The position numbers were made by a program, and so were the translations under genes. DNA of 64,000 nucleotides from Pseudarthrobacter sp. IC2-21 (GTDB lineage Bacteria > Actinomycetota > Actinomycetes > Actinomycetales > Micrococcaceae): positions 3,782,001 to 3,846,000 of the forward strand of contig NZ_CP139145.1 in the NCBI RefSeq assembly GCF_034048115.1, written 5' to 3'. Position 1 is the stretch's first letter. The number at the start of each line of letters is the position of its first letter. The notes beneath the pieces are model-generated. The model did no database searches and was not told the DNA's origin. It worked only from the letters and a program-made list of their open reading frames with translations. Positions 1 through 64,000 of this stretch are shown here, in pieces.

Positions 1-141
1 CTAACAGGATCCATGACCATTACCCCCGACGACGGGGAACCCCAGTTCGTTGGTCCTGGCGACACCGTCTTCATTCCCAGGGGATGGAGTGGCAACTGGG
101 AACTTCACGAGACGTTGCGCAAGCTTTACGTCATCTTCTGA
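1..141 (+). CDS. Cupin (DUF861-like), C-terminal fragment cut by window edge
   Basis: Frame 1 is open from the first base and ends at TGA 139-141, giving the last 46 residues of a protein that begins outside the window. The segment GDTVFIPRGWSGNWE is the pattern of the second cupin motif of DUF861 (Cupin_3) proteins, small beta-barrel proteins related to (S)-ureidoglycine aminohydrolase. A strong hairpin follows at 220-257. The substrate cannot be told from this piece. Confidence 0.7.
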   Translation, partial: LTGSMTITPDDGEPQFVGPGDTVFIPRGWSGNWELHETLRKLYVIF

Positions 142-219
142 TAGCCGCAGGATTCGCCCGGATCCGAGCGGGCAGCCCGCCTGCGGGGCTTGTCCTGCCG
201 GAATAAGCCTTTTCACACC

Positions 220-257
220 GTACCCAGCGGCCACAGCCGCTGGGTACGGCTTTGTTT
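220..257 (+). terminator. Rho-independent terminator after the cupin gene
   Basis: A perfect 12-bp stem (220-231 with 236-247) closes a CACA loop and is followed by GGCTTTGTTT. It lies 79 bp after the cupin stop and is a classical intrinsic terminator for the plus strand. Confidence 0.8.
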
Positions 258-660
258 AAAGCCTGCAGCGAGAGAAGCATGATCGTACTTCGCTTAGTTG
301 TTCCCTTGTCCCGCCCATCAGCGCCACAGTTGCCCGCCGGAAGGCCCCATCGGCACAGGCTGCATCCCCGGCCGCGGCTTCGGCTCCCGGGCGAATAGCC
401 TGCCGCCTAAGCCCTTGTGGTGGCGTCCGTCCCTGACTCGGCGGACAGGTCAGGCGCCCCGCACTGCAGGTCCGGCGTCCGGCGTTCGGGCTGCGCGTCC
501 GGCGCCCGGCCGCCGCGGAGGCGGCGAATATGCCTTAACACCGAAACGACCATGGTGGGCGATGAAGCCGCCCACCATGGTCGTCTTAAACCGTACTGCC
601 ACTCCGTGACGCGGACCGTCGTCGGGCCTTCGTCTTAGGACTTCCCAGTACGGCCTCCGC
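258..660. other. Intergenic stretch, no convincing gene
   Basis: This 400-bp gap lies between the convergent cupin fragment and betT. Short open frames exist on both strands, but they are proline/arginine-rich, lack ribosome binding sites and match no family I know. The only clear structure is the palindrome at 546-584. Confidence 0.5.
546..584. terminator. Long palindrome, probable bidirectional terminator
   Basis: Two perfect 16-bp arms (546-561 and 569-584, acgaccatggtgggcg and its complement) flank a 7-nt loop. It sits downstream of the stops of the convergent cupin fragment and betT. There is no long T-run, so it could equally be an interspersed palindromic repeat. Confidence 0.5.
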
Positions 661-2754
661 CTAGGCGAGGGAGCCCGCTGCCGGCGGGACCGGCGGAGTG
701 ATGAGCGAAGGGTGGTCATACGCGCTGGAGTATGTCAGAAAGCCCAGGTGGGCCTCGTAGCGTTCCAGGACGTCCTCCATGATCTGTTCGTGCGTCATGC
801 CCATCAGGTCATAGCCCTCCGACCCGGTCTGTGCAAAGACCTCGATTCGGTAGTAAACGTGACTGTCACGATGGTTGTGCCGGCCGAATTTCGGCACCGG
901 GGCTTCCACCGCCTCAACTTGATAATGGAAATCGCGGTGGTCGGGAATGGTTACCACCAGAGCATGGCTGGGCACGCCGGTATGTTCGTTCGGGATGGTT
1001 TCCAGGGTTGCTTCATGGCCCTGCTGGATGAACTCCTTGAGGGCGTCTGCCAGCGCCGGTTGCCCGGTGGCTTCCATAAAGGTGGCAGCTTCCTTCTTGG
1101 ACGGGTATGAGCGAATCCGCGCCAGCCGCTGACCCCAGGTGCGCTCTGTCGCATGGCCGCCGTGCACTGCCGTAGAACGCCGACCCTGGATTCGACCCTC
1201 ACGTTCGGCTTTCTCCATCCGCAACGCCTTGGTGAACGAGGCCATCACCAGCCAGGCGATGATCGTTACCGGGAGGGCGAAGATCAGCGTGGCGTGTTCC
1301 ATGGTGCTCACGCCACCAGCGACCAACATTGCGATGGTCAGCACGGCGGTGAGGATGGCCCAGAAGACGCGGAGCCACTTAGCCCCGTCCTGTCCGGGAT
1401 CCTTGATCGTGGAGGAGAAGTTAGACATCATCATGGCGCCGGAGTTGGCGCTGGTGAGATAGAACAGCATGCCGGACAGGGTGCCCAGGCCGATCAGGAA
1501 TGAGGCTCCGGGGAACATCCCCAGCAGGGCGTACCAGCCCTGTTCCGGGCTGTCCACGGCCAATTTCGCGAACTCCATGTTTCCACCCAGGACTTGCGAC
1601 ATCGCGCTGTTGCCGAAGATGCTCACAATCAGGAAGTCGCATAACACCGGGGCGGTAATGGCAGCAATCACGAACTCCCGCAGCGTCCTGCCACGCGAGA
1701 TCCGGGCCAGGAACAGGCCCACGAATGGGCCCCAAGCCAGCCAGAACGCCCAGAAGAACAGCGTCCAGCCGCCCATCCATTCCGAACCGCCCTCCTGGTA
1801 GGCAAGTGTCTGCAGGGTCCGTTCGGGCATCGTGAAGACAAACCGGCCGATATTCTCCACCAAAGAGTTCAACAGGAACGAGGTCTGGCCCGTCACGACG
1901 ATGTACAGCAGCAAGGCCGCGGCGCTCCAGATGTTAAGTTCCGCGACCCAGCGGATCGCTTTGTCGACACCGGATGTGCACGCGGCGATGGTCAGTATGA
2001 CGGCGACAATCACCAGTGCGATCTGGAGTGCCAGGCCCTGCTCCAGGCCGAACATGATGGCAAAACCAACGTTCAGCAGCACAACCCCGATCCCCATGGC
2101 CGTGGCCACACCGAAGACGGTTCCTACCAGGGTCACGATGTCAATGGCGTCGCCGACGCCGCCGCGCACGCGCTTACCGAGCAGCGGGTACAGGGCAGAC
2201 CTGATGGAGAGCGGCATGCCCCACCGGTAAGCAAAATAGCCCATGGCCATTCCGAGGAGCGCGTACATGGCCCAGCCAGCTACCCCGTAGTGGAACATGG
2301 TCCACACCACCGCGTCCTGGGCAGCTGCGGCCGTCTGGCCTACGCCCGCCGGCGGCGTCATGTACTGAGTGATGGGTTCGGTCACGGAGTAGAAGAGCAT
2401 GTCGATGCCCACGCCGGAGGCGAACAGGTAGGCGACCCAGGTGAAGAGCTTGTACTGGGGGCGAGAGTGGTCCGGGCCGAGCCGGACCGAGCCGACCTTG
2501 GACAGAGCCACCCACAGGACAAACCCGATTACTACGGTAACCGTGACGACGTAAAACCAGCCGAGGTTTTTCGCGATCCAGGACACGACAGTCTTCATGG
2601 TGGCGTCGGCGGTACCTGGAGCCAGCATGGCCCAGAGGGAGAAGGCGATGACGATGGCTGAAGCGATGATGAAAACACGCCAGTTGACCTTGGGACCGCG
2701 GTCCTCAAGAGGGACGGCGGTGTCCGGTTCGGTGTCTTTGACAGTGATACTCAA
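661..2754 (-). CDS. betT: BCCT-family choline/betaine transporter with BetT-type C-terminal domain
   Basis: The 697-residue inner-membrane carrier is of the betaine/choline/carnitine family and likely imports choline or betaine with a cation for osmoprotection or catabolism. Twelve hydrophobic segments span about residues 25-520. The family signature is visible as WTLFFWAFWLAWGPFVGLFL near residue 330, followed by ARISRGRT. The last 170 residues (HALVVTIPDHRDFHYQVEAV and HVYYRIEVF) match the long cytoplasmic tail of BetT, which separates it from the shorter BetP and OpuD. Start: TTG at 2752-2754, with GGAG eight bases upstream. Upstream on the same strand lies a decayed oxidoreductase fragment, and beyond it a cupin gene. 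Choline is preferred over glycine betaine from the tail, but specificity is inferred. Confidence 0.85.
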   Translation of the reverse strand: MSITVKDTEPDTAVPLEDRGPKVNWRVFIIASAIVIAFSLWAMLAPGTADATMKTVVSWIAKNLGWFYVVTVTVVIGFVLWVALSKVGSVRLGPDHSRPQYKLFTWVAYLFASGVGIDMLFYSVTEPITQYMTPPAGVGQTAAAAQDAVVWTMFHYGVAGWAMYALLGMAMGYFAYRWGMPLSIRSALYPLLGKRVRGGVGDAIDIVTLVGTVFGVATAMGIGVVLLNVGFAIMFGLEQGLALQIALVIVAVILTIAACTSGVDKAIRWVAELNIWSAAALLLYIVVTGQTSFLLNSLVENIGRFVFTMPERTLQTLAYQEGGSEWMGGWTLFFWAFWLAWGPFVGLFLARISRGRTLREFVIAAITAPVLCDFLIVSIFGNSAMSQVLGGNMEFAKLAVDSPEQGWYALLGMFPGASFLIGLGTLSGMLFYLTSANSGAMMMSNFSSTIKDPGQDGAKWLRVFWAILTAVLTIAMLVAGGVSTMEHATLIFALPVTIIAWLVMASFTKALRMEKAEREGRIQGRRSTAVHGGHATERTWGQRLARIRSYPSKKEAATFMEATGQPALADALKEFIQQGHEATLETIPNEHTGVPSHALVVTIPDHRDFHYQVEAVEAPVPKFGRHNHRDSHVYYRIEVFAQTGSEGYDLMGMTHEQIMEDVLERYEAHLGFLTYSSAYDHPSLITPPVPPAAGSLA

Positions 2755-2784
2755 GGGTCCAACTCCAATTCTTGGTCCAGGCTG

Positions 2785-3009
2785 CTAAAACGCAGCAATC
2801 ATGGTGGTGTTCGCGGCCGTTCCTGGTCGGTCGGGTAGAGATCCGGTGCAAGGGGTACCCTCGGAGCGGGGACAGGGAGCATTTGCAGCGGATGCCTGAC
2901 GGCACACGCAGGCGCTTTGCTTCCCTGTTCCAACGAGGATTTCCAGCAACGAAACGCCGGCCGGAACTTCCAATCTGATGCCGCTGCGAGCCAGGTTCAT
3001 TGCGAACCG
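2785..3009 (-). pseudogene. Remnant of the 2Fe-2S ferredoxin domain of a PDR/VanB-type oxygenase reductase
   Basis: Read on the minus strand, residues NLARSGIRLEVPAGVSLLEI are the typical opening of the C-terminal plant-type ferredoxin domain of phthalate-dioxygenase-reductase/VanB proteins. The rest of the domain is recoverable only by changing frame. LEQGSKAP and then VPS lie in two other frames. EGTP (first frame) is followed by LHR, then TDQER, then AANTTM, spread over all three frames. Together these rebuild the family's EGTP-LHRD-S-LTDQERAANTTMM block. The cluster-binding CxxxxCxxC is not intact. No FAD/NAD domain remains upstream of 3009. Several indels make this a dead gene, possibly once paired with a choline/betaine demethylase. 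Confidence 0.65.
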
Positions 3010-3419
3010 TCAGCCCTCGTCAACTTCGGCCATGCCGAAGGCTTATATACGGCCGGCCATTCGACCGGCCATTCGACCGGCCGGGATCACGGACAAGCGG
3101 GAATCAGAATCATTTGGGGGCGGCGGGAACAGGCAAGGATGGGGTTCGCCGGGCCACCAATTCAAGGCGGTATGAAGCCTAAAACGGGTCACTTGCGTGA
3201 GGGATACATCGCCGGGCCGGCCAGCGACGCCGTCGACATTGAAGGCGCAGTTGGTCATTCGTCCGGGTGATGCGTGGAACGCGAGCGGGGGTTACGTCTG
3301 TCGCCCAATCGGCGGCCCGAAGGTGTTCCCATGGGACACCAAAGTTGGTGGACTGCCATCCCCCGGTCTAGCGGCCCGCGCCCTGCCCATGGCGTGGTTG
3401 CGGGCCGCATGGCGGGTCC
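3010..3419. other. Intergenic stretch with a short tandem repeat
   Basis: No coding pattern is convincing in this gap. A 12-bp unit (ccggccattcga) is repeated 2.5 times at 3053-3082, just after an AT-rich tatata stretch. Nothing else stands out. Confidence 0.4.
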
Positions 3420-3800
3420 TTACGGGTTGAAGGTGCGGTCGCCGGCGAAGAACCCCAGGCCGTACTCGGGGGTTTCGAACTTCACGGTGGTGCCCTTGGG
3501 GAAGAACAGCACGTCGCGTTCCTTGGCGTGCGTGACTTCGCCGGTGCTCTGGTCCGTGAGGATGAATTCTCCCTTGATGACAACCTTCATCTCGTCATAG
3601 GTGTACGTGTAGACGAGGGGCTCGGACGCCTTCAGTTCGAAGAAGCCGGCACACATGACCGATCCTTCGGGGTTGTGCAGGGAATCTCCGATCGCGGAGA
3701 TGGTCCCCGGCTCATTCATCGACGGCAGGCCGATGAAGCCGTTTTCAACCTTGTGGATGGATCCGGCCTTGCTCAAAGTGCCTACGAGAGTGGTTTCCAT
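3420..3800 (-). CDS. EutQ-like cupin protein
   Basis: The 126-residue single-domain cupin has KVVIKGEFILTDQSTGE as the first half of the barrel and AKERDVLFFPKGTTVKFETP as the second, the arrangement of EutQ and DUF861-type cupins. EutQ family members have been linked to ethanolamine use, but the fold alone does not fix the substrate. Start ATG at 3798-3800 is preceded by AGGAG five bases away. It is followed on the same strand by the reductase remnant and betT, which may hint at choline/ethanolamine metabolism (inference). No signal peptide, so cytoplasmic. A CRP-like box lies about 200 bp upstream. Confidence 0.7.
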   Translation of the reverse strand: METTLVGTLSKAGSIHKVENGFIGLPSMNEPGTISAIGDSLHNPEGSVMCAGFFELKASEPLVYTYTYDEMKVVIKGEFILTDQSTGEVTHAKERDVLFFPKGTTVKFETPEYGLGFFAGDRTFNP

Positions 3801-3996
3801 GATGTCTCCTAAAAATAGTGTCTTGAAAGATTTGTCAGAGCTGTTCGTCTTTGGCAGGGCTGTTCAATCTTTTGGTGCACATAAGACTGCATTGAAGAAC
3901 CGGGTTGAAGCCCCTGGGGCTCCTTGAGGGATCACCTGCGAACCCGAAGTTTGTAACTTTCATCAACCGGCCGAGCTCTGCTCTGAGCCCTTTCGA

Positions 3997-4012
3997 TGTG
4001 ATAACGATCACG
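3997..4012. promoter_or_regulatory. CRP/GlxR-like operator between cupin and SRPBCC genes
   Basis: TGTGATAACGATCACG matches the TGTGA-N6-TCACA pattern bound by CRP/GlxR-type regulators, with one mismatch. It lies in the 617-bp gap (3801-4417) between divergent genes. A second small inverted repeat (AAGTT-TGT-AACTT) is at 3947-3959. The rest of the gap shows no gene. Confidence 0.4.
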
Positions 4013-4417
4013 TTGTCCGTCCCACAAACTTTGACATGAACATCAGTTCAAGTCAATCGTTCAAGACAACATTTCGACAGCTTTCTTCCCCAACGCGACG
4101 ATTGAAAAGCCCCCAGTGCGGCGGGTTCAGTTTCGGGGTTGCCGGATGTGCCCATCGGGAGCCCCCCGCCCCCAAAGAGGGCAGCGCGGTGCGCGGCGGA
4201 GTGGAGAGCGCGACTTCCGCGAGCGGCCGGGTAGTCGACGTCCAGGGCGCCCTGCTCGCCAGTCAGAGTCTCCGCGCCGCTGATTGCTGGCCCGACTCCC
4301 AGCTTTGGCCCGCGCCGCCAGGGTTGACCTCGATGCCGCCCCGGACGATATGCTAAGCATGCTGATGAATTGATTACGTCCTTCATCAGGTCCGGTTCTA
4401 CTCTCGAAGGAGATGTT

Positions 4418-5323
4418 ATGAGCACGAAGGTGGAGAAGCGCATTTTGGTTAACGTGCCGGTGAGCACGGCTTACAACCAGTGGACGCAGTTCGAAGAATT
4501 CCCGCACTTCATGGGCGGGGTAAAGAGCGTGAAGCAGACCAGCGACGACCGGCTGGAATGGGTAGCGGAGATCGCCGGGGTCCGCAGGCAGTGGACCGCG
4601 AAGGTGCTGGAGCAGATCCCCGACCGCAAGGTCGCCTGGGCAGCCACCGAAGGCGCCACAAATGCCGGAGCGGTGGAGTTCGAGGACGTGGGCGGTGGCC
4701 AAACCTCGCTGCGGCTCACCCTCGAATACGATCCCGAGGGCATCGTCGAAAAGGTCGGCGACAAATTAAATGTTGTTGACCGCCAGGCCGAAGCTGACCT
4801 GCACCGGTTCAAGGAGTTTATTGAGGACGAGGGCTATGCCAGCGGCGCCTGGCGCGGTTCGGTCAACGAGGGCGCGTCCGTAGGTACCCCGGGAGTCGAG
4901 GATGCCGGCGCCTCACGCGGCGATTCGGGCAAGGCGGGCATTTCCGGCAAGGTGGCAGCAGCGGCAGGAGTGGCAGCAGTTGCCGGCGCCGCCGCGGCCA
5001 TGAAGGCGGGCAGCAAGGACTCATCCGAGACCCGGGATGCGGCTTCTCCTGGGGCGCCGGTCACCGCTGAGCCGGTGCCGATCCAGCATGTGCCCGCCAA
5101 TTCAGTGACCAGTACGACGTCGGATCTTGGCGCCGGGGGTGACGCCACCGTGGGCGGCGCGGACCGCGCCCCGGGGCATCCCTTCGACCAGACCAATGGC
5201 CTGGTGGACTTCGAGGGTGAATCCGACGGAACGGCCGAGGGTGAGATCCGCAGCGCGGCCAAGCGTCGCGAGGAGCCCGGTCCCGGGCCGATTCCTCCGC
5301 TTGGCGGAACCGCTGAGCGCTGA
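4418..5323 (+). CDS. SRPBCC (START/polyketide cyclase-like) protein with long tail, paralogue 1
   Basis: The 301-residue protein starts at ATG 4418, with AAGGAG directly upstream. Residues 1-145 form an SRPBCC/COQ10-type lipid-binding fold, with VSTAYNQWTQFEEFPHFMGG as the hallmark N-terminal block. A variable linker follows. It contains an Ala-rich stretch around residues 185-205 (VAAAAGVAAVAGAAAAMKAG) that could lie against or in a membrane. The C-terminal ~50 residues (HPFDQTNGLVDFEGESDG...PPLGGT) are nearly the same as in the second SRPBCC gene at 22344, although the linkers differ. Ligand and function are unknown. No operon partner is evident on its strand; the next gene is convergent. 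Confidence 0.75.
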   Translation: MSTKVEKRILVNVPVSTAYNQWTQFEEFPHFMGGVKSVKQTSDDRLEWVAEIAGVRRQWTAKVLEQIPDRKVAWAATEGATNAGAVEFEDVGGGQTSLRLTLEYDPEGIVEKVGDKLNVVDRQAEADLHRFKEFIEDEGYASGAWRGSVNEGASVGTPGVEDAGASRGDSGKAGISGKVAAAAGVAAVAGAAAAMKAGSKDSSETRDAASPGAPVTAEPVPIQHVPANSVTSTTSDLGAGGDATVGGADRAPGHPFDQTNGLVDFEGESDGTAEGEIRSAAKRREEPGPGPIPPLGGTAER

Positions 5324-5419
5324 CCACCCCTGCGAAACTGGCCGCGGCCGCTAACCGGAACGGCCCGGCTCCCGCACTGCAAGTGACGGGGCGGAGCCGC
5401 CGTCGGGCGCTCTTTGACT

Positions 5420-5460
5420 GGAAGCCCCCGCGCGAGGTGAACTCGAGCGCGGGGGCTTCC
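5420..5460. terminator. Terminator hairpin after the SRPBCC gene
   Basis: Perfect 14-bp arms (5420-5433 and 5447-5460, ggaagcccccgcgc and complement) flank a 13-nt loop, about 100 bp past the stop of the upstream gene and before a convergent gene. The T-run is poor. Confidence 0.55.
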
Positions 5461-5564
5461 ATGGTTTCGTTGGGGGGAAACCGAAACCGAAACAAATGTA
5501 CCGGCTGCCAACCGGCACCCGGGCGGCCACAGGCCGGCGGGGCGAAATCTTGACTGAACCTTGA

Positions 5565-5604
5565 GCCGGCGGGGGTGGAGCCCTAAGGCGCCACCCCCGC
5601 CGGC
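5565..5604 (-). terminator. Terminator hairpin after the MHS transporter
   Basis: 18-bp arms with one mismatch (5565-5582 and 5587-5604) and a CTAA loop lie 10 bp beyond the transporter stop. The position and very stable stem support termination of the minus-strand transcript; the T-run is weak. Confidence 0.55.
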
Positions 5605-5613
5605 CGCGCGGAA

Positions 5614-6945
5614 TCAGTGGTGGCTGACACCCAGCGGACGGCCCTTGGTCTCCTTGGCGAGCAGGACGCCGATGGCCGAGATGACGCAGAGGATCATGAT
5701 GTAGATACCGATGGAGCCAGTCCATTTGGTGCTCTGCAACAGGGTCTCAGCGATGGTGGCGGCGAACGCGCCGCCCAGGATCGCACCGAATGCGTAGCCG
5801 ATGGAGATGCCCGAGTAGCGCACGTTGGCCGGGAACATTTCGGCGTACATGGCGGACATCGGGCCGTAGGAGAGGCCCAGGCCGACGGTCAGGACGAACA
5901 GCGCCACGCCGTAGAGCATAATGTCCTTGGTGTCGATCAGGGCGAACATCGGGATCATCCAGGCGAAGACGATGGCGTAGCCGATCAGGAAGGTCTTTAC
6001 CCGGCCGATCTTGTCGGAGAGCCAGCCTCCCACCAGCGTGAAGATCAACCACCCGAAGGAAGCCAGGGTGGTGGCGAGCAGGATCTGCGCCACCGGCATC
6101 TTCAGCGACTTGGTGGCGTAGGAGATGAAGAACGCGATCAGGAGGTAGCCGGCGGCGTTGTTGCCGATGAAGATCATGGTGGAGTACAGCACCGGCAGCT
6201 TGTGGTTCCGGATCAGTTCGCCCAGCGGCGCCTTGCTCTCTTCCTTGCGGTCCTGCATCTCCTTGAAGACGGGGCTCTCGGCGACCGCCCGGCGGATCAG
6301 GTATCCCACCACGATCAGCACGATCGAGAGCAGGAACGGCATCCGCCAGCCCCACGCGGCGAAGTCTTCCTTGGACATGGACGTGTTGAGGAAGTACAGC
6401 AGGCCGGTGGCCAGGATCATGCCGACCGGAACACCGATCTGCGGGTAGGCGCCGAACAGGCCGCGCTTGCTCATCGGTGCGTGCTCAACAGCCATCAGGG
6501 CTGCACCGCCCCATTCACCGCCGGCCGAGAAGCCCTGGATGACGCGGAGCAGGATCAGCAGGACAGGAGCCCAGAAGCCGATCTGTGCGTACGTGGGCAG
6601 CATGCCGATCAGCGCCGTAGCGGCGCCCATCATGATCAGCGTGAAGACCAGCATGGCCTTCCGGCCCAGGCGGTCACCCAGGTGGCCGGCGACGATCGCT
6701 CCCAGCGGGCGGAACAGGAAGCTGATGCCGATCAGGGCAAAGGACAGGATCTGCGCAAGGCCGGGGTTGGACTCGTTCAGCGGGGCAAGGAACAGCGGGG
6801 ACAGCAGCGTTGCCGTCAGCTGGGCGAAGATGAAGAAGTCGTACCACTCGATGGTGGTGCCCACGAGGGTCCCCGCAAGGACTTTTCGTTCCTCGTGTTT
6901 GCTGCTGGGACCCGACTCTGAATCGACGTGTGAAGTTGCGGTCAT
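5614..6945 (-). CDS. MHS-family MFS transporter, probable phenylacetate/aromatic acid importer
   Basis: The 443-residue permease is of the metabolite:H+ symporter branch of the major facilitator superfamily. The branch marks are GTTIEWYDFFIF near residue 29, GHLGDRLGRK after TM2, and RVIQGFSAGGEWGGAALMAVE in TM4-5. Twelve membrane segments are evident. GGAG lies five bases before ATG 6943-6945. It is the last minus-strand gene of the paa locus and has its own PaaR-type box at 7001-7018, 55 bp upstream. Co-regulation with the phenylacetate genes suggests it brings in phenylacetate or a related acid. Family alone would also allow citrate, shikimate or proline. Confidence 0.8.
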   Translation of the reverse strand: MTATSHVDSESGPSSKHEERKVLAGTLVGTTIEWYDFFIFAQLTATLLSPLFLAPLNESNPGLAQILSFALIGISFLFRPLGAIVAGHLGDRLGRKAMLVFTLIMMGAATALIGMLPTYAQIGFWAPVLLILLRVIQGFSAGGEWGGAALMAVEHAPMSKRGLFGAYPQIGVPVGMILATGLLYFLNTSMSKEDFAAWGWRMPFLLSIVLIVVGYLIRRAVAESPVFKEMQDRKEESKAPLGELIRNHKLPVLYSTMIFIGNNAAGYLLIAFFISYATKSLKMPVAQILLATTLASFGWLIFTLVGGWLSDKIGRVKTFLIGYAIVFAWMIPMFALIDTKDIMLYGVALFVLTVGLGLSYGPMSAMYAEMFPANVRYSGISIGYAFGAILGGAFAATIAETLLQSTKWTGSIGIYIMILCVISAIGVLLAKETKGRPLGVSHH

Positions 6946-7000
6946 TGGAACTCCATGGCTGGGGCAGCACTGCTGCCTGGGGATGAGGGTCGAGAGATTT

Positions 7001-7018
7001 ACTGATCGAACGTTCAGT
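7001..7018. promoter_or_regulatory. PaaR box 1 (before MHS transporter)
   Basis: ACTGATCGAACGTTCAGT is an inverted repeat with perfect ACTGA/TCAGT ends. It matches the other five boxes in the locus at the outer positions. It sits just upstream of the transporter gene. Confidence 0.6.
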
Positions 7019-7104
7019 TACTCTAGATAATACATGGATGTGGCCCGGAACACAGCTAAATCTTTTGAGGCGTGGGCCAACCCGCAAAACGGCGCCAGTT
7101 GGCG

Positions 7105-7896
7105 CTAGCCCGCCACCGTTCCGGTGAACACGGGAGTCCGCTTTTCCTGGAAGGCGCGGAAGCCTTCGGCGTAGTCCTCGCTCTTGCACAGCCGCGCCTG
7201 CTCGGCGTTCTCCTCCGCCATGGCATCCCAGAGGCCCAGCCGCTGGTCGCGGATGTGTGCCACCAGTTCCTTGCTGGCTGTGAACGCACCGGTGGCGCCT
7301 TCGGCCACCCGGGCCACGATCTCCCGCGTGCCCGTCAGTAGCTCGTCAGCGGGCATGGCCCGGCTGAACATTCCCTGAGCCACGGCCTCTGCCCCGGAAA
7401 TCAGGTCAGCGGTGTAGATCAGATCCAGCGTCCGGTGCATGCCCAGCCGCTCCGTGAAGTACCAGTGTCCGCCCGAATCCAGCGTGGCCCCCAGCTTCGC
7501 GAACGGCGAGCCGAACTTGGCGTTCTCCGCCACGTACACCACATCGGTGGCCAGGAGCAGACCCAGGCCCACGCCCAGGCAGGCGCCCTGCGCGGCAGCG
7601 AACGTGGGCGCCGGGAACGCGCTCATCTTCTTCAGCAGCGGCTGCACCAGCCCCGCCAGGTACGCCTCGGCGTCGTCGCTTTCCGGCGTAACGTTCTGGA
7701 TGTCCCGGCCCGCACAGAAGGCGCGGCCCTCTCCCCTGAGCAACAACGCCCGCACCTCACCGCGCGCGGCGGCGGCAGCAGCGTCGTCGTACGCCTTGGA
7801 CAGTTCGCCGAGCGCCTGCTCGTCCAGGGAGTTCAGCTTGTGCGGGGCGTCCAGGACCACTTCGGCGACGTTGTTGGCGATGGAAAGGGAGATCAT
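7105..7896 (-). CDS. paaG: PaaG-type enoyl-CoA isomerase (ring-1,2-epoxyphenylacetyl-CoA isomerase)
   Basis: The 263-residue crotonase-fold enzyme probably converts the ring epoxide of phenylacetyl-CoA to the oxepin, and may also shift the double bond later in the pathway. The oxyanion-hole glycines are in AAQGACLGVGLGL. KLGATLDSGGHWYF keeps the Asp that is catalytic in PaaG in place of the hydratase Glu. The C-terminal block SEDYAEGFRAFQEKRTPVFTG is also PaaG-like. AGGAG lies five bases before ATG 7894-7896. It follows paaE by 65 bp on the same strand, so it is likely the distal gene of the paaABCDE transcript. A generic hydratase role is the alternative. Confidence 0.75.
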   Translation of the reverse strand: MISLSIANNVAEVVLDAPHKLNSLDEQALGELSKAYDDAAAAAARGEVRALLLRGEGRAFCAGRDIQNVTPESDDAEAYLAGLVQPLLKKMSAFPAPTFAAAQGACLGVGLGLLLATDVVYVAENAKFGSPFAKLGATLDSGGHWYFTERLGMHRTLDLIYTADLISGAEAVAQGMFSRAMPADELLTGTREIVARVAEGATGAFTASKELVAHIRDQRLGLWDAMAEENAEQARLCKSEDYAEGFRAFQEKRTPVFTGTVAG

Positions 7897-7961
7897 GGGG
7901 CTCCTAGGGTTGGTTCGGAATTAAGGCACGCTGATGTGAAGAGTCCCGGCGATCAACAGGA

Positions 7962-9203
7962 CTAGACGTCGAAGTCGACCATGACTTCCTTGGTGGTGGG
8001 GTGGCTCTGGCAGGTCAGCACGTAGCCCTTGTCCAGCTCGTCCTGTTCCAGCGCGTAATTCTCGTCCATGGTCACGCTGCCGGTGACCACCTTGGCGCGG
8101 CAGGTGCCGCAGACTCCCCCGGCGCACGCGAACGGCACGTCCGGACGGACCCGCAGTGCGGCGTTGAGGATGGATTCGCGGGCGTGGGTGGGGCTGGCCA
8201 CCTCGCCCTGAAGACCGTCCAGCTTGAACATAATCTTGTACGTTTCCTTGGACTCGTCCACCAGCACGGGACGGCCGGCGTGGCCCTCCGGCCGGTCCGG
8301 CTTGCCCGAGGTGAAGAGTTCAAACCTGACATTGTCCGGGCTGACCCCGCGCTCGGCCAGGGTGTCCCGGCAGAGCTGCACCAGCTCGAACGGCCCGCAC
8401 AGGAACCACTCGTCCACGTCGTCGGCGTGGATGGCGGTGCCCAGCAGCTGCTGGAGCTTTTCGGCGTCGATCCGGCCGCTGAGCAGCGGCGCGATCCGCT
8501 GTTCGCGGGACAGTACGTGGTGGATGGCCAGGCGCTGCGGGTACTTGTCCTTCAGGTCCGCGAGTTCCTCCAGGAACATCACGTCCATGGCGGCCTTGTT
8601 GGCGTAGATCAGGTCGAAACGGCTCTCCGGGTTGGCGGCCAGCAGGGTGCGGGCAATCGCGATCACCGGGGTGATGCCGGAACCCGCGGCGATGGCCACG
8701 AAGTTTGCCTCGCCGGTGGAAGCGATTTCGCCGGCCAGATCCTCCGGGTGGTTCATGGAGTTCATCCGGTTCTGCTCCACCGCTTTACCGTCGCGGCCGT
8801 GCTTGGACACAAACGCGCCCATCGGGCTCATGACGTCCAGGGTGTCCCCGGCCTTCAGCTCGGCGTTGGCCCAGGTGGAGAACAGCCCGCCAAGGTCCTT
8901 CTTGACGGCGACGCGGATTTCGCTGCTGCCGTCTTCGAAGCTGCGCGGCTCGGCGCAGATGGAGTAGCTGCGGCGGACCTCGTGCAGCTCGCCGGTCTCG
9001 TCCGGCAGCTTGGTGCGGAGGGCCACGTACTGCCCGGGCAGGTAGTCGAACTGGCCGGCGAGTTCGGCCGGAACATGGAAGGAGACTTCAATGGCGTCCT
9101 CGGTGAGCCGGCGCACCTCCTTGACGGCGAGCGTGTGGAAGGACGGACGACGGCGGCCGGTGGCCTGCGCCGATTCGGCGGCGGTCTGGCGGACAACAGG
9201 CAT
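7962..9203 (-). CDS. paaE: Phenylacetyl-CoA 1,2-epoxidase, reductase subunit
   Basis: The 413-residue NADPH:ferredoxin-type reductase passes electrons to the di-iron subunit PaaA. An N-terminal FAD-binding barrel carries RRSYSICAE (about residue 79). The NAD(P)-binding domain carries AAGSGITPVIAIA (about 173). A C-terminal plant-type 2Fe-2S domain has CAGGVCGTC plus a distant Cys in YVLTCQSHP. It is longer than Escherichia coli PaaE (356 residues), mainly because of an N-terminal extension and an insert near residues 130-165. It lies 9 bp after paaD in the paaABCDE operon. Confidence 0.92.
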   Translation of the reverse strand: MPVVRQTAAESAQATGRRRPSFHTLAVKEVRRLTEDAIEVSFHVPAELAGQFDYLPGQYVALRTKLPDETGELHEVRRSYSICAEPRSFEDGSSEIRVAVKKDLGGLFSTWANAELKAGDTLDVMSPMGAFVSKHGRDGKAVEQNRMNSMNHPEDLAGEIASTGEANFVAIAAGSGITPVIAIARTLLAANPESRFDLIYANKAAMDVMFLEELADLKDKYPQRLAIHHVLSREQRIAPLLSGRIDAEKLQQLLGTAIHADDVDEWFLCGPFELVQLCRDTLAERGVSPDNVRFELFTSGKPDRPEGHAGRPVLVDESKETYKIMFKLDGLQGEVASPTHARESILNAALRVRPDVPFACAGGVCGTCRAKVVTGSVTMDENYALEQDELDKGYVLTCQSHPTTKEVMVDFDV

Positions 9204-9212
9204 GGGGTTTCC

Positions 9213-9725
9213 TTACAGGACTTTGAAGTAGTCGAACGGTTCCTTGCAGTCCTGGCAGACGTACAGCGCCTTGCAGGATGTGGAACCGAAGCGGGTGAGT
9301 TCCTTGGTGTTCAGTGACGAGCACTGCGGGCATTTCACGGCCATGGTGAGGCGGATGGGGCCTGCGTGCCGGGCCGCGTCCGAGCGGCCGGTGGGCGGGG
9401 CGATCCCGTACTCCTGCAGCTTGGTTTTCCCGGCCTCGGTCATCCAGTCGGTGGTCCACGCCGGGGCGAGGACCAGGTCCACGTCCACGCTGGCGTAGCC
9501 TTCCTTGGCGAACGCGGTTTTCAGGTCATCCCGGATGGCATCCATGGCGGGGCAGCCCGAGTAGGTTGGCGTGATGGTGACCCGCACGGCATCGTCCGCG
9601 ACCTGCACATCCCTCAGGATGCCCAGGTCCGCGATGGTGAGGACCGGGATTTCGGGATCGACCACCGTGGCGGCGATGTCCCAGGCCTTCTGGCTCTGAT
9701 CTGTCTGGGCAGCCATCACGGTCAC
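9213..9725 (-). CDS. paaD: Epoxidase Fe-S/di-iron maturation protein
   Basis: The 170-residue protein has a DUF59/MIP18 domain (residues ~12-90; DPEIPVLTIADLGIL and YSGCPAMDAIRDDLK) and a C-terminal zinc-ribbon-like segment with CPQC and CQDC pairs. PaaD is needed for an active PaaABCE complex and is thought to help assemble its metal centres. The start is GTG at 9723-9725, overlapping the paaC stop by four bases (GTGA), with GGAG upstream, so translation is coupled. It is the fourth gene of the operon. Confidence 0.9.
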   Translation of the reverse strand: MTVMAAQTDQSQKAWDIAATVVDPEIPVLTIADLGILRDVQVADDAVRVTITPTYSGCPAMDAIRDDLKTAFAKEGYASVDVDLVLAPAWTTDWMTEAGKTKLQEYGIAPPTGRSDAARHAGPIRLTMAVKCPQCSSLNTKELTRFGSTSCKALYVCQDCKEPFDYFKVL

Positions 9726-10663
9726 CAGCTTGCTCCGGGATGCTCGCGGGCCAGCACCTGCATCTCCGCGAGGATGTAGCCAAGGTGCTCCGAATGCTTG
9801 CCGCGCCGGCCGCCGCCGGGTGCGGGGGGAACGTCCGGAGCGTCCAGGTCCGCTTCGGCCAGGACGTCGCCGGTCAGGCGGTCAAAGTCAGCGCGGATTG
9901 TGGAGGGCGCGACGCCGGCACCGGACTCCGCGAGGCGGGTCACCAGATCGTCGTCCTCGAACAGTTCGTTGACGTAGGGCCACACCACGTGCAGGCCGTG
10001 GATCATCCGTTTCCGCGACTCATCCGTGCCGCCGGCGAGGCGGAGGATCCACTGGGCGCTGTGGTCCCGGTGGTAATCCACTTCCTTCACGGCCTTGGCG
10101 GCGATGGCGGCCAGGGTGGCGTCGCTGGACCCGGTGAGCCGGCGGTACAGCTCGAACTGGTAGTAGCTGACCACGAACTGGCGGGCGATGGTGGCCGCGA
10201 AGTCGCCGTTGGGCTGCTCAAAGATGTGTGCGGAGCGGAACTCGTGCTCCCGGCGGAAGTAGGCCAGATCGTCCTCGGACTTGGGGGCCCCGTCTTCTCC
10301 AAGGGCGCCGCCGGCGTAGGTGAGGAAGCTGCGGGCGTGGCCCAGCTGGTCCAGGGCGATGTTGCCCAGGGCAATGTCCTCTTCCAGTTCGGGTGCGCGG
10401 GAGATCCAGTGGCCCAGGCGCTGGGCGAGGATCAGGGCGTCGTCACCCAGGCGCAGCGCATACTCGGCCACGTCCTCGGTGGGCTTGGCCACGCCGGCAC
10501 GGACCTCGAGGGCAATGTCCTCCGGGCGGAGGGCGTTTCCGGGCGTGATGCGGGTGGCGGAGGCGTTACTCTCGCCACCTCCCATTGGCGCGGCGACGCC
10601 GGTGGAGATGTCACCGTGGCCGTGCGTCTCGGTTGCTTCGGTGTTGGTTCCGGGAGCGGTCAC
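9722..10663 (-). CDS. paaC: Phenylacetyl-CoA 1,2-epoxidase, structural subunit
   Basis: The 313-residue ferritin-like protein pairs with PaaA in the epoxidase core and stabilises it without a working di-iron site. Recognisable blocks are GNIALDQLGHARSFLTYAG and AVKEVDYHRDHSAQW. The N-terminal ~60 residues (rich in Gly, Thr and Ala) extend beyond the E. coli protein (248 residues) and look disordered. It starts with GTG overlapping the paaB stop (GTGA at 10660-10663) and overlaps paaD at its end. Confidence 0.9.
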   Translation of the reverse strand: MTAPGTNTEATETHGHGDISTGVAAPMGGGESNASATRITPGNALRPEDIALEVRAGVAKPTEDVAEYALRLGDDALILAQRLGHWISRAPELEEDIALGNIALDQLGHARSFLTYAGGALGEDGAPKSEDDLAYFRREHEFRSAHIFEQPNGDFAATIARQFVVSYYQFELYRRLTGSSDATLAAIAAKAVKEVDYHRDHSAQWILRLAGGTDESRKRMIHGLHVVWPYVNELFEDDDLVTRLAESGAGVAPSTIRADFDRLTGDVLAEADLDAPDVPPAPGGGRRGKHSEHLGYILAEMQVLAREHPGASW

Positions 10664-11048
10664 AGGTGCTTCACTCCTTCGCTCTTGGTGTAGTAGGTGG
10701 CGTGCCGGTAGTCCTTGCCCTGCGGGGATTCGAAGAACGAACCCTTGGAATCCGGATCGCTGGCCGCAATAGCGTCGGCCGGAACCACCCAGATGGACAC
10801 ACCCTCGTTGCGGCGGGTGTACAGGTCACGGGCGTTGCGCAGGGCCATGGCGGCGTCCGGCGCGTGCAGGGAACCGGCATGGACGTGGCTCAGGCCGCGG
10901 CTGGACCGGACGAAGACCTCCCAGAGGCCCCAGCCCTGGCGGTGGGCCGCCCGGGTATCGGCGGGCTCTACGACGGGACTGACTTTTTCCGCGCTGCGGT
11001 TGATTTCGGTGGCCGAGCTGGCCGGTACTTCCGGGTTGCCGTGGGGGC

Positions 11049-11052
<4 letters not shown>
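10660..11052 (-). CDS. paaB: Phenylacetyl-CoA 1,2-epoxidase, subunit B
   Basis: The 130-residue PaaB-family protein bridges PaaAC heterodimers in the epoxidase complex. The conserved core is [20 protein letters not shown] then [19 protein letters not shown]. About 40 N-terminal residues precede the core and are absent from the 95-residue E. coli protein. Its ATG overlaps the paaA stop (ATGA, 11049-11052). Confidence 0.92.
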
Positions 11053-12074
<1,022 letters not shown>

Positions 12075-12118
12075 GGTTGCTCCTCTAGCAAAGGCCTCTG
12101 AAAGGCGCTCAATTATTT

Positions 12119-12136
12119 ACCGACCGTTCGTTCAGT
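12119..12136. promoter_or_regulatory. PaaR box 2 (before paaA)
   Basis: ACCGACCGTTCGTTCAGT lies in the 108-bp gap between paaA and the end of paaZ. Its reverse complement agrees with box 6 at 16 of 18 positions. Confidence 0.7.
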
Positions 12137-12182
12137 ATATGGGCCGGTGTGGGATGGGGGCAAGTGAACCGGGCTTTTTTAT

Positions 12183-14294
12183 TCAGCCCTTTTCCACGAG
12201 CGTGAGGACGTCGTAAGTCGCCACGATCTCGCCGTTCTGGTTGGTCAGCACCGCGTCCCAGGCCACCTCGCCGTACTCGTCCGTTTCGCGCGGGGTGATC
12301 TTCTTGGCCGTCAGGGTCACCCTGATGGAGTCGCCGGCCGCCACGGGCGTGATGAAGCGCAGGTTTTCCAGTCCGTAGTTGGCCAGGACCGGGCCCGGAG
12401 CCGGCTCCACGAACAGCCCGGCGCCCCAGGCCAGCAGCAGGTAGCCGTGGGCCACAATGCCCGGGAAGAACGGGTTGGCGGCGGCCGCTTCCTGGTTGGT
12501 GTGGGCGTAGAAGGTATCACCGGTGGAGTTGGCGAACTTGGTGATTTCCTCGAGGGTCACCTCGCGCAGGTCGGAGCGGATGGCGTCGCCGATGTGCAGC
12601 GTGGCCAGCGGCTTCCGGAACGGGTGCTGCCCTTCGGTTTCGAGGGTGAAGTTGCGGTCCGCCCCGGTGTGCCAGATCCCCGTGACGGCGGTGAGCATGT
12701 TGGGTGAGCCCTGGATCGCGGTGCGCTGCATGTGGTGCATGACGGAGCGGATGCCGCCCAGTTCCTCGCCGCCGCCGGCGCGGCCGGGGCCGCCGTGGAC
12801 CAGGTGCGGAACCGGGGAGCCGTGGCCGGTGGAGCTCCGGGCGTCCTCGCGGTTGAGCATCAGGACGCGGCCGTGGTGGGCGGCAATGCCGGTGACCAGT
12901 TCCTGGGCCACGGCCGGATCGTTCGTGCAGACGGTGGCCACCAGGGAGCCGCCACCGCGGGCGGCGAGGCGGACGGCGTCGGCCAGGTCCTTGTACCCCA
13001 CCACCGAGGCAACGGGGCCGAAGGCCTCCAGCGAGTGCAGCGCCTCAGCCTCGGCGTCATCCCAGCCCAGCAGCACCGGTGACATAAACGCGCCACCTTC
13101 CACCACGCCGGTGGATCCGTCCGCGGAGGTCACCGACGGCGAATCGAGGGTTCCGTACGTCAGCTCTCCGCCGGCGTCGAGCATGGACTGCACGGCGGCG
13201 CGGACGTCCGCGAGCTGCTCCAGGGATGCCAGGGCACCCATGGTGACGCCCTCGGCGCGGGGGTCACCGAGGACAACGCGCTCCTGGATGCGCTTGCCGA
13301 CGGCGGCGGTCACCGCGGAAACCAGTTCCTGCGGAACGAGGGCGCGGCGGATGGAGGTGCACTTCTGGCCGGCCTTGGCGGTCATCTCGGTGACCACGGA
13401 CTTGACGAAGGCGTCGAACTCCGGCGTGCCCTCCACCGCGTCCGGGCCCAGGATGGCTGCGTTGAGGGAGTCGGTCTCCGAAGTGAACCGGACGCCGCCC
13501 TCCACCACGTTGCGGTGCGACTTGAGGGTCAGCGCGGTGGACGCGGACCCGGTGAAGGCCACCAGGTCGCGGTAGTCCAGGACGTCCAGCAGGCCCCGGA
13601 CCGAGCCTGAAATGAGCTGCAGCGAACCGGCGGGCAGGATGTTGGATTCGATGATGGCCTTGACCACGGCGGCGGCCACGTAACCGGTGGGGGTGGCGGG
13701 CTTGACGATGGTGGGCACCCCGGCGATGAAGGCGGGGGCGAACTTTTCCAGCATGCCCCAGACCGGGAAGTTAAAGGCGTTGATCTGCACGGCGACGCCC
13801 GGGATGCGGGTGTAAATGTGCTCGCCGGCGAAGGAACCGTCCTTGGACAGCACTTCCATGGGGCCGTCCACCACTACCTGGGAGTTGGGCAGCTCGCGCC
13901 GGCCCTTGGAGCCGAACGTAAACAGCACCCCGATGCCGCCGTCGATGTCGATCATCGAATCGATCTTGGTGGCGCCGGACTGCGCCGAGAAGGTGTAGAA
14001 GTGTTCCCGCCGGGCGTTCAGGTACTGGGCGAGCTCCTTGAGCTTGAGCGCGCGCTGGTGGAACGTCAGCTTGCCCAGCTCGGCCTGGCCGGTGGTGCGG
14101 CCGTACTCCACGACGGCGGCGAGGTCCAGTCCGTCGGCGCTCACCTTGGCCAGGATCTCGCCGGTGCTCGCATCCCGCACGGGGACAGCGGAGGCTGCCG
14201 ACCCGGCGTCGGGCGTCCACCAGGAATCCTGCACAAAACTGGGAACGGTCTCTACGGTATCTACGGTGGCTTCTGCAGCTGCGGTGGTGGTCAT
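12183..14294 (-). CDS. paaZ: Bifunctional oxepin-CoA hydrolase / semialdehyde dehydrogenase
   Basis: The 703-residue fusion opens the oxepin-CoA ring and oxidises the resulting aldehyde. The N-terminal aldehyde dehydrogenase domain (~1-530) keeps its catalytic Glu in FTSETDSLNAAILG and the nucleophile Cys in KAGQKCTSIRRA. The C-terminal MaoC-type hotdog hydratase (~555-690) has the Asp/His pair in FANSTGDTFYAHTN and PFFPGIVAHGYLL. The frame is open further upstream to 14906, but homologues begin with MTTTAAAEATV. This start, ATG 14292-14294, has AAGGAC nine bases before it and lies just downstream of PaaR box 3. It is divergent from the thioesterase gene at 14436. Confidence 0.93.
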   Translation of the reverse strand: MTTTAAAEATVDTVETVPSFVQDSWWTPDAGSAASAVPVRDASTGEILAKVSADGLDLAAVVEYGRTTGQAELGKLTFHQRALKLKELAQYLNARREHFYTFSAQSGATKIDSMIDIDGGIGVLFTFGSKGRRELPNSQVVVDGPMEVLSKDGSFAGEHIYTRIPGVAVQINAFNFPVWGMLEKFAPAFIAGVPTIVKPATPTGYVAAAVVKAIIESNILPAGSLQLISGSVRGLLDVLDYRDLVAFTGSASTALTLKSHRNVVEGGVRFTSETDSLNAAILGPDAVEGTPEFDAFVKSVVTEMTAKAGQKCTSIRRALVPQELVSAVTAAVGKRIQERVVLGDPRAEGVTMGALASLEQLADVRAAVQSMLDAGGELTYGTLDSPSVTSADGSTGVVEGGAFMSPVLLGWDDAEAEALHSLEAFGPVASVVGYKDLADAVRLAARGGGSLVATVCTNDPAVAQELVTGIAAHHGRVLMLNREDARSSTGHGSPVPHLVHGGPGRAGGGEELGGIRSVMHHMQRTAIQGSPNMLTAVTGIWHTGADRNFTLETEGQHPFRKPLATLHIGDAIRSDLREVTLEEITKFANSTGDTFYAHTNQEAAAANPFFPGIVAHGYLLLAWGAGLFVEPAPGPVLANYGLENLRFITPVAAGDSIRVTLTAKKITPRETDEYGEVAWDAVLTNQNGEIVATYDVLTLVEKG

Positions 14295-14345
14295 CGTCGA
14301 CGGGTCCTTCCAACACGGGGACAAAACGGCAGGGCCAGGTGATTT

Positions 14346-14363
14346 ACTGACCGTCCGTTCGGT
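14346..14363. promoter_or_regulatory. PaaR box 3 (between paaZ and thioesterase)
   Basis: ACTGACCGTCCGTTCGGT lies in the 141-bp divergent intergenic region, so one box can serve both directions. It is the most symmetrical of the six: ACYGA ends and a CCG/CGG core. Confidence 0.7.
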
Positions 14364-14435
14364 AATATGACTACAGTACATGAATGATCGGTGCTGCACA
14401 CTGAAAAGATCCATGCCCCACAACGAGGACGGCCC

Positions 14436-14903
14436 ATGAACTCCCCCGCCAAGAACGGCTCCGATCCCGCCCCGGAACCCGCCGAACATGCACTCTGGAA
14501 AATCACGCTGGGCGAGCTCGACGAAAAGATGGGCGTGAAGATCCTCGAGGAATCTGTGGAGCGCGTCGTGGCCACCATGCCGGTGGAGGGAAACCGGCAG
14601 TCGTTCGGATTGCTCCACGGCGGGGCATCCCTGGCCGTGGGCGAGGCCGTGGGATCGTGGGCCGCCGTCATCCACGCCAGCACGCTGGGCAAAACGGCGG
14701 TGGGCGTGGACGTTTCCGCCACCCACCACCGCTCGGCGCGCGGGGGCCTGGTCACCATCACGGCCACACCGATTCACCTCGGCGGGACACTGACCACCCA
14801 TGAAGTGCTGATCACCAACGAGGCCGGTCAGCGGCTCTGCACCCTCCGAATCACCAACATGCTCATGCGGCGCAAGCACCAGCCGGCAACGCCCAACCCT
14901 TGA
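14436..14903 (+). CDS. Hotdog-fold acyl-CoA thioesterase (YdiI/MenI-like)
   Basis: The 155-residue thioesterase has GLLHGGASLAVGEAVGSWAA, the LHGGAS...E catalytic block of the 4HBT-II class to which YdiI/MenI and PaaI belong. An in-frame GTG at 14391 exists, but ATG 14436 has GAGG at good spacing and is preferred. Set between PaaR boxes 3 and 4 and divergent from paaZ, it probably releases CoA from dead-end aromatic acyl-CoAs in this pathway. It is only distantly similar to the PaaI that follows, so the locus holds two thioesterases. Confidence 0.75.
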   Translation: MNSPAKNGSDPAPEPAEHALWKITLGELDEKMGVKILEESVERVVATMPVEGNRQSFGLLHGGASLAVGEAVGSWAAVIHASTLGKTAVGVDVSATHHRSARGGLVTITATPIHLGGTLTTHEVLITNEAGQRLCTLRITNMLMRRKHQPATPNP

Positions 14904-14925
14904 CACCGGGCACCCTTGTGGGATT

Positions 14926-14943
14926 ACCTAATGAACATTCGGT
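14926..14943. promoter_or_regulatory. PaaR box 4 (before paaI-paaK)
   Basis: ACCTAATGAACATTCGGT is the most degenerate box, keeping the ACC...GGT ends and the TTCGGTAAAT flank of the others. It lies 24 bp before the paaI start. Confidence 0.5.
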
Positions 14944-14967
14944 AAATAAAGCTGGAGGCAATGACGC

Positions 14968-15450
14968 ATGACTGAAGCAGCCCTCTCCGGGGCCACCCAT
15001 CCGATCCTGGAAAACGACTATGCCTCCGAATGGATGGGCATCGAAGTCCTCGCCGTCAGCGAAGGCCATGCCACCATCCGCATGCCTCTTCGCCAGGAAA
15101 TGCTCAACGGCTTCGGCATGGCCCACGGCGGAATGATCTTCGCCTTCGCCGACACCGCGTTCGCCATGGCCTGCAACCCGATCAACCCCGGGCCCGGGGA
15201 CGAGGGCAGCATCACGGTGGCTTCCGGAGTTGACATCAACTTCCTCAAACCCGCCTACCAGGGCCAGGTCATCACCGCCGTAGCGGACCGTCGCTCCAGC
15301 GCGGGCCGTAGCGGGCTGTATGACATCCAAATATTCGCCGCTGATCCCGGACAATCCGGATCCTCGTCCGATTCCCCGCTTGGCGCCGGCCAGCCGGGTG
15401 AACTCATTGCCGAGTTCCGCGGCCGCAGCCGCACCATCCCCAAGAAGTAG
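14968..15450 (+). CDS. paaI: Hydroxyphenylacetyl-CoA thioesterase PaaI
   Basis: The 160-residue hotdog thioesterase hydrolyses ring-hydroxylated phenylacetyl-CoA shunt products and so frees trapped CoA. MLNGFGMAHGGMIFAFADTA contains the HGG...D catalytic signature of PaaI. A GGAGG sits nine bases before ATG 14968. It is followed six bases later by paaK, so the two are co-transcribed from the promoter carrying PaaR box 4. Confidence 0.9.
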   Translation: MTEAALSGATHPILENDYASEWMGIEVLAVSEGHATIRMPLRQEMLNGFGMAHGGMIFAFADTAFAMACNPINPGPGDEGSITVASGVDINFLKPAYQGQVITAVADRRSSAGRSGLYDIQIFAADPGQSGSSSDSPLGAGQPGELIAEFRGRSRTIPKK

Positions 15451-15456
15451 GAAACC

Positions 15457-16821
15457 ATGAGCCTCCACCTCCCCGAAACGCCCACCTCTCAGCCCGCTGT
15501 GGCAGGCACCGACGCTGTCCTGGACCGCGAGGAAACCATGTCCCGCGACGAGATCGAAGCACTCCAGCTGAGCCGCCTGCAGCACACCGTTTCCTACGCC
15601 TACGACCGCGTCCCGCTGTACAAGCGCAAGTTCGACGAGGCCGGCGTCCACCCCAACGACCTGCGTGAACTCAGCGACCTGGGCAACTTCCCCTTCACCA
15701 CCAAGGATGACCTGCGCGAGGAATACCCGTTCGGCATGTTTGCCGTGCCGCAGGCCGAAGTAGCCCGTGTGCACGCCAGCTCCGGCACCACGGGCCGGCC
15801 CACCGTGGTGGGCTACACCAAGCAGGACCTCGCCGACTGGGCCAAACTGGTGGCGCGTTCACTGCGTGCCTCCGGCGTCCGCCCGGGCATGAAGGTGCAC
15901 AACGCCTACGGATACGGCCTGTTCACCGGCGGGCTGGGTGCCCACGCCGGCGCCGAGGCCCTGGGCTGCACGGTCATCCCCATCTCCGGGGGCCAGACCG
16001 AACGCCAGATCCAGCTCATTCAGGACTTCAAGCCGGATGCCATCCTGGCCACGCCCACCTATCTCCTGACCATCGCGGACGCCATGACCCAGATGGGGAT
16101 CGATCCCGCCTCCACCTCCCTGAAGTTCGCGGTGCTCGGTGCCGAACCCTGGACCGAGGAGATGCGGCACGAACTCGAAGTCACCATGAACATCAAGGCG
16201 TGCGACATCTACGGACTCTCCGAAGTGATGGGCCCTGGCGTTGCCGGCGAAGCCGTGGAAACCCAGGACGGCTGCCACATCTGGGAGGACCACTTCCGCC
16301 CCGAGATCATCGACCCCTTCAACCCCTCGGTGGGCAAGGAAAACGTGCTGCGCGACGGCGAACACGGCGAGCTGGTCTTCACCTCGCTCACCAAGGAGGC
16401 CCTGCCGGTCATCCGCTACCGCACCAAGGACCTCACCCGGCTGCTCCCCGGCACCGCCCGCCCCGGGCACCGCCGGATGGGCCGCATCACCGGCCGCAGT
16501 GACGACATGATCATCCTGCGCGGCGTCAACGTCTTCCCGTCACAGATCGAGGAAATCGCGCTCCGCATTCCCGAGCTCAGCCCGCATTTCCAGCTGGAGC
16601 TCACCCGCCCGGAGGGCCAGCGGATGGATCAGATGACCGTCAAGATCGAGCGCCGGGAATCCGTCTCCCTCGAGCAGAGCACGACGGCGGCCCGCACCCT
16701 GCAGGAGCAGATCAAGATCCACGTGGGTTCTTCGTGCAAAGTGAACGTGGTGGATCCGGGTTCCCTGGAGCGGTCCAACGGCAAGCTGCGCCGCATCTAC
16801 GACATGCGCCCGCAGCAGTAG
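15457..16821 (+). CDS. paaK: Phenylacetate-CoA ligase
   Basis: The 454-residue AMP-forming ligase activates phenylacetate to phenylacetyl-CoA, the committed first step. The ATP-binding loop is SSGTTGRPTVVGYT (about residue 108). Further family blocks are YGLSEVMGPGVAGE and TGRSDDMIILRGVNVFPSQI near residue 348. ATG 15457 lies six bases after paaI, with AGGAA upstream. A second in-frame Met at 15538 begins the region most conserved in PaaK, so the true start could be later. The downstream gene is the regulator paaR. Confidence 0.94.
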   Translation: MSLHLPETPTSQPAVAGTDAVLDREETMSRDEIEALQLSRLQHTVSYAYDRVPLYKRKFDEAGVHPNDLRELSDLGNFPFTTKDDLREEYPFGMFAVPQAEVARVHASSGTTGRPTVVGYTKQDLADWAKLVARSLRASGVRPGMKVHNAYGYGLFTGGLGAHAGAEALGCTVIPISGGQTERQIQLIQDFKPDAILATPTYLLTIADAMTQMGIDPASTSLKFAVLGAEPWTEEMRHELEVTMNIKACDIYGLSEVMGPGVAGEAVETQDGCHIWEDHFRPEIIDPFNPSVGKENVLRDGEHGELVFTSLTKEALPVIRYRTKDLTRLLPGTARPGHRRMGRITGRSDDMIILRGVNVFPSQIEEIALRIPELSPHFQLELTRPEGQRMDQMTVKIERRESVSLEQSTTAARTLQEQIKIHVGSSCKVNVVDPGSLERSNGKLRRIYDMRPQQ

Positions 16822-16854
16822 GCCCGCCGGGCGGTGCAGGCTCCGGCCGCACCG

Positions 16855-16872
16855 CCCGACCGATCGTTCATG
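16855..16872. promoter_or_regulatory. PaaR box 5 (before paaR)
   Basis: CCCGACCGATCGTTCATG lies 15 bp before the regulator start and agrees with box 2 at 13 of 18 positions. Its place implies autoregulation. Confidence 0.6.
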
Positions 16873-16886
16873 AGAAACTAGGCCCC

Positions 16887-17531
16887 ATGCCCAGCATCAC
16901 CGATACAGCCAGCACTGCCGGCGCCAAACGCGGCCGCCCCGGTTATGACCAGCAGTCCGTGCTGCTCATCGCCGTGGACGTCTTCAACCGGCACGGCTAC
17001 GATGCCACGTCCATGGGCATCCTGGCCGAGAACCTGGGCATCTCCAAGTCGGCCATCTACCACCACGTGCCGTCCAAGGGCGACCTCCTCAAGCTGGCCC
17101 TGGATCACGCGCTTGGCGGCCTTGAAGCCATCCTGGAACAGCCCCAGGCCACCTCCGGCGCCGCTGATGCCCGGCTGGAATTTGTGCTCCGGCAGACCGT
17201 GGCCGTGCTGGTGGAGCGGCTTCCCTTCGTAACGCTGCTGCTGCGCCTTCGCGGCAACACCGAGATTGAGCGCGATGCGCTGGAACGCCGCCGCGCCTTT
17301 GACCACGCGGTGGCGGAGCTCATTTCCGCGGCCCGGGATGAAGGCTCGCTGCGCCAGGACATCGACCCGCGCACCGTGACCCGGCTGCTGTTCGGCACCA
17401 TCAACTCGATCGTGGAATGGTACAAACCGGGCGGCCCCCTCTCCCCCGAAAAACTGGCCGATGACGTCATCACCATTGCGTTCGACGGGCTGCACGGGCC
17501 CCGCCAGCAGCCCGCCCCGTCCCGAGGTTGA
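16887..17531 (+). CDS. paaR: TetR-family regulator of phenylacetate catabolism
   Basis: The 214-residue TetR protein has an N-terminal helix-turn-helix at about residues 22-66 (TSMGILAENLGISKSAIYHH with VPSKGDLL). The remainder is a ligand-binding helical domain, presumably for phenylacetyl-CoA. The open frame extends upstream into paaK, but ATG 16887 fits family length. There is no clear Shine-Dalgarno sequence; a GAAACT -10-like hexamer ends seven bases before the ATG, so a leaderless transcript is possible. The six matching palindromes across the locus, one right before this gene, make it the likely local repressor. Confidence 0.85.
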   Translation: MPSITDTASTAGAKRGRPGYDQQSVLLIAVDVFNRHGYDATSMGILAENLGISKSAIYHHVPSKGDLLKLALDHALGGLEAILEQPQATSGAADARLEFVLRQTVAVLVERLPFVTLLLRLRGNTEIERDALERRRAFDHAVAELISAARDEGSLRQDIDPRTVTRLLFGTINSIVEWYKPGGPLSPEKLADDVITIAFDGLHGPRQQPAPSRG

Positions 17532-17558
17532 CCTCCACGGCGCCCCGTGCCATCTTTA

Positions 17559-17576
17559 TAGAACGAACGGTCGGTA
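17559..17576. promoter_or_regulatory. PaaR box 6 (before paaJ-F-H)
   Basis: ATAGAACGAACGGTCGGT is box 2 in reverse orientation (16 of 18 matches). It lies 47 bp before the thiolase start. Confidence 0.7.
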
Positions 17577-17623
17577 AATAATTCCCGGCCGGCCCGCTTC
17601 CCTGCTGAAAAGGATCTGTTCTT

Positions 17624-18835
17624 ATGGTTGAAGCTTTTCTCGTCGGCGGCGTCCGGACACCCGTGGGCCGTTACGGCGGAGCGCTCTCGGCGGTCCGCCC
17701 TGATGACCTCGCCGCTCTGGTGCTCCGCGAAGCCGTCACCCGCGCAGGACTTGATCCGGACAGCATCGAGGAAGTCATCCTCGGCAACGCCAACGGCGCC
17801 GGCGAGGAAAACCGCAACGTGGCCCGGATGGCAACTCTCCTGGCTGGATTCCCCCTCCACATCCCCGGCATCACCGTGAACCGGCTCTGCGCCTCCGGGC
17901 TGAGCGCCATCATCATGGCCAGCCACATGATCAAGTCCGGCGCCGCTGACATTGTGATCGCCGGCGGTGTGGAATCCATGAGCCGGGCCCCGTGGGTCCA
18001 GGAAAAACCCGCCACCGCGTTCGCCAAGCCGGGCGCCATTTTTGATACGTCCATCGGCTGGCGGTTCGCCAACCCGCTCTTCACCAAGGGTGAGCTGTCC
18101 CGCGACGGCAAGATGACGTACTCCATGCCGGAAACCGCCGAGGAAGTGGCCCGGGTGGACGGCATCTCCCGCGACGACGCGGACGCCTTCGCGGTCCGGT
18201 CCCACGAACGGTCCCTCGCGGCCATCGCCGCAGGACGGTTCACGGACGAGATCGTCCCCGTAACGGTCAAAACCCGCAAATCCGAAACCGTGGTGGACAC
18301 CGACGAAGGCCCCCGCGCCGGCACCACCATGGATGTCCTGGCCGGTCTGCGCCCGGTGGTCCCGGGCGGTTCGGTGGTCACCGCCGGCAACTCCTCCACG
18401 CTAAACGACGGCGCCTCCGCCATCATCGTGGCCTCCGAAGCCGCGATCGAACGCCTGGGCCTGACACCGCGTGCCCGCATCATCGACGGCGCCTCCGCCG
18501 GCTGCGAGCCCGAAATCATGGGCATCGGGCCCGTGCCCGCCACGCAGAAGGTGCTCAAGCGAAGCGGCCTCAGCGTCGGGGACCTCGGCGCCGTCGAGCT
18601 CAACGAAGCCTTCGCCACCCAGTCGCTCGCCAGCATGCGGCGGCTCGGCCTGGATCCGGAAATCGTGAATAACGACGGCGGCGCCATCAGCCTGGGGCAC
18701 CCGCTCGGTTCCAGCGGATCACGGATCGCCATCACCCTGCTGGGGCGGATGGAGCGTGAGGACGCCAAAATCGGCCTCGCCACCATGTGCATCGGCGTGG
18801 GCCAGGGCACGGCCATGCTGCTGGAGCGCGTCTAG
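17624..18835 (+). CDS. paaJ: 3-oxoadipyl-CoA / 3-oxo-5,6-dehydrosuberyl-CoA thiolase
   Basis: The 403-residue thiolase carries out the two CoA-dependent cleavages of the pathway, releasing acetyl-CoA and finally succinyl-CoA. Active-site elements are the acyl-accepting Cys in VNRLCASGLSAII (about residue 90), His in SLGHPLGSSGSR and the second Cys in ATMCIGVGQGTA. AAAGGA precedes ATG 17624. First gene of a three-gene operon (paaJ-F-H) with end-to-end overlaps. PcaF of the beta-ketoadipate pathway is closely related; the surrounding genes favour PaaJ. Confidence 0.9.
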   Translation: MVEAFLVGGVRTPVGRYGGALSAVRPDDLAALVLREAVTRAGLDPDSIEEVILGNANGAGEENRNVARMATLLAGFPLHIPGITVNRLCASGLSAIIMASHMIKSGAADIVIAGGVESMSRAPWVQEKPATAFAKPGAIFDTSIGWRFANPLFTKGELSRDGKMTYSMPETAEEVARVDGISRDDADAFAVRSHERSLAAIAAGRFTDEIVPVTVKTRKSETVVDTDEGPRAGTTMDVLAGLRPVVPGGSVVTAGNSSTLNDGASAIIVASEAAIERLGLTPRARIIDGASAGCEPEIMGIGPVPATQKVLKRSGLSVGDLGAVELNEAFATQSLASMRRLGLDPEIVNNDGGAISLGHPLGSSGSRIAITLLGRMEREDAKIGLATMCIGVGQGTAMLLERV

Positions 18836-19632
18836 TGGCCGGCCCGGACCTCGCCCAGCAACAGTTCAGCACGCTCCTGGTGGAGGAACGCGAGGACCGT
18901 GTGGTGGTCCTCCTCAACCGGCCGGACGTCCGGAACGCCATCGACCAGCAGATGGTGGATGAGCTGCACCTGGTCTGCGCCGCGCTGGAGCAGAATCCCA
19001 AGGTCCTGATCATCGCCGGCGTGGACGGGGTCTTCGCGTCCGGGGCGGACATCGCCCAGCTGCGCGAACGCCGCCGCGACGACGCCCTGCAGGGCATCAA
19101 CTCCACGATTTTCGTGCGGATCGCCAAGCTGCCCATGCCGGTCATTGCCGCGCTGGACGGCTACTGCCTGGGCGGTGGCGCCGAACTCGCCTACGCAGCG
19201 GACTTCCGGATCGGAACACCCAGCGTCCGGATCGGGAACCCCGAAACCGGGCTGGGCATCCTCGCCGCCGCCGGCGCCAGCTGGCGGCTGAAGGAACTGG
19301 TGGGCGAGCCGCTGGCCAAGCAGATCCTGCTGGCCGGCCTGGTGCTCCGGGCCGAGGACGCGCTGGCCGCCCACCTCATCACGGAAATCCATGAGGCTTC
19401 GGAGCTGATGGATGCCGCCCACAGCCTCGCAGACAGGGTTGGCCGCCAGGACCCGTTGGCGGTGCGCATCACCAAATCCGTGTTCCACGCCCCGGCCGAG
19501 GCGCATCCGCTGATCGACCAGCTGGCACAGGGAATCCTCTTTGAGTCCCAGGCCAAGTTTGACCGCATGCAGCAGTTCCTGGACAAAAAAACAGCCAAGA
19601 AAGCAAACGACGAAAAGGCAAAGCAGCCATGA
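18835..19632 (+). CDS. paaF: 2,3-dehydroadipyl-CoA hydratase (enoyl-CoA hydratase)
   Basis: The 265-residue crotonase-family hydratase has both acid residues: Glu in GGGAELAYAADFRI and Glu in GNPETGLGILAAAGAS. That separates it from the isomerase-type PaaG in this locus. Its GTG start shares one base with the paaJ stop (TAGTG), with GGAG eight bases before. The last ~15 residues are Lys-rich. Operon position between paaJ and paaH supports the PaaF assignment. Confidence 0.82.
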   Translation: MAGPDLAQQQFSTLLVEEREDRVVVLLNRPDVRNAIDQQMVDELHLVCAALEQNPKVLIIAGVDGVFASGADIAQLRERRRDDALQGINSTIFVRIAKLPMPVIAALDGYCLGGGAELAYAADFRIGTPSVRIGNPETGLGILAAAGASWRLKELVGEPLAKQILLAGLVLRAEDALAAHLITEIHEASELMDAAHSLADRVGRQDPLAVRITKSVFHAPAEAHPLIDQLAQGILFESQAKFDRMQQFLDKKTAKKANDEKAKQP

Positions 19633-20492
19633 CGAAGCCGAACCCCAACCTTCCCTCGACCGTCGGTGTCCTTGGCGGTGGCCGCATGGGAGCCGGCATC
19701 GCGCACGCCTTCCTCATCAACGGAGCCAACGTCCTGGTGGTGGAGCGTGACGAAGAGTCCGCCGAGGCCGCCCGGGAACGCGTGGAATCCGCCGCTGCCA
19801 AGAGCATCGAACGCGGCGCAACCGACGTCAACCTCGACGAAATGGTGTCCCGGCTCGCCGTCACCGTGGATTACGACGACTTCGCGGACCGCCAGCTGGT
19901 TGTGGAGGCCGTCCCCGAGGACTGGGACCTGAAAGTCACCGCCCTGCGCGGCATCGAAGCGCGCCTGGCCGAGGACGCCTTCCTGGCCTCCAACACCTCG
20001 TCGCTGTCCGTGAACGGCCTGGCCCGGGAGCTGAAGCGGCCGCAGAATTTCCTCGGCCTGCACTTCTTCAACCCGGTGCCCGCCTCCACCCTCATTGAAG
20101 TGGTGCTCGGCGAGCAGACCTCCCCGGACGCAGCCGCTGCGGCGAAGGGGTGGGTCGAGGCACTCGGCAAGACCGCCGTCGTCGTCAATGACGCGCCCGG
20201 ATTTGCCTCTTCACGGCTTGGCGTGGCCATCGCGCTGGAAGCGATGCGCATGGTGGAGGAGGGCGTGGCCTCCGCGGAGGACATCGACAACGCCATGGTG
20301 CTGGGCTACAAACACCCCACCGGTCCGCTGCGGACCACGGATATCGTGGGCCTGGACGTGCGGCTGGGCATCGCCGAATACCTGCAGTCCACGCTCGGTG
20401 ACCGGTTCGCCCCGCCGCAGATCCTCAGGGACAAGGTGGCCCGCGGCGAGCTGGGCCGCAAGACCGGCAAGGGCTTCTTCGACTGGTCCTGA
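19629..20492 (+). CDS. paaH: 3-hydroxyadipyl-CoA dehydrogenase
   Basis: The 287-residue NAD-dependent dehydrogenase oxidises 3-hydroxyadipyl-CoA to 3-oxoadipyl-CoA. The Rossmann loop GVLGGGRMGAGIAHAF is at residues ~13-28. LHFFNPVPASTLIEVV holds the catalytic His, and NDAPGFASSRLG is the conserved hinge. It is of the short single-domain PaaH/butanoyl type. ATG overlaps the paaF stop (ATGA at 19629-19632). Last gene of the locus. Confidence 0.9.
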   Translation: MTKPNPNLPSTVGVLGGGRMGAGIAHAFLINGANVLVVERDEESAEAARERVESAAAKSIERGATDVNLDEMVSRLAVTVDYDDFADRQLVVEAVPEDWDLKVTALRGIEARLAEDAFLASNTSSLSVNGLARELKRPQNFLGLHFFNPVPASTLIEVVLGEQTSPDAAAAAKGWVEALGKTAVVVNDAPGFASSRLGVAIALEAMRMVEEGVASAEDIDNAMVLGYKHPTGPLRTTDIVGLDVRLGIAEYLQSTLGDRFAPPQILRDKVARGELGRKTGKGFFDWS

Positions 20493-20519
20493 CGTCCGGG
20501 GGCGGCCCCAGCGCCGTCC

Positions 20520-20699
20520 CTACTCGGCCTCGGTGTCCTCCTCGGGCTCGAAGGTGTTGGCGTCGTGCGTGAAGCCCAGGCCAACACCGTCCGCCCCGGT
20601 GGGGACCCCGCCGTCGTCCTTTTTGTTCACGGCACTTGTGCCGGCTTCCTCGTCCTGCGGCTCATCGGCGGGCCGGGATTCGGGTGAGTTAATGCTCAT
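20520..20699 (-). CDS. Small acidic protein, unknown
   Basis: The 59-residue protein has 17 Asp/Glu and few hydrophobics, so it is probably disordered. The start is ATG 20697-20699 with a perfect AGGAGG six bases upstream, which argues for real translation. The C-terminal segment GLGFTHDANTFEPEED is likely the conserved part. Function unknown; a neighbour of, and divergent from, the HATPase protein. Confidence 0.6.
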   Translation of the reverse strand: MSINSPESRPADEPQDEEAGTSAVNKKDDGGVPTGADGVGLGFTHDANTFEPEEDTEAE

Positions 20700-20894
20700 G
20701 ATTCCTCCTGGATGTGGGGAAATCACGGTACCAAGCAGGACCGCCGGACAGAACACCCAGCAGGAAAGTCCCCTCCGCAACAGCCGCCGAAAAATTTGAT
20801 GAAATCTTGAGCAAACCCTTCGCAACCCATGCATTTCGCGGTTCACTCTGGAGTTATCAACAAGGATGATCTGTGCGGAAAGCAGGACGGTTCA

Positions 20895-21368
20895 ATGGTG
20901 AACGAATCAGCTCTCGACGAGGTAGTAACGGTCGAAGGAGTGATCACTGATCACCACCCGATCGATTTCTACACCTTGGGGCTGGCCGGTTGTATTGACC
21001 GGCTCACGGGCCCCCTCCGCCAGCAGGGCACAGCAGTCCGCTGGGATACTCCCCACTGGGGGATTGAGATCCCGGCGGACTGCGCGTCCCTCCTGTACCA
21101 GTCGGCCCGGGAAGCGCTCAGCAACGCGTATAAATATTCAGCGGCCTCGGAGCTCACGGTCCAACTGGCTGCAGTAGGCCATGGCGTGCGGTTGATGGTG
21201 TCCGACGACGGCACCGGCTTTGACAGCCAACTCGCACTCAGCGGACGACACCACGGGTACGGGCTGCGACTGATGTCCGTGGCTGTTCACGAGGCCGGCG
21301 GCACCGTACAGGTCACCTCGACGCCGGGGCAAGGCACCACTGTCACGGTAACCCTGCCCCTGGACTGA
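20895..21368 (+). CDS. Stand-alone histidine-kinase-type ATPase domain protein
   Basis: The 157-residue protein consists almost only of a HATPase_c domain of the NarL/DesK kinase type: N box in REALSNAYKYSAASE, G1 box VSDDGTGFD, G2 box GYGLRLM, ending TVTVTLPLD. No His-phosphotransfer domain, sensor or membrane segment precedes it. ATG 20895 has AGGAC six bases upstream; earlier in-frame starts at 20829 are less well placed. It could be a truncated sensor kinase or an anti-sigma-like kinase. No response regulator is adjacent. Confidence 0.6.
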   Translation: MVNESALDEVVTVEGVITDHHPIDFYTLGLAGCIDRLTGPLRQQGTAVRWDTPHWGIEIPADCASLLYQSAREALSNAYKYSAASELTVQLAAVGHGVRLMVSDDGTGFDSQLALSGRHHGYGLRLMSVAVHEAGGTVQVTSTPGQGTTVTVTLPLD

Positions 21369-21392
21369 ACCTGCGGACGTCGGAAGGCGGTC

Positions 21393-22004
21393 CTAGCGTG
21401 AAAGCTTGTCAGGGTCCGGTTCCGGATCGCCGATGTGGCCCGGCGCACTGGCGTCCAACACCCGCTGGACGAAGGCGCTGTATTCCTCCATGTAGTGCCG
21501 CAGGAACTTGGCCGTTGATTCATCATGGACTTCGCCGTCTTCCCCGAAGACCTCGGGCTTGAACTGGATGTAGACCTCCGGGGCGTTGAGCTGGGGAGCG
21601 TCCAGGAAGCTCAGGACACTCCGCATGGAGGACTGCATCACCGCCGTGCCGATGCTGCCCGGCGAGGCGCCAATGATTCCGGTCGGTTTGCGGGCGAACG
21701 AGTTGGTGCCCCAGGGCCGCGACGCCCAGTCAATGGCGTTCTTGAGGGCCCCGGGAATGGAACGGTTGTATTCCGGGGACACAAAGAGGATTCCATCGGA
21801 AGCCTCGATGGAATCCTTGAGGGCTTGTCCTTCCGGCGGGTAATCGGCGTCATAGTCGTAGCTGTAGAGCGGCAGGTCCTTGATAGGGATCTCGGTAAAT
21901 TCCAGCTCCTCCGGAGCGAGTTTGATGAGCGCCCGGGAAAGCGTTCGGTTGATGGACCCTGTTGCCAGGCTCCCCACAAAATATCCGATCCTAAACGATG
22001 CCAT
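21393..22004 (-). CDS. NADPH-dependent FMN reductase-family protein
   Basis: The 203-residue flavodoxin-fold oxidoreductase shows the FMN phosphate loop as GSLATGSINRTLSRAL near residue 11. SPEYNRSIPGALKNAIDWAS near residue 77 is the signature of the SsuE/ArsH/chromate reductase group. GGAAGGAAC lies before ATG 22002-22004; the longer frame to 22190 lacks family similarity. It likely reduces FMN or quinones with NADPH. No operon partner. Confidence 0.82.
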   Translation of the reverse strand: MASFRIGYFVGSLATGSINRTLSRALIKLAPEELEFTEIPIKDLPLYSYDYDADYPPEGQALKDSIEASDGILFVSPEYNRSIPGALKNAIDWASRPWGTNSFARKPTGIIGASPGSIGTAVMQSSMRSVLSFLDAPQLNAPEVYIQFKPEVFGEDGEVHDESTAKFLRHYMEEYSAFVQRVLDASAPGHIGDPEPDPDKLSR

Positions 22005-22195
22005 GCGATTGTTCCTTCCCAACAGCCGGTAGTCCGGCTGGCCAATAAGTTTGGTTGGTGAAAGCGGCACAGTGCCCCACCAGTCCAGCACAAAACCGCA
22101 GGCACAGCCATAGCTTTTGGGGTTATTGACACCCCGCAGCGGGAGGGGCTGAATGATGAGTACGCCATCAACAAAGCACCCAGGGAGCATCTGTC

Positions 22196-22339
22196 ATGAA
22201 GGACAAGCCAGCAGAGCAGCGGATCCACAGCGAGGCCCCGGCCGAAGGCGACGAAGCCGTGGGGGTTGAGGCAGGAGAGACCGATATCCGGGTGCACTCG
22301 CAGGAACCGGCGGAAGGCCTCGATCCCGACGAGGAGTAG
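22196..22339 (+). CDS. Small acidic protein upstream of SRPBCC paralogue 2
   Basis: The 47-residue open frame (MKDKPAEQRIHSEAP... to DPDEE) has GGGAG nine bases before its ATG. It ends four bases before the SRPBCC start, whose ribosome binding site (GAGGAG) lies inside its last codons. This tight coupling suggests a true two-gene operon. It contains a repeated motif, IHSEAPAEG and VHSQEPAEG, hinting at an internal duplication. No known family. Confidence 0.55.
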   Translation: MKDKPAEQRIHSEAPAEGDEAVGVEAGETDIRVHSQEPAEGLDPDEE

Positions 22340-22343
22340 CACC

Positions 22344-23066
22344 ATGAGCAGCAAAGTGCAGAAGAAGATCGTGGTGGACGTGCCGGTGTCCACTGCGAAC
22401 GCCCAATGGACGCAGTTCGAAGACTTTCCGCACTTTATGGACGGTGTGGAGAGTGTGACCCAGTTGGGCGACAACCGGCTCAAATGGGTGGCCCGGATTG
22501 CCGGTGTCCGGCGGGAATGGGAGGCAACCATCCTTGAGCGCGTACCGGAACGGCGGCTGGCGTGGGCTTCCACCGGAGGTGCCACGAACGCCGGCGCCGT
22601 TGAATTTTCCGACGCCGGCGGCAACAGGACCGAGGTTTTCCTCACCCTGGAATACCTGCCGGAAGGGATGCTGGAACGGGTTGGCGAACTGCTTCATGTG
22701 GTGGGCCGCCAGGCAGAACACGACCTCCGGAAATTCAAGAAGTTCATCGAACACGAGGGCCATGCTTCCGGCGAGTGGCGGAAGGCTCCGCCTGCCGCAA
22801 CGCAGGGCATTGCTGCAACAAAGGACATGGCTGCAACAAGGGACATGGCTGCAACACAGGGCACCGCCGAAAGCCTCGCGGGCGATGAGCCGCGTGAGTA
22901 CAACCGGTTCGCGCACCCGTTCGACCAGACCGGCGGCCTGGTGGACCTCGAGGGTGAATCCGACGGATCGGCGGAGGGCGAGGCCCACAGCAGGGCCGAC
23001 CGGAGGGGCATCAGGCGCGCGGACGGCACCTTTCCGCCCCTCGGCGGCACCTTGGGCGACCGCTAG
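22344..23066 (+). CDS. SRPBCC (START/polyketide cyclase-like) protein with tail, paralogue 2
   Basis: The 240-residue paralogue of the gene at 4418 has an SRPBCC domain at residues 1-145 (VSTANAQWTQFEDFPHFMDG). A short linker carries an 18-bp tandem repeat (22812-22847 plus part) encoding AATKDM-AATRDM. The same C-terminal tail as paralogue 1 follows (HPFDQTGGLVDLEGESDG...PPLGGT). GAGGAG lies nine bases before ATG 22344, inside the preceding small gene. Its stop codon overlaps that of the convergent gene at 23063. A lipid or hydrophobic ligand is likely for this fold; the real substrate is unknown. Confidence 0.75.
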   Translation: MSSKVQKKIVVDVPVSTANAQWTQFEDFPHFMDGVESVTQLGDNRLKWVARIAGVRREWEATILERVPERRLAWASTGGATNAGAVEFSDAGGNRTEVFLTLEYLPEGMLERVGELLHVVGRQAEHDLRKFKKFIEHEGHASGEWRKAPPAATQGIAATKDMAATRDMAATQGTAESLAGDEPREYNRFAHPFDQTGGLVDLEGESDGSAEGEAHSRADRRGIRRADGTFPPLGGTLGDR

Positions 23067-24025
23067 CCCCAGGCCGGCACCAGCACCACTTCGTACTGCG
23101 TGGCCGTGGTGTCGTTGAACTTGGCGTTCACCGCGGCCAGGGTGTCCCCGTCCCGTGTGTCGCCAAAGAAGGCCACGGTGGTGGGCACTTTAAAGTCTGC
23201 ACTGGTGATCACCTTCCTGGGTTCAGCCGAGGCCAGGTCATCGGCGAGGCGGAAACGGCTGATCTGGTTTGAGAAGTTCTGCACGGCCCACAGCTGGCTG
23301 CCGCGGACCAGGATGCCGTCCACGTTGGGCACGTCCACACCAGCAATGACTGCGCTGTTGCCGGTCTCCGGGTCCACGGTGAAGAGCCTGCCCAGCCCTG
23401 AGTGGGCCACGATCAGCGTCCGGCCGTCATCCGCGGCTGCGATGCCGTTGAGGCTGAAGGTTCCGGCTATCTTCGCGGCCGGGCCATGCAGTGCCAGCTT
23501 CTGGACGTCGCCCAGCCTGCCGTGCCGGCCGACCGGAATGAAGTAGAGCTCTGCCGCCACAGAATTGGTGAACCAGGCCCCCTCGTCGGTGAGGGTCACA
23601 TCGTTGATGAAGCCCGGGGCGAGCGTGTAGTCCTTAACGGGCTCCCCTGAGGCTGTGTCATAAACGTAGGCCTTGCCGGTGGCACCGCCTGCCACGAACA
23701 GCAGGTCGTTCCGGAGATCGGCCTTCATGCCGACGGCGGCCCGTGGTGCCGCATCAAACTCGGACACGTCAATGAAGAGTTTCGCCTTGCCGCTGTTGAT
23801 GTCACCGCGGTAAATGTCGCCGAGCTGGAGGTCGCCCGCGTAGAAAGTCGTGCCGTCGCCGGCAGCGATTCCTTCGGCGGATTTAGCGCCCTCAAGGACA
23901 ATGACTGCGTCTTTTGGCGACGTGGCTGTCGCCGGGCTGACGGGTGCCAGCAACCCCATAAGCGCCAGGAACACCATGGCGGTACGGCGTTGCACTCTTC
24001 CTAAATTGTGGGTTGTGCGGGCCAT
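23063..24025 (-). CDS. Secreted beta-propeller (SMP-30/gluconolactonase-like) protein
   Basis: The 320-residue protein has an N-terminal signal peptide (RRTAMVFLALMGLLAPVSPATA). Repeated propeller blades follow, such as SAEGIAAGDGTTFYAGDLQLG, MKADLRNDLLFVAGGATGK and FSLNGIAAADDGRTLIVAHS. This is the superoxide-dismutase/SMP-30-like pattern of secreted lactonase or sugar-binding proteins. The start at ATG 24023-24025 has AGGAAG seven bases before it; a longer frame to 24079 exists. Its TAG stop is read from the same CTAG that ends the convergent SRPBCC gene. Substrate unknown. Confidence 0.7.
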   Translation of the reverse strand: MARTTHNLGRVQRRTAMVFLALMGLLAPVSPATATSPKDAVIVLEGAKSAEGIAAGDGTTFYAGDLQLGDIYRGDINSGKAKLFIDVSEFDAAPRAAVGMKADLRNDLLFVAGGATGKAYVYDTASGEPVKDYTLAPGFINDVTLTDEGAWFTNSVAAELYFIPVGRHGRLGDVQKLALHGPAAKIAGTFSLNGIAAADDGRTLIVAHSGLGRLFTVDPETGNSAVIAGVDVPNVDGILVRGSQLWAVQNFSNQISRFRLADDLASAEPRKVITSADFKVPTTVAFFGDTRDGDTLAAVNAKFNDTTATQYEVVLVPAWG

Positions 24026-24235
24026 TTTGCTTCCTAGATTCGGCTGATCCGCACAGGCCAACATGCGGCAGGCCCGCACGGTTGTCCTGCCAGTTTAAGC
24101 AACCTGCAGCGCCTCCCGCCAGAGCCCGAGGCCCCCACCCTGCCGGTCACACTGGGCCCATCCGAGCAATCCGAAGGGGCACCGGAGCGCGCACTCTGCT
24201 TACAATCGAAACCTCAACCGCCTACTGAGGGACCC

Positions 24236-24580
24236 ATGAAGAAATTCGCCACCGCCCTGATCGCCGCCGGCCTCGTGCTTTCCGCTTCGGCCTGCACAGC
24301 GCCCACCAAACTCTCCACCAAAGAAACCTGCGAGCGCGTCCAGGTTGTGATCTCTAACCCGTCGAACGGCGGCGGCCAGACCAAGACCGGCCTGGTGCGC
24401 CTCGCCAACCAGCTCCGTCCCATCGAGGCTGTGGCCTCGGACGATCTCAAGCCTGCCTTGGGATCCCTGCTGGAGTATGCGGATGAGGCGTCCAAGGAGA
24501 GCCCGGACCAGGACAAGATGGCGCAGATGCAGGCAGACAGCCAGGCAGCAAACACGGCGCTGTCCAGCTTCTGCAGCTAG
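24236..24580 (+). CDS. Small lipoprotein, unknown function
   Basis: The 114-residue protein has a typical lipoprotein signal, MKKFATALIAAGLVLSASAC, with Cys-20 as the acylation site. The mature part is helical and ends in a Cys-containing tail (TALSSFCS). A matching Cys in KETCERVQ suggests a disulphide. GAGGGACCC precedes the ATG. No known domain. Confidence 0.7.
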   Translation: MKKFATALIAAGLVLSASACTAPTKLSTKETCERVQVVISNPSNGGGQTKTGLVRLANQLRPIEAVASDDLKPALGSLLEYADEASKESPDQDKMAQMQADSQAANTALSSFCS

Positions 24581-24598
24581 CTCCCGTCTGAGCGCGCG

Positions 24599-24625
24599 AC
24601 GGCGGCCGCCCGGCCGCCGTTGTCC
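24599..24625. terminator. GC-rich hairpin between convergent genes
   Basis: 10-bp perfect arms (24599-24608 and 24611-24620) lie around a 2-nt centre, between the lipoprotein gene and the convergent cupin gene. Weak T content. Confidence 0.4.
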
Positions 24626-24645
24626 GCTCACCGATCTCCGCGGGC

Positions 24646-25044
24646 TCAGATCAGAGCGTGCAGGCCCCGGCTCCTCGGCCGGCCGAATGACGCCGCCCCC
24701 AGGAACTCAATGGCGACGAACGGTTCGGAGCCAACCACCCACTCGTCGTGCCCCGGAGGCAACGCGTAGGTGTCATGGGCCCGGATAGTGGACCTCACGC
24801 CGTCGGACGTCTGAATCTCCAGCGAACCGGAGACGCAGTAGCCCAGGTGGTTGTGTTGGCAGAAGTCCGTCAGCTCGGTGGGCTTGGCGGACTCGGACCA
24901 ACGCCAGCCGGGCGCCAGGATCAACCGCGCCACAGCGTAGTCGTCCACGGTGACGAGATCGAACTCGGCCTTGTCCGGGCAGCGCTTTTTGTCCGGGATG
25001 TCCAGGGACTTGACGGCCAGGGCTCTGATGAAATTTGCGGTCAT
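24646..25044 (-). CDS. Cupin-domain protein
   Basis: The 132-residue single-barrel cupin has HNHLGYCVSGSLEIQTSDG as the first metal-binding motif and THYALPPGHDEW-like TYALPPGHDEWVVG as the second. Three candidate ligands (His, His, His) are visible. Small proteins of this type bind metals or act as sensors; no substrate is implied. No clear ribosome binding site before ATG 25042-25044. Stands alone. Confidence 0.7.
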   Translation of the reverse strand: MTANFIRALAVKSLDIPDKKRCPDKAEFDLVTVDDYAVARLILAPGWRWSESAKPTELTDFCQHNHLGYCVSGSLEIQTSDGVRSTIRAHDTYALPPGHDEWVVGSEPFVAIEFLGAASFGRPRSRGLHALI

Positions 25045-25298
25045 TAGGACACAGCCTAGGAAATGATTCGCGGGGTAATGAGGGCGGTAACCGCGCGGTC
25101 AGGCGCGGCAAAGTGCGGGCAACGAAGTACGGCAGAGACCATTTCTGAGTATCTTTAACCGTATCCCTGCCGCCGCCGAAGTCAATGGAAAAGCATGACC
25201 TGCGGAATACTCCACATGACGCCGGAGTTGTTCCCAGAGCGGAAAGCCCGCTTCACTGGTTTTGCCTTTTAGCCGCCAGAGTCTCCCAAAGGAACGCC

Positions 25299-25778
25299 AT
25301 GAGCCACCAACTGACCATCAAGCTTCAGCCAGGTACGCAGGCCCCGGAGTTCACCCTCCGGGATGCCGCCGGCAAGGCAGTCTCACTGTCCGACTATCGG
25401 GGCAAGAACGTCATCGTGTACTTCTACCCGGCGGCGGCAACCCCGGGCTGCACCACCGAGGCCTGCGATTTCCGCGACAGCCTCGCTTCCCTGCAGGGTT
25501 CCGGCTACGAAGTGCTGGGCATCTCCCCGGACGCCCCGGAGAAGCTGGCCGCCTTCACCGGCGACTTCGGCCTGACCTTTCCGCTCCTCTCCGATGAAGA
25601 CCACAGCGTGGCCCTCGCCTACGGCGCCTGGGGTGAAAAGCTGGTGAACGGCGAGATCGTCGAGGGCCTCGTCCGGTCCACCGTGGTGGTTGACCCCCAG
25701 GGCAACGTGGAGCTGGCCCAGTACCAGGTCAAGGCAGATGGGCACGTCGCAGCCCTGCGGGAGACGCTCGGGGTCTAA
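25299..25778 (+). CDS. bcp: Thioredoxin-dependent peroxiredoxin (Bcp/PrxQ type)
   Basis: The 159-residue thiol peroxidase removes hydrogen and organic peroxides with electrons from thioredoxin. TPGCTTEACDFRD (residues ~46-58) contains the peroxidatic Cys and a resolving Cys five residues later, the PrxQ arrangement. The frame is open upstream to 25185, but ATG 25299 has AAAGGAAC at ideal distance and matches family length. Six imperfect 15-bp repeats separate it from the next gene. Confidence 0.9.
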   Translation: MSHQLTIKLQPGTQAPEFTLRDAAGKAVSLSDYRGKNVIVYFYPAAATPGCTTEACDFRDSLASLQGSGYEVLGISPDAPEKLAAFTGDFGLTFPLLSDEDHSVALAYGAWGEKLVNGEIVEGLVRSTVVVDPQGNVELAQYQVKADGHVAALRETLGV

Positions 25779-25790
25779 GCCGACGGAATC

Positions 25791-25878
25791 AGGCAGGCGC
25801 GGGTCAGGCAGACGCGGGTCAGGCCCGCGAGGATCAGGCCCGCGCGGATCGGCCCGCGAGGATCAGCCCGTACGGATC
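25791..25878 (+). repeat. Six imperfect 14-15-bp tandem repeats
   Basis: Units of the form aggcccgcgaggatc run from 25791 to 25878 (variants aggcaggcgcgggtc, aggcagacgcgggtc, aggcccgcgcggatc, and two 14-bp units). They fill the gap between the bcp stop and the GNAT gene and end just before its GGAGG ribosome binding site. Confidence 0.75.
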
Positions 25879-25888
25879 GGAGGCAACC

Positions 25889-26461
25889 ATGGCAGTCGAG
25901 GTTCGCCCTGCCACGCACTTTGAGGATGTCCGGACAGTCGTAGGGCCCAAGCGTCCCGATGCCACCGTGTGCTGGTGCCTCAGTTACCGGATTCCGTCCG
26001 CGGAGAACGTGGCGCTGCGCGGAACCGACCGCGGAGACCGCATGCAGGAATTGGTGCGTCAGGATCCCCCGCCGGGAGTTGTGGCGTACGACGACGACGA
26101 ACCGGTCGGGTGGGCCGCTGTCCATCCGCGCGCCGACACCAGCTTTGCCCGCAACCGCAGGATTCCGCACGTGGATGATCTGGCGGTGTGGTCCGTCTGG
26201 TGCATCCGGGTCCGTCCCGGTCACCGCGGCAAGGGCATCTCGCACCATCTGCTCAAGGGTGCCGTGGACATGGCCCGCAGCTACGGGGCGCCGGCCATCG
26301 AGGGCTACCCCGTGGACAACCAGGGCAGCAAGGTGGACCTGACCATGGCCTACGTGGGCACCCGCAAGCTGTTTGAAGCCGCGGGGTTCGTCAAAGCGGC
26401 GGACACCCAGTCAGTGCTCAACGGTTTCCGGAGGGTGCTGATGCGGCTGGAACTGCGCTGA
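25889..26461 (+). CDS. GNAT-family N-acetyltransferase
   Basis: The 190-residue acetyltransferase binds acetyl-CoA through the motif-A loop RVRPGHRGKGISHHLL near residue 109. The next strand-helix VDMARSYGAPAIEGYPVD follows. FEAAGFVKAADTQ is the usual GNAT C-terminal block. GGAGG lies seven bases before ATG 25889. The acceptor substrate is unknown. The N-terminal CWCLSYRIP stretch is shared by one group of uncharacterised GNATs. Confidence 0.82.
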   Translation: MAVEVRPATHFEDVRTVVGPKRPDATVCWCLSYRIPSAENVALRGTDRGDRMQELVRQDPPPGVVAYDDDEPVGWAAVHPRADTSFARNRRIPHVDDLAVWSVWCIRVRPGHRGKGISHHLLKGAVDMARSYGAPAIEGYPVDNQGSKVDLTMAYVGTRKLFEAAGFVKAADTQSVLNGFRRVLMRLELR

Positions 26462-26467
26462 GGCAGG

Positions 26468-26587
26468 TCAGGGCTTTTTTCGCCAGTTGTTGGGCCAGTC
26501 GGAGTCAATCACCCACAAGGCCAACAGGAGTGCGTCCATGGTCATGAGCCCAGCTAAGAGGTAAGCCCATCCTGTATACCAATGCAC
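26468..26587 (-). CDS. Small membrane protein (39 residues)
   Basis: A GTG-initiated frame (GTG 26585-26587) with AGGAG five bases upstream encodes a 39-residue protein. A single hydrophobic helix (WAYLLAGLMTMDALLLALWV) is followed by a polar tail VIDSDWPNNWRKKP ending in TGA 26468-26470. The good ribosome binding site, start and positively charged C-terminus favour a real gene. It lies tail to tail with the GNAT gene. Function unknown. Confidence 0.55.
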   Translation of the reverse strand: MHWYTGWAYLLAGLMTMDALLLALWVIDSDWPNNWRKKP

Positions 26588-26662
26588 GGCATCTCCTGAC
26601 TTGGTAACCCCCAGCCACTCGATGGTGGTTAGTCTGGCACGGATTGGGTCAGGAGGGAACGG

Positions 26663-26968
26663 CTACTTCAGGAGCGCCGCCAGCCGGCCGTGAATTTCGG
26701 TTTCCCGGTTCAGGCGGAGCGTCAGTTTTTCCACTTTCTCCGAAAGTTCGGCACCCACCGCCAGCCGGTCCCCCGGCCAGCTCGAGGCCTGCCATGATTC
26801 ACCCAGGGCCTTGGCCAAAGACCGGGACAGGGACCGAAGGCGCCAGGAATGGCTCAGGTAATGAACAGCGCGCCGGGGACGGCGGCCCTGCTTCAACAGC
26901 CGCCACGAGCCCGTCAGCCTGGGGAGCAGACCGTTGGTGGATCCTGTTTCTTCCGTAGTTTCTTCCAT
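26663..26968 (-). CDS. Hypothetical Arg-rich protein with C-terminal helix
   Basis: This 101-residue frame, starting at ATG 26966-26968 with GAGGAC upstream, is basic in the middle (LLKQGRRPRRAVHYL). It ends in a probable coiled helix (LSEKVEKLTLRLNRETEIHG). A longer frame to 27088 is possible. No family recognised; a real gene is likely but not certain. Confidence 0.45.
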   Translation of the reverse strand: MEETTEETGSTNGLLPRLTGSWRLLKQGRRPRRAVHYLSHSWRLRSLSRSLAKALGESWQASSWPGDRLAVGAELSEKVEKLTLRLNRETEIHGRLAALLK

Positions 26969-27205
26969 AACCGTTGCACCGTCCTCTGGCCAGCCGCGCA
27001 TTCCTCGAAGCACCCTGTTGGAGCTCCCATATCGAGTGTGGCCAGCGACGCTCAAGGCCCCATCAAGGGGGTGCAAATATTTCCACAAGACCCGTCACCC
27101 GCATGTGCCCTGAGGTAACCTAAAGCGGCCTCTCAACGGCTACTCAACCGGTGTGGTCAGCTTTGTGACATGCCCCAACAGCCTTAATACGGTAGAAGTA
27201 GAGTC

Positions 27206-28318
27206 ATGCCTTCCATCCCCGAAGCCCGCCGTGCCGTTGTGATCGAGGACGACCCCGATATCCGCGGCCTTCTGGTCCGGGTCCTTGTCAAGCAGGGCTT
27301 CGAGGTCAGCCAGGCCCAGGCGGGGCTGCCCGGCGTCGAGGAAGTCCGCCGCGCCAAGCCGGATCTGGTCACCCTGGACCTGAACCTCCCGGATATGGAC
27401 GGGCTGGAGGTCTGCAAGCTCCTGCGCGAGTTCTCCGATGCCTTTATTGTGATGCTGACCGCCCGCACGGACGAACTGGACAAGCTCACGGGCCTGGACA
27501 ACGGTGCCGATGACTACATCAGCAAACCGTTCAGCCCGCGGGAGCTCCAGTCCAGGATCAACGCCCTGTTCCGCCGTCACCAGCCGCGGGCGGCCGACCC
27601 GGCCCAACACAGCGAGCTTGAACGCGCCACCGAGGTCCAGCAGAGCCTTCTGCCCAAAGAAGACGTCCGGGTGGACGGCTACGACCTCGCCGGAGCCTTC
27701 CGCCCCTCCCGCAGCGTGGGCGGGGACTTCTACGACTGGTACCGGACCCCGGACGGCCTGCACCTGACGTTCGCGGACGCCATGGGCAAAGGGATGGGGG
27801 CCGCTCTGATTGCGGCCACGGTCAGGGCTGTCATGCGGTCCACCGGGCACCGGCGCGACCTGGACGCGGCCTTCGCCTCCGCCGCCGGCACCATCGCGGC
27901 GGACCTTGACTCCTCCAACTCATTCGCCACCCTCTTCCACGCCCGGCTGGACGCCGCGTCCGGCGTCGTCAATTACATCGACGCCGGCCACGGCCTTGCC
28001 CTGCACGTCAGGGCAAACGGTGAGCTGCACCGGCTTCAGAGCGGCGGCCCGCCGGTGGGCGCCTGGGCCGGCTCGGCCTGGCCGCAGTCCGCAATCGGCC
28101 TGGCCCCCGGGGATTCCCTCGTGGTGGTCAGTGACGGCGTGCTGGATGTTTTCGACTCGGTGGAGTCCTTCACGGAGGCCGTGGGCTCGGCAACCCGGGG
28201 CCAAGCCTCCGCACAGGCCGCCAGCGATGCCATCCTGGCCCTGGCTCCCGCCGAATCAGCCGAGGACGACGTCACCGTGGTCGTGGTCCGCCGGCTGCTG
28301 GAAGGAGGGGCCGCATGA
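27206..28318 (+). CDS. Response regulator fused to SpoIIE/RsbU-type PP2C phosphatase
   Basis: The 370-residue two-domain protein has a CheY-like receiver at residues ~8-125, with acidic pair Glu-14/Asp-15/Asp-16, phospho-acceptor Asp-58 in VTLDLNLPDMDG and Lys in YISKPFSP. The PP2C-type Ser phosphatase at ~145-368 has metal-binding segments VGGDFYDW, FADAMGKGMGAAL, VVSDGVLDVF and EDDVTVVVVR. In partner-switching systems such a protein dephosphorylates a STAS antagonist when the receiver is phosphorylated. Here the antagonist (30275) and an RsbW-like protein (30600) are in the same operon, with a glycosyltransferase gene between them. Its stop overlaps the next start (ATGA). The convergent GAF histidine kinase at 31076 is a plausible phosphodonor. 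Confidence 0.85.
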   Translation: MPSIPEARRAVVIEDDPDIRGLLVRVLVKQGFEVSQAQAGLPGVEEVRRAKPDLVTLDLNLPDMDGLEVCKLLREFSDAFIVMLTARTDELDKLTGLDNGADDYISKPFSPRELQSRINALFRRHQPRAADPAQHSELERATEVQQSLLPKEDVRVDGYDLAGAFRPSRSVGGDFYDWYRTPDGLHLTFADAMGKGMGAALIAATVRAVMRSTGHRRDLDAAFASAAGTIAADLDSSNSFATLFHARLDAASGVVNYIDAGHGLALHVRANGELHRLQSGGPPVGAWAGSAWPQSAIGLAPGDSLVVVSDGVLDVFDSVESFTEAVGSATRGQASAQAASDAILALAPAESAEDDVTVVVVRRLLEGGAA

Positions 28319-30285
28319 CCCGCTTCTGGACCCGCCTGGTGGTTGTCCTCACCGTCATCTTCGGCCTGAACTACGTCGCCTGGCGCTGGGCCGCGTCGCT
28401 CAACTGGGACGCGTGGTGGATCGCCGTGCCCCTGGTGGTGGCCGAGACGTACAGCCTGATCGACGTGATGCTCTTCGGCATGACCGTATGGAAACTCAAG
28501 GTCCGCAAGGAAGCCCCGGCGCCGCCGCAGGATGCCACGGTGGACGTCTTCATCACCACCTACAACGAAGACCTGGACATGGTGATGACCACCGCCCTGG
28601 CCGCCCAGAAGATCCGGCACCCGCACAGCACCTGGATCCTCGACGACGGCGCCCGGCCCGAACTGAAAGCCCTCGCCGAAGAGCACGGGCTCGGGTACGT
28701 GACCCGCAGCGTGGACTGGACCGCCAATGTGCCGCGCCACGCCAAGGCCGGCAACCTGAACAACGCCCTGATGGTCACCCACGGCGAATTCCTGCTCATC
28801 CTGGACGCGGACCAGATCCCGGAGCCGGACATCCTGGAAAAGACCCTGGGCTACTTCAACAACCGCCGGGTCGCCCTCGTCCAGACCCCGCAGTACTTCA
28901 GCAACGTCCCCGCGGACGATCCCCTCGGCAGCCAGGCTCCCCTGTTCTACGGGCCCATCCAGCAGGGCAAGGACGGCTGGAACGCCGCATTCTTCTGCGG
29001 CTCCAATGCCATCCTGCGCCGTGAAGCCCTCATGCAGCTGGGCCTGGTGGGTTACGTCAAGGAAACCGAGAAGAGCATCCGCCGGGCCCTTACGGCCTCC
29101 CGTTCGGCGATCCGGCAGGCAAGGAAATCCGCCGACGTCGGTACTCCCCTGGTCTCCGAGGTGCTGGATGAGGTGGAGGCTGCCACCCTGGAGGCCCAGG
29201 AGCAGCTGGCCGCCGGCGAACCGTTGGGTGAAATCACCTACCGGGTCCGCCGCCGGGTTGACGCCGCCGTGCAGACCCTGGTCATGGCGGACATGTCCGC
29301 CCTGCAGGCGGACCTCGAGGAGATCGCCGCGATGGAACTGGCTCACGTGGGCGAGGCCGGCGTCCCGGTGGTGGCAGAGGACGCCGTGCAGCGCATGTCC
29401 GCCCGCGACTGGTCTCCGCTGGGCGCACTGGAATCAGTCCAGGCCGTCCTGGATGCACTGAACGTGGAACGGAACGACGAAGCCCAGCCGGTGATGCCGC
29501 TGGCCACCATCTCGGTCACCGAGGACATGGCCACCGCCATGCGCATGCACGCCATGGGATGGGAGAGCGTCTACCACCACGAGATCCTCGCGTACGGCCT
29601 CGCGCCCGAGGACATCGCCACCATGCTCACGCAGCGGCTGCGCTGGGCGCAGGGCACCATCCAGGTGCTGCTCCGCGAGAACCCGCTGGTCCAGAAGGGC
29701 CTGAAGATCGGCCAGCGGCTGATGTACTTCGCCACCATGTGGACCTACCTGAGCGGGTACGCGGCGGTCATCTACTTCGCCGCCCCCATCATCTACCTGC
29801 TGCTGGGCATCCTGCCCGTCACCAGCCTCAGCTGGGACTTCTTCCTGCGGTTCATCCCGTTCATGGTGGCCAACCAGCTCCTGTTCGCGGTGGCCGGCCG
29901 CGGGATTCCCACCTGGCGCGGCCAGCAGTACAGCCTGGCGCTGTTCCCCACCTGGATCAAGGCGTGCACGACGGCGGCCCGCAACGTCTGGTTCGGCCGT
30001 CCCCTGGGGTTCGCGGTAACACCGAAATCCCGCCAGACCGGCGGTCCCAGCTGGAGCCTGATCCGGCCCCAGATCATTGTGGCCGCGCTGCTGGCCGTGG
30101 CCGCCGTCGTCGGACTTATCCGCCTGGCCACAGGGCTGGCCGAGCCCCTTGGCACCCTGGTGAACGTGGCCTGGGTTATTTTTGACCTGGTGGTCATGAG
30201 CATCCTGGTTCGGGCTGTTTTGTACAAAGGCTACGAACCCGCCGGGGACGTTGATGCTTTAGAGAGGAAAACCGATGGAGTTTAG
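28315..30285 (+). CDS. BcsA-like processive glycosyltransferase (GT2) with large internal insertion
   Basis: The 656-residue membrane glycosyltransferase resembles cellulose synthase catalytic subunits. Two N-terminal membrane helices precede a GT2 domain with Asp-110/Asp-111 (ILDDGA), Asp-164-x-Asp-166 (LDADQIP), Thr-Glu-Asp at 402-404 (SVTEDMATAMRMH) and Gln-440/Arg-443/Trp-444 (QRLRW). At least four C-terminal helices complete the transport channel. Between CGSNAILRREAL (228-239) and the TED motif lies an insertion of about 140-150 residues. It is predicted-helical, charged and Ala-rich, and absent from ordinary BcsA. There is no C-terminal PilZ c-di-GMP domain. It overlaps the phosphatase gene upstream and the STAS gene downstream, so it is part of a partner-switching operon. 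The product is likely an extracellular polysaccharide; whether cellulose is not known. Confidence 0.8.
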   Translation: MTRFWTRLVVVLTVIFGLNYVAWRWAASLNWDAWWIAVPLVVAETYSLIDVMLFGMTVWKLKVRKEAPAPPQDATVDVFITTYNEDLDMVMTTALAAQKIRHPHSTWILDDGARPELKALAEEHGLGYVTRSVDWTANVPRHAKAGNLNNALMVTHGEFLLILDADQIPEPDILEKTLGYFNNRRVALVQTPQYFSNVPADDPLGSQAPLFYGPIQQGKDGWNAAFFCGSNAILRREALMQLGLVGYVKETEKSIRRALTASRSAIRQARKSADVGTPLVSEVLDEVEAATLEAQEQLAAGEPLGEITYRVRRRVDAAVQTLVMADMSALQADLEEIAAMELAHVGEAGVPVVAEDAVQRMSARDWSPLGALESVQAVLDALNVERNDEAQPVMPLATISVTEDMATAMRMHAMGWESVYHHEILAYGLAPEDIATMLTQRLRWAQGTIQVLLRENPLVQKGLKIGQRLMYFATMWTYLSGYAAVIYFAAPIIYLLLGILPVTSLSWDFFLRFIPFMVANQLLFAVAGRGIPTWRGQQYSLALFPTWIKACTTAARNVWFGRPLGFAVTPKSRQTGGPSWSLIRPQIIVAALLAVAAVVGLIRLATGLAEPLGTLVNVAWVIFDLVVMSILVRAVLYKGYEPAGDVDALERKTDGV

Positions 30286-30607
30286 CTACGAGGTCAAGGA
30301 TTCATACGCCGAGGTCAAGGCGGACGGCAGGCTGAACATGGTCTCCGCGCCCAAGCTGCGCGAGTTCGTAACCGATGTGATCGCCGGCGGATCGTCGCGG
30401 ATCGTGGTGAACCTGGAGAACACCGCGTTCATGGATTCCTCCGGTCTGGGCGCGCTGATCGGCTGCCTCAAGGCCGCGCGCCAGGCCGGTGGAGACCTCC
30501 GCATTGCGGCCGTCCAGCCGCAGGTGAAGATGGTGCTGGAGCTGACCAGCATGGACCGAGTCCTGAACGCTTACGCCACCGCCGAGGATGCGTTCAGCAA
30601 TGACTGA
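30275..30607 (+). CDS. STAS-domain antagonist (RsbV-like)
   Basis: The 110-residue single STAS domain carries the phosphorylatable Ser in NTAFMDSSGLGALIGCLKA, the standard site of anti-sigma-factor antagonists. Its start overlaps the end of the glycosyltransferase gene by 11 bases, with GAGG upstream, so it is translated from the same message. It should switch partners according to phosphorylation by the next gene product and dephosphorylation by the PP2C protein at 27206. Confidence 0.88.
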   Translation: MEFSYEVKDSYAEVKADGRLNMVSAPKLREFVTDVIAGGSSRIVVNLENTAFMDSSGLGALIGCLKAARQAGGDLRIAAVQPQVKMVLELTSMDRVLNAYATAEDAFSND

Positions 30608-31025
30608 TGTGCTGGCAGAGCGCAGCTTCCGCGGGCTCGCAGAGGCGGAGGCCGTCGAGGCCGTCCACGATGAACTGGACGCCCTGTGGAACGACGCACC
30701 CTTCGTGGAGGCCATGGACCAGATGACGTTCACCACCGCCGTCATCGAATCGGCCTCCAACATCGTCCAGCATGCCCTGCCGGCCAGGGTTCAGCAGCCT
30801 GTGGAACTGGGAGTGGACATCAGCGTCCGGCCCACGCTCCTGCGGGCCAGGGTCAGCGCGTTCCACGCCAAGCCCCCGTTCGGTCCGATGGAGCCCGGGA
30901 CCCCGGATCAAGAGTCCGAGTCAGGCCGCGGGTTGGCGCTCATCGAGGCGCTGGTCACCACCGTGACCTTCGAACGGCAGGACGGCACCAACACCTGGAT
31001 CCTGTCCAAGTCGCAGCAGGTTTAG
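30600..31025 (+). CDS. RsbW-like ATPase/Ser kinase with altered G1 box
   Basis: The 141-residue HATPase domain is of the anti-sigma kinase type. The N box is visible in IESASNIVQHAL and the G2-like GRGLALIEAL near the end. Where homologues have a D-x-G-P-x-F-D-P G1 box, this protein reads FHAKPPFGP, so the adenine-contacting Asp is missing. It may bind ATP poorly or act only as a partner-binding scaffold. The start at ATG 30600 overlaps the STAS stop by eight bases; an in-frame ATG at 30588 is an alternative. No sigma factor gene is nearby, so the target may be the glycosyltransferase (inference). Confidence 0.72.
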   Translation: MTDVLAERSFRGLAEAEAVEAVHDELDALWNDAPFVEAMDQMTFTTAVIESASNIVQHALPARVQQPVELGVDISVRPTLLRARVSAFHAKPPFGPMEPGTPDQESESGRGLALIEALVTTVTFERQDGTNTWILSKSQQV

Positions 31026-31052
31026 GTTCCCTGCAGGTTTAGGTTCCCTGCA
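31019..31052 (+). repeat. 17-bp tandem duplication across a stop codon
   Basis: The unit ggtttaggttccctgca occurs twice in a row (31019-31035, 31036-31052). The first copy contains the TAG stop of the RsbW-like gene; the second carries the same TAG out of use. Confidence 0.85.
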
Positions 31053-31075
31053 GATTCGGGGATGCCGGCGGTTTC

Positions 31076-32314
31076 CTACTGGTCCCAGCGGAACAGCACC
31101 GAGATGCTTGCGCCGCCTCCCGGTGAGTCCCGGATTTCCAGTTCCCCGCCGTGGGCCTGCGCGATGCGCCGGCACGTGGCAAGGCCCAGGCCGGTGCCCG
31201 GTCCGTCCCCGGCCCGGTTCAGCCTGACCAGGGGCTCCATGGCACGTTTGCGGTCCGCCGGGCTGATTCCCACGCCGTTGTCCGCCACGGTGAGGGCCAT
31301 TCCCTGTTCGCCGGGCGCGGCCCCCACGGTCACTTTCAGCTCGCGCTCGGTGCTCCTGTAATTCAGTGCGTTGGCCAGCAGGTTCTGGAGCAGCAATCGC
31401 AGCTGGACGGGGTCTGCGTACAGTTCCGCGTCATCGCAGAAGATACCGCTGGAGGGCCCAAGGTCCACCCCCAGATCGTGGGCAGCCTCGGCGGTGACCG
31501 CCAGCAGCGAGAGCCGCTCCCGGTGCAGGGTGCCGTCCACCCGGGAATACTCCAGCACATCCTCGAGCGTCTTCAGCATGCGCCGCCCGCCACCTCCAAT
31601 GAACTGCAGGTACTCCACGGCGGGATGGCCCGGCGGGATGTCCGGATCGTCCTCGGCGAGCTCAATGTAGCCCAGCATGGTGGTGAGCGGGATGCGGAGG
31701 TCGTGGCTGACGCGGCCGGCGAATTCCCCCAGCATGGCGTTGCTGCGTTCCAGTTCGGCCAGCGCCTCGCTCAACTGCAAGGTCCGGTGCTGAAGCTCCA
31801 GGACCTCCACCACCTGGTGGGCCAGCACCTCCAGCATCCCGATCTGCTCCGCGGTGGGACTGGCCGGCCCGTCAGAGAAGATGCAGAGCGATCCCAGCAC
31901 AAAGCCGGAAAGCGTCTTCAGCGGCACGGAGGCGTAAAAACGTACGGCGGCGATTTCGCCGGTGACAAACGGGTTGTCTGCAAACCTCAGGTCCCGGGAG
32001 GCGTCCGGCACCACGGTCGTCTTTCCGGTCAGGAAAACCTTGGCGCACATCGAGTCTTCCCTCGAACACACGCCGGGGTCCACGCCCCAGGCCGCGATCT
32101 GCACCTGCTGGTCCTCGGTAATGATATTGACCACACTGAACGGCACGGCACACAGCCGGGCAGCGAGGCGGACCAGGTTGGTGAGCGCGCCTCCGGCCTC
32201 CGCTTCGGGCAGGGCCGGCGGCTCCCCGGCGGCGGTGGGGGCAAGCCCGTAGCTCCTGATCGCGGTGGCCCGGTCCGACTCCGCGGCCGTCCAGCCAAAC
32301 GTGACGGTATCCAT
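31076..32314 (-). CDS. GAF-domain sensor histidine kinase
   Basis: The 412-residue soluble kinase has a GAF sensor domain at about residues 40-185 (VPFSVVNIITEDQQVQIAAWG, REDSMCAKVFLTGKTTVVPD), a short coiled coil, and HisKA with the phospho-His in GRVSHDLRIPLTTMLGYIEL. The HATPase has LLQNLLANALNY, VADNGVGI and GTGLGLATCRRI. No membrane segment. The start at ATG 32312-32314 has GAGGGGG upstream; a longer frame to 32710 is a read-through. It is convergent with the partner-switching operon and is the nearest kinase to that operon's receiver domain. Confidence 0.85.
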   Translation of the reverse strand: MDTVTFGWTAAESDRATAIRSYGLAPTAAGEPPALPEAEAGGALTNLVRLAARLCAVPFSVVNIITEDQQVQIAAWGVDPGVCSREDSMCAKVFLTGKTTVVPDASRDLRFADNPFVTGEIAAVRFYASVPLKTLSGFVLGSLCIFSDGPASPTAEQIGMLEVLAHQVVEVLELQHRTLQLSEALAELERSNAMLGEFAGRVSHDLRIPLTTMLGYIELAEDDPDIPPGHPAVEYLQFIGGGGRRMLKTLEDVLEYSRVDGTLHRERLSLLAVTAEAAHDLGVDLGPSSGIFCDDAELYADPVQLRLLLQNLLANALNYRSTERELKVTVGAAPGEQGMALTVADNGVGISPADRKRAMEPLVRLNRAGDGPGTGLGLATCRRIAQAHGGELEIRDSPGGGASISVLFRWDQ

Positions 32315-32494
32315 GCAGTGTTGTCCCCCTCGGTGAAATTGCGGCGTGGGCAGCCCAGTAACCAGCAATGCCCCGGTCCTCCGCCGATGATATCCGGCTC
32401 CGCGTCGCGCCCTCTCCTTTGGTCCCTGGATGCCCGTGTTGGGTGTTGTTGATGACGGGGCAATCCGGGGAAGCAGCGGATGGGCGGAAATGAG

Positions 32495-32500
32495 TAGGCT
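32495..32500 (+). promoter_or_regulatory. -10 element giving a leaderless start
   Basis: TAGGCT ends seven bases before ATG 32508, the spacing expected if transcription begins at the start codon. Confidence 0.45.
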
Positions 32501-32507
32501 AGAGGGC

Positions 32508-32822
32508 ATGTCTTCTGAAGAAATCCCCGCCGAGCGCCGCGAGGTTACCGTACGCCGGGCGCCCAAATATGTGCCTTTCCTTATTCTTGGCGCAGTGGTG
32601 GGCGTTCTGGTTGCCGCCGTGGTGGCGTTCGCCCCCGCCGGCGACGAAAGCTTTGACCGCGGCGCGGTGTTCGGTTTCTTCCTGGTGATGTTCGGTGCCG
32701 GCGGCGCCATCCTCGGTGCGGTGGCTGCGCTCGTCCTGGACCGGTGGAGCGTCAGGCACCAGGAACGGGCCGTTGTGGAGGCCGTCCCGGATTCCGAGCC
32801 CGACGACGGTACCGGCCAGTAG
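32508..32822 (+). CDS. Two-helix membrane protein, unknown
   Basis: The 104-residue protein has a short charged N-terminus, two membrane helices (VPFLILGAVVGVLVAAVVAF and AVFGFFLVMFGAGGAILGAV) and an acidic C-terminal tail. Start at ATG 32508 (leaderless -10 just before) or ATG 32490. It stands directly upstream of purF and reads in the same direction, but purF has its own promoter. Function unknown. Confidence 0.65.
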   Translation: MSSEEIPAERREVTVRRAPKYVPFLILGAVVGVLVAAVVAFAPAGDESFDRGAVFGFFLVMFGAGGAILGAVAALVLDRWSVRHQERAVVEAVPDSEPDDGTGQ

Positions 32823-32880
32823 GTTCCCGCGGGGCGTCACAGCACGGAGTCACAAAAGCCGCACGGCCAAGTGTTACCTC

Positions 32881-32895
32881 ATCTCATGAGATAAT
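32881..32895 (+). promoter_or_regulatory. purF promoter with overlapping palindrome
   Basis: GATAAT (32890-32895) ends six bases before the GTG start of purF, again fitting a leaderless transcript. It overlaps a perfect 12-bp palindrome, ATCTCATGAGAT (32881-32892), a possible operator. Confidence 0.5.
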
Positions 32896-32901
32896 CGACC
32901 A

Positions 32902-34590
32902 GTGGCACGCGGCGATGGAAAACTTTCTCATGATCTTCTCCCTGGCGAAAAAGGCCCTCAGGACGCTTGTGGCGTTTTCGGGGTCTGGGCACCAGGTGAA
33001 GAAGTAGCAAAACTAACCTATTACGGGCTGTATGCATTGCAGCACCGCGGTCAGGAGTCGGCTGGTATAGCTACCAGTGACGGCAAGCGGATCAACGTCT
33101 ACAAGGACATGGGCCTCGTTTCCCAGGTCTTCGACGAGACCACGCTGAACACCCTGACCGGGCACCTGGCGGTGGGACACTGCCGCTACTCCACCACCGG
33201 AGCCAGCCACTGGGCCAACGCCCAGCCCACCCTCGGCGCCACCAGCACCGGCACGGTGGCTCTTGCGCACAACGGCAACCTCACCAACACGGCCGAGCTC
33301 AACGCCATGATCCTGGAACGCAACGGCGGCCAGCTCAGCGGTGAAATGAAGCAGGGCAACACCTCGGACACTGCCCTGGTCACCGCACTCCTGGAAGGCG
33401 AGGAGGGCAAGACGCTCGAGCAGACCGCCACCGAGCTGCTGCCCAAGATCAAGGGCGGCTTCTGCTTCGTTTTTATGGACGAAGGAACCCTCTACGCCGC
33501 ACGCGACACCTATGGCATCCGGCCGCTGGTCCTGGGCCGGCTGGAGCGCGGCTGGGTGGTTGCCTCCGAGCAGTCCGCCCTGGCCACCGTGGGTGCCAGC
33601 TTCATCCGTGAGATCGAACCGGGTGAATTCATTGCCATCGACGAGGACGGCGTGCGTTCCAAACGGTTCGCGGAGCCGACGCCGGCGGGTTGCGTTTTTG
33701 AGTACGTCTACCTCGCGCGCCCTGATGCTTCCATCTCGGGCCGCTCAGTTTATGAGTCCCGTGTGGAAATGGGCCGCCAGCTGGCCCGCGAAAACACCCA
33801 GGAAGCGGACATCGTCATCCCCGTCCCCGAGTCCGGCACTCCCGCCGCCGTGGGCTACGCCGAGGAATCCGGCATCCCGTTCGCGCACGGATTCGTCAAA
33901 AACTCCTACGTGGGCCGCACCTTCATCCAGCCCTCCCAGACGCTCCGCCAACTGGGGATCCGGCTCAAGCTGAACGCCCTCGAGTCCGTGATCCGCGGCA
34001 AGCGCGTGGTGGTGGTGGACGACTCGATCGTCCGCGGCAATACCCAGCGCGCCATTGTCCGGATGCTCCGCGAAGCCGGCGCCGCGTCCGTACACATCAA
34101 GATTTCCTCGCCGCCGGTGAAGTGGCCCTGCTTCTACGGAATCGACTTCGCCTCCCGCGCCGAACTGATCGCCAACGGCGCCACCATTGAGGAGATCTCC
34201 CAGGCCATCGGGGCCGACTCGCTCGCCTACATCTCCGAAGACGGCATGATCAACGCCACCCGGCAGCCCCGCGAACGCCTGTGCACCGCCTGCTTCACCG
34301 GCAAGTACCCCATTGAACTTCCCAGCTCGGACAAACTGGGCAAGAACCTGCTGGAGCGCACCGACCTCGGCGGCCTCACGCCGTCGGCCTCGGCCCTGCC
34401 CGGCGCCACCGTTGCACTCTCCGAGCCCGCCATCGACGACCGCGAGGACCCTGCAGACGTTGAAGGCTCTGACGGCTGCGATCCCGGTCCCGATGCGGAG
34501 TTCGAGGATCTGCTCACCGACGAAGACCGTGTGCCCGAGATTCACCCCGCAGCCACCATCCCCGGCGCCGACAAGAAAGAGTCCATATGA
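32902..34590 (+). CDS. purF: Amidophosphoribosyltransferase
   Basis: The 562-residue enzyme makes phosphoribosylamine from PRPP and glutamine, the first step of purine synthesis. The N-terminal nucleophile Cys is in DACGVFGVWAP after a ~20-residue propeptide. The glutaminase core contains GHCRYSTTGASHWANAQP. The PRPP loop is VVVVDDSIVRGNTQRAI. Cys in RLCTACFTGKYP are Fe-S ligands as in the Bacillus-type enzyme. The C-terminal ~80 acidic residues are an extension. GTG start at 32902 rests on leaderless spacing rather than a ribosome binding site. purM overlaps its stop. Confidence 0.95.
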   Translation: MARGDGKLSHDLLPGEKGPQDACGVFGVWAPGEEVAKLTYYGLYALQHRGQESAGIATSDGKRINVYKDMGLVSQVFDETTLNTLTGHLAVGHCRYSTTGASHWANAQPTLGATSTGTVALAHNGNLTNTAELNAMILERNGGQLSGEMKQGNTSDTALVTALLEGEEGKTLEQTATELLPKIKGGFCFVFMDEGTLYAARDTYGIRPLVLGRLERGWVVASEQSALATVGASFIREIEPGEFIAIDEDGVRSKRFAEPTPAGCVFEYVYLARPDASISGRSVYESRVEMGRQLARENTQEADIVIPVPESGTPAAVGYAEESGIPFAHGFVKNSYVGRTFIQPSQTLRQLGIRLKLNALESVIRGKRVVVVDDSIVRGNTQRAIVRMLREAGAASVHIKISSPPVKWPCFYGIDFASRAELIANGATIEEISQAIGADSLAYISEDGMINATRQPRERLCTACFTGKYPIELPSSDKLGKNLLERTDLGGLTPSASALPGATVALSEPAIDDREDPADVEGSDGCDPGPDAEFEDLLTDEDRVPEIHPAATIPGADKKESI

Positions 34591-35756
34591 CTTCCGCATC
34601 CCCCGCCGCCGGCAGCACGTCCGGGAACGCCGCAGGCATCACCTATGCCTCCGCCGGTGTTGACGTTGAAGCCGGCGACCGCGCCGTCGAACTGATGAAG
34701 GGTGCCGTAAAGGCCACCCACAATCCCTCCGTCCTGGGCGGTGTAGGGGGTTTCGCCGGACTGTACGACGTCTCGAAGCTGCTGACCTACAAGCGTCCGC
34801 TGCTGGCCACTTCCACCGACGGCGTGGGCACCAAGGTTGCCATTGCCCAGGCCATGGACATCCACGACACCATTGGCTTTGACCTGGTGGGCATGGTGGT
34901 GGACGACATCGTGGTGGTGGGCGCCGAGCCGCTGTTCATGACCGATTACATCGCCTGCGGCAAGGTTGTCCCCGAGCGCATCGCGGACATCGTCCGTGGC
35001 ATCGCTGCCGCCTGCTCCGTGGCCGGCACCGCCCTGGTGGGCGGCGAAACCGCCGAGCACCCGGGCCTGCTGGGCGAGCACGAATATGACGTCGCCGGGG
35101 CAGCCACCGGCGTGGTGGAAGCCTCCGACCTGCTGGGCCCGGACCGCGTCCGTGCCGGCGACGTCGTCATCGGCATGGCTTCCTCGGGCCTGCACTCCAA
35201 CGGCTACTCCCTGGTCCGCCGCGTCATCAACCACGCCGGCTGGGCCCTGGACCGCCAGGTCTCCGAACTGGGACGGACCCTGGGCGAGGAACTGCTCGAA
35301 CCCACCCGCGTGTACGCCGCCGACTGCCTGGACCTGGCCCGCACCTTCCCGGTCAGCGGCTCCGCCGGAGGGGCGGCCGTGCACGGCTTCAGCCACGTCA
35401 CCGGCGGCGGCCTCGCCGCCAACCTTGCCCGTGTCCTGCCGCAGGGGCTCGTGGCCACTGTTGACCGCGCCACCTGGGAACTCCCGGCCATCTTCAAGCT
35501 GGTCTCCGAACTGGGCAACGTCCCGCTGGCCGACCTCGAGCGCACCCTGAACCTCGGCGTGGGCATGGTGGCCATCGTGTCCGCCGAGGCTGCCGACGCC
35601 GCCGTGGCCCGCCTCAACGACCGCGGGCTGCCATCCTGGGTCATGGGCACCATCACGGAGGACTCGGATTCAATCCTCAAGTCCGGCCCGGACTACGTCC
35701 AGGGCGCCAAGGGAGTGGACGGCGGCGCCGTCCGCCTGGTCAACGCCTACGCCTAA
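34587..35756 (+). CDS. purM: Phosphoribosylformylglycinamidine cyclo-ligase
   Basis: The 389-residue AIR synthetase closes the imidazole ring in purine synthesis with ATP. Family blocks are YASAGVDVEAGDRAVELMKG, STDGVGTKVAIAQAM, GGETAEHPG and HGFSHVTGGGLAANLARVLP. It is slightly longer than the usual ~345 residues because of an N-terminal Ala/Ser-rich lead and C-terminal extra. ATG overlaps the purF stop (ATGA at 34587-34590). Followed by palindromic repeat A1. Confidence 0.95.
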   Translation: MTSASPAAGSTSGNAAGITYASAGVDVEAGDRAVELMKGAVKATHNPSVLGGVGGFAGLYDVSKLLTYKRPLLATSTDGVGTKVAIAQAMDIHDTIGFDLVGMVVDDIVVVGAEPLFMTDYIACGKVVPERIADIVRGIAAACSVAGTALVGGETAEHPGLLGEHEYDVAGAATGVVEASDLLGPDRVRAGDVVIGMASSGLHSNGYSLVRRVINHAGWALDRQVSELGRTLGEELLEPTRVYAADCLDLARTFPVSGSAGGAAVHGFSHVTGGGLAANLARVLPQGLVATVDRATWELPAIFKLVSELGNVPLADLERTLNLGVGMVAIVSAEAADAAVARLNDRGLPSWVMGTITEDSDSILKSGPDYVQGAKGVDGGAVRLVNAYA

Positions 35757-35762
35757 ACCCCT

Positions 35763-35824
35763 CATCGAGTGCTCCGTAACCGCCGTTTTGACGCGTCAAA
35801 AGGGCCGTTACGGAGCACTCGATG
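35763..35824. repeat. Long palindrome, family A copy 1
   Basis: Outer 18-bp arms (35763-35780 and 35807-35824, catcgagtgctccgtaac and complement) enclose an inner perfect palindrome TTTTGACGCGTCAAAA (35786-35801). It lies between convergent purM and VOC genes. Bases 35763-35787 agree with 60519-60543 at 23 of 25 positions. Confidence 0.85.
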
Positions 35825-35838
35825 CGTTTAAGCAGACT

Positions 35839-36618
35839 CTAAACCTCCAGCAGGCTGAACTCGCCGCCCTGCGGATCCCTGAGGGTGGCCGTGGCGCCCG
35901 GCGTCTCGTCGTCGTCGGACTCGGGAGCGATCAGCACCTCCGCACCGGCTGCCAGAGCCTTCCGGACCGCGTCCGCCACATCAGCCACGCCGAAGTAGAT
36001 CTGCCAGCGCGCAGGCGCCTCAGCAGCGACGATCCCGGCCACCTCGGCGCCGTTCACCATCAGCGTTGAGTATGTTCCGCCGTCGTCCTGGGGATACTCG
36101 GTCACCTCGTGGCCGAACAGCTGCTGGAAGAAGCCGACGGCGGCCTGCGGCTCGGGCGTGAGCAGTTCCGTCCAGGAAAGCGCACCCGGCTCGTTGTACC
36201 GGCCGGTGCCGGTGTGCGTTCCGGGCTGCCACACCCCGGTGGTCCCGCCGCCGGGAGGGTCCATGAACACCATCACACCCGTACCCCCGATCTCCTCAGG
36301 CCCGAACACCACGGCGCCACCGGCGTGGGGGACCTCCCCGGCAAGCGCGCCAGCGTCCTCGGCTGCGAAGTAGACGTTCCACTGGGCGGCGGTACCCAAG
36401 GCTTCCTGGTGCGGGTTTTGCGGAGCCACGCTGGCCACCAGGTCCTCGCCCACGAAGGCCTGGGCGTAGCTGCGGCCGTCGGGCGTGGGCAGGTCCTTGA
36501 AGGTCCAGCCGAACACAGCGGCGTAGAAAGCTTTGGCCGCCTCGACGTCCCGGGTCTGGACGTCAGCCCAGCAGGGTTCGCCGTGACGGTATCGCGGTGC
36601 GGGGGAAGTCTCTGGCAT
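35839..36618 (-). CDS. Two-domain VOC (glyoxalase/dioxygenase superfamily) protein
   Basis: The 259-residue protein is built of two vicinal-oxygen-chelate modules. The first (residues 12-125) has GEPCWADVQTRDVEAAKAFY; the second (140-259) has GALSWTELLTPEPQAAVGFF and ends TLRDPQGGEFSLLEV. Such proteins bind a metal and act on small molecules, or serve in antibiotic resistance; no substrate is evident. AAAGGACC precedes ATG 36616-36618. Single gene, convergent with purM. Confidence 0.82.
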   Translation of the reverse strand: MPETSPAPRYRHGEPCWADVQTRDVEAAKAFYAAVFGWTFKDLPTPDGRSYAQAFVGEDLVASVAPQNPHQEALGTAAQWNVYFAAEDAGALAGEVPHAGGAVVFGPEEIGGTGVMVFMDPPGGGTTGVWQPGTHTGTGRYNEPGALSWTELLTPEPQAAVGFFQQLFGHEVTEYPQDDGGTYSTLMVNGAEVAGIVAAEAPARWQIYFGVADVADAVRKALAAGAEVLIAPESDDDETPGATATLRDPQGGEFSLLEV

Positions 36619-36668
36619 CGGGGGTCCTTTCGCGGGAGGTACGTCGCATCCAGACTCCAGTCAACACC

Positions 36669-36712
36669 AAAAAGCCCGCCACCTGCACCGGATTCCGGTA
36701 CAGGCAACGGGC
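36669..36712 (-). terminator. Intrinsic terminator after DUF3073 gene
   Basis: On the minus strand GCCCG...CGGGC closes a 39-bp imperfect hairpin (inner ACCGG/CCGGT and CCTG/CAGG pairs), followed by TTTTT (36669-36673). It lies about 140 bp past the DUF3073 stop. Confidence 0.75.
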
Positions 36713-36851
36713 CTGATAACTGAGGCCAACACCGGGGGTCTGCTTCAACCAAGGTGCTGAAAAAGAAGCGCTGTACGGCCTGGCCGCTGTGGCGTCCTCT
36801 TCGTACTGCGGTGTCACGGGACCGGCCGCCGCGGCGAACGGGCTGCGACAG

Positions 36852-37085
36852 CTAGCCGATCCGACGGGTGTGCACCTCGTCGTCGTCTTCTTCCAAATCT
36901 TCCGCGTACTTATCCACGTAAGCCGAATAGTCCGGTTCAACCGGGTCATTCGCGAAATGGCTCGTGGCAAGACCTTCACGACCCTTGAGCTCACGCTGAA
37001 GTGCCGAATAATCAGTGTTCGGGGAGTAGTACTTAATGTCCCGAGCCTGCTTGGTAGCTTTTGCCTTTTGACGGCCGCGCCCCAT
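36852..37085 (-). CDS. DUF3073-family protein
   Basis: This 77-residue protein starts MGRGRQKAKATKQARDIKYY and continues SPNTDYSALQRELKG, the signature of DUF3073, a small basic-then-acidic protein found throughout Actinobacteria next to purM. ATG 37083-37085 has AAAGGGGG upstream; an upstream in-frame GTG/ATG (to 37172) is less likely. Function unknown. Confidence 0.88.
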   Translation of the reverse strand: MGRGRQKAKATKQARDIKYYSPNTDYSALQRELKGREGLATSHFANDPVEPDYSAYVDKYAEDLEEDDDEVHTRRIG

Positions 37086-37355
37086 GGCGTGACCCCCTTT
37101 TGTACTCGGACCGGAGGTGGTCACCTTGGCTATCGGTGAGGCCCCGGAATGTTTGGTCAATTTGTCGTACACCTAGATTACATGCTTTCGGCGGCAGGTG
37201 CTTGCAGCCTGTGCGTCCGGACGCCATCTCGGGTACCCTTTCCGCGACGAACGCCGGGTTCGCGGCCTTTTTGTTGGATAGAGTTTCTTCAACAGCCGCG
37301 TTTCCGGGTGCGCGGAAGGCCACCCGGACGAGGCAAAAACCCAGGAGGGTCCCGG

Positions 37356-38045
37356 ATGGACAACCAGGAACAGCGTCCCTTCCCTCCCAAACCTGCGGGC
37401 CCGCCCACGGTTGGCGTGCCGCAGATTACGAGTCCCGCAGCGGCTCCGCCCACGCCCCGGATGGCACCTCCTGCCGCTCCCCCGGGCGCGGTCCCGGACC
37501 CGTCCCTGCTGAAGCGCCGCCGGCGTGCATCCCTTTTGCTGAAGGCCTTGTTCGCGGTGGTACTGGTTGGCGTGGTGCTCGCCCTGGTGTGGCTGGCCAA
37601 CCGCCTCGATACCCAGCCAACTGCCCCGGCCGGAGATCCCGGCTCCGGCGTCGTGGAGATCTCCCCTACTCATCCGGCCAGCCCGCGCGCCCTGCCACAG
37701 GAAGGCGTGACGCCGCAGGACTACCGGCTGGGAGACTGCTTCAAGGACTTTGACCCCGCGGCCCTCCGGTCAACCGTGGTGGCCTGCGATTCCCCGCATT
37801 CGGCCCAATTGGTGGCCGTGTTCCGTTACCCAGGCAACGATCTCTATCCGGGCCGGGAGGCTCTCGCCGCGAAGGCGCTGGAGGCCTGCCATGCGGCCAA
37901 GCTCGCGCCGGCGGCCTATGACTACGCATTGAACTTCCAACGCGCCTACCCCAGCGGCACGAGTTGGGACTCGGGCGACCGCCGCGTGGACTGCTTCGTC
38001 ACGGCGGACGCCGGGAACGTTATCAACACCAGCGTGCTCCCCTAA
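37356..38045 (+). CDS. Membrane-anchored septum-formation-domain protein
   Basis: The 229-residue protein has a proline-rich cytoplasmic N-terminus (residues 1-50), one membrane helix (LLLKALFAVVLVGVVLALVW) and an extracellular Septum_form-type domain with LGDCFKDFDP, VVACDSPHSAQLVAVFRYPG and VDCFVTAD; three Cys are conserved. ATG 37356 has AGGAGGG six bases upstream; the frame open to 37149 has no ribosome binding site. It is probably involved in the cell envelope. Confidence 0.75.
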   Translation: MDNQEQRPFPPKPAGPPTVGVPQITSPAAAPPTPRMAPPAAPPGAVPDPSLLKRRRRASLLLKALFAVVLVGVVLALVWLANRLDTQPTAPAGDPGSGVVEISPTHPASPRALPQEGVTPQDYRLGDCFKDFDPAALRSTVVACDSPHSAQLVAVFRYPGNDLYPGREALAAKALEACHAAKLAPAAYDYALNFQRAYPSGTSWDSGDRRVDCFVTADAGNVINTSVLP

Positions 38046-38175
38046 GTTTCCGGGGAACACGACGGCGTTGCGGCAGTGCCGCCGTCAGTTGACGTCAGAG
38101 GGGTGCTTCGCCAGGGGCGTGACCGAGATGTCCATGTACGGGAACAGCGGCAGGCCGGAGGATCCGGCGTCGCGC

Positions 38176-38181
38176 TAAACT
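38176..38181 (+). promoter_or_regulatory. -10 element giving a leaderless start
   Basis: TAAACT ends five bases before ATG 38187; there is no ribosome binding site. Confidence 0.45.
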
Positions 38182-38186
38182 GGATC

Positions 38187-39020
38187 ATGATCGGTGCCCG
38201 CGCCCGACTCCTGGCTTGGCTCCTTGCCCTGGCCGCCCTCCTGGGCGCCTGCACGCCCGCCGGCCGCCTGGATGCCGTAGCAACCGGCCAACCCACCGCC
38301 GCCACCTTCTCCGCGCCGTCCACGCCGGGTGCGGGCGCCACCACCCCCGCACCGCCGGCGTCCACCACCGCACCGAGCCCCGTCCCCGCTCCGGCGCCGG
38401 TTCCGGTTCCGGTACCCCAGCCTTTCGCCCTGAACCTCTACCGGGAGGGCGACTTCGTGCCGCAGTACACCTTTGACTGGTGCGTTGCTGCGAGCATTCA
38501 GATGGCGCACAACCTCATTGATGACACCGGCGGCGGCACCTGGAGCGACCGCACCCAACAGAACGAGCTGTGGGAGATGGCCCGGGCGCGGTCGTCCAAC
38601 TCGTTCAACGGCGCCAACCCGTTCGGCTGGGCCCAGGTGCTGACCGAGGCCGGCATGGGGCCCTACAGGGTCGTTAGCATCGCCGACTACCGGCAAGCCC
38701 TCCAAACCGCCGCGCGCGCCATCGCCGTCACGGGCCGGCCGGTGGGGCTGGTCATGTGGAGCGGCCGGCACGCCTGGGTGATGAGCGGGTTTGAGTCACT
38801 CGGCGATCCCCGCCAAGTCCCGGCCGTGGAGGTCACCGGCGTCCGCGTCCTGGACCCGCTCTACCCGTATGGCAGCCCGCAGTGGGGACCTTCGCCCGCG
38901 CCGAACAGCCTGCTTACCCCGGAGGAGCTGGCCACGCAGTTCGTGGTGCGCGAGCCGCGGCGCTGGAGCAGTGACCTGCCCACCGGGTACCTGTTGGTGC
39001 TGCCCACCGCGCCGGCCTGA
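38187..39020 (+). CDS. Lipoprotein with papain-like (C39-type) domain
   Basis: The 277-residue protein has a lipobox near residue 21 (LLALAALLGAC) and a long Pro/Thr/Ala linker (about 22-80). In the globular domain Cys in YTFDWCVAASIQMAHN and His in MWSGRHAWVMSGFES sit where C39/papain-like peptidases have their catalytic pair. VLDPLYPYGSPQWG follows. It may be a cell-surface peptidase or transferase. Its stop codon lies in the centre of a 24-bp palindrome. Longer frames upstream lack a signal peptide. Confidence 0.7.
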   Translation: MIGARARLLAWLLALAALLGACTPAGRLDAVATGQPTAATFSAPSTPGAGATTPAPPASTTAPSPVPAPAPVPVPVPQPFALNLYREGDFVPQYTFDWCVAASIQMAHNLIDDTGGGTWSDRTQQNELWEMARARSSNSFNGANPFGWAQVLTEAGMGPYRVVSIADYRQALQTAARAIAVTGRPVGLVMWSGRHAWVMSGFESLGDPRQVPAVEVTGVRVLDPLYPYGSPQWGPSPAPNSLLTPEELATQFVVREPRRWSSDLPTGYLLVLPTAPA

Positions 39021-39032
39021 TCAGGCCGGCGC
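39009..39032. terminator. 24-bp perfect palindrome over a stop codon, terminator-like
   Basis: The sequence gcgccggcctga and its complement meet at TGATCA, so the TGA stop of the lipoprotein gene (39018-39020) is part of the stem. It lies between convergent genes; no T-run. Confidence 0.5.
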
Positions 39033-39060
39033 GGGCTCAGGCAGCCACACTGGAGCAGTG

Positions 39061-40308
39061 TTACCGGAGCGGATCGAAGGGACGGATCTCCTCCGGAACG
39101 TTCCCGGTGGTGATCTGCTCGGCCAGCAGCTTGCCGGTGGCCGGTCCAAGCACAATGCCCCACATGCCGTGACCGCCGGCAATGTAGACCCCCGGGGAGC
39201 GGGTGGCACCTACCACCGGCAGCCCGTCAGGCGTGACCGGGCGGGCGCCCACCCAGATATCTTCAAGGTTCTCCAGGTCCATGTGGGTGAACAACGGCCG
39301 CACCGAGGCGAGGATGGCATCGATGCGCCCCGTCTGCAACGGCTCGTCCGGTCCGCGGAACTCCATGGTGCCGGCAATCCGAAGCCGCCCCTGGTACGGC
39401 GTGCACGCCACGCGCCGGGCCGGGAAGTAAATGGGGAACTCGGCCGGATCATCCGTGGCCACGCTGAAGGAATAGCCGCGGCCGGCCTGGACCTGGGTCC
39501 TGACCCCAAGCGGCTTGGCCAGCGCCGGCAGCCACGCTCCGGTGGCCAGCACCACGACGTCGGCGTTGACCGGTTCCTGTCCGTAGCTCTCGACGGAGAT
39601 CCCCTGCGGGCCGTGGCGCAGCGACCGGACTTCCCGGCCGCTCAGAATTTTTCCGCCGCGGGCCTGCACGGCGTCGGCCAGCGCCTGAACGAACGGTCCG
39701 GGTTCGATGAAGCGCTGGTCTTCCATTTCATAGACGGTTGACACGCCGGCGGAGAGCTGCGGCACCTTGAGCTGCGGATTGTCCAGGCGCGTGAGCGGGA
39801 CCTTTTGCCCGGCCTTTTCCACCTGCTGGATTTCGTGGATGAACGGCTTGCTTTCCTGTTCGCGTTCGAACCCGATGACAAAGGGCCCCTTCCGCGTCCA
39901 GGCATCCACGCCGCCGGAAGTCAGCTCATCGAAGGCGTCCAGCGCCATCCGGTCGATCGGCGTCAGTGCTGCCATGGCCTTGGCCCAGGCCTTGCCAGTG
40001 GCGTGCAGGCCGAAGCGTGCCAGGAAGGCCCACAGCTTCGGATCCAGCCGGGCCGGGATGTGCAGCGGCGCCGTGGCATCGAGCAGGGCCTTCGGGGCGT
40101 AGGACCACAGGGTCGGATCGGCCAGCGGCATGGCCATCCCCGGCGTGAGCCAGCCGGCGTTGCCCCATGAGGCGCCGGCGGCGACGCCGGATCGATCGAG
40201 GACGGTCACCTCAACGCCGCGTTTCTGAAGATGCCAGGCCGTAGCCAGGCCAACCATTCCAGCACCGACAACGACGGCGGTGCGCGGCGACTGTGCACGT
40301 GAGTACAT
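39061..40308 (-). CDS. dadA: FAD-dependent D-amino-acid dehydrogenase family protein
   Basis: The 415-residue DadA-type flavoenzyme has the FAD Rossmann loop VVVGAGMVGLATAWHLQKRG at residues ~11-30. VTPDGLPVVGATRSPGVYIA and GHGMWGIVLGPATGKLLAE are the C-terminal family blocks. It probably oxidises D-amino acids (or hydroxyproline) and feeds electrons to the membrane chain. An in-frame GTG at 40314 touches GGAG too closely, so ATG 40306-40308 (AAGGAG at seven bases) is chosen. It is divergent from an Lrp-type regulator, which likely controls it. Confidence 0.8.
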   Translation of the reverse strand: MYSRAQSPRTAVVVGAGMVGLATAWHLQKRGVEVTVLDRSGVAAGASWGNAGWLTPGMAMPLADPTLWSYAPKALLDATAPLHIPARLDPKLWAFLARFGLHATGKAWAKAMAALTPIDRMALDAFDELTSGGVDAWTRKGPFVIGFEREQESKPFIHEIQQVEKAGQKVPLTRLDNPQLKVPQLSAGVSTVYEMEDQRFIEPGPFVQALADAVQARGGKILSGREVRSLRHGPQGISVESYGQEPVNADVVVLATGAWLPALAKPLGVRTQVQAGRGYSFSVATDDPAEFPIYFPARRVACTPYQGRLRIAGTMEFRGPDEPLQTGRIDAILASVRPLFTHMDLENLEDIWVGARPVTPDGLPVVGATRSPGVYIAGGHGMWGIVLGPATGKLLAEQITTGNVPEEIRPFDPLR

Positions 40309-40384
40309 TTCCACTCTCCTTCAACCATGACGGATGCCACATGGCATTGGCTCCAGTCTGAAGAATATAAAAGAGGACCTCAAT

Positions 40385-40398
40385 TGATTCGGCAATCA
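40385..40398. promoter_or_regulatory. Possible Lrp operator
   Basis: TGATT-CGGC-AATCA is a small inverted repeat in the AT-rich 110-bp region between divergent dadA and the Lrp gene. Confidence 0.35.
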
Positions 40399-40418
40399 TT
40401 CTGGAGCAAGGTGGGCTT

Positions 40419-40940
40419 ATGCCAACTTATTCAGAAAATGGTGGGACTTTGGCCACAGAACCGAACAACGCTCGGCACCCGCGGCTGGACGAGACCGATC
40501 GCCTTATCCTCCGGTTGCTGCAGGCCGACGCGCGCATGCCGAACAATGCCATTGCCGCAGCTGCTGGCATCGCCCCCTCCACCTGCCACGGTCGGATCCG
40601 TGCCCTCCAGGAAAGCGGCATCATCCGGGGCTTTCACGCTGACGTGGACCCGGCGGCCGTGGGCCGCGGACTGCAGGCCCTGATCGCCATCAGGCTGCAT
40701 GCCCACGCCCGGTCCAACCTGACCAAGTTCGAAAAATACCTGGCCGGCCTGCCCGCCGTCGAGAGCATCTTCTTTGTCACCGGGGACCGGGACTTCCTCA
40801 TCCACGTTGCCGTGGCTGACTCGGCCGCGCTCCGTGACCTGGTGGCCGCCAACCTCAGCGTCAGGCCCGAGGTGGCCGGGACGAATACCACCGTGATCTT
40901 TGACTATGTGCGGCCGACGGATACACCACTCTCCGCCTGA
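40419..40940 (+). CDS. Lrp/AsnC-family regulator
   Basis: The 173-residue regulator has a helix-turn-helix (LDETDRLILRLLQADARMPN then AAAAGIAPSTCHGRIRALQE) followed by an RAM effector domain (VESIFFVTGDRDFLIHVAVAD). AAGG lies upstream of ATG 40419. Divergent placement next to dadA suggests it responds to an amino acid and controls that gene. Confidence 0.88.
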   Translation: MPTYSENGGTLATEPNNARHPRLDETDRLILRLLQADARMPNNAIAAAAGIAPSTCHGRIRALQESGIIRGFHADVDPAAVGRGLQALIAIRLHAHARSNLTKFEKYLAGLPAVESIFFVTGDRDFLIHVAVADSAALRDLVAANLSVRPEVAGTNTTVIFDYVRPTDTPLSA

Positions 40941-40965
40941 CCGCATCACCGCGTGGCCCTGGCCG

Positions 40966-42039
40966 TCACCAGCCGCCGCGCGTAGGCGTGTGCCCCTTTC
41001 GGGCATCCTCCGGCATGGCCATCTCCGCCCGCAGCCCCAGGAGGCGGATGGGGCGGCCCGGTTCGATCGCGGCCGCGAGGTCCAGGGCGCGGGCCAGGAT
41101 GTCGTTCCGGTCGTAGGTCTCGGGGATTTTCCGGGCATGGGTGGTGGTGGCGAACGGCGCATAACGGACCTTGAGGGTCAGCCCCACCACGGGACGCCCT
41201 TCGGCCACAACATCCTCGAGGACACGCGCCGCCAGCTCCCTGACTGCACCGTCCACCTGCAGGGGATCGGTCAGGTCCTGCTGGAACGTGGTCTCCCGGC
41301 TGTGCCCCCGCGCCACCCACGGCGTGTCGTCCACCACGCTGGCACCGTCTCCGCGCCCCAGCTCCGCATACCAGGGACCCATCCTGGGGCCGAACTCAGG
41401 GACCAGGTCCAGCGGGTCGGCCGCGGCTAGCTCGGCGACAGTGTGGATGCCGAGTTTTGCCAGCCTCCCGGAGACCTTGGCGCCGACGCCCCAGAGGTCC
41501 CTGGTGGGCCGGGGACCCATGACCTCAAGCCAGTTCCCCGCAGTAAGGCGGAAGATGCCGGCCGGCTTGCCAAAACCGGTGGCCACCTTGGCGCGGACCA
41601 GGGTATCGCCAATGCCAACGCTGCAGTGCAGCTGCGTCCGGCCCAGGACAGCAGCCTGCACCTGCCGTGCGTAGGCTTCAGGATCCGCCGTGGCCGTGCC
41701 AATAAAGGCCTCATCCCAACCAAGCACCTGCACCGTGGCGCCGGGTTGAGCGCGCAAGGTGGCCATGACCGTTTCAGACGCTGCGAGGTAGGCCTCGTGA
41801 TCGACCGGCAGGATCACGGCGTCGGGCACTTTTCGGGCGGCGATCCGCAGGGGCATTCCGGAACTGACACCGAACACCCTGGCCTCGTATGAGGCGGTGG
41901 ACACCACGGCCCTTTCAGAGGGGTCGCCCCGGCCGCCGACAATGATCGGCCTGCCCGCAAGCTCCGGCCGCCTGAGCACTTCGACTGCGGCAATGAACTG
42001 GTCGAGATCGACGTGCAGCACCCACTGGATTCCGCTCAC
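40966..42039 (-). CDS. dinB: Y-family DNA polymerase (DinB/Pol IV)
   Basis: The 357-residue translesion polymerase has the first catalytic Asp in LHVDLDQFIAAVEVLRRPEL. The second acidic pair is in VLGWDEAFIG, where E. coli DinB has SIDEAY. Thumb and little-finger regions follow (LWGVGAKVSGRLAKLGI, HSRETTFQQDL). Start: GTG 42037-42039, with CAGACT ending six bases before it (leaderless); a frame open to 42081 has no support. It has no beta-clamp QL-type tail that I can identify. Convergent with the Lrp gene. Confidence 0.88.
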   Translation of the reverse strand: MSGIQWVLHVDLDQFIAAVEVLRRPELAGRPIIVGGRGDPSERAVVSTASYEARVFGVSSGMPLRIAARKVPDAVILPVDHEAYLAASETVMATLRAQPGATVQVLGWDEAFIGTATADPEAYARQVQAAVLGRTQLHCSVGIGDTLVRAKVATGFGKPAGIFRLTAGNWLEVMGPRPTRDLWGVGAKVSGRLAKLGIHTVAELAAADPLDLVPEFGPRMGPWYAELGRGDGASVVDDTPWVARGHSRETTFQQDLTDPLQVDGAVRELAARVLEDVVAEGRPVVGLTLKVRYAPFATTTHARKIPETYDRNDILARALDLAAAIEPGRPIRLLGLRAEMAMPEDARKGHTPTRGGW

Positions 42040-42105
42040 TCCACCAGTCTGCCCTAAACACCCCCGCGCAGCGCGTGACACTTCTCAACCAGCCCGCGAC
42101 GAAAG

Positions 42106-42134
42106 TTGACTTTTCAAGTATTAGTGGGATGATA
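42106..42134 (+). promoter_or_regulatory. Probable promoter of the SDR gene
   Basis: TTGACT (42106-42111) and GATGAT (42128-42133) are 16 bp apart. The 80-bp leader contains an imperfect palindrome (atgcatacgcat, 42136-42147), a possible operator. Confidence 0.4.
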
Positions 42135-42215
42135 GATGCATACGCATGAAGATGCGTTCCGCGGGAACACCCTGAGGGTCGTGACCGCGACATCGCTTTA
42201 GAGATTGGACTGACC

Positions 42216-42935
42216 ATGCAACTCGAGAACAAAGTGGCATTCATTACCGGCGGCGGATCGGGGCTCGGCCTCGCGACCGCAAAGACCTTCATCGCCGAAG
42301 GCGCGAAGGTTATGATCTTCGATTTCAACCCCAAGTCGCAGGAAGTGGCCGACGAGATCGGCGCAAGGTTTGTCCAGGGCGACGTCGCGAAGGCGGAAAG
42401 TGTTGAGGCCGCCGTCGCCAAGACGGTCGAGGAATTCGGCCGCGTCGACATTGCCGTTGCCTCCGCGGGCGTCGGCGGCGAGGGCGACGTCGTCACCTCG
42501 ACCGTCGAAAACTGGGAGCGCACCAACGGCATCGACTACTCGGGGGTCTTCTACACCAACAAGTACGTCATCGAGCAGCTTCTCAAGCAGGGCCAGGGCG
42601 GCGTTGTGGTTAACCTCGCGTCGATGTTCGGCCTCGTGGCTGTCTCCAACAACATCGCGTACTCGGCCTCCAAGGGCGGCGTTGTGAACATGACCCGAGC
42701 CGCCGGGACGATGTACGCGAAGGAGGGCATCCGCGTGAACGCGGTGGCCCCGGGCGTCATCCGCACCCCGCTGATCGACGAGCCCACTCTCGAACAGTAC
42801 GCAAAACTGCACCCGGCCGGCCGCGTGGGCGAGGCGCAGGAAGTTGCGGACCTCATCACCTTCCTGGCGAGCGACAAGGCCAAGTTCATTACGGGCGCGA
42901 CCATTCCGGTCGACGGCGGCTACACGGCCGTCTAG
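42216..42935 (+). CDS. Short-chain dehydrogenase/reductase
   Basis: The 239-residue classical SDR has a NAD(P)-binding TGGGSGLGLA at residue 11. FDFNPKSQ after strand 2 has an Asp favouring NAD. The catalytic set is Ser in VNLASMFG and Tyr/Lys in AYSASKGG, with PVDGGYTAV at the end. It resembles 3-oxoacyl-ACP reductase-type and sugar/steroid dehydrogenases; substrate unknown. It is a single gene with its own promoter and ends at a strong terminator shared with clpB. Confidence 0.85.
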   Translation: MQLENKVAFITGGGSGLGLATAKTFIAEGAKVMIFDFNPKSQEVADEIGARFVQGDVAKAESVEAAVAKTVEEFGRVDIAVASAGVGGEGDVVTSTVENWERTNGIDYSGVFYTNKYVIEQLLKQGQGGVVVNLASMFGLVAVSNNIAYSASKGGVVNMTRAAGTMYAKEGIRVNAVAPGVIRTPLIDEPTLEQYAKLHPAGRVGEAQEVADLITFLASDKAKFITGATIPVDGGYTAV

Positions 42936-42950
42936 CGAAAACCGGCCGGA

Positions 42951-42990
42951 CGCGAAAATGCCCCCTCCATCCGGAGGGGGCATTTTCGCG
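42951..42990. terminator. Bidirectional intrinsic terminator
   Basis: Perfect 18-bp arms (42951-42968 and 42973-42990) flank an ATCC loop, with AAAA and TTTT tracts built into the stem ends and TTTCGGTTCTTT following. It lies between convergent SDR and clpB. Confidence 0.85.
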
Positions 42991-43003
42991 TTTCGGTTCT
43001 TTC

Positions 43004-45661
43004 CTACGCCTTGCGACGGACCACCAGGCCGGTGCCGGCGGGAGCGCCGCCGTCGGGCCCTGCCGGCGCCTCAAGACCCTCGATGGTGAGTTCGTCGACA
43101 TCGGCAGCAGTGTCTACGAGGACGGTGTCGCCGTCCGCGATCGTTCCGGCCAGGATGGCCTTGGCCAGGCGGTCGCCGATCTCGCGCTGCACGAGCCGGC
43201 GGAGCGGCCGGGCACCATATGCGGGATCGAAACCGGAGAGTGCCAGCCAGGCGCGGGCGGCCTCGGACACTTCCAGGGTGAGCCTGCGGTCATGCAGCCG
43301 CTTTCCGAGTTCAGCCACCTGCAGTTCCACGATGTGGGACAGCTCGTCCACGGTGAGGGCATCGAACAGGACCACTTCGTCCAGCCGGTTCAGGAACTCC
43401 GGCTTGAAGGAGGCATTCACGGTGGCCATGACGGCGTTCCGCTTGGCATCGGCGGAGAGCGTCGGGTCCACCAGGAACTGGCTGCCCAGGTTCGAGGTCA
43501 GGACCAGGATGACGTTGCGGAAGTCCACGGTGCGGCCCTGGCCGTCGGTGAGGCGGCCGTCGTCGAGCACCTGCAGCAGGATGTCGAAGACTTCCGGGTG
43601 GGCCTTTTCCACCTCGTCGAGCAGGATCACCGAATACGGCCGGCGGCGGACGGCTTCGGTCAACTGGCCACCCTCCTCGTAGCCGACGTAGCCCGGAGGT
43701 GCGCCGACAAGGCGGGCCACCGAATGCTTCTCACCGTATTCGGACATGTCGATCCGCACCATGGCGTGTTCGTCGTCGAACAGGAAGTCCGCGAGCGCCT
43801 TGGCGAGTTCGGTCTTGCCCACGCCGGTGGGGCCAAGGAACAGGAAGGAACCCGTGGGCCGGTTGGGGTCACTGATGCCTGCCCGGGCACGCCGCACGGC
43901 GTCGGACACCGCGGTCACGGCCTTGGACTGGCCGATCAGGCGCTTCCCCAACTCCTCCTCCATGTGCAGCAGCTTCTGGCTTTCGCCCTGCAGCATGCGG
44001 CCGGCGGGAATGCCGGTCCAGGCCGAGATGACCTCGGCGATGTCGTCCGCGGTCACCTCTTCGGCCACCATCTGGGCCGGCTTGTCGGTGACGGCTGCTT
44101 CGGCTGCTGCTGCTGCGCTGAGTTCGCGTTCGACGGCGGGAATCTCGCCGTAGAGGATCCGCGAGGCCGTCTCCAGGTCGCCTTCGCGCGCCGCCTTGTC
44201 ATAGGTGGAACGCAGTTCGTCCAGCTTCGCCTTCAGGTCGCCCACCCGGTTCAGGCCCGCCTTTTCGGCTTCCCAGCGGGCGTTGAGCGCATCCAGCTCT
44301 TCGGTTTTGTCGGCCTTGTCCGCGCGGAGGGCAGCCAGCCGCTCCACGGAGGCTGCGTCCTTTTCATTCTCGAGGGCAAGTTCCTCCATGGTGAGCCGGT
44401 CCACGGCACGGCGCAGCTGGTCGATTTCCTCGGGGGCGGAGTCGATTTCCATCCGCAGCCGGGAGGCGGCCTCGTCCACCAGGTCGATGGCCTTGTCCGG
44501 CAGCTGGCGGCCGGCAATGTAGCGGTTGGACAGCGTGGCTGCGGCCACCAGGGCAGCGTCCGCGATGGTCACTTTGTGGTGCGCCTCGTAGCGTTCCTTC
44601 AGGCCGCGGAGGATGCCGATGGTGTCCTCGACGCTCGGCTCACCGACGTAGACCTGCTGGAACCGGCGCTCCAGGGCCGGGTCCTTCTCGATATTCTCGC
44701 GGTACTCATCCAGCGTGGTGGCCCCGATCAGGCGCAGCTCGCCACGGGCCAGCATGGGCTTGAGCATGTTGCCGGCATCCATGGACGACTCCCCCGTGGC
44801 GCCCGCACCCACCACCGTGTGGATCTCGTCAATAAAGGTGACAATCTGCCCTTCGGAGCTTTTGATTTCCTCCAGGACGGCCTTAAGCCGCTCCTCGAAC
44901 TCGCCGCGGTACTTCGCGCCGGCGACCATGGAGGCCAGATCCAGGGCGATCAGGGTCTTGCCGCGCAGGCTTTCCGGGACGTCATTGGCCACGATCCGCT
45001 GGGCCAGGCCTTCCACCACAGCCGTCTTCCCAACGCCGGGCTCGCCAATGATGACGGGGTTGTTCTTGGTCCGGCGGCTCAGCACCTGGATGATGCGGCG
45101 GATCTCGGTGTCGCGGCCGATCACCGGGTCCAGCTTGCCCGACCGCGCCATCGCGGTGAGGTCAGTGCCGAACTTCTCCAAAGACTGGAACGTATTCTCG
45201 GGGTCCGGGCTGGTGACTTTACGGTCACCGCGGACACCCGGCAGGGCGGCGAGGAGCGCTTCATGGGAGGCGCCGGCGTCGCGCAATAACCGCCCGACGG
45301 CGTCACTTCCGGCGGAGAGCCCCAGCAGCAGCACTTCGGTGGACACAAAGGTGTCACCGAGGCGGTCGGCCTCGTTCTTGGCGTTTTGGATGGCTTGCAG
45401 GGCAGGCCGCGACAGCTGCGCCTGCTGCGCTGAGCCGCCCGAGGTTGCGGGCAACGCCTTGATGGCGCTGCTTGCCTGGACGCTGACGGCGTCCGGGTCA
45501 GCGCCTGTTGCGCGCAGCAGTGCCACGGCCACGCCCTCCCGCTGATCCATCAGGGCCTTGAGCAGGTGTGCAGGCTCAACCTGGGGGTTGCCGATGGTGG
45601 AGGCATTCATGGCTGCCGCCGAAAGAGCCTCCTGGCTCTTGGTGGTGGGTTTGAAATCCAA
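43004..45661 (-). CDS. clpB: ATP-dependent chaperone ClpB
   Basis: The 885-residue Hsp100 disaggregase works with DnaK to rescue aggregated proteins. An N-domain (~1-145) is followed by NBD1 with Walker [14 protein letters not shown] (about residue 205). The coiled M-domain (about 405-525) carries [23 protein letters not shown]2 has Walker [20 protein letters not shown] and sensor segments. Start: TTG 45659-45661 with AAGGAG seven bases upstream. A HAIR element 34 bp upstream indicates HspR control. Single gene, convergent with the SDR. Confidence 0.95.
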
Positions 45662-45692
45662 AGAGAGCTCCTTCCGAATGAGCGTTTTCGCT

Positions 45693-45717
45693 AAGTTGAG
45701 TGTACTACGCTCAACTT
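45693..45717. promoter_or_regulatory. HspR HAIR operator before clpB
   Basis: AAGTTGAG and CTCAACTT surround a 9-nt centre. The core GTTGAGT-N7-GCTCAAC matches the HAIR consensus CTTGAGT-N7-ACTCAAG at all but the outer bases and one inner base. Its place upstream of clpB fits HspR repression of heat-shock genes in Actinobacteria. Confidence 0.75.
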
Positions 45718-45893
45718 TGATTCCCGTCAGACGGAGAGCAGATTTTGCCCACAGCGAACCCGACCTTCGGCATCATCGCCCGGTCGCCCGGAAGCGGTGT
45801 CCTTGCACTGTATCGCCGCCGGGGCGATCAACCTAGGATCGATGTGTGACCGGGGACCACCGTTCCGCCGGCGCACTCCAGCGGAGGTAAGCC

Positions 45894-46235
45894 ATGAAGA
45901 AGTTTGCTGTTCTTTACGTCGCACCGCAGTCAGCCCAGGCCCAGATGGCGCAGAGTTCGCCGGAAGCCGCGCAGGAGGGCATGAAGGCCTGGATGGAGTG
46001 GGCGGACCGCGCCGGAAGCGGGATTGTGGACATGGGCAGCCCCCTGGGGGAGGGCCGGGAAATCACCGCAACGGGCGCTACCGAGGTCAGCAGCGGCAAC
46101 CACATTGGCGGCTACGGCATCCTGCAGGCCGAGGACCTTGCCGGCGCCGAGGCCCTGCTTGAGGGGCACCCGCACCTGATGATGCCAGGGGCCAGCATCC
46201 AGGTGTACGAGTTCCTGGACATGCCCGGCATGTAG
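45894..46235 (+). CDS. YciI/DGPF-domain protein
   Basis: The 113-residue protein begins MKKFAVLYVAPQSAQAQMAQ and contains SGNHIGGYGILQAEDLAGAE, the pattern of YCII-related domains (dimeric ferredoxin-like fold). The usual DGPF motif is not obvious, and a specific function cannot be given. GGAGG lies seven bases before ATG 45894. Confidence 0.75.
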   Translation: MKKFAVLYVAPQSAQAQMAQSSPEAAQEGMKAWMEWADRAGSGIVDMGSPLGEGREITATGATEVSSGNHIGGYGILQAEDLAGAEALLEGHPHLMMPGASIQVYEFLDMPGM

Positions 46236-46298
46236 CACTGGGGGCGGATGCGGGGTGGGCCGCTTCCCGCTAGTCCCCCAGGTTTAGTCCCGCGGCCC

Positions 46299-46724
46299 TT
46301 AGTCCCCCCGGGCCTTCCGGGTTGCGGCGTCATTCGCCTTCTGCAGTGCTTTGACGAGCTCATCCTTGGTCATTTTTGACCGGCCATCGATGTCCAGTTC
46401 CTGCGCACGCCTGTAGAGGTGCTCCTTCGACGCATTGGCATCGACGCCCCCGGCCGTGGGTTGGGCCGAATCAACCCCCTCCGCTGCCCGCTTGTCCGAG
46501 GGCCCGCGCTTTTCCTTCGGCTCCCAGTGGTCACCCACCTTTTCGTAGCTGTGTTTCAGCGAGGCGTACGCTGCACGCGCCGCCCGGCTCTCGTCGTTGT
46601 CGTAGGACTCGAGGGCGGAATCGTAGGTTTTGGCGAAAGTGTCCTGGGCTTTTTGCTCGGAACGCTGCAGGGTCGAGGGCAGCTCGTCCTTGCGGGCGTG
46701 ATCGTTCTTGCCGGTTTTAGGCAT
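46299..46724 (-). CDS. ChaB-domain protein with Rho-N-like tail
   Basis: The 141-residue protein has an N-terminal ChaB domain (LPSTLQRSEQKAQDTFAKTY, then HSYEKVGDHWEPKEKRGPSD), a linker, and a C-terminal Rho-N/SAP-like segment (LYRRAQELDIDGRSKMTKDE). This is a common small nucleic-acid-associated protein of Actinobacteria. GTG at 46733 abuts the Shine-Dalgarno; ATG 46722-46724, eight bases after AAGGAG, is chosen. Confidence 0.8.
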   Translation of the reverse strand: MPKTGKNDHARKDELPSTLQRSEQKAQDTFAKTYDSALESYDNDESRAARAAYASLKHSYEKVGDHWEPKEKRGPSDKRAAEGVDSAQPTAGGVDANASKEHLYRRAQELDIDGRSKMTKDELVKALQKANDAATRKARGD

Positions 46725-46804
46725 GTCCTTCACTCCTTGGTCCGCAGGTTAACCGTTGAGACAAATCCAGCTTAAGTGCCCGCAGCCGGCTTGTGGCCAG
46801 CCTT

Positions 46805-47494
46805 TTAGTAGCCGGCCGCGGGTTTGGTCTCGATGTAGTTGATCACCAGGAACTCCCCCGCGGGGACCAGTTCCACATACCAGCGGGTGGTCTTGTCCAG
46901 GTCCTCCCAGCTGCCCTGGCCGGCAACCACCGGGCGGTAGACGGCATCGAACTTCAGGAACGTGCCGCTGTCCGTGGCGCTCGAATCGATCTCCTGGAGC
47001 AGTTCAAACTTCCCCCGTCCGCTGCTTTCCGGGGCCGCAGAGCGGATGGCGGCCAGGTTCTGCTGGTTCATCACCTTCACCGCGGCAAAGTAGTCCTGCC
47101 AGGCCACATCTCTGTGCGACGTGAACGAGGTGGTGGAGTAGGCATCCGCGTATCTGGACGCGAGCCTCTCAACACAGGTTTCCGGGACTGCGCTGCCCGG
47201 GCTCCAGGCGGCGACCAGCTCGGAACCGGCATTAAGCCAGCCGCTGTAGGCGTTGAGGACGCTGCCGATCGTTTCGCGCGGGGTGCCGAGGGGGATTCGT
47301 ACGGGAGTCAGGTCGTTCTTCCCAACAAACGGACATTCCGGCGGCAGCGCTGAAACGGGGGTGGCCGGGGCGATGTCCGGGAGAGGCGCCGGTGACGGAA
47401 ACAGGCTGCAACCGCTCAGGGCTGCCAGCAGCGCAAGGGCGGCAGCCGCCGTCGTCCATTTTCTGCCGCGCGAACGGCTGACCCGAACCTTCAT
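46805..47494 (-). CDS. Secreted lipoprotein, unknown
   Basis: The 229-residue protein has a twin-Arg-like basic N-terminus (RSRGRKWTTAAAALALLAAL) and a lipobox LSGCS. The mature domain contains ECPFVGKNDLTPVRIPLGTP and TRWYVELVPAGEFLVINYIE. No known family recognised. ATG 47492-47494. Confidence 0.65.
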   Translation of the reverse strand: MKVRVSRSRGRKWTTAAAALALLAALSGCSLFPSPAPLPDIAPATPVSALPPECPFVGKNDLTPVRIPLGTPRETIGSVLNAYSGWLNAGSELVAAWSPGSAVPETCVERLASRYADAYSTTSFTSHRDVAWQDYFAAVKVMNQQNLAAIRSAAPESSGRGKFELLQEIDSSATDSGTFLKFDAVYRPVVAGQGSWEDLDKTTRWYVELVPAGEFLVINYIETKPAAGY

Positions 47495-47559
47495 GATTCT
47501 CCCCCCATACCGCCGCGTCCGGACGACGCTGACCAGCCTACCCGCGCCGGGGGCGCATC

Positions 47560-47605
47560 AAGTGAGAGAGCGTTCGACAAAAAGCCACATTAAGTGAGAG
47601 AGCGT
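47560..47605. repeat. 14-bp direct repeat
   Basis: aagtgagagagcgt occurs at 47560-47573 and 47592-47605, separated by an 18-bp spacer, between the lipoprotein promoter and the end of modC. Confidence 0.75.
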
Positions 47606-47649
47606 CGGGTGGGGCAAGGGCAGCGGTGTGGGGCAGGGGCGGCCGGGGT

Positions 47650-48714
47650 TCAGGCCGGGTAGATGGACACGGCGCCGGCCTTGATCACGAAGTACACCTC
47701 CATGCCGGGCGCGAGGCCCAGATCGGCGGCGGCGGCCGGGGTGATGTCCGCGCTCAGCCGGCCGCTTTCGCCCGCGCGGACGCGGATCTGGTCGCCGTGC
47801 GGCTCCAGGTCCGTGATGGTCACCCGGAAGGCGTTGCGCGGGCTGCCGTGCGCTTCGGACAGGAAAACGGAAACGGCCGACGGCGGGAAGACCGCCACGC
47901 CCGGCTGCCCCGCGGGCAGGGGGCCGGGGACGTCGTGGTGCTGGCCGTAGAGGTTCAGGCCGCCGGAGTGCAGGCCGTGTTCGGTGACCTCGCCGGACAG
48001 GAAATTGAGCCCGGCGAGCCCGGCGGCGAACCGGCTGCGCGGCCGCTGCAGGACCTCGCGGGTGGGGCCTTCCTCGCTGATCCTGCCGTTTTCCAGGACC
48101 ACCACACGGTCCGCGAGCATCAGGGCATCCAGGACGTCGTGGGTGATGATCACGGCGCGTCGGCCAGCCAGGACGCGCTTCAGGAGACGCCGGAGCAGCG
48201 GGGCGGCGTGGATGTCCAGTGCGGCCATGGGCTCGTCCAGCAGCAGCAGCCCCGGATCGGCCGCGAGCGCCCGGGCCACAGCCACGCGCTGCGCCTGGCC
48301 GCCGGACAGCTCCGACGGGCGGCGCGTCTGGAGGTCGGTGGCCTCCACCTCCGCCAGCCACCGAAAAGCGGCCGCCCGGGCGGCGTCCTTCGGGGCGCCG
48401 GCACTCCGCGGCCCGAACGCCACGTTGTCCAGCACGCTCAGGTGCGGAAACAGCAGGGGTTCCTGGGCCAGCAGGGCGGTGCCGCGGCGGTGCGGCGCCG
48501 TCCACGCACCGCGCCCGGCGGTGAGGTCGAAGAGGATCCTGCCGTCCAGCTCCGCCCTGCCCGAATCGGGGTGCAGCAGGCCCGCAATGATGTTGAGCAG
48601 GGTGGATTTGCCCGCGCCGTTGGCCCCCATCACGGCCACCGTTTCGCCCGGCCCGACCCGGAGGGACACGTCGAATCCGCGCTGCTCCACGGCTGCCTGA
48701 ACCACGAACGTCAC
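47650..48714 (-). CDS. modC: Molybdate ABC transporter, ATP-binding protein
   Basis: The 354-residue ATPase drives molybdate uptake. Walker [13 protein letters not shown] (about 31), signature [15 protein letters not shown] and Walker [13 protein letters not shown] are all intact. A C-terminal TOBE/molybdate-binding domain follows residue ~240 ([20 protein letters not shown]). GTG start overlaps the modB stop (GTGA, 48711-48714). Last gene of the mod operon. Confidence 0.9.
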
Positions 48715-49577
48715 CGGACGTCACCGCTGTGGGCGGGCGCCGCCGTCGTGCTCCCGGCCCCTGCCGGCCGGCCCGCCCGCGGGCCCCGGTACGCGAGCGC
48801 CACCACGGCCAGTGCCACTGCCACGAGGACCAGGGAAAGCGCGACGGCGGCGTCCGCGTCCGTTTCGCGCTGCAGGTAAATCTCCAGCGGCAGGGTCCGG
48901 GTCACCCCCTGCAGGCTGCCCGCGAACGTGAGGGTGGCGCCGAATTCACCCAGGCTGCGCGCGAAGGAGAGCACCGCGCCGGACGCCAGGCCCGGCAGCA
49001 CCAGCGGCAGCGTGACCCGCCGCAGCACAGTGGCGGGGCTGGCGCCGAGGGTGGCGGCCACGGCTTCGTATTTGGGCCCGGCGATGCGCAGCGCGCCCTC
49101 CAGGCTGACCACCAGGAACGGCAGGGCAACAAACGTCTGGGCCAGCACCACCGCAGTGGTGGAGAACGCAATCTGCAGCCCCGCCACCTCCAGCGCCCGG
49201 CCCAGCAGGCCCATCCGGCCAAACGTATACAGCAGCGCAATGCCGCCCACCACCGGCGGCAGCACCAGCGGCAGCAGGACCAGTGAGCGCAGCACCCGCT
49301 GGCCCGGGAAGCTCCCGCGGGCCAGCACCAGGGCGAGCGAGACCCCCAGAATAATGCACAGGACAGTACTCGCGGCCGACGTGCGAAGGCTCAGCCCCAG
49401 CGCGGTGAGGGAGGGCTCCGAGGTGACCAGGGGAATGAAGTTGGCCCAGTTGACCTTGGCCACCATGGCGACGACCGGGAGGACCACGAGCAGTGCGCCG
49501 GCCGCCGCCACAGCGTAGATCCAGCCGGGAATGCCGGTGTACGTGGCGCCTCTGCGGGCACTGACGCGCCCGCTCAC
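48711..49577 (-). CDS. modB: Molybdate ABC transporter, permease
   Basis: The 288-residue permease has five to six membrane helices. The EAA-type cytoplasmic loop is [21 protein letters not shown], the ATPase contact. [20 protein letters not shown] is the ModB/CysT-type block. GTG start overlaps the modA stop (GTGA, 49574-49577), and modC follows with the same overlap. Confidence 0.9.
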
Positions 49578-50383
49578 GGCGCGCCGAAGCCGGCAGCGGC
49601 CAGTACGGCCTGGCCTTCCGGGCCGCGGACGAAGTCCACGAACCGGTCAGCCAGCGGCTTGTTTCGCGCGCCCCGCACTACGGCAATGGGATAGGTGTTG
49701 ATGGCTTTGGCCGCTTCTTGAAAGGGGATCTCCTGCACCTTTGGACCCGCGCCTTTGGCGTCGGTGACGTAGACGAGCCCCGCGTCGGCTTCCCCGGACG
49801 TGACCTTGCCCAGGACATCGGTGACCGAGGATTCCTCGCTGACCGGGCTGAGGGCGGTGCGGGTTTCCTGCTCGATGGCTGTGGCGGCGGCACCGCAGGG
49901 CACCTGGCTGGCGCAGGCCACCACCTTCACGCCGGATCTGGCGAGATCGCTGAAGCCGGTGATGCGGGCCGGGTTGCCGGGGGGAACCACGATGGTCAGG
50001 GTGTTGGTGGCGAAGTTGCCGGGCGTGCCCGCCACTAGATCGGCGGCTTTGAGTTTGTCCATGTTGCGCGTGTCCGCGGAGGCAAAGACGTCGGCCGGAG
50101 CGCCCTGGGTGATCTGGGTGACCAGGTCCGCGGAGCCGGCGAAACTGAGGGTGACGCCTGTTCCCGGGTTGGCCGCCTCGAACTTTTTGGCGATGCCCGT
50201 GAAGGCCGTTTTGAGTGACGCCGCGGCGAAGACGGTGACGCTGCCCGCAGCGCCGGACGTGCCGCCGTCGCCCGTTCCTTCCTGGCCTGCCGTGCCGCCC
50301 TGCCCTGCCGTGCCGCCCTGCCCTGCCGGGGAACAGCCGGCGAGTGCCAGTGCGAGGACCAGCGCCATCACGGCGCGCCTCAT
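49574..50383 (-). CDS. modA: Molybdate ABC transporter, substrate-binding lipoprotein
   Basis: The 269-residue lipoprotein has its lipobox at ALAGC (Cys about 17) and a tandemly repeated linker of GTAGQ-like units (about 20-42; DNA at roughly 50280-50335). The ModA fold contains [40 protein letters not shown] and [10 protein letters not shown]. It captures molybdate or tungstate outside the cell. ATG 50381-50383 overlaps the stop of the regulator gene (ATGA). A frame open further upstream is a shadow of the regulator. Confidence 0.9.
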
Positions 50384-50790
50384 GCGGAGCCCTTGCCGTG
50401 CGGGGTCTCGATGATGACCGTGGTGGCCTTGACCACGGCGGTGGCCACCGAACCGAGTTCCAGGCCGAGGTCGCGGACGGCTTCGCTGCTCATGAGCGAG
50501 ACCACCCGGAACGGGCCGCACTGCAGCTCAACCTGCGCCATGACCTTATCCGCCGTGATGCCGGTGACCAGGCCGACAAAGCGGTTGCGTGCCGAGCTGC
50601 CGGCGCGGTGCGGATCATCGGGAAGCTGAGCGAGTTTCTGGGCATGCGTGGCCAGTTCCAGCCCGTCCACTGCCAGCCGGCCGGCGTCGTCTTTGATGGC
50701 GGTCAGGGTGCCGTTGTCCGTCCAGCGGCGGATGGTGTCATCGCTGACGCCGAGGAACCTGGCCGCTTCGGAAACGCGAATCGTGGGCAT
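50380..50790 (-). CDS. TOBE-domain molybdate-responsive regulator
   Basis: The 136-residue protein has an N-terminal MerR/excisionase-like helix-turn-helix (IRVSEAARFLGVSDDTIRRW) and one C-terminal TOBE/Mop domain (SARNRFVGLVTGITADKVMA, then SSEAVRDLGLELGSVATAVV), which binds molybdate. Being the first gene of the modABC operon, it is the likely sensor of the oxyanion. TATTAT ends six bases before ATG 50788-50790, so it is probably leaderless; a palindrome overlies the promoter. Confidence 0.82.
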   Translation of the reverse strand: MPTIRVSEAARFLGVSDDTIRRWTDNGTLTAIKDDAGRLAVDGLELATHAQKLAQLPDDPHRAGSSARNRFVGLVTGITADKVMAQVELQCGPFRVVSLMSSEAVRDLGLELGSVATAVVKATTVIIETPHGKGSA

Positions 50791-50796
50791 TTGGCC

Positions 50797-50816
50797 ATAA
50801 TAGTCCGCATTTGCGG
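50797..50816 (-). promoter_or_regulatory. mod operon promoter and candidate operator
   Basis: On the minus strand CCGCAAATGCGG (50805-50816) is a perfect 5-bp-arm inverted repeat directly upstream of the -10 hexamer TATTAT (50797-50802). Such a position fits repression by the adjacent TOBE regulator. Confidence 0.45.
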
Positions 50817-50825
50817 TTTCTGGGC

Positions 50826-52382
50826 CTACGTCAGGCTTTCCGGTAAGTGCTCCGGTCCGGGCGGGAGGTTAGTGGTGGCGGGTCCGTGGATGACCGCGCC
50901 GTCCGCGGCGAAGCGGGAGCCGTGGCAGGGGCAGTCCCAGGTAGTGTCGGCAGGATTGAACTCCACGGTGCAGCCAAGGTGGGTACAGATGGCGGACAGG
51001 GAATGGATCCGGCCGCCGGTGTCCTTGTAGACCGCCGTGCTCTGGCCGCCGACGTCAATGACGGTTCCTTCCCCGGGAGCCAGCGTAATCTGTTCCGGTG
51101 CCCGGCCGAGCTTCCCGGGCGCGGGCGTGGCCTCGCCGGCCGGCTCCGCGGTCGCTTTCCCGTCGCCCCGCGCGCCGGCACTGGCCGTCCCGGTGGTTCG
51201 GTTGCTGTCGAACACCGCGGCCCAGGGGTTGTCCCGGCCGCTGATGAGGTCGGTGAGGATGAGGGCGGCGGCTGTTCCGTTCGTCAGGCCCCACTTGCGC
51301 AGTCCGGTGATGACATACAGATGCTTGGCCTCCGCGGACATCAGCCCAACATAGGGCAGACCGTCCGCCGGCAGGTTGTCCTGCGTGGACCAGCGGTGGG
51401 AGACCTCACGGACGCCGAGCCTGTCGCGTGCGAATGCCGCAAGCCTGCCGTACCGCCGGGCGGTGTCGCCGGATTCGGACGCGGGATGGCCTTCGCCGCC
51501 GACCAGGACGTACGTCTGGCCGCCGATGCTGACGGTCAGGATGGAACGCATCGGCTCATCCACGCTGATGAACGTGGCCTCAGCCGGCGGGCTGTCCACA
51601 CGGCCGGCCACGATGTAGGAACGGTGCGGCTGACACCGGTCCTTGAAGCTGCCCATGTCAGCGAACGGCACATTCGTGGCCACGATGATGTCCCGGGCCC
51701 GGACCGTGCCGCCTTCGGATTCCACCACACCCGGGGCGCCGTCGTGGACCTGCAAAGCCCGGGTCTGTTCGAACACGAAGCTGCCCTCCCCGTCAACCGC
51801 GCGTGCCAGGCCCTGGAGGTACTCCACTGCATGGAACTGTGCCTGCCCGTCGAAGCGGACCGCGCCCTTGACGGGGAACGGCAGCGGCACATCCGTGGTG
51901 AACGTCGAGGGAAGGCCGAGGCCCGCAGCGAGATCCGCTTCGGCGCGGACTTCCGCCAGGGCGTCCTCGGATTCGGCGTAGGTGTAGTTGTCAACCTGGC
52001 GGAAGCCGCAGTCGATGCTCTCCTCCGCCACCAGCCGCCGGATGTGTTCGATTGCGCCCTGGTTGGCCTGGCCGTAGCTGCGCGCGGTGTCGGCTCCGTG
52101 GTTGCGGGCGAGCTCGGTGTAGGCGAGCCGGTGCAACGAGGTGACCTTGCCGGTGGTGTGGCCGGTGACGCCGGTTCCCACCCTGGCAGCTTCAATCACC
52201 GCGACACTGCGCCCGGCCCGTTTGAGGGCCAACGCGGCCGTCAGCCCGGCGACGCCGGCCCCGATGACTGCCACGTCCACCTCGATATCCCGGTCAAGTT
52301 TGGGATAGTCGGTTTCCCCGGCGGAGTCGAGCCACAGGGACACTGGTTCGCCCTGCAACCGGGCGTCCTCTGGCATCTCCAC
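50826..52382 (-). CDS. FAD-dependent oxidoreductase with C-terminal Rieske domain
   Basis: The 518-residue fusion has a DadA-like flavoprotein domain (~1-385; FAD loop VAVIGAGVAGLTAALALKRA, TGHTTGKVTSLHRLAY) joined by a Gly/Ala/Pro linker to a Rieske 2Fe-2S domain. The cluster motifs CTHLGC and CPCHGSRF carry both Cys-His pairs. Such proteins are thought to pass electrons from a flavin substrate to the cluster; the substrate is unknown. GTG 52380-52382 has GGGGAGG five bases upstream; an ATG two codons later is possible. Confidence 0.83.
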   Translation of the reverse strand: MEMPEDARLQGEPVSLWLDSAGETDYPKLDRDIEVDVAVIGAGVAGLTAALALKRAGRSVAVIEAARVGTGVTGHTTGKVTSLHRLAYTELARNHGADTARSYGQANQGAIEHIRRLVAEESIDCGFRQVDNYTYAESEDALAEVRAEADLAAGLGLPSTFTTDVPLPFPVKGAVRFDGQAQFHAVEYLQGLARAVDGEGSFVFEQTRALQVHDGAPGVVESEGGTVRARDIIVATNVPFADMGSFKDRCQPHRSYIVAGRVDSPPAEATFISVDEPMRSILTVSIGGQTYVLVGGEGHPASESGDTARRYGRLAAFARDRLGVREVSHRWSTQDNLPADGLPYVGLMSAEAKHLYVITGLRKWGLTNGTAAALILTDLISGRDNPWAAVFDSNRTTGTASAGARGDGKATAEPAGEATPAPGKLGRAPEQITLAPGEGTVIDVGGQSTAVYKDTGGRIHSLSAICTHLGCTVEFNPADTTWDCPCHGSRFAADGAVIHGPATTNLPPGPEHLPESLT

Positions 52383-52498
52383 TGGAACCTCCCCTTTGAA
52401 CAGGCGGCGTGTGTGCTGATCATCCGCCTTCCCCGGGCGAATATCAACGGTGGGGCTTCTTCCGGAACCGGCAGAGGGGCCGGAACTAGACTTTCTCC

Positions 52499-52525
52499 AT
52501 GGTGATTTACCTGGATCCGCCGTAG
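52499..52525 (+). pseudogene. Orphan start of a DUF4031 gene
   Basis: ATG GTG ATT TAC CTG GAT CCG CCG TAG encodes MVIYLDPP then stop. This is how DUF4031 proteins begin, and matches the IYIDPP start of the DUF4031-HD gene at 53457. It has a TAGACT -10 ending six bases before the ATG. GATCCGCCG (52514-52522) recurs at 53478-53486, marking the likely edges of an inserted segment. Confidence 0.45.
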
Positions 52526-52626
52526 TTCACTGGCCGAGGTGCGGCCCTGGCTCCCTCCCTGGGCCCGTGTTTCTTCCTGGAAAGAATTGCTGAAGCTTTT
52601 CCGCGTCCATGCTCAGGAATGGCGGG

Positions 52627-52632
52627 TAGATT
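52627..52632 (+). promoter_or_regulatory. -10 element giving a leaderless start
   Basis: TAGATT ends six bases before ATG 52639; no ribosome binding site is visible. Confidence 0.45.
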
Positions 52633-52638
52633 CGCGGC

Positions 52639-53340
52639 ATGGGGATTCAGAAAGTGTGGACTGAAATTGTTGAGTGGCTGAGCGTTAACGCACCAGAAAC
52701 AGCCCGGACCATACGAGCCCCCGCGCCCGAAGCGCTTATTCGCTCATTTGAACAGGCAGCACCCACCGGATGGCACAAAGACCTGTCGACTCTGTACCTG
52801 CTCTTCGACGGCGCCGAGCCGTCAACCGCAGGGTACATCTTCCCGAACTATCGGCCGCTCCCACTGAAAGAAGCGGGGAAGACACAACAAATGTTGCTCG
52901 ACATCTGGGCGCGGGTTGGAGAGGAAGCAAATGCCTTGGACGAACGCGAGAAGAGGTCGCCTCTTTACTTGAATCTGCGCGCCGTCCACGAAGCTTACAG
53001 CGGTACTCTTGCGCCCACGCCCCATCAACCGTACGACCCGGCACGTGCTGCAGCCGAAGAGGCCGGTACCAGGGTTTCTATGTTCATTTCATCCTTCCTC
53101 CCGGTCGCAGACGACGGTTCCGGCGACTTCCTGTTTATCGACCTCAGAAAGGGACGGCGGCACGGCTGCATAAGTGAATATTTCAAGGAGGAAGCCGATT
53201 GGCGCCCGGCGATTTGGCCATCTCTTGAAGCTCTTTTGGCTGACACTCTGTTGAGCCTGCGGACTGGCCAACCTGCGCTGTCCTTCACACCCACAGTTGC
53301 AGAGGGAGAGCTCCGGTGGGGAATATCTCCGGGACGTTGA
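52639..53340 (+). CDS. SMI1/KNR4 (SUKH) family protein
   Basis: The 233-residue protein shows the SUKH pattern: APAPEALIRSFEQA, LYLLFDGAEPSTAGYIFP and a late FLFIDLRKGRRHGCISEY segment. Many SUKH proteins are immunity proteins against polymorphic toxins, others are structural partners. No toxin gene is next to it. Its base composition looks more AT-rich than its neighbours, and it lies between a DUF4031 start remnant and a displaced DUF4031-HD gene, so it may have come in by insertion. Confidence 0.72.
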   Translation: MGIQKVWTEIVEWLSVNAPETARTIRAPAPEALIRSFEQAAPTGWHKDLSTLYLLFDGAEPSTAGYIFPNYRPLPLKEAGKTQQMLLDIWARVGEEANALDEREKRSPLYLNLRAVHEAYSGTLAPTPHQPYDPARAAAEEAGTRVSMFISSFLPVADDGSGDFLFIDLRKGRRHGCISEYFKEEADWRPAIWPSLEALLADTLLSLRTGQPALSFTPTVAEGELRWGISPGR

Positions 53341-53456
53341 GGTTCTCCCGGCCGCGTGTTGTCGGCACAAGGTCTGGAGTTCCGAATGATGGGACGAGGC
53401 ACCCGAGCGGCGCTAGGATCTTTTCAGCAGGCGTCCGAACGGTTCCGGGGCTCAGA

Positions 53457-54332
53457 ATGGAGAACTTGATATACATCGATCCGCCGCTGTGGCCGGCTCA
53501 CGATACGCACTTTTCGCATCTGGTCTCGGACAGCTCACTGGCGGAACTGCACGCCTTCGCTGCCGCGGCCGGCATCCCGGACCGCGCGTTCGACGGCGAC
53601 CACTACGATGTGCCGGAGCGCAGGTTTGATGACCTGGTGGCCGCGGGCGCCGTACCGGTGGAAGCCCGGATCCTGGTCCGCAAGCTCATCGCCAGCGGCC
53701 TGCGAATCCCTGCCCGGCAGCGGAGCAAGTCCCTGAAAGTGCCGCTCCTGAACCGCTGGGAAAGCATCATGCCCGGCCACGATGCCCTCTTCCTGGACCT
53801 TCTGGACCGGTGGGGCGAGGAGCACCGCAGGTACCACGGGCGCACCCACCTGCTGGCTGTCCTTGAGGCCTTGGACCTGCTCACCGACCCCGCCGATCCG
53901 CCGCGGACCGTGCTGCTGGCGGCGTGGTTCCATGACGCCGTGTACCGCGGGGTCGCGGGCCAGGACGAGGAGGAATCCGCCCGGCTGGCCGAGGTCCGGC
54001 TGTCCGGGACGGGGCTGCCGCCGGCCGAGGTGGCGGAGGTGGCGCGGCTGGTGCTGCTGACGTCGGACCACCGTCCGGAACCAGGGGACGACGACGGCGC
54101 CCTCCTCTGCGACGCGGACCTTTCAGTCCTCGGCGGCGAACCGGAGGCATACGCCCGGTACGTGGCCGCCGTCCGGGAAGACTACGCGCACGTGGGCGAC
54201 GCCGACTTCGCGGCCGGACGCGCCGCCGTCGTCCGTCACCTGCTGGAACTGGACCCGCTCTTCCATAGCCAGCGGGCACGGGAGCTGTGGCTGGACGCCG
54301 CGCGCCGGAACCTCCGGGGCGAGCTCGCCTGA
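53457..54332 (+). CDS. DUF4031-HD-domain hydrolase fusion
   Basis: The 291-residue protein has a DUF4031 domain at residues 1-95 (IYIDPPLWPAHDTHFSHLVS, FDGDHYDVPERRFDDLVAAG). An HD-type metal-hydrolase domain follows (HRRYHGRTHLLAVLEAL, WFHDAVYRG, LLCDADLSVLGG), with His, His-Asp and Asp ligands. The HD family includes nucleotide phosphohydrolases. The start at ATG 53457 is chosen because DUF4031 begins there. A -10-like TAGGAT at 53414-53419 could supply a short leader. Confidence 0.72.
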   Translation: MENLIYIDPPLWPAHDTHFSHLVSDSSLAELHAFAAAAGIPDRAFDGDHYDVPERRFDDLVAAGAVPVEARILVRKLIASGLRIPARQRSKSLKVPLLNRWESIMPGHDALFLDLLDRWGEEHRRYHGRTHLLAVLEALDLLTDPADPPRTVLLAAWFHDAVYRGVAGQDEEESARLAEVRLSGTGLPPAEVAEVARLVLLTSDHRPEPGDDDGALLCDADLSVLGGEPEAYARYVAAVREDYAHVGDADFAAGRAAVVRHLLELDPLFHSQRARELWLDAARRNLRGELA

Positions 54333-54339
54333 GTGCCGC

Positions 54340-54741
54340 TTAGCGGTAGGCCGTGATGAACGGCCTGTCGGTGGGCACGATCTGCTTGCCCAGCGGCATC
54401 AGGCTCACCGGGATGAGCTTCAGGTTGGCGATGGCCAGCGGGATGCCGATGATGGTGACCGCCATGGCGAAGGCCGTCACCACGTGGCCGATCGCGATCC
54501 AGATGCCGGCAACCACAAGCCAGATGACATTGCCCAGCAGTGAGAACACGCCTGTCCCGCCCGGCTTGTCCACCACCATCCGGCCGAAGGGCCACAGGGT
54601 GTACGCCGCGATCCGGAACGAGGCGATGCCCCAGGGGATGGTCACGATGAGCAGGCAGCAGATAACGCCCGCCGCGAAGTAGCCCAGGGCCAGCCAGAAT
54701 CCGCCGAAAACGAGCCAGATGATGTTGAGCAGTGTCTTCAT
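54340..54741 (-). CDS. YccF-domain membrane protein
   Basis: The 133-residue protein has two repeated YccF halves, each with a hydrophobic pair. TLLNIIWLVFGGFWLALGYF and NVIWLVVAGIWIAIGHVVTA are the repeated starts, and TIPWGIASFRIA and IIGIPLAIANLKLIP follow. Function unknown; inner membrane. CACAAT ends six bases before ATG 54739-54741, so a leaderless start is possible. Stop lies eight bases from the convergent HD gene. Confidence 0.85.
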   Translation of the reverse strand: MKTLLNIIWLVFGGFWLALGYFAAGVICCLLIVTIPWGIASFRIAAYTLWPFGRMVVDKPGGTGVFSLLGNVIWLVVAGIWIAIGHVVTAFAMAVTIIGIPLAIANLKLIPVSLMPLGKQIVPTDRPFITAYR

Positions 54742-54836
54742 CTGTCCATTGTGCCCTGCAGGGTCTGACAAAGAGATCGGGGTATGCCCTGATTGTCCCC
54801 TGAGTTCTACCGGTAAGGGGCAACCGGAGCGTTCGG

Positions 54837-55436
54837 TCAGGCTTTGGCTGCCTTCACAAAAGCCCGGATCTTATCCAGGTCCTTGACCCCGCGCGACGCT
54901 TCCACTCCTGAGGAGACATCGACGCCCCAGGCGACTGCCGCTGTGGCGGCCTGGCTGACGTTCTCCGGATCAAGGCCGCCGGCCAGCAGCCAACGGCGCC
55001 CCGTCAAAGCCGGAATGGCCGCCACGGAGCCGTAGTCCCAGGCTTCCCCGGATCCCGGCACGGCGGCATCGATGAGGAGGAGTTCCTCACCCCAGTTGCC
55101 GAACGCTTCCGGCGCGGCACTCATGGTGACGGCGCGGATCAGCTTCATCCCGGCGTCGTGCACTGTTTTGACGTCCTCCGCCGTACGCTCCCCGTGCAGC
55201 TGCACCCACTCAAGTCCGGCGGCGCGGGCAATGGCCACGGCGTCCGCGGCGGGTTCATCCCGGAACACTCCGACGGCGGCGACGCCCTCAGGAACGCCGC
55301 CCAGCAGGGCAGCAGCCTGCGGCGGCGACACGACCCGGGGGCTCGCGGTGAGGACAAACCCGACGGCGTCCGCCCCGGCATTAACTGCTTCGTGGACAGC
55401 TTCAGGCGTACTGAGCCCACACACTTTAACGAACAT
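54837..55436 (-). CDS. trpF: Phosphoribosylanthranilate isomerase
   Basis: The 199-residue TIM-barrel enzyme of tryptophan synthesis has the catalytic Cys in VKVCGLSTPEAV (Cys-6). The second essential residue, Asp, lies in LLLIDAAVPGSGEAWDYG. LLAGGLDPENV and GVDVSSGVEASRGVKD bind phosphate. AAGGAG lies before ATG 55434-55436. It stands alone with no other trp gene in the window. Confidence 0.93.
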   Translation of the reverse strand: MFVKVCGLSTPEAVHEAVNAGADAVGFVLTASPRVVSPPQAAALLGGVPEGVAAVGVFRDEPAADAVAIARAAGLEWVQLHGERTAEDVKTVHDAGMKLIRAVTMSAAPEAFGNWGEELLLIDAAVPGSGEAWDYGSVAAIPALTGRRWLLAGGLDPENVSQAATAAVAWGVDVSSGVEASRGVKDLDKIRAFVKAAKA

Positions 55437-55481
55437 TCCCGGCTCCTTCAGGCAGTCTTCGCGATGTCCCCCGGGAGGACA

Positions 55482-56366
55482 CTAGCAGGGATTGCCCGCG
55501 GGACGGATTCCTCGGGTGGCGGCCACCACGCGCGCCACCATGGTCCGTCCGGACTGCTCAAAGGCGCCGTCCCCAACCTGGTTCGCCCAGACCACCGTGC
55601 CGACGGCCTGGTTCAGGTTCTCCAGACGCCACAGGTCGGCATCCTCAGGCCCCATGGTCTTTCCCAGACCGTCATAAAACGCGGCTTCGAGCCCGGGTCT
55701 GCCAACAAACTGCTGATGGCTGAGCCGGACGAGGTCGTGCACCCACGGACGCGCGTCGGCCCGGCCAAAATCGATGACTTTGATCTGCCCATGGTCGTAC
55801 AGCCAGTTGCGCGGCTGATAATCGCCGTGCGTGGAGACCAGCTGCACCGCCCCCGGCCGCAACGCGCCAAGCTCCTGCGCGAGACTGGTGAGCTGCCCCT
55901 CCGGCACGAGCCCGCGTGCACAGTCCAGCCACGACCAGGTCTTGGCGGTCAGGGCCTTGGCATAGTGCCTGGACTCACCGGCCGGCCGGTGGATCCGTGC
56001 CAGCAGCGATCCAGCCTGCCGGTACGTTTCGGGGTCATCCTCGGCGGGAGTTCCTTCCACCAGCGTCCCCGGCAGGAACCCTGTCACCGGGATCCCGGCC
56101 TCGGCCGAAGCGTGCCGCAGGTCAGGGACCCGGCCGGTCAGGTGTGTGCCGCCGGCGGCTGCAGGCGTGGCGCCGTGGGCCGCAATTTCGCGGCGGATGT
56201 GGTGGCTGGTGGTGCTCGCCTTGACGATGAGTTCCTCGCCGGAGACCGTCCGGACGTGGAGGACGGTGGTGTCCTGCAGGGGCCAGCTGTAATCCCGCAC
56301 CACGCTGAAGGAACCAAGCCAGGCCGCCAGGAGCCGGGCTTGTTCTTCCGTGATCCGCTTGCGCAT
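55482..56366 (-). CDS. APH-family phosphotransferase
   Basis: The 294-residue small-molecule kinase has the Brenner-type catalytic loop VSTHGDYQPRNWLYDHG (Asp and Asn) and the metal Asp in KVIDFGRADARPWVHDLVRL. The APH fold includes antibiotic kinases and many housekeeping kinases; there is no context for resistance, and the substrate is unknown. ATG 56364-56366, no strong ribosome binding site. Confidence 0.75.
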   Translation of the reverse strand: MRKRITEEQARLLAAWLGSFSVVRDYSWPLQDTTVLHVRTVSGEELIVKASTTSHHIRREIAAHGATPAAAGGTHLTGRVPDLRHASAEAGIPVTGFLPGTLVEGTPAEDDPETYRQAGSLLARIHRPAGESRHYAKALTAKTWSWLDCARGLVPEGQLTSLAQELGALRPGAVQLVSTHGDYQPRNWLYDHGQIKVIDFGRADARPWVHDLVRLSHQQFVGRPGLEAAFYDGLGKTMGPEDADLWRLENLNQAVGTVVWANQVGDGAFEQSGRTMVARVVAATRGIRPAGNPC

Positions 56367-56421
56367 CCACCCAGCATGCCACGCACCCGGGCAGCCTGCC
56401 GGGCGAACCTGCCCAACGAAC

Positions 56422-56427
56422 TAGGCT
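56422..56427 (+). promoter_or_regulatory. -10 element giving a leaderless start
   Basis: TAGGCT ends six bases before ATG 56434. Confidence 0.5.
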
Positions 56428-56433
56428 GGACGA

Positions 56434-57099
56434 ATGGAGATCATCCGCTTCGCAGAACTCAGGTCCGAACCGTGGCGCAACGGCGGCGGGGTATCCCGCG
56501 AACTGGCCAGCCATCCCAAGGCAGCTTCGGCGCAGGACGGCGCCTGGGACTGGCGCGTCAGCATCGCCGATGTCACCAAGGCCGGGGATTTCTCGGCATT
56601 CCCCGGCATGGAGCGGGTGCTGACCGTGGTGGACGGCGAACTGCTCCTGCTCACCCTTGACGGCGCCGAGCATCCCCTGGAAAAGTACCGGCCCTTCAGA
56701 TTCTCCGGTGACGCGGCTGCGCACGGCGCCCTGCCAACCGGCGATATCCGGGACCTCAACGTCATCACCCGCACCGGTTCCTTCAAGGGCTTCACGTCCA
56801 TCATCGAACTGTCCAAGAAGCGCGCGCATCCGGTCTTCGCGGGCCAGCTCGCCGTGCTGTTGCAGGGGCAGGCCACGGTCAGCCCGGGCGCTGCGGGGGC
56901 TTCCGGCGCTGCGGAAGATGCCGACGCTGCGGATGCTTCCGACGCTGCGGGGGCTTCCGACGGTTCCGGTACTGCGGAAGCGTCCGCACCCGAGGCACTC
57001 AACCGTTATGACGCCGTCGTCGGTTCCGATACCCGCTCCCCCGAGATCCTGGGCCGCGGCTTCCTGGCCGTGGTGTCGATCGACCGCGTGGCGGGCTAA
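56434..57099 (+). CDS. HutD/Ves-family protein with acidic Ala-Ser-rich insert
   Basis: The 221-residue bicupin-like protein of the HutD/Ves family has WRNGGGVSRELASHP at residue 15, FSAFPGMERVLTVVDGELLL and RPFRFSGDAAAHG. HutD is tied to histidine use in some bacteria, but no hut gene is near. Residues ~150-188 are a low-complexity insert of repeating GASGAAEDADAADAS-type units (DNA 56880-56995), most likely an expansion. Leaderless start at 56434. Confidence 0.75.
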   Translation: MEIIRFAELRSEPWRNGGGVSRELASHPKAASAQDGAWDWRVSIADVTKAGDFSAFPGMERVLTVVDGELLLLTLDGAEHPLEKYRPFRFSGDAAAHGALPTGDIRDLNVITRTGSFKGFTSIIELSKKRAHPVFAGQLAVLLQGQATVSPGAAGASGAAEDADAADASDAAGASDGSGTAEASAPEALNRYDAVVGSDTRSPEILGRGFLAVVSIDRVAG

Positions 57100-57123
57100 A
57101 GGTGGGTCCCGCCACCCCAACTG

Positions 57124-57173
57124 GGTAGCACTATGTGTCGTTTTGAGGGCCCAAAACGACACATAGTGCTACC
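57124..57173. repeat. Long palindrome, family B copy 1
   Basis: 21-bp perfect arms (57124-57144 and 57153-57173) flank an 8-nt loop. The arm reads gtagcactatgtgtcgtttt after its first base. The arm shares all but one position with the arm of copy 2 at 62919. Confidence 0.88.
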
Positions 57174-57291
57174 TACTTGCCCGGGCACCCGCCGTCGCGG
57201 TTTGCTACCCTGAAAAGCAAGGCCCTGCAAACGGGCCTCCGGACGACGGTTCAGTACCCGGCACGCGACAAGACTGGCCAAAGGATCTGTC

Positions 57292-57615
57292 ATGTCGTGG
57301 TTAATCCTCATTCTTTCCGGGTCGCTGGAGGCCGTCTGGGCAGCGGCCCTGCACCGGACCTTCGAATCAACAGGCCGGCGCCGCATCGTCCCCGCCGTCC
57401 TCTTCCTGGCCTCGGTCCTCGCCAGCATGGCCGGCCTCGCCCTCGCCATGCAGTCCATCCCCACCGGTACCGCGTACGCCGTCTGGGTGGGTGTGGGCGT
57501 GGTGCTGACCTCCGCGTACGCCATGGTCACCAAGGCAGAACGTCCGACGACGGCGCGCCTCCTGCTGCTCACCGGCATCGCCGCGTGCGTGGTTGGCCTG
57601 AAGGTGGTGGCGTGA
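57292..57615 (+). CDS. SMR small multidrug/guanidinium-type exporter, subunit 1
   Basis: The 107-residue protein has four membrane helices. GSLEAVWAAALHRT holds the membrane Glu, and PTGTAYAVWVGVG is the SMR signature. AAAGGA precedes ATG 57292. The next gene encodes a second SMR protein with a one-base overlap, the arrangement of heterodimeric pairs such as EbrAB. Drug or guanidinium specificity is open. Confidence 0.88.
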   Translation: MSWLILILSGSLEAVWAAALHRTFESTGRRRIVPAVLFLASVLASMAGLALAMQSIPTGTAYAVWVGVGVVLTSAYAMVTKAERPTTARLLLLTGIAACVVGLKVVA

Positions 57616-58010
57616 TGAGCACGCGTTCCGTTGCGTGGCTGCTGCTGCTTGGCTCTGCCCTCCTTGAGGCTGTCTGGGCCACCGCGTTGGGGCTGTCCAA
57701 CGGTTTCACGGTTCCCCTGCCCACCGTGGTTTTCGCGGTGGCGTCCACGCTGAGCATGATCGGGCTGGGCCTGGCCATCCGCAGCATTCCGCTCGGCACC
57801 GCGTACGCCGTCTGGGTGGGAATCGGGGCGGCGTTGACGGTTGGCTGGGCGATGGCCACCGGCGTCGAGCCCTTCAGCCTGCTGAAAGTGCTGTTCATCG
57901 CCGGGATTGTGGGCTGCGCCGCGGGGCTGAAATCGTTGCCCGCTGATGCGAAGGGCGGCGCTGACCTGGCGGCCGCCCCCAGGCCCCCTGCTGAGTCTTC
58001 CCGTTCTTGA
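57615..58010 (+). CDS. SMR small multidrug exporter, subunit 2
   Basis: The 131-residue partner has SALLEAVWATALGLS with the essential Glu, SIPLGTAYAVWVGIG, four helices and a 25-residue C-terminal tail (KGGADLAAAPRPP) not seen in subunit 1. TGATG joins the two genes. The unequal tails are typical of dual-topology pairs that have specialised. Confidence 0.87.
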   Translation: MSTRSVAWLLLLGSALLEAVWATALGLSNGFTVPLPTVVFAVASTLSMIGLGLAIRSIPLGTAYAVWVGIGAALTVGWAMATGVEPFSLLKVLFIAGIVGCAAGLKSLPADAKGGADLAAAPRPPAESSRS

Positions 58011-58041
58011 CGCCGGACGTCGCGAGGCCCGGCGCCCGGGC

Positions 58042-58047
58042 TAGGCT
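58042..58047 (+). promoter_or_regulatory. -10 element giving a leaderless start
   Basis: TAGGCT ends six bases before ATG 58054, the same arrangement as at 56422. Confidence 0.5.
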
Positions 58048-58053
58048 TTTGCC

Positions 58054-58680
58054 ATGGATTCCCCCGAAATCTTTGCGGCGATCGGCGCCCTGAGGCACAG
58101 GCTCGATGGCGGCCACCGCACCCTGCTGGGCATCACCGGGGCGCCCGGCTCGGGCAAGTCCACGTTCGCCGCCCGCCTGCAGCAGGAGTTTGGCCCTGAG
58201 GTTGCCGTGGTGGTGCCGATGGACGGCTTCCATCTGGGCAACGCCATCATCGATGGGACACCGCTGCGGCAACGCAAGGGTGCCATGGACACGTTCGACG
58301 TCGGCGGCTACCTGTCCCTGTTGCGGCGCCTGGTGCGGCGGGACGAGGAAGTGGTTTACGCGCCGGAGTTCCGACGCACCCTGGATGAACCCGTGGCCGC
58401 GTCCATCGCCGTCCCCGCCTCAGCTTCCTTGGTGATCACCGAGGGGAACTACCTGCTCGCGGACACGCCTGAGTGGAAGGACGTCCGGGCACAGTTGGAC
58501 GAGGTCTGGTTCATGGACACGCCACCCGCGGTCAGGCTGGCCCGGCTGGTGGGCCGGCATGTGGAGTTCGGCATGGAACGCGGCGCCGCGGAAGCCTGGG
58601 CTTCGGGTCCGGATGCGGCAAACGCACGGCTCATCGAAGCCACCCGCCCCGCGGCGGACCGGATCATCCCGTGGGCCTGA
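58054..58680 (+). CDS. P-loop nucleoside/pantothenate-type kinase
   Basis: The 208-residue kinase has the Walker A GAPGSGKSTFAARL at residue 29 and PMDGFHLGNAIIDGTPLRQR, the PRK/uridine kinase/CoaA-type lid segment. ITEGNYLLAD and VWFMDTPPAVRLARLVGRHV follow. It is related to the YggC/FrcK-like fructose or nucleoside kinases; no substrate is known. No operon. Confidence 0.8.
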   Translation: MDSPEIFAAIGALRHRLDGGHRTLLGITGAPGSGKSTFAARLQQEFGPEVAVVVPMDGFHLGNAIIDGTPLRQRKGAMDTFDVGGYLSLLRRLVRRDEEVVYAPEFRRTLDEPVAASIAVPASASLVITEGNYLLADTPEWKDVRAQLDEVWFMDTPPAVRLARLVGRHVEFGMERGAAEAWASGPDAANARLIEATRPAADRIIPWA

Positions 58681-58845
58681 TTTCCCGGCGTCGAACGGCG
58701 AGATCCCGGCGCTAAGACGGCGCCGGAGCGGCGAGATCCCGCCCCTCGATGAGCGGCACCCCGGAATACTGACGCCACACACGGGGTTCTTGGCTGACAC
58801 ACGCACCAGCACACTGCAGGATTCCTCAAGGAACGGAGCACGCGC

Positions 58846-59841
58846 ATGACCGCACCATCAGTTCACCTTGGCGACGGCCTCAACGTCAGCCCCCTGGGCT
58901 TCGGCGGCATGGCCCTCACGCCCGTGTACGGCGATGTTGACCAGGACGAGGCCCTCAGGACCCTGCACCATGCCGTGGACGCCGGGGTCAGCTTCATTGA
59001 CACCGCGGACATCTATGGCGGGGGCGGTAATGAGGAACTCATCGCGAAATTGCTCAAGGAAAGGCGTCAGGAGGTTCAGCTCGCCACCAAGTTCGGCCTC
59101 GTGGGCACCCCCACGGACGGCTACACGGACATCCGGGGCGACGCCGCCTACGTCCGGCAGGCCGTGGACGCCAGCCTCAAGCGCCTCGGCACGGACGTGA
59201 TCGACCTCTACTACATGCACCGCCGTGACCTCCGCGTTCCGATAGTGGAAACCGTGGAGGCCATGGCGGGGCTTGTGCAGCAAGGCAAGGTCAAACACCT
59301 TGGCCTGTCTGAGGTGACCGCACAGGAGCTGGCTGAAGCCCACGCGGTCCATCCGATCGCCGCAGTCCAAAGCGAATGGTCCATCTGGAGCCGCGACGTG
59401 GAACGCAACGTTGTTCCTGCCGCCGCCGGACTGGGCGTGGGTTTTGTGCCGTATTCGCCCCTGGGCCGGGGATTCCTCACCGGCACCGTGGACGCTTCCA
59501 GCCTCGGAGCAAAGGACTTCCGACGCCGGATCCCCCGTTTCGCAGCGGATGCCGCGGACGCGAACCAGGCCGTGGTGGCGGCGGTCCAGGCCGTGGCCAC
59601 GGAACTGTCCGCTACCCCGGCGCAGGTAGCGCTCGCATGGCTGCTGGCCCAGGGAAAGCGGTTGGGGCTGCCGGTGGTCCCCATCCCCGGCACGCGCAAA
59701 ACGCACCGGATCGATGAAAACCTGGGTGCCCTCGCCCTCGACCTGACCCCGACGCAACTGAACGCGCTGGATCAGGCCGCGGACGCCGTCGTCGGTTCCC
59801 GCTCGGCGGATCCGGGCTGGGTGTCCGAGGGGCGTGAATAA
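58846..59841 (+). CDS. Aldo/keto reductase
   Basis: The 331-residue NADPH-dependent TIM-barrel reductase has Asp and Tyr in SFIDTADIYGGGGNEELI, Lys in LATKFGLVG and His in YYMHRRDLRVPI, the full AKR tetrad. PIPGTRKTHRIDENLGAL is the cofactor-binding block. It is of the YajO/AKR13-like subgroup. GGAG lies seven bases before ATG 58846. The MBL gene follows with its promoter overlapping the stop. Confidence 0.9.
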   Translation: MTAPSVHLGDGLNVSPLGFGGMALTPVYGDVDQDEALRTLHHAVDAGVSFIDTADIYGGGGNEELIAKLLKERRQEVQLATKFGLVGTPTDGYTDIRGDAAYVRQAVDASLKRLGTDVIDLYYMHRRDLRVPIVETVEAMAGLVQQGKVKHLGLSEVTAQELAEAHAVHPIAAVQSEWSIWSRDVERNVVPAAAGLGVGFVPYSPLGRGFLTGTVDASSLGAKDFRRRIPRFAADAADANQAVVAAVQAVATELSATPAQVALAWLLAQGKRLGLPVVPIPGTRKTHRIDENLGALALDLTPTQLNALDQAADAVVGSRSADPGWVSEGRE

Positions 59842-59844
59842 ACT
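59839..59844 (+). promoter_or_regulatory. -10 element overlapping a stop codon
   Basis: TAAACT, whose TAA is the AKR stop, ends seven bases before ATG 59852, which points to a leaderless transcript for the MBL gene. Confidence 0.45.
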
Positions 59845-59851
59845 GGTGCCC

Positions 59852-60502
59852 ATGGACACGCTCATTCACGACTTACGGGACATCACCATCCGCCGGATAT
59901 CGGTCAGCGAGATGGATAACAATGTTTACCTGCTGACCGCCAAGGAGTCCGGGGCGCAGCTGCTGATTGATGCCGCGGATGACCTTCCGGCCATCCAGGC
60001 GCTGCTGCGGGACGCTGCCGCGGACACCGCCGCAACGCCCACACTGAAACTGATTGTCACCACGCACCAGCACTGGGACCACGTCCGCGCGTTGCCTGCC
60101 CTGGTGGAAGCGACCGGTGTGCGGACAGCGGCCGGGACAGACGACGCCCCGGAGCTGCCGGTGAAGGTGGATGTCCTGCTGGACCACGGGAGCGTGGGCA
60201 ACTTCGAAGGTTTCGACGTGACTGCCGTGCACCTGCGAGGGCACACCCCCGGCTCAGTGGCCCTGGTCTACCAGGATCCGGCCGGGCCCGCCCACATCTT
60301 CTCCGGGGATTCACTCTTCCCCGGCGGCGTGGGCAACACCCAGAAGGATCCGGAACGGTTTAACCAGCTGATCAGCGACGTCAGCGAGCGGCTGTTCGAT
60401 GTTTACCCGGACGACACCGTGGTGCACCCCGGCCACGGCAATCCCACCACCCTCGGCGCGGAACGCCCGCACTTGGAAGAGTGGCGCGCCCGCGGCTGGT
60501 AA
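59852..60502 (+). CDS. MBL-fold metallo-hydrolase
   Basis: The 216-residue metallo-beta-lactamase-fold hydrolase has THQHWDHVRAL (HxHxDH), HLRGHTPGSVAL, FSGDSLFPGGVGNT and VHPGHGNPTTLG, all the metal ligands of the glyoxalase II-like group. An in-frame GTG at 59834 overlaps the AKR gene, but the promoter at 59839 favours ATG 59852. Confidence 0.85.
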   Translation: MDTLIHDLRDITIRRISVSEMDNNVYLLTAKESGAQLLIDAADDLPAIQALLRDAAADTAATPTLKLIVTTHQHWDHVRALPALVEATGVRTAAGTDDAPELPVKVDVLLDHGSVGNFEGFDVTAVHLRGHTPGSVALVYQDPAGPAHIFSGDSLFPGGVGNTQKDPERFNQLISDVSERLFDVYPDDTVVHPGHGNPTTLGAERPHLEEWRARGW

Positions 60503-60518
60503 ACAGCGTTAAACCACG

Positions 60519-60580
60519 CATCGAGTGCTGCGTAACTGCCGTTATGAACCTTCTAAACGGCGTTTACGCAGCACTCGATG
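60519..60580. repeat. Long palindrome, family A copy 2
   Basis: Arms 60519-60536 (catcgagtgctgcgtaac) and 60562-60580 (complement with one extra T) enclose a 25-nt centre. It is related to copy 1 at 35763 and also lies between convergent genes (MBL hydrolase and the helicase). Confidence 0.82.
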
Positions 60581-60651
60581 GTGTTTGAGCCGGGGCCCAC
60601 GACCGCCGGGTTCCCTGACCGAGCTTGCGAGGTTAGGGGGCGGTTGGGGAG

Positions 60652-62595
60652 CTAGCGGCTGCGGCGATCGTTTGAAGCCGGAGCCGACGCGCGGCGGGGG
60701 CCGCTGCGGGCCGGACGGCCTTCGCCGGAACGGCCGTTGCCGCCGCCTGCGTAGGAGCCACCGGACGTGCCACCGGTGTTGGAGGACCAGACAGCCTTGT
60801 TGCCGCCGGCTGCACCCGCGCCTGCGGAGCGCTGGCCTGACCCGCCGGTCCGGGCACCTGCGCCTGCGCCGGCAGTGCGGGCGCCGGCTGCGCGCTGGCC
60901 CGTTGCCGGACGGCCGTTGCGCTGTCCGCCGGACGACGCCGGGCGGCCGGAGGAAGCCGGACGTCCGGTTCCGCCGCGGGGAGCGTCGCTGCGGGTGATG
61001 CGGGAATCGGTGCGACCCTCAGTGCTGCGTCCGTCTGAACCGCGGCCAGCCGATGCACGGCCACCTGCCCCGGGGACGTCGTTGCGGTGCGTCGACGCAG
61101 TGGTGCCACGGGCGTTGCGGCGTGCAGCTGCGGCCGCAATGGCGCGGTCCTCATTCTGCTCGGCTACGCGATCAAACGCGGCGCGTGCCTCGGTCCGTCC
61201 TTCGTAGGCCACCGCGCGGCGCTCGGCACGGGGCAGATCGGTGCGGGGAGCCTCGGTGGAGACACGTCCGCGTCCGCCACGTCCACCGCGGCCGCCGGCC
61301 GTCGGAGCGGCCTGGCCACTGCGGCGGGCGCGCTTGCGCTCGGCGTTGGCACCGGTGGAGGCGCCGCCGCCCTGCTGCTTGGCCTTGGTGGCCAGCAGTG
61401 CCGCACGGGTGCGGGGATCGATCTTGTCGGCCATTTCGCCCACGAGTTCAGCAACCAGCGGGGAGTTGGCGGTGACACGCTCGAAGTTGACCTCGACGCC
61501 GGCAGCCTTCATGAGCTTCTTGACGTCGGACTGCTGCTCCGGGAGGGTCAGCGTAACCACGGTGCCGTCCGAACCTGCGCGGGCGGTACGGCCTGAGCGG
61601 TGCAGGTATGCCTTGTGCTCTGTGGGCGGATCGACGTGGATGACCAGCTCGACGTCGTCCACGTGGACGCCGCGGGCGGCGACGTCGGTGGCCACCAGGA
61701 CGCGAACTTCACCGGAGGAGAACTCAGCCAGGTTGCGGTCACGGGCGTTCTGCGAAAGGTTGCCGTGCAGATCGACGGCGGGGATCCCGGCGTCGGTCAG
61801 GGTCTTGGCGAGCTTGCGGGCGTGGTGCTTGGTCCGCATGAAAAGTACGCGGCGGCCGGCACCGGAGGCGAGCTCGACAAGAACCTGCTTCTTGACGGTC
61901 TGATCGTTGACCACCAGCACGTGGTGCTCCATGGTGGTCACCGCTGCCTGCGGGTCATCCACCGAGTGGGTCAGCGGGTTGGACAGGTAGCGCTGGACGA
62001 TCTTGTCCACGCCGTTGTCCAGGGTGGCGGAGAACAGCAGGCGCTGGCCCTGGCTGGGGGTCATGTCCATGAGCTTCTTGACCACGGGCAGAAAGCCGAG
62101 GTCGGCCATGTGGTCGGCCTCGTCCAGGACGGTGACCTCAACGGCTTCGAGGGTCAGGATGCGCTGGCGGATGAGGTCCTCCAGGCGGCCCGGGCAGGCA
62201 ATGACGATGTCGACGCCGGCGCGCAGGGCCTTTTCCTGACGGGCCTGGGAGATGCCGCCGTAGATCACGGTGGTGTTCAGGCCCATGGCCTTGGCCATCG
62301 GCTCGATGGTGGCATTGATCTGGGTGGCCAGTTCGCGGGTCGGTGCAAGGACCAGGCCCATGGGGCGGCCGGGCTTCCGGAAGTGCTTTGCTTCCCGCTC
62401 AGCGAGTCTTGCTACAAGCGGGATGGCGAAAGCGATGGTCTTTCCGGAGCCGGTACGGCCGCGGCCCAGGACGTCGCGTCCGGCCAGGGTGTCCGGGAGG
62501 GTCTTGACCTGGATGGGGAATGGCTCAACGATTCCCTGGGCTGTGAGGGTCTCGGCAAGTTCTTTGGGCGTGCCGAGGGCAGCAAAAGTAGTCAT
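60652..62595 (-). CDS. DEAD-box RNA helicase with long RG-rich tail
   Basis: The 647-residue RhlE/CsdA-like helicase has the Q motif near residue 25 (PFPIQVKTLPDTLAG), motif I GRGRTGSGKTIAFA, II DEADHMADLG, III LFSATLDNG and VI HRSGRTARAG. Residues ~440-647 are low-complexity, rich in Gly, Arg, Ser and Ala, as in RNA-binding tails. It likely acts on RNA duplexes at low temperature or in ribosome assembly. The ribosome binding site is weak. A terminator-like hairpin lies about 170 bp upstream on the same strand. Confidence 0.9.
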   Translation of the reverse strand: MTTFAALGTPKELAETLTAQGIVEPFPIQVKTLPDTLAGRDVLGRGRTGSGKTIAFAIPLVARLAEREAKHFRKPGRPMGLVLAPTRELATQINATIEPMAKAMGLNTTVIYGGISQARQEKALRAGVDIVIACPGRLEDLIRQRILTLEAVEVTVLDEADHMADLGFLPVVKKLMDMTPSQGQRLLFSATLDNGVDKIVQRYLSNPLTHSVDDPQAAVTTMEHHVLVVNDQTVKKQVLVELASGAGRRVLFMRTKHHARKLAKTLTDAGIPAVDLHGNLSQNARDRNLAEFSSGEVRVLVATDVAARGVHVDDVELVIHVDPPTEHKAYLHRSGRTARAGSDGTVVTLTLPEQQSDVKKLMKAAGVEVNFERVTANSPLVAELVGEMADKIDPRTRAALLATKAKQQGGGASTGANAERKRARRSGQAAPTAGGRGGRGGRGRVSTEAPRTDLPRAERRAVAYEGRTEARAAFDRVAEQNEDRAIAAAAARRNARGTTASTHRNDVPGAGGRASAGRGSDGRSTEGRTDSRITRSDAPRGGTGRPASSGRPASSGGQRNGRPATGQRAAGARTAGAGAGARTGGSGQRSAGAGAAGGNKAVWSSNTGGTSGGSYAGGGNGRSGEGRPARSGPRRASAPASNDRRSR

Positions 62596-62767
62596 AGATT
62601 CAAGGTCTTTCAGGCGGTATCCAGGTGGATATCGGCCCCCGATGCCGGTTGGCTCAAGGGTTTCGCCGAAGAAAATTCAGGTGATCAACCGGGCTGCTGC
62701 CCATATCGGGGCGGCTGACGGGACCAAATGGAACGCGTTCATCGACGCAGGATGTGCCTCTCACATG

Positions 62768-62837
62768 AAAAAACCCGCTTCCCAAACAATTGGGACTCCA
62801 CACATCAGGGAATCCACAGATCCGGGAGCAAGCGGGC
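62768..62837 (-). terminator. Terminator-like hairpin in the helicase leader
   Basis: On the minus strand GCCCGCTT (62837-62830) pairs with AAGCGGG (62780-62774), followed by TTTTTT (62773-62768). A smaller hairpin, TCCCAA-TTGT-TTGGGA, lies inside next to the T-run. No minus-strand gene lies upstream within reach to be terminated, so it is probably a leader attenuator. Confidence 0.5.
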
Positions 62838-62918
62838 ATCACTGCACATCAAGTTCCCTAAGCATAGCATCCCGTCGGCCGGAGCCCCGATTCCTGCCCG
62901 GCGCACCCGCCCATGTAG

Positions 62919-62966
62919 GTAGCGCTATGTGTCGTTTTGACCCCTCAAAACGACACATAGCGCTAC
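62919..62966. repeat. Long palindrome, family B copy 2
   Basis: 22-bp perfect arms (62919-62940 and 62945-62966) flank a CCCC loop. The arm starts gtagcgctatgtgtcgtttt, one base from copy 1. It lies between the divergent helicase and methyltransferase genes, so it is not a simple terminator. Confidence 0.88.
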
Positions 62967-63030
62967 TCAGTTGGGGGGATGCGCCGCCCGGACCGTTGCC
63001 TTCCACGCCGGGCCGGGGCAGGCTTGGGGC

Positions 63031-63753
63031 ATGACTGCACAGGGCGAGGGCCATCACCACGGAACGCACGACGGCGACACCCGCCAAGGCGACCAGCGGC
63101 AGCAAAGCGCCGCTGAGGCCTGGGACGAAAGATACGGCAGCAAGCCGCAGATCTGGAGCGGCAAACCCAACGCCCAGCTGGTCCGCGAAGGCGACGGGCT
63201 GCGGCCGGGCAAGGCACTTGACCTGGGATGCGGCGAGGGCGCCGACGCCATCTGGCTCGCGCAGCGGGGCTGGACCGTCACCGCCGTCGACGTTTCCGCC
63301 GTGGCCCTGGAACGCGCGGCGAGGCACGAACAGGACGCCCTGGACCGCGAGAGCGTGCATGCCGGCCCCGGCGCCATTGCCAGCCGCATCCACTGGGAAC
63401 AGTGCGACCTGGAAGCGTGGCACCCCACCGAGAAGTACGATCTCGTGTCCTCCCATTTCCTGCACGGTCCCCAGCTGGTGTGGCCGACGGCACTGCGGAC
63501 CGCGGCTGCCGCGGTCAAGCCGGGCGGCACGCTGCTGATTGTGGGTCACCACCCCCACCGCCTGCCGCCGTGGGGAAACCACACCCACCCGGACATGTTC
63601 TACTCCCCGGAGCAGCTCGTGCAGGAGCTTGGCATCAAGTCCCCTGACTGGCAGGTGGAGGTCAGCACCACGCGGGACCGGCCGGCCACGGGCCCGGACG
63701 GCCAGGAGGTCGTGATCGCCGATACCGTGCTCCGCGCCACCCGCCTCGCCTGA
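63031..63753 (+). CDS. Class I SAM-dependent methyltransferase
   Basis: The 240-residue methyltransferase has motif I ALDLGCGEGADAIWLAQRGW near residue 63, Asp in VTAVDVSAVALERA, motif IV near DLVSSHFLHG and VKPGGTLLIVGHHPH after it. It resembles TehB/thiol-methyltransferase types, and the His-rich N-terminus (GEGHHHGTHDGD) may bind metal. The frame opens earlier, but CAGGCT ends six bases before ATG 63031, consistent with a leaderless start. The stop is directly adjacent to that of the convergent MFS gene. Confidence 0.82.
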   Translation: MTAQGEGHHHGTHDGDTRQGDQRQQSAAEAWDERYGSKPQIWSGKPNAQLVREGDGLRPGKALDLGCGEGADAIWLAQRGWTVTAVDVSAVALERAARHEQDALDRESVHAGPGAIASRIHWEQCDLEAWHPTEKYDLVSSHFLHGPQLVWPTALRTAAAAVKPGGTLLIVGHHPHRLPPWGNHTHPDMFYSPEQLVQELGIKSPDWQVEVSTTRDRPATGPDGQEVVIADTVLRATRLA

Positions 63754-64000
63754 CTACTGAGGCGGCCGCGCCGCCTTCCCGGCGCTCCCCACCCGCGGCG
63801 CCACGGCCACCGCGGCGACGGCGAGCACGGCCGTCAGGGCGAACACTCCCGCGAACGATTCCGCCGTCGTCGTAAATGCCGCGAAGACGATTCCGGTGGT
63901 AGCCAGGGAGAGCGCGCCGCCCAGCGAATCCCCGATGGACATGGCCGAACTGTTGAAGCCCTCGTTCTCCTTCGTGGACAGCGCCAGTGTCATGACACTG
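63754..64000 (-). CDS. MFS transporter, C-terminal part, cut by window edge
   Basis: The last ~82 residues of a membrane protein are visible, open to the window edge on the minus strand. A polar stretch (STKENEGFNSSAMSIGDSLG) is followed by two helices (ALSLATTGIVFAAFTTTAES, VFALTAVLAVAAVAVAP). The SAMSIGDSLGGAL and terminal-helix pattern fits the last two helices of an MFS permease. Stop TAG 63754-63756 follows the methyltransferase stop without a gap. Confidence 0.6.
   Translation of the reverse strand, partial: SVMTLALSTKENEGFNSSAMSIGDSLGGALSLATTGIVFAAFTTTAESFAGVFALTAVLAVAAVAVAPRVGSAGKAARPPQ

Follow-up and report, generated by a model that had tools for sequence, protein, structure and literature searches.

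A four-gene operon around a BcsA-like synthase

The window analysed in this study, a 64,000-nucleotide stretch of the Pseudarthrobacter sp. IC2-21 genome (3.78-3.85 Mb of a 4.27-Mb contig), contains an operon on the forward strand. Its genes encode: (i) a REC-PP2C phosphatase of the RsbU/SpoIIE type (370 aa, 27206..28318), (ii) a BcsA-like processive GT2 synthase (656 aa, 28315..30285), (iii) a stand-alone, SpoIIAA/RsbV-like STAS protein (110 aa, 30275..30607) and (iv) an RsbW-like HATPase_c_2 protein (30600..31025). The ATPase gene has an alternative start at 30588; however, the start at 30600 fits the homologue alignment better and gives overlaps of 4, 11 and 8 nt between successive genes. 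The end-to-end overlap of these genes, claimed in a first-pass annotation of this DNA, was thus confirmed by ORF calls and Pfam searches, which identified Response_reg (1e-27) and SpoIIE (8.5e-32) domains in the phosphatase, Cellulose_synt (2.8e-22) and GT2 families in the synthase, STAS (5.2e-19) in the third protein and HATPase_c_2 (7.1e-11) in the fourth. The predicted phosphoacceptor of the receiver domain is D58, and the phosphatase translation contains GGDFYD, ADAMGKG, SDGVLD and EDDVT, which we take to be PP2C motifs. The convergent GAF kinase that the same annotation had placed at 31076 is also real: Pfam searches recognized a GAF-HisKA-HATPase histidine kinase on the reverse strand (31079..about 32242). 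This neighbour is a possible input to the REC-PP2C receiver, and a similar kinase core was found in the flanks (many of them short) of only 34 of the 135 loci compared below.

Three protein families are shared with the RsbU-RsbV-RsbW and SpoIIE-SpoIIAA-SpoIIAB systems of Bacillus subtilis. As judged from sequence, a SpoIIE-type PP2C, a STAS antagonist and a HATPase_c_2 protein are encoded together, the STAS serine is present within a DSSG site aligned with SpoIIAA, and the ATPase has the N-box. The operon differs from these systems in the lack of a sigma gene, in its fourth gene, which encodes a membrane glycosyltransferase, and in the ATPase G1 box. The predicted phosphoacceptor is Ser55, the first serine of MDSSG (30437..30439, forward strand), and the DSS site is kept in all 127 operon STAS sequences aligned. 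Among 126 ATPase sequences, the N-box E and N are invariant and GRG is found in 124-125, while the G1-box Asp, presumably the usual adenine-binding residue, is retained in 33, being replaced by Ala in 73 and by Glu in 16. The window protein has Ala at this position (30858..30860, forward strand), a substitution that went unremarked in the first-pass annotation. It is therefore doubtful that the window-clade ATPase is an active kinase, even though Ser55 is retained throughout.

Cellulose-type synthases of bacteria are a textbook example of c-di-GMP control. The window synthase combines the catalytic motifs with the BcsA fold, as indicated by alignment, AF2 modelling and Foldseek: the best Foldseek matches of its AF2 model (pLDDT 80.9) are BcsA structures. 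Both aspartates of the D-A-D motif (residues 164-166, 28804..28812), D164 and D166, are invariant across an alignment of 60 sequences, and so is TED (residues 402-404, 29518..29526); these are followed by QxxRW, here QRLRW (residues 440-444, 29632..29646), and by the FxVTxK gating loop, here FAVTPK (residues 566-571, 30010..30027), all on the forward strand. Only 85 residues remain C-terminal to the gating loop. Pfam detected no PilZ domain in the window synthase at E<=0.1 and, at E<=0.01, none among the 60 insert-class alignment members, window included, which bears out the earlier claim that the enzyme lacks this domain. Its TIGR03030 score is 354, the model cut-off being 699. Among six distant GT2 enzymes, two (L164 and L166) have PilZ above the Pfam cut-off, L163 is just below it and the other three have none. 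Compared with BcsA (PDB 4hg6, 4p00 and 9b8v), the window enzyme is alike in its GT2 core, DxD/TED/QxxRW motifs, gating loop and fold, and it differs in having no PilZ and an insert of approximately 150 residues before TED.

The insert, the STAS gene and their distribution

The insert comprises 151 residues (244-394; 29044..29496, forward strand) between the FFCGSN strand and TED; the AF2 model places helices in this region at residues 236-272, 278-299, 304-341, 355-362 and 368-382. None of its residues are present in the six distant GT2s, two of which carry PilZ. The CGSN-to-TED spacing is 168-188 in 122 operon-class loci versus 132-139 in six STAS-only sequences, and a portion of about 42 residues (approximately 324-365; 29284..29409, forward strand), absent from most STAS-only and fusion synthases, shows up as a gap in 23 or more of 30 such sequences. 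Sequence comparison showed that the insert and the STAS gene occur together; since this is essentially one clade set against its outgroup, few independent events are represented. One genome (G636) has an additional GT2 with the insert and no STAS nearby. In 53 loci, insert divergence tracks that of STAS beyond the rest of GT2 (partial r 0.48), the corresponding values for the ATPase and PP2C being 0.44 and 0.23; as all three insert pairs tested significant against permutation, this distance analysis is weak evidence.

Gene order was compared in 135 loci (the best 80 of 464 matches and 55 from further genomes; the set is partly redundant, with some genomes present twice). All four genes are together in 111 of them, in exact one-strand order in 105, and STAS lies immediately 3' of GT2 in 121 of 129 loci (the six distant GT2s left out). 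A search for the same order, as suggested in the first-pass annotation, revealed that it is kept outside close relatives: it occurs, patchily, in eight groups of family rank within the class. This outcome does not refute the proposal made in that annotation. The arrangement is not due to chance, because the order recurs far beyond close relatives. Even in three rearranged loci (L095, L097 and L099), STAS and the ATPase are still within about 3.3 kb. The operon is missing from three of the nine same-genus genomes among those listed. One genome (G777) keeps GT2 and STAS with DSS, with no ATPase or PP2C match in 17 kb, and another (G695) has no PP2C match within 16 kb; kinase loss is thus not always followed by serine loss. 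An apparent PP2C-GT2 fusion at L104 was rejected, as its 1078-aa ORF results from read-through in a GC-rich frame, and different frames encode PP2C and GT2.

In a sister clade, GT2 with the insert lies beside a STAS gene in 5/5 genomes, and HMM searches of the flanks (up to 6 kb, one contig being shorter) found no ATPase or PP2C homologues in any of the five. The STAS phosphoserine position is occupied by A or P in all nine sequences from these genomes. Moreover, a local STAS HMM detected STAS fused to GT2 in 46 of the 120 sister-clade relatives listed, 45 of which were confirmed by Pfam STAS, and Ser is retained at the phosphosite in seven of the 46. Thirteen of the fusions were placed in a tree, where they do not group into a single clade, with low support. 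The AF2 model of one fusion (P0173) is poor (pLDDT 67.5, pTM 0.52, with a low-confidence linker); no docking of STAS on the synthase was seen in this model, which is too weak to judge it. No fusions were found in 394 genomes of the class, 22 of which gave matches, all to operon-type relatives.

Proposed direct control of the synthase and rival readings

The first-pass annotation had proposed that STAS switches the synthase directly. This is favoured, at the sequence level, by the GT2::STAS fusions, the kinase-less GT2 and STAS pairs, and the operon genomes without a SigB-type sigma factor or GGDEF proteins. We consider it reasonably likely that the synthase has STAS, and not a sigma factor, as its direct partner, with the operon adding phospho-control. 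Because some relatives build STAS into the enzyme itself, the switch protein probably controls polysaccharide making directly, not via a transcription factor.

Under ordinary sigma control, the ATPase would hold an unlinked SigB/F-type sigma factor that STAS and PP2C set free, and GT2 would be merely an operon member or a target. The earlier statement that no sigma gene is present holds for the window, where a Sigma70_r2 search of the genome found none; elsewhere in the genome, out of that annotation's sight, one unlinked SigB/F/G-type sigma is encoded at 0.42 Mb (TIGR02980, E 1.4e-61; 208 bits, under the cut-off of 234). No RsbW-like match lies within about 7 kb of this gene, and the operon supplies the genome's only short-frame STAS match in a profile search and, a NarX-like fragment aside, its only short HATPase_c_2 match above cut-off, all of which speaks for such control. 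So do the presence of SigB/F-type sigmas in 11 of 12 tested genomes of other orders and the counts within the family (8/10 genomes with the operon versus 6/20 without; Fisher 0.019), which make direct control slightly less likely and the sigma route slightly more. Over the whole order sample, however, the association disappears (9/22 versus 6/20, p 0.53): with absence taken to mean that no match clearly outscored the primary sigma, no such factor was found in 13 of the 22 order genomes with operon-type GT2 (12 of 20 when only those with the full gene set nearby are counted), nor in genome G939. As STAS is also fused to GT2, or paired with it with no kinase homologue in the flanks searched, control through a sigma factor appears unlikely.

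The ATPase might instead touch the synthase itself, the insert mimicking a sigma factor that the RsbW-like protein binds and silences, with STAS just freeing it. The approximately 42 residues that most of the kinase-less synthases lack and the divergence of the ATPase in step with the insert would agree with this; the sister clade, however, keeps the insert and STAS with no ATPase homologue nearby, and even fuses STAS, so we regard this arrangement as improbable. Alternatively, STAS could switch a diguanylate cyclase, whose c-di-GMP then activates the synthase. Such partner switching is published for BgrV-BgrR and HsbA-HsbD; GGDEF proteins occur in 18 of the 22 order genomes with operon-type GT2, the window genome among them, and in at least five genomes (G1058, G605, G687, G636 and G410) a GGDEF gene lies 7-20 kb from GT2. 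Against it stand the lack of PilZ in the synthase and the position of the window genome's four GGDEF matches, all far from the window. Four of the 22 genomes, which are among the 13 sigma-less ones, have no GGDEF match, and a Bgr-type switch cannot hold there; its overall chance seems very slim.

Returning to direct control by STAS, unphosphorylated STAS would dock on the synthase, probably at the insert, and permit or activate polymerisation. The RsbW-like protein would phosphorylate Ser55, or merely sequester STAS, and thereby uncouple it from the enzyme, while a two-component signal (GAF-sensed in other genomes) would lead REC-PP2C to dephosphorylate STAS and turn synthesis on. An activating role is preferred to an inhibitory one, since an inhibitor permanently fused to the enzyme, and mostly not phosphorylatable, would keep it off at all times, and such an enzyme would be unlikely to persist. 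On a shared cellulose-synthase-like core, the insert and STAS would thus stand in for PilZ and c-di-GMP. There is about an even chance that the full scenario is correct, i.e. that a cellulose-synthase-like family of Actinomycetes swapped PilZ and c-di-GMP for a STAS subunit docking on the pre-TED insert, that RsbW-type serine phosphorylation detaches this subunit, and that in the sister clade it is fixed and often fused.

Known STAS systems and significance

The product might be a mannan-type or mixed-linkage glycan rather than cellulose, as GH26 matches co-occur with the operon: 16/22 order genomes with operon-type GT2 versus 1/20 family genomes without the operon (Fisher 6e-6), and 10/10 versus 1/20 within the family, neither comparison being corrected for kinship.

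A search of titles and abstract openings of freely accessible papers found no STAS-controlled or STAS-fused cellulose-type synthase. The nearest systems are SypA of Vibrio fischeri, Bgr of Sinorhizobium meliloti and all4160 of Anabaena. SypA, a STAS protein controlled through a phosphoserine, promotes polysaccharide biofilm formation and is not believed to antagonize an anti-sigma factor (PMC4517449, PMC10120452, PMC11112999), acting "at an unknown level" (PMC11112999, 2024). It resembles the proposed switch in tying such a STAS to polysaccharide; however, SypE is one dual kinase/phosphatase, unlike the separate ATPase and PP2C of the operon, and the cited passages describe no link to a BcsA-like gene. 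The Bgr PP2C/kinase/STAS set controls beta-glucan synthesis (Baena 2019, as cited in PMC7647112 and PMC8457831), but works via the diguanylate cyclase BgrR and c-di-GMP. Finally, all4160 is a glycosyltransferase with a STAS (PMC8256260), comparable by its description with the fusions reported here, but different in that its STAS is N-terminal.

The full scenario, if true, would be the first case of a phospho-switch acting directly on a processive polysaccharide synthase, as far as the literature searched shows. It would serve as a model for the target of SypA-like STAS proteins and give a concrete target for STAS proteins acting on biofilm polysaccharides, with the natural GT2::STAS fusions as ready-made, fixed-partner versions. 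A sister lineage governed by protein phosphorylation would also demonstrate that one catalytic core can work with different control modules.

Operon genes and their conservation

The first-pass annotation had proposed four overlapping genes, and these were recovered by ORF and domain analysis, all on the plus strand: a receiver-PP2C phosphatase (27206-28318), a GT2 enzyme of 656 residues (28315-30285), a STAS protein (30275-30607) and an RsbW-like ATPase (30600-31025, with an alternative start at 30588). The GT2 enzyme carries the BcsA signature (D164/D166, TED at residues 402-404 and QRLRW at 440-444), and BcsA was its top match both among PDB sequences and in a Foldseek search with the AF2 model (pLDDT 80.9). 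The gating-loop motif FAVTPK occupies residues 566-571, with just 85 residues remaining C-terminal to it, and the enzyme has no PilZ domain, as had been claimed. A separate 179-aa HATPase-only protein (20829-21368, plus strand) resembles the C-terminus of NarX/UhpB-type kinases; no recognised phosphoacceptor domain was found in it.

The distribution of the operon is patchy. Genome searches at E <= 1e-40 gave matches in 25 of 396 genomes from the order (11 of 109 genera) and in 26 of 394 from the class; across the phylum, at E <= 1e-60, 2 of 396 genomes matched. Even within the genus, three genomes (G008, G540, G554) gave no match. In a species-genome scan, the titles of the best 80 of 464 matches, which were kept, all name genera or a family that we take to belong to Micrococcales. 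A full-length orthologue is present in 22 of the 25 matched order genomes (the others hold a distant GT2, in G443, or the sister type described below, in G616 and G658), and the complete gene set lies nearby in 20 of these 22; in G695 PP2C was not matched within 16 kb.

Gene order was compared at 135 loci, each scored with home-made HMMs; the set contains repeats (L103 is the window itself, and L105, L111 and L133 equal L045, L094 and L126, respectively). With six distant GT2s excluded, STAS lies directly downstream of GT2 in 121 of the 129 loci of this partly redundant set, the four-gene complement is complete in 111 and the exact one-strand order is found in 105. The eight exceptions to GT2-STAS adjacency comprise two loci reaching a contig end (L053, L146), three rearranged loci with STAS and ATPase still within about 3.3 kb (L095, L097, L099), two with no STAS found in the fetched stretch (L088, L129) and one broken locus (L152). 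The order is conserved beyond close relatives, its exact form occurring in eight family-level groups (f1, f4, f6, f8, f76, f79, f81 and f90). What varies among loci is the phosphatase: by the domain test used, 74 of 127 PP2C frames have REC, 41 GAF and 12 neither.

Several individual loci deserve mention. Genome G636 has two GT2 copies (L161, L162): the first belongs to a complete operon in which two PP2C genes stand in tandem, and the second has the insert, with no STAS nearby. In G1062, a small genome, the locus (L152/L177) is a decaying operon with broken GT2 and PP2C genes. Locus L234 (G777:C22:5000-22000) holds GT2 and a STAS with DSS kept, and neither ATPase nor PP2C was matched in its 17 kb.

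The insert before TED and the probable STAS partner

At 122 operon-class loci the CGSN-to-TED spacing is 168-188 residues, and none of the residues of six distant GT2s (about 40% identical; L128, L153-L157) aligned to residues 244-394 of the window's GT2. In the AF2 model this insert consists of successive long helices that run on into the TED helix. Plant CesA enzymes, too, have additional sequence separating DxD from TED. A profile search found PilZ in 0 of 60 insert-class proteins; among the six distant GT2s, two were above the Pfam cut-off, one was just under it and three had none. Since the insert class is without PilZ and some insert-less GT2s have it, the two seem, at the sequence level, to be alternative control modules of a common core, three of the six distant GT2s having neither.

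Sister-type GT2s, about 50% identical and with a shorter insert (CGSN-to-TED 132-139), were found in five genomes (G470, G592, G713, G616, G658), the first three of which also have a full operon at another site. A STAS gene lies directly 3' in all five, and neither ATPase nor PP2C was matched at E <= 0.01 in flanks of up to 6 kb (the G658 contig ends early). The phosphoserine position of these STAS proteins is A or P in all nine rows from the five genomes; DSS is conserved in 127/127 operon STAS rows. A protein search with one sister-type GT2 as query listed 120 relatives, 46 of which carry a C-terminal STAS in the same chain (741-824 aa; local HMM), confirmed by Pfam in 45, with P (39) or S (7) at the phosphosite. 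In an 80-sequence tree the operon class (44/44, support 0.99) and the sister class (30/30, support 1.0) form separate clades, and the 13 fusions included form no single clade, with low support. STAS docking was not seen in the AF2 model of one fusion (P0173), a poor prediction (pLDDT 67.5, pTM 0.52).

We read STAS as the kept and built-in partner of the synthase, and judge this evidence to be the strongest of the analysis. The kinase and phosphatase can be absent and, where they are, the serine is usually gone as well; G777, with DSS retained and no ATPase nearby, is a counter-case. The co-occurrence of insert and STAS rests on few evolutionary events. Part of the insert (residues 324-365 of the window's GT2) is missing from most kinase-less synthases, and is the first candidate for making binding phosphorylation- or ATPase-dependent.

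GHKL kinases have an adenine-binding Asp. At this position, the 126 aligned ATPases have Ala (73), Asp (33), Glu (16), His (3) or Gly (1), and the window clade has Ala. With the Asp replaced, yet the phosphoserine and PP2C kept, either ATP binding would tolerate the change or the ATPase would act as a binder only.

Sigma factors and c-di-GMP as possible alternative routes

A sigma factor can hardly be the general target of this operon, although it may be so in the window genome, where one SigB/F/G-type factor lies far from the operon; the curated TIGR02980 cut-off was reached neither by this factor nor by any match in the comparison. Of 12 tested genomes belonging to other orders, 11 have such factors and, within the family alone, they occur in 8/10 genomes with the operon vs 6/20 without (p 0.019). 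At E < 1e-40, however, 9 of the 22 order genomes with an operon-type GT2 have one, which does not differ from the 6/20 operon-free family genomes (Fisher p 0.53). The best TIGR02980 scores of the remaining 13 (129.8-133.4 bits) are level with the primary sigma of the window genome (130.0 bits, vs 209.9 for the SigB/F-type gene), and this search found no SigB/F-type factor in G939. The SigB/F-type gene of the window genome (L235, G000:C1:413000-429000; gene at about 7124-8242) is an orphan, with no match to RsbW, STAS or PP2C within about 7 kb, and its product is extended at length on the N-terminal side.

Control could also run through c-di-GMP, as the targets of the published Bgr and Hsb switches are diguanylate cyclases (Bgr as cited in PMC7647112 and PMC8457831). 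Of the 22 order genomes, 18 encode GGDEF proteins, and in at least five genomes (G1058, G605, G687, G636, G410) GT2 and a GGDEF gene are 7-20 kb apart. In G473, G482, G581 and G610 (99-100% complete), however, none was found, and because of this a route via a diguanylate cyclase of the Bgr/Hsb type cannot hold there; these four genomes are also without a SigB/F-type factor, yet have all four operon genes.

Glycan context and the proposed switch

GH26-like or GH26-OpgC proteins lie near GT2 in 23 of 100 loci, including one adjoining a distant GT2 (L165). GH26 family matches, mostly partial (22-54 bits), occur in 16/22 order genomes vs 1/20 operon-free family genomes (Fisher 6e-6) and, within the family, in 10/10 with the operon vs 1/20 without, relatedness being ignored in both comparisons. 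G616 and G658 have one each and the window genome two, both unlinked; G939 gave no match. A large protein found by domain search adjoins GT2 in L088 (429-2921), L095 (3253-5805) and L099 (3290-5761), with an OpgC_C acyltransferase domain in L088 and L095 and, weakly, a GH26-like domain in L088. An OpgC_C protein beside GT2 suggests a modified glycan, and our guess at the product is beta-mannan or mixed-linkage glucan.

Passages of PMC4517449, PMC10120452 and PMC11112999 describe SypA of V. fischeri as a STAS protein that is active unphosphorylated for Syp polysaccharide and whose target is unknown, and one sentence of a STAS review (PMC8256260) refers to a glycosyltransferase of Anabaena that has STAS at its N-terminus. 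Literature searches, judged mostly by title and opening of the abstract, gave no report of STAS with a cellulose-type synthase. In the switch that we propose for the operon, a signal would turn on the receiver-PP2C, which would dephosphorylate STAS; dephosphorylated STAS would bind the insert of the synthase and turn synthesis on, and the RsbW-like protein would reverse the switch.
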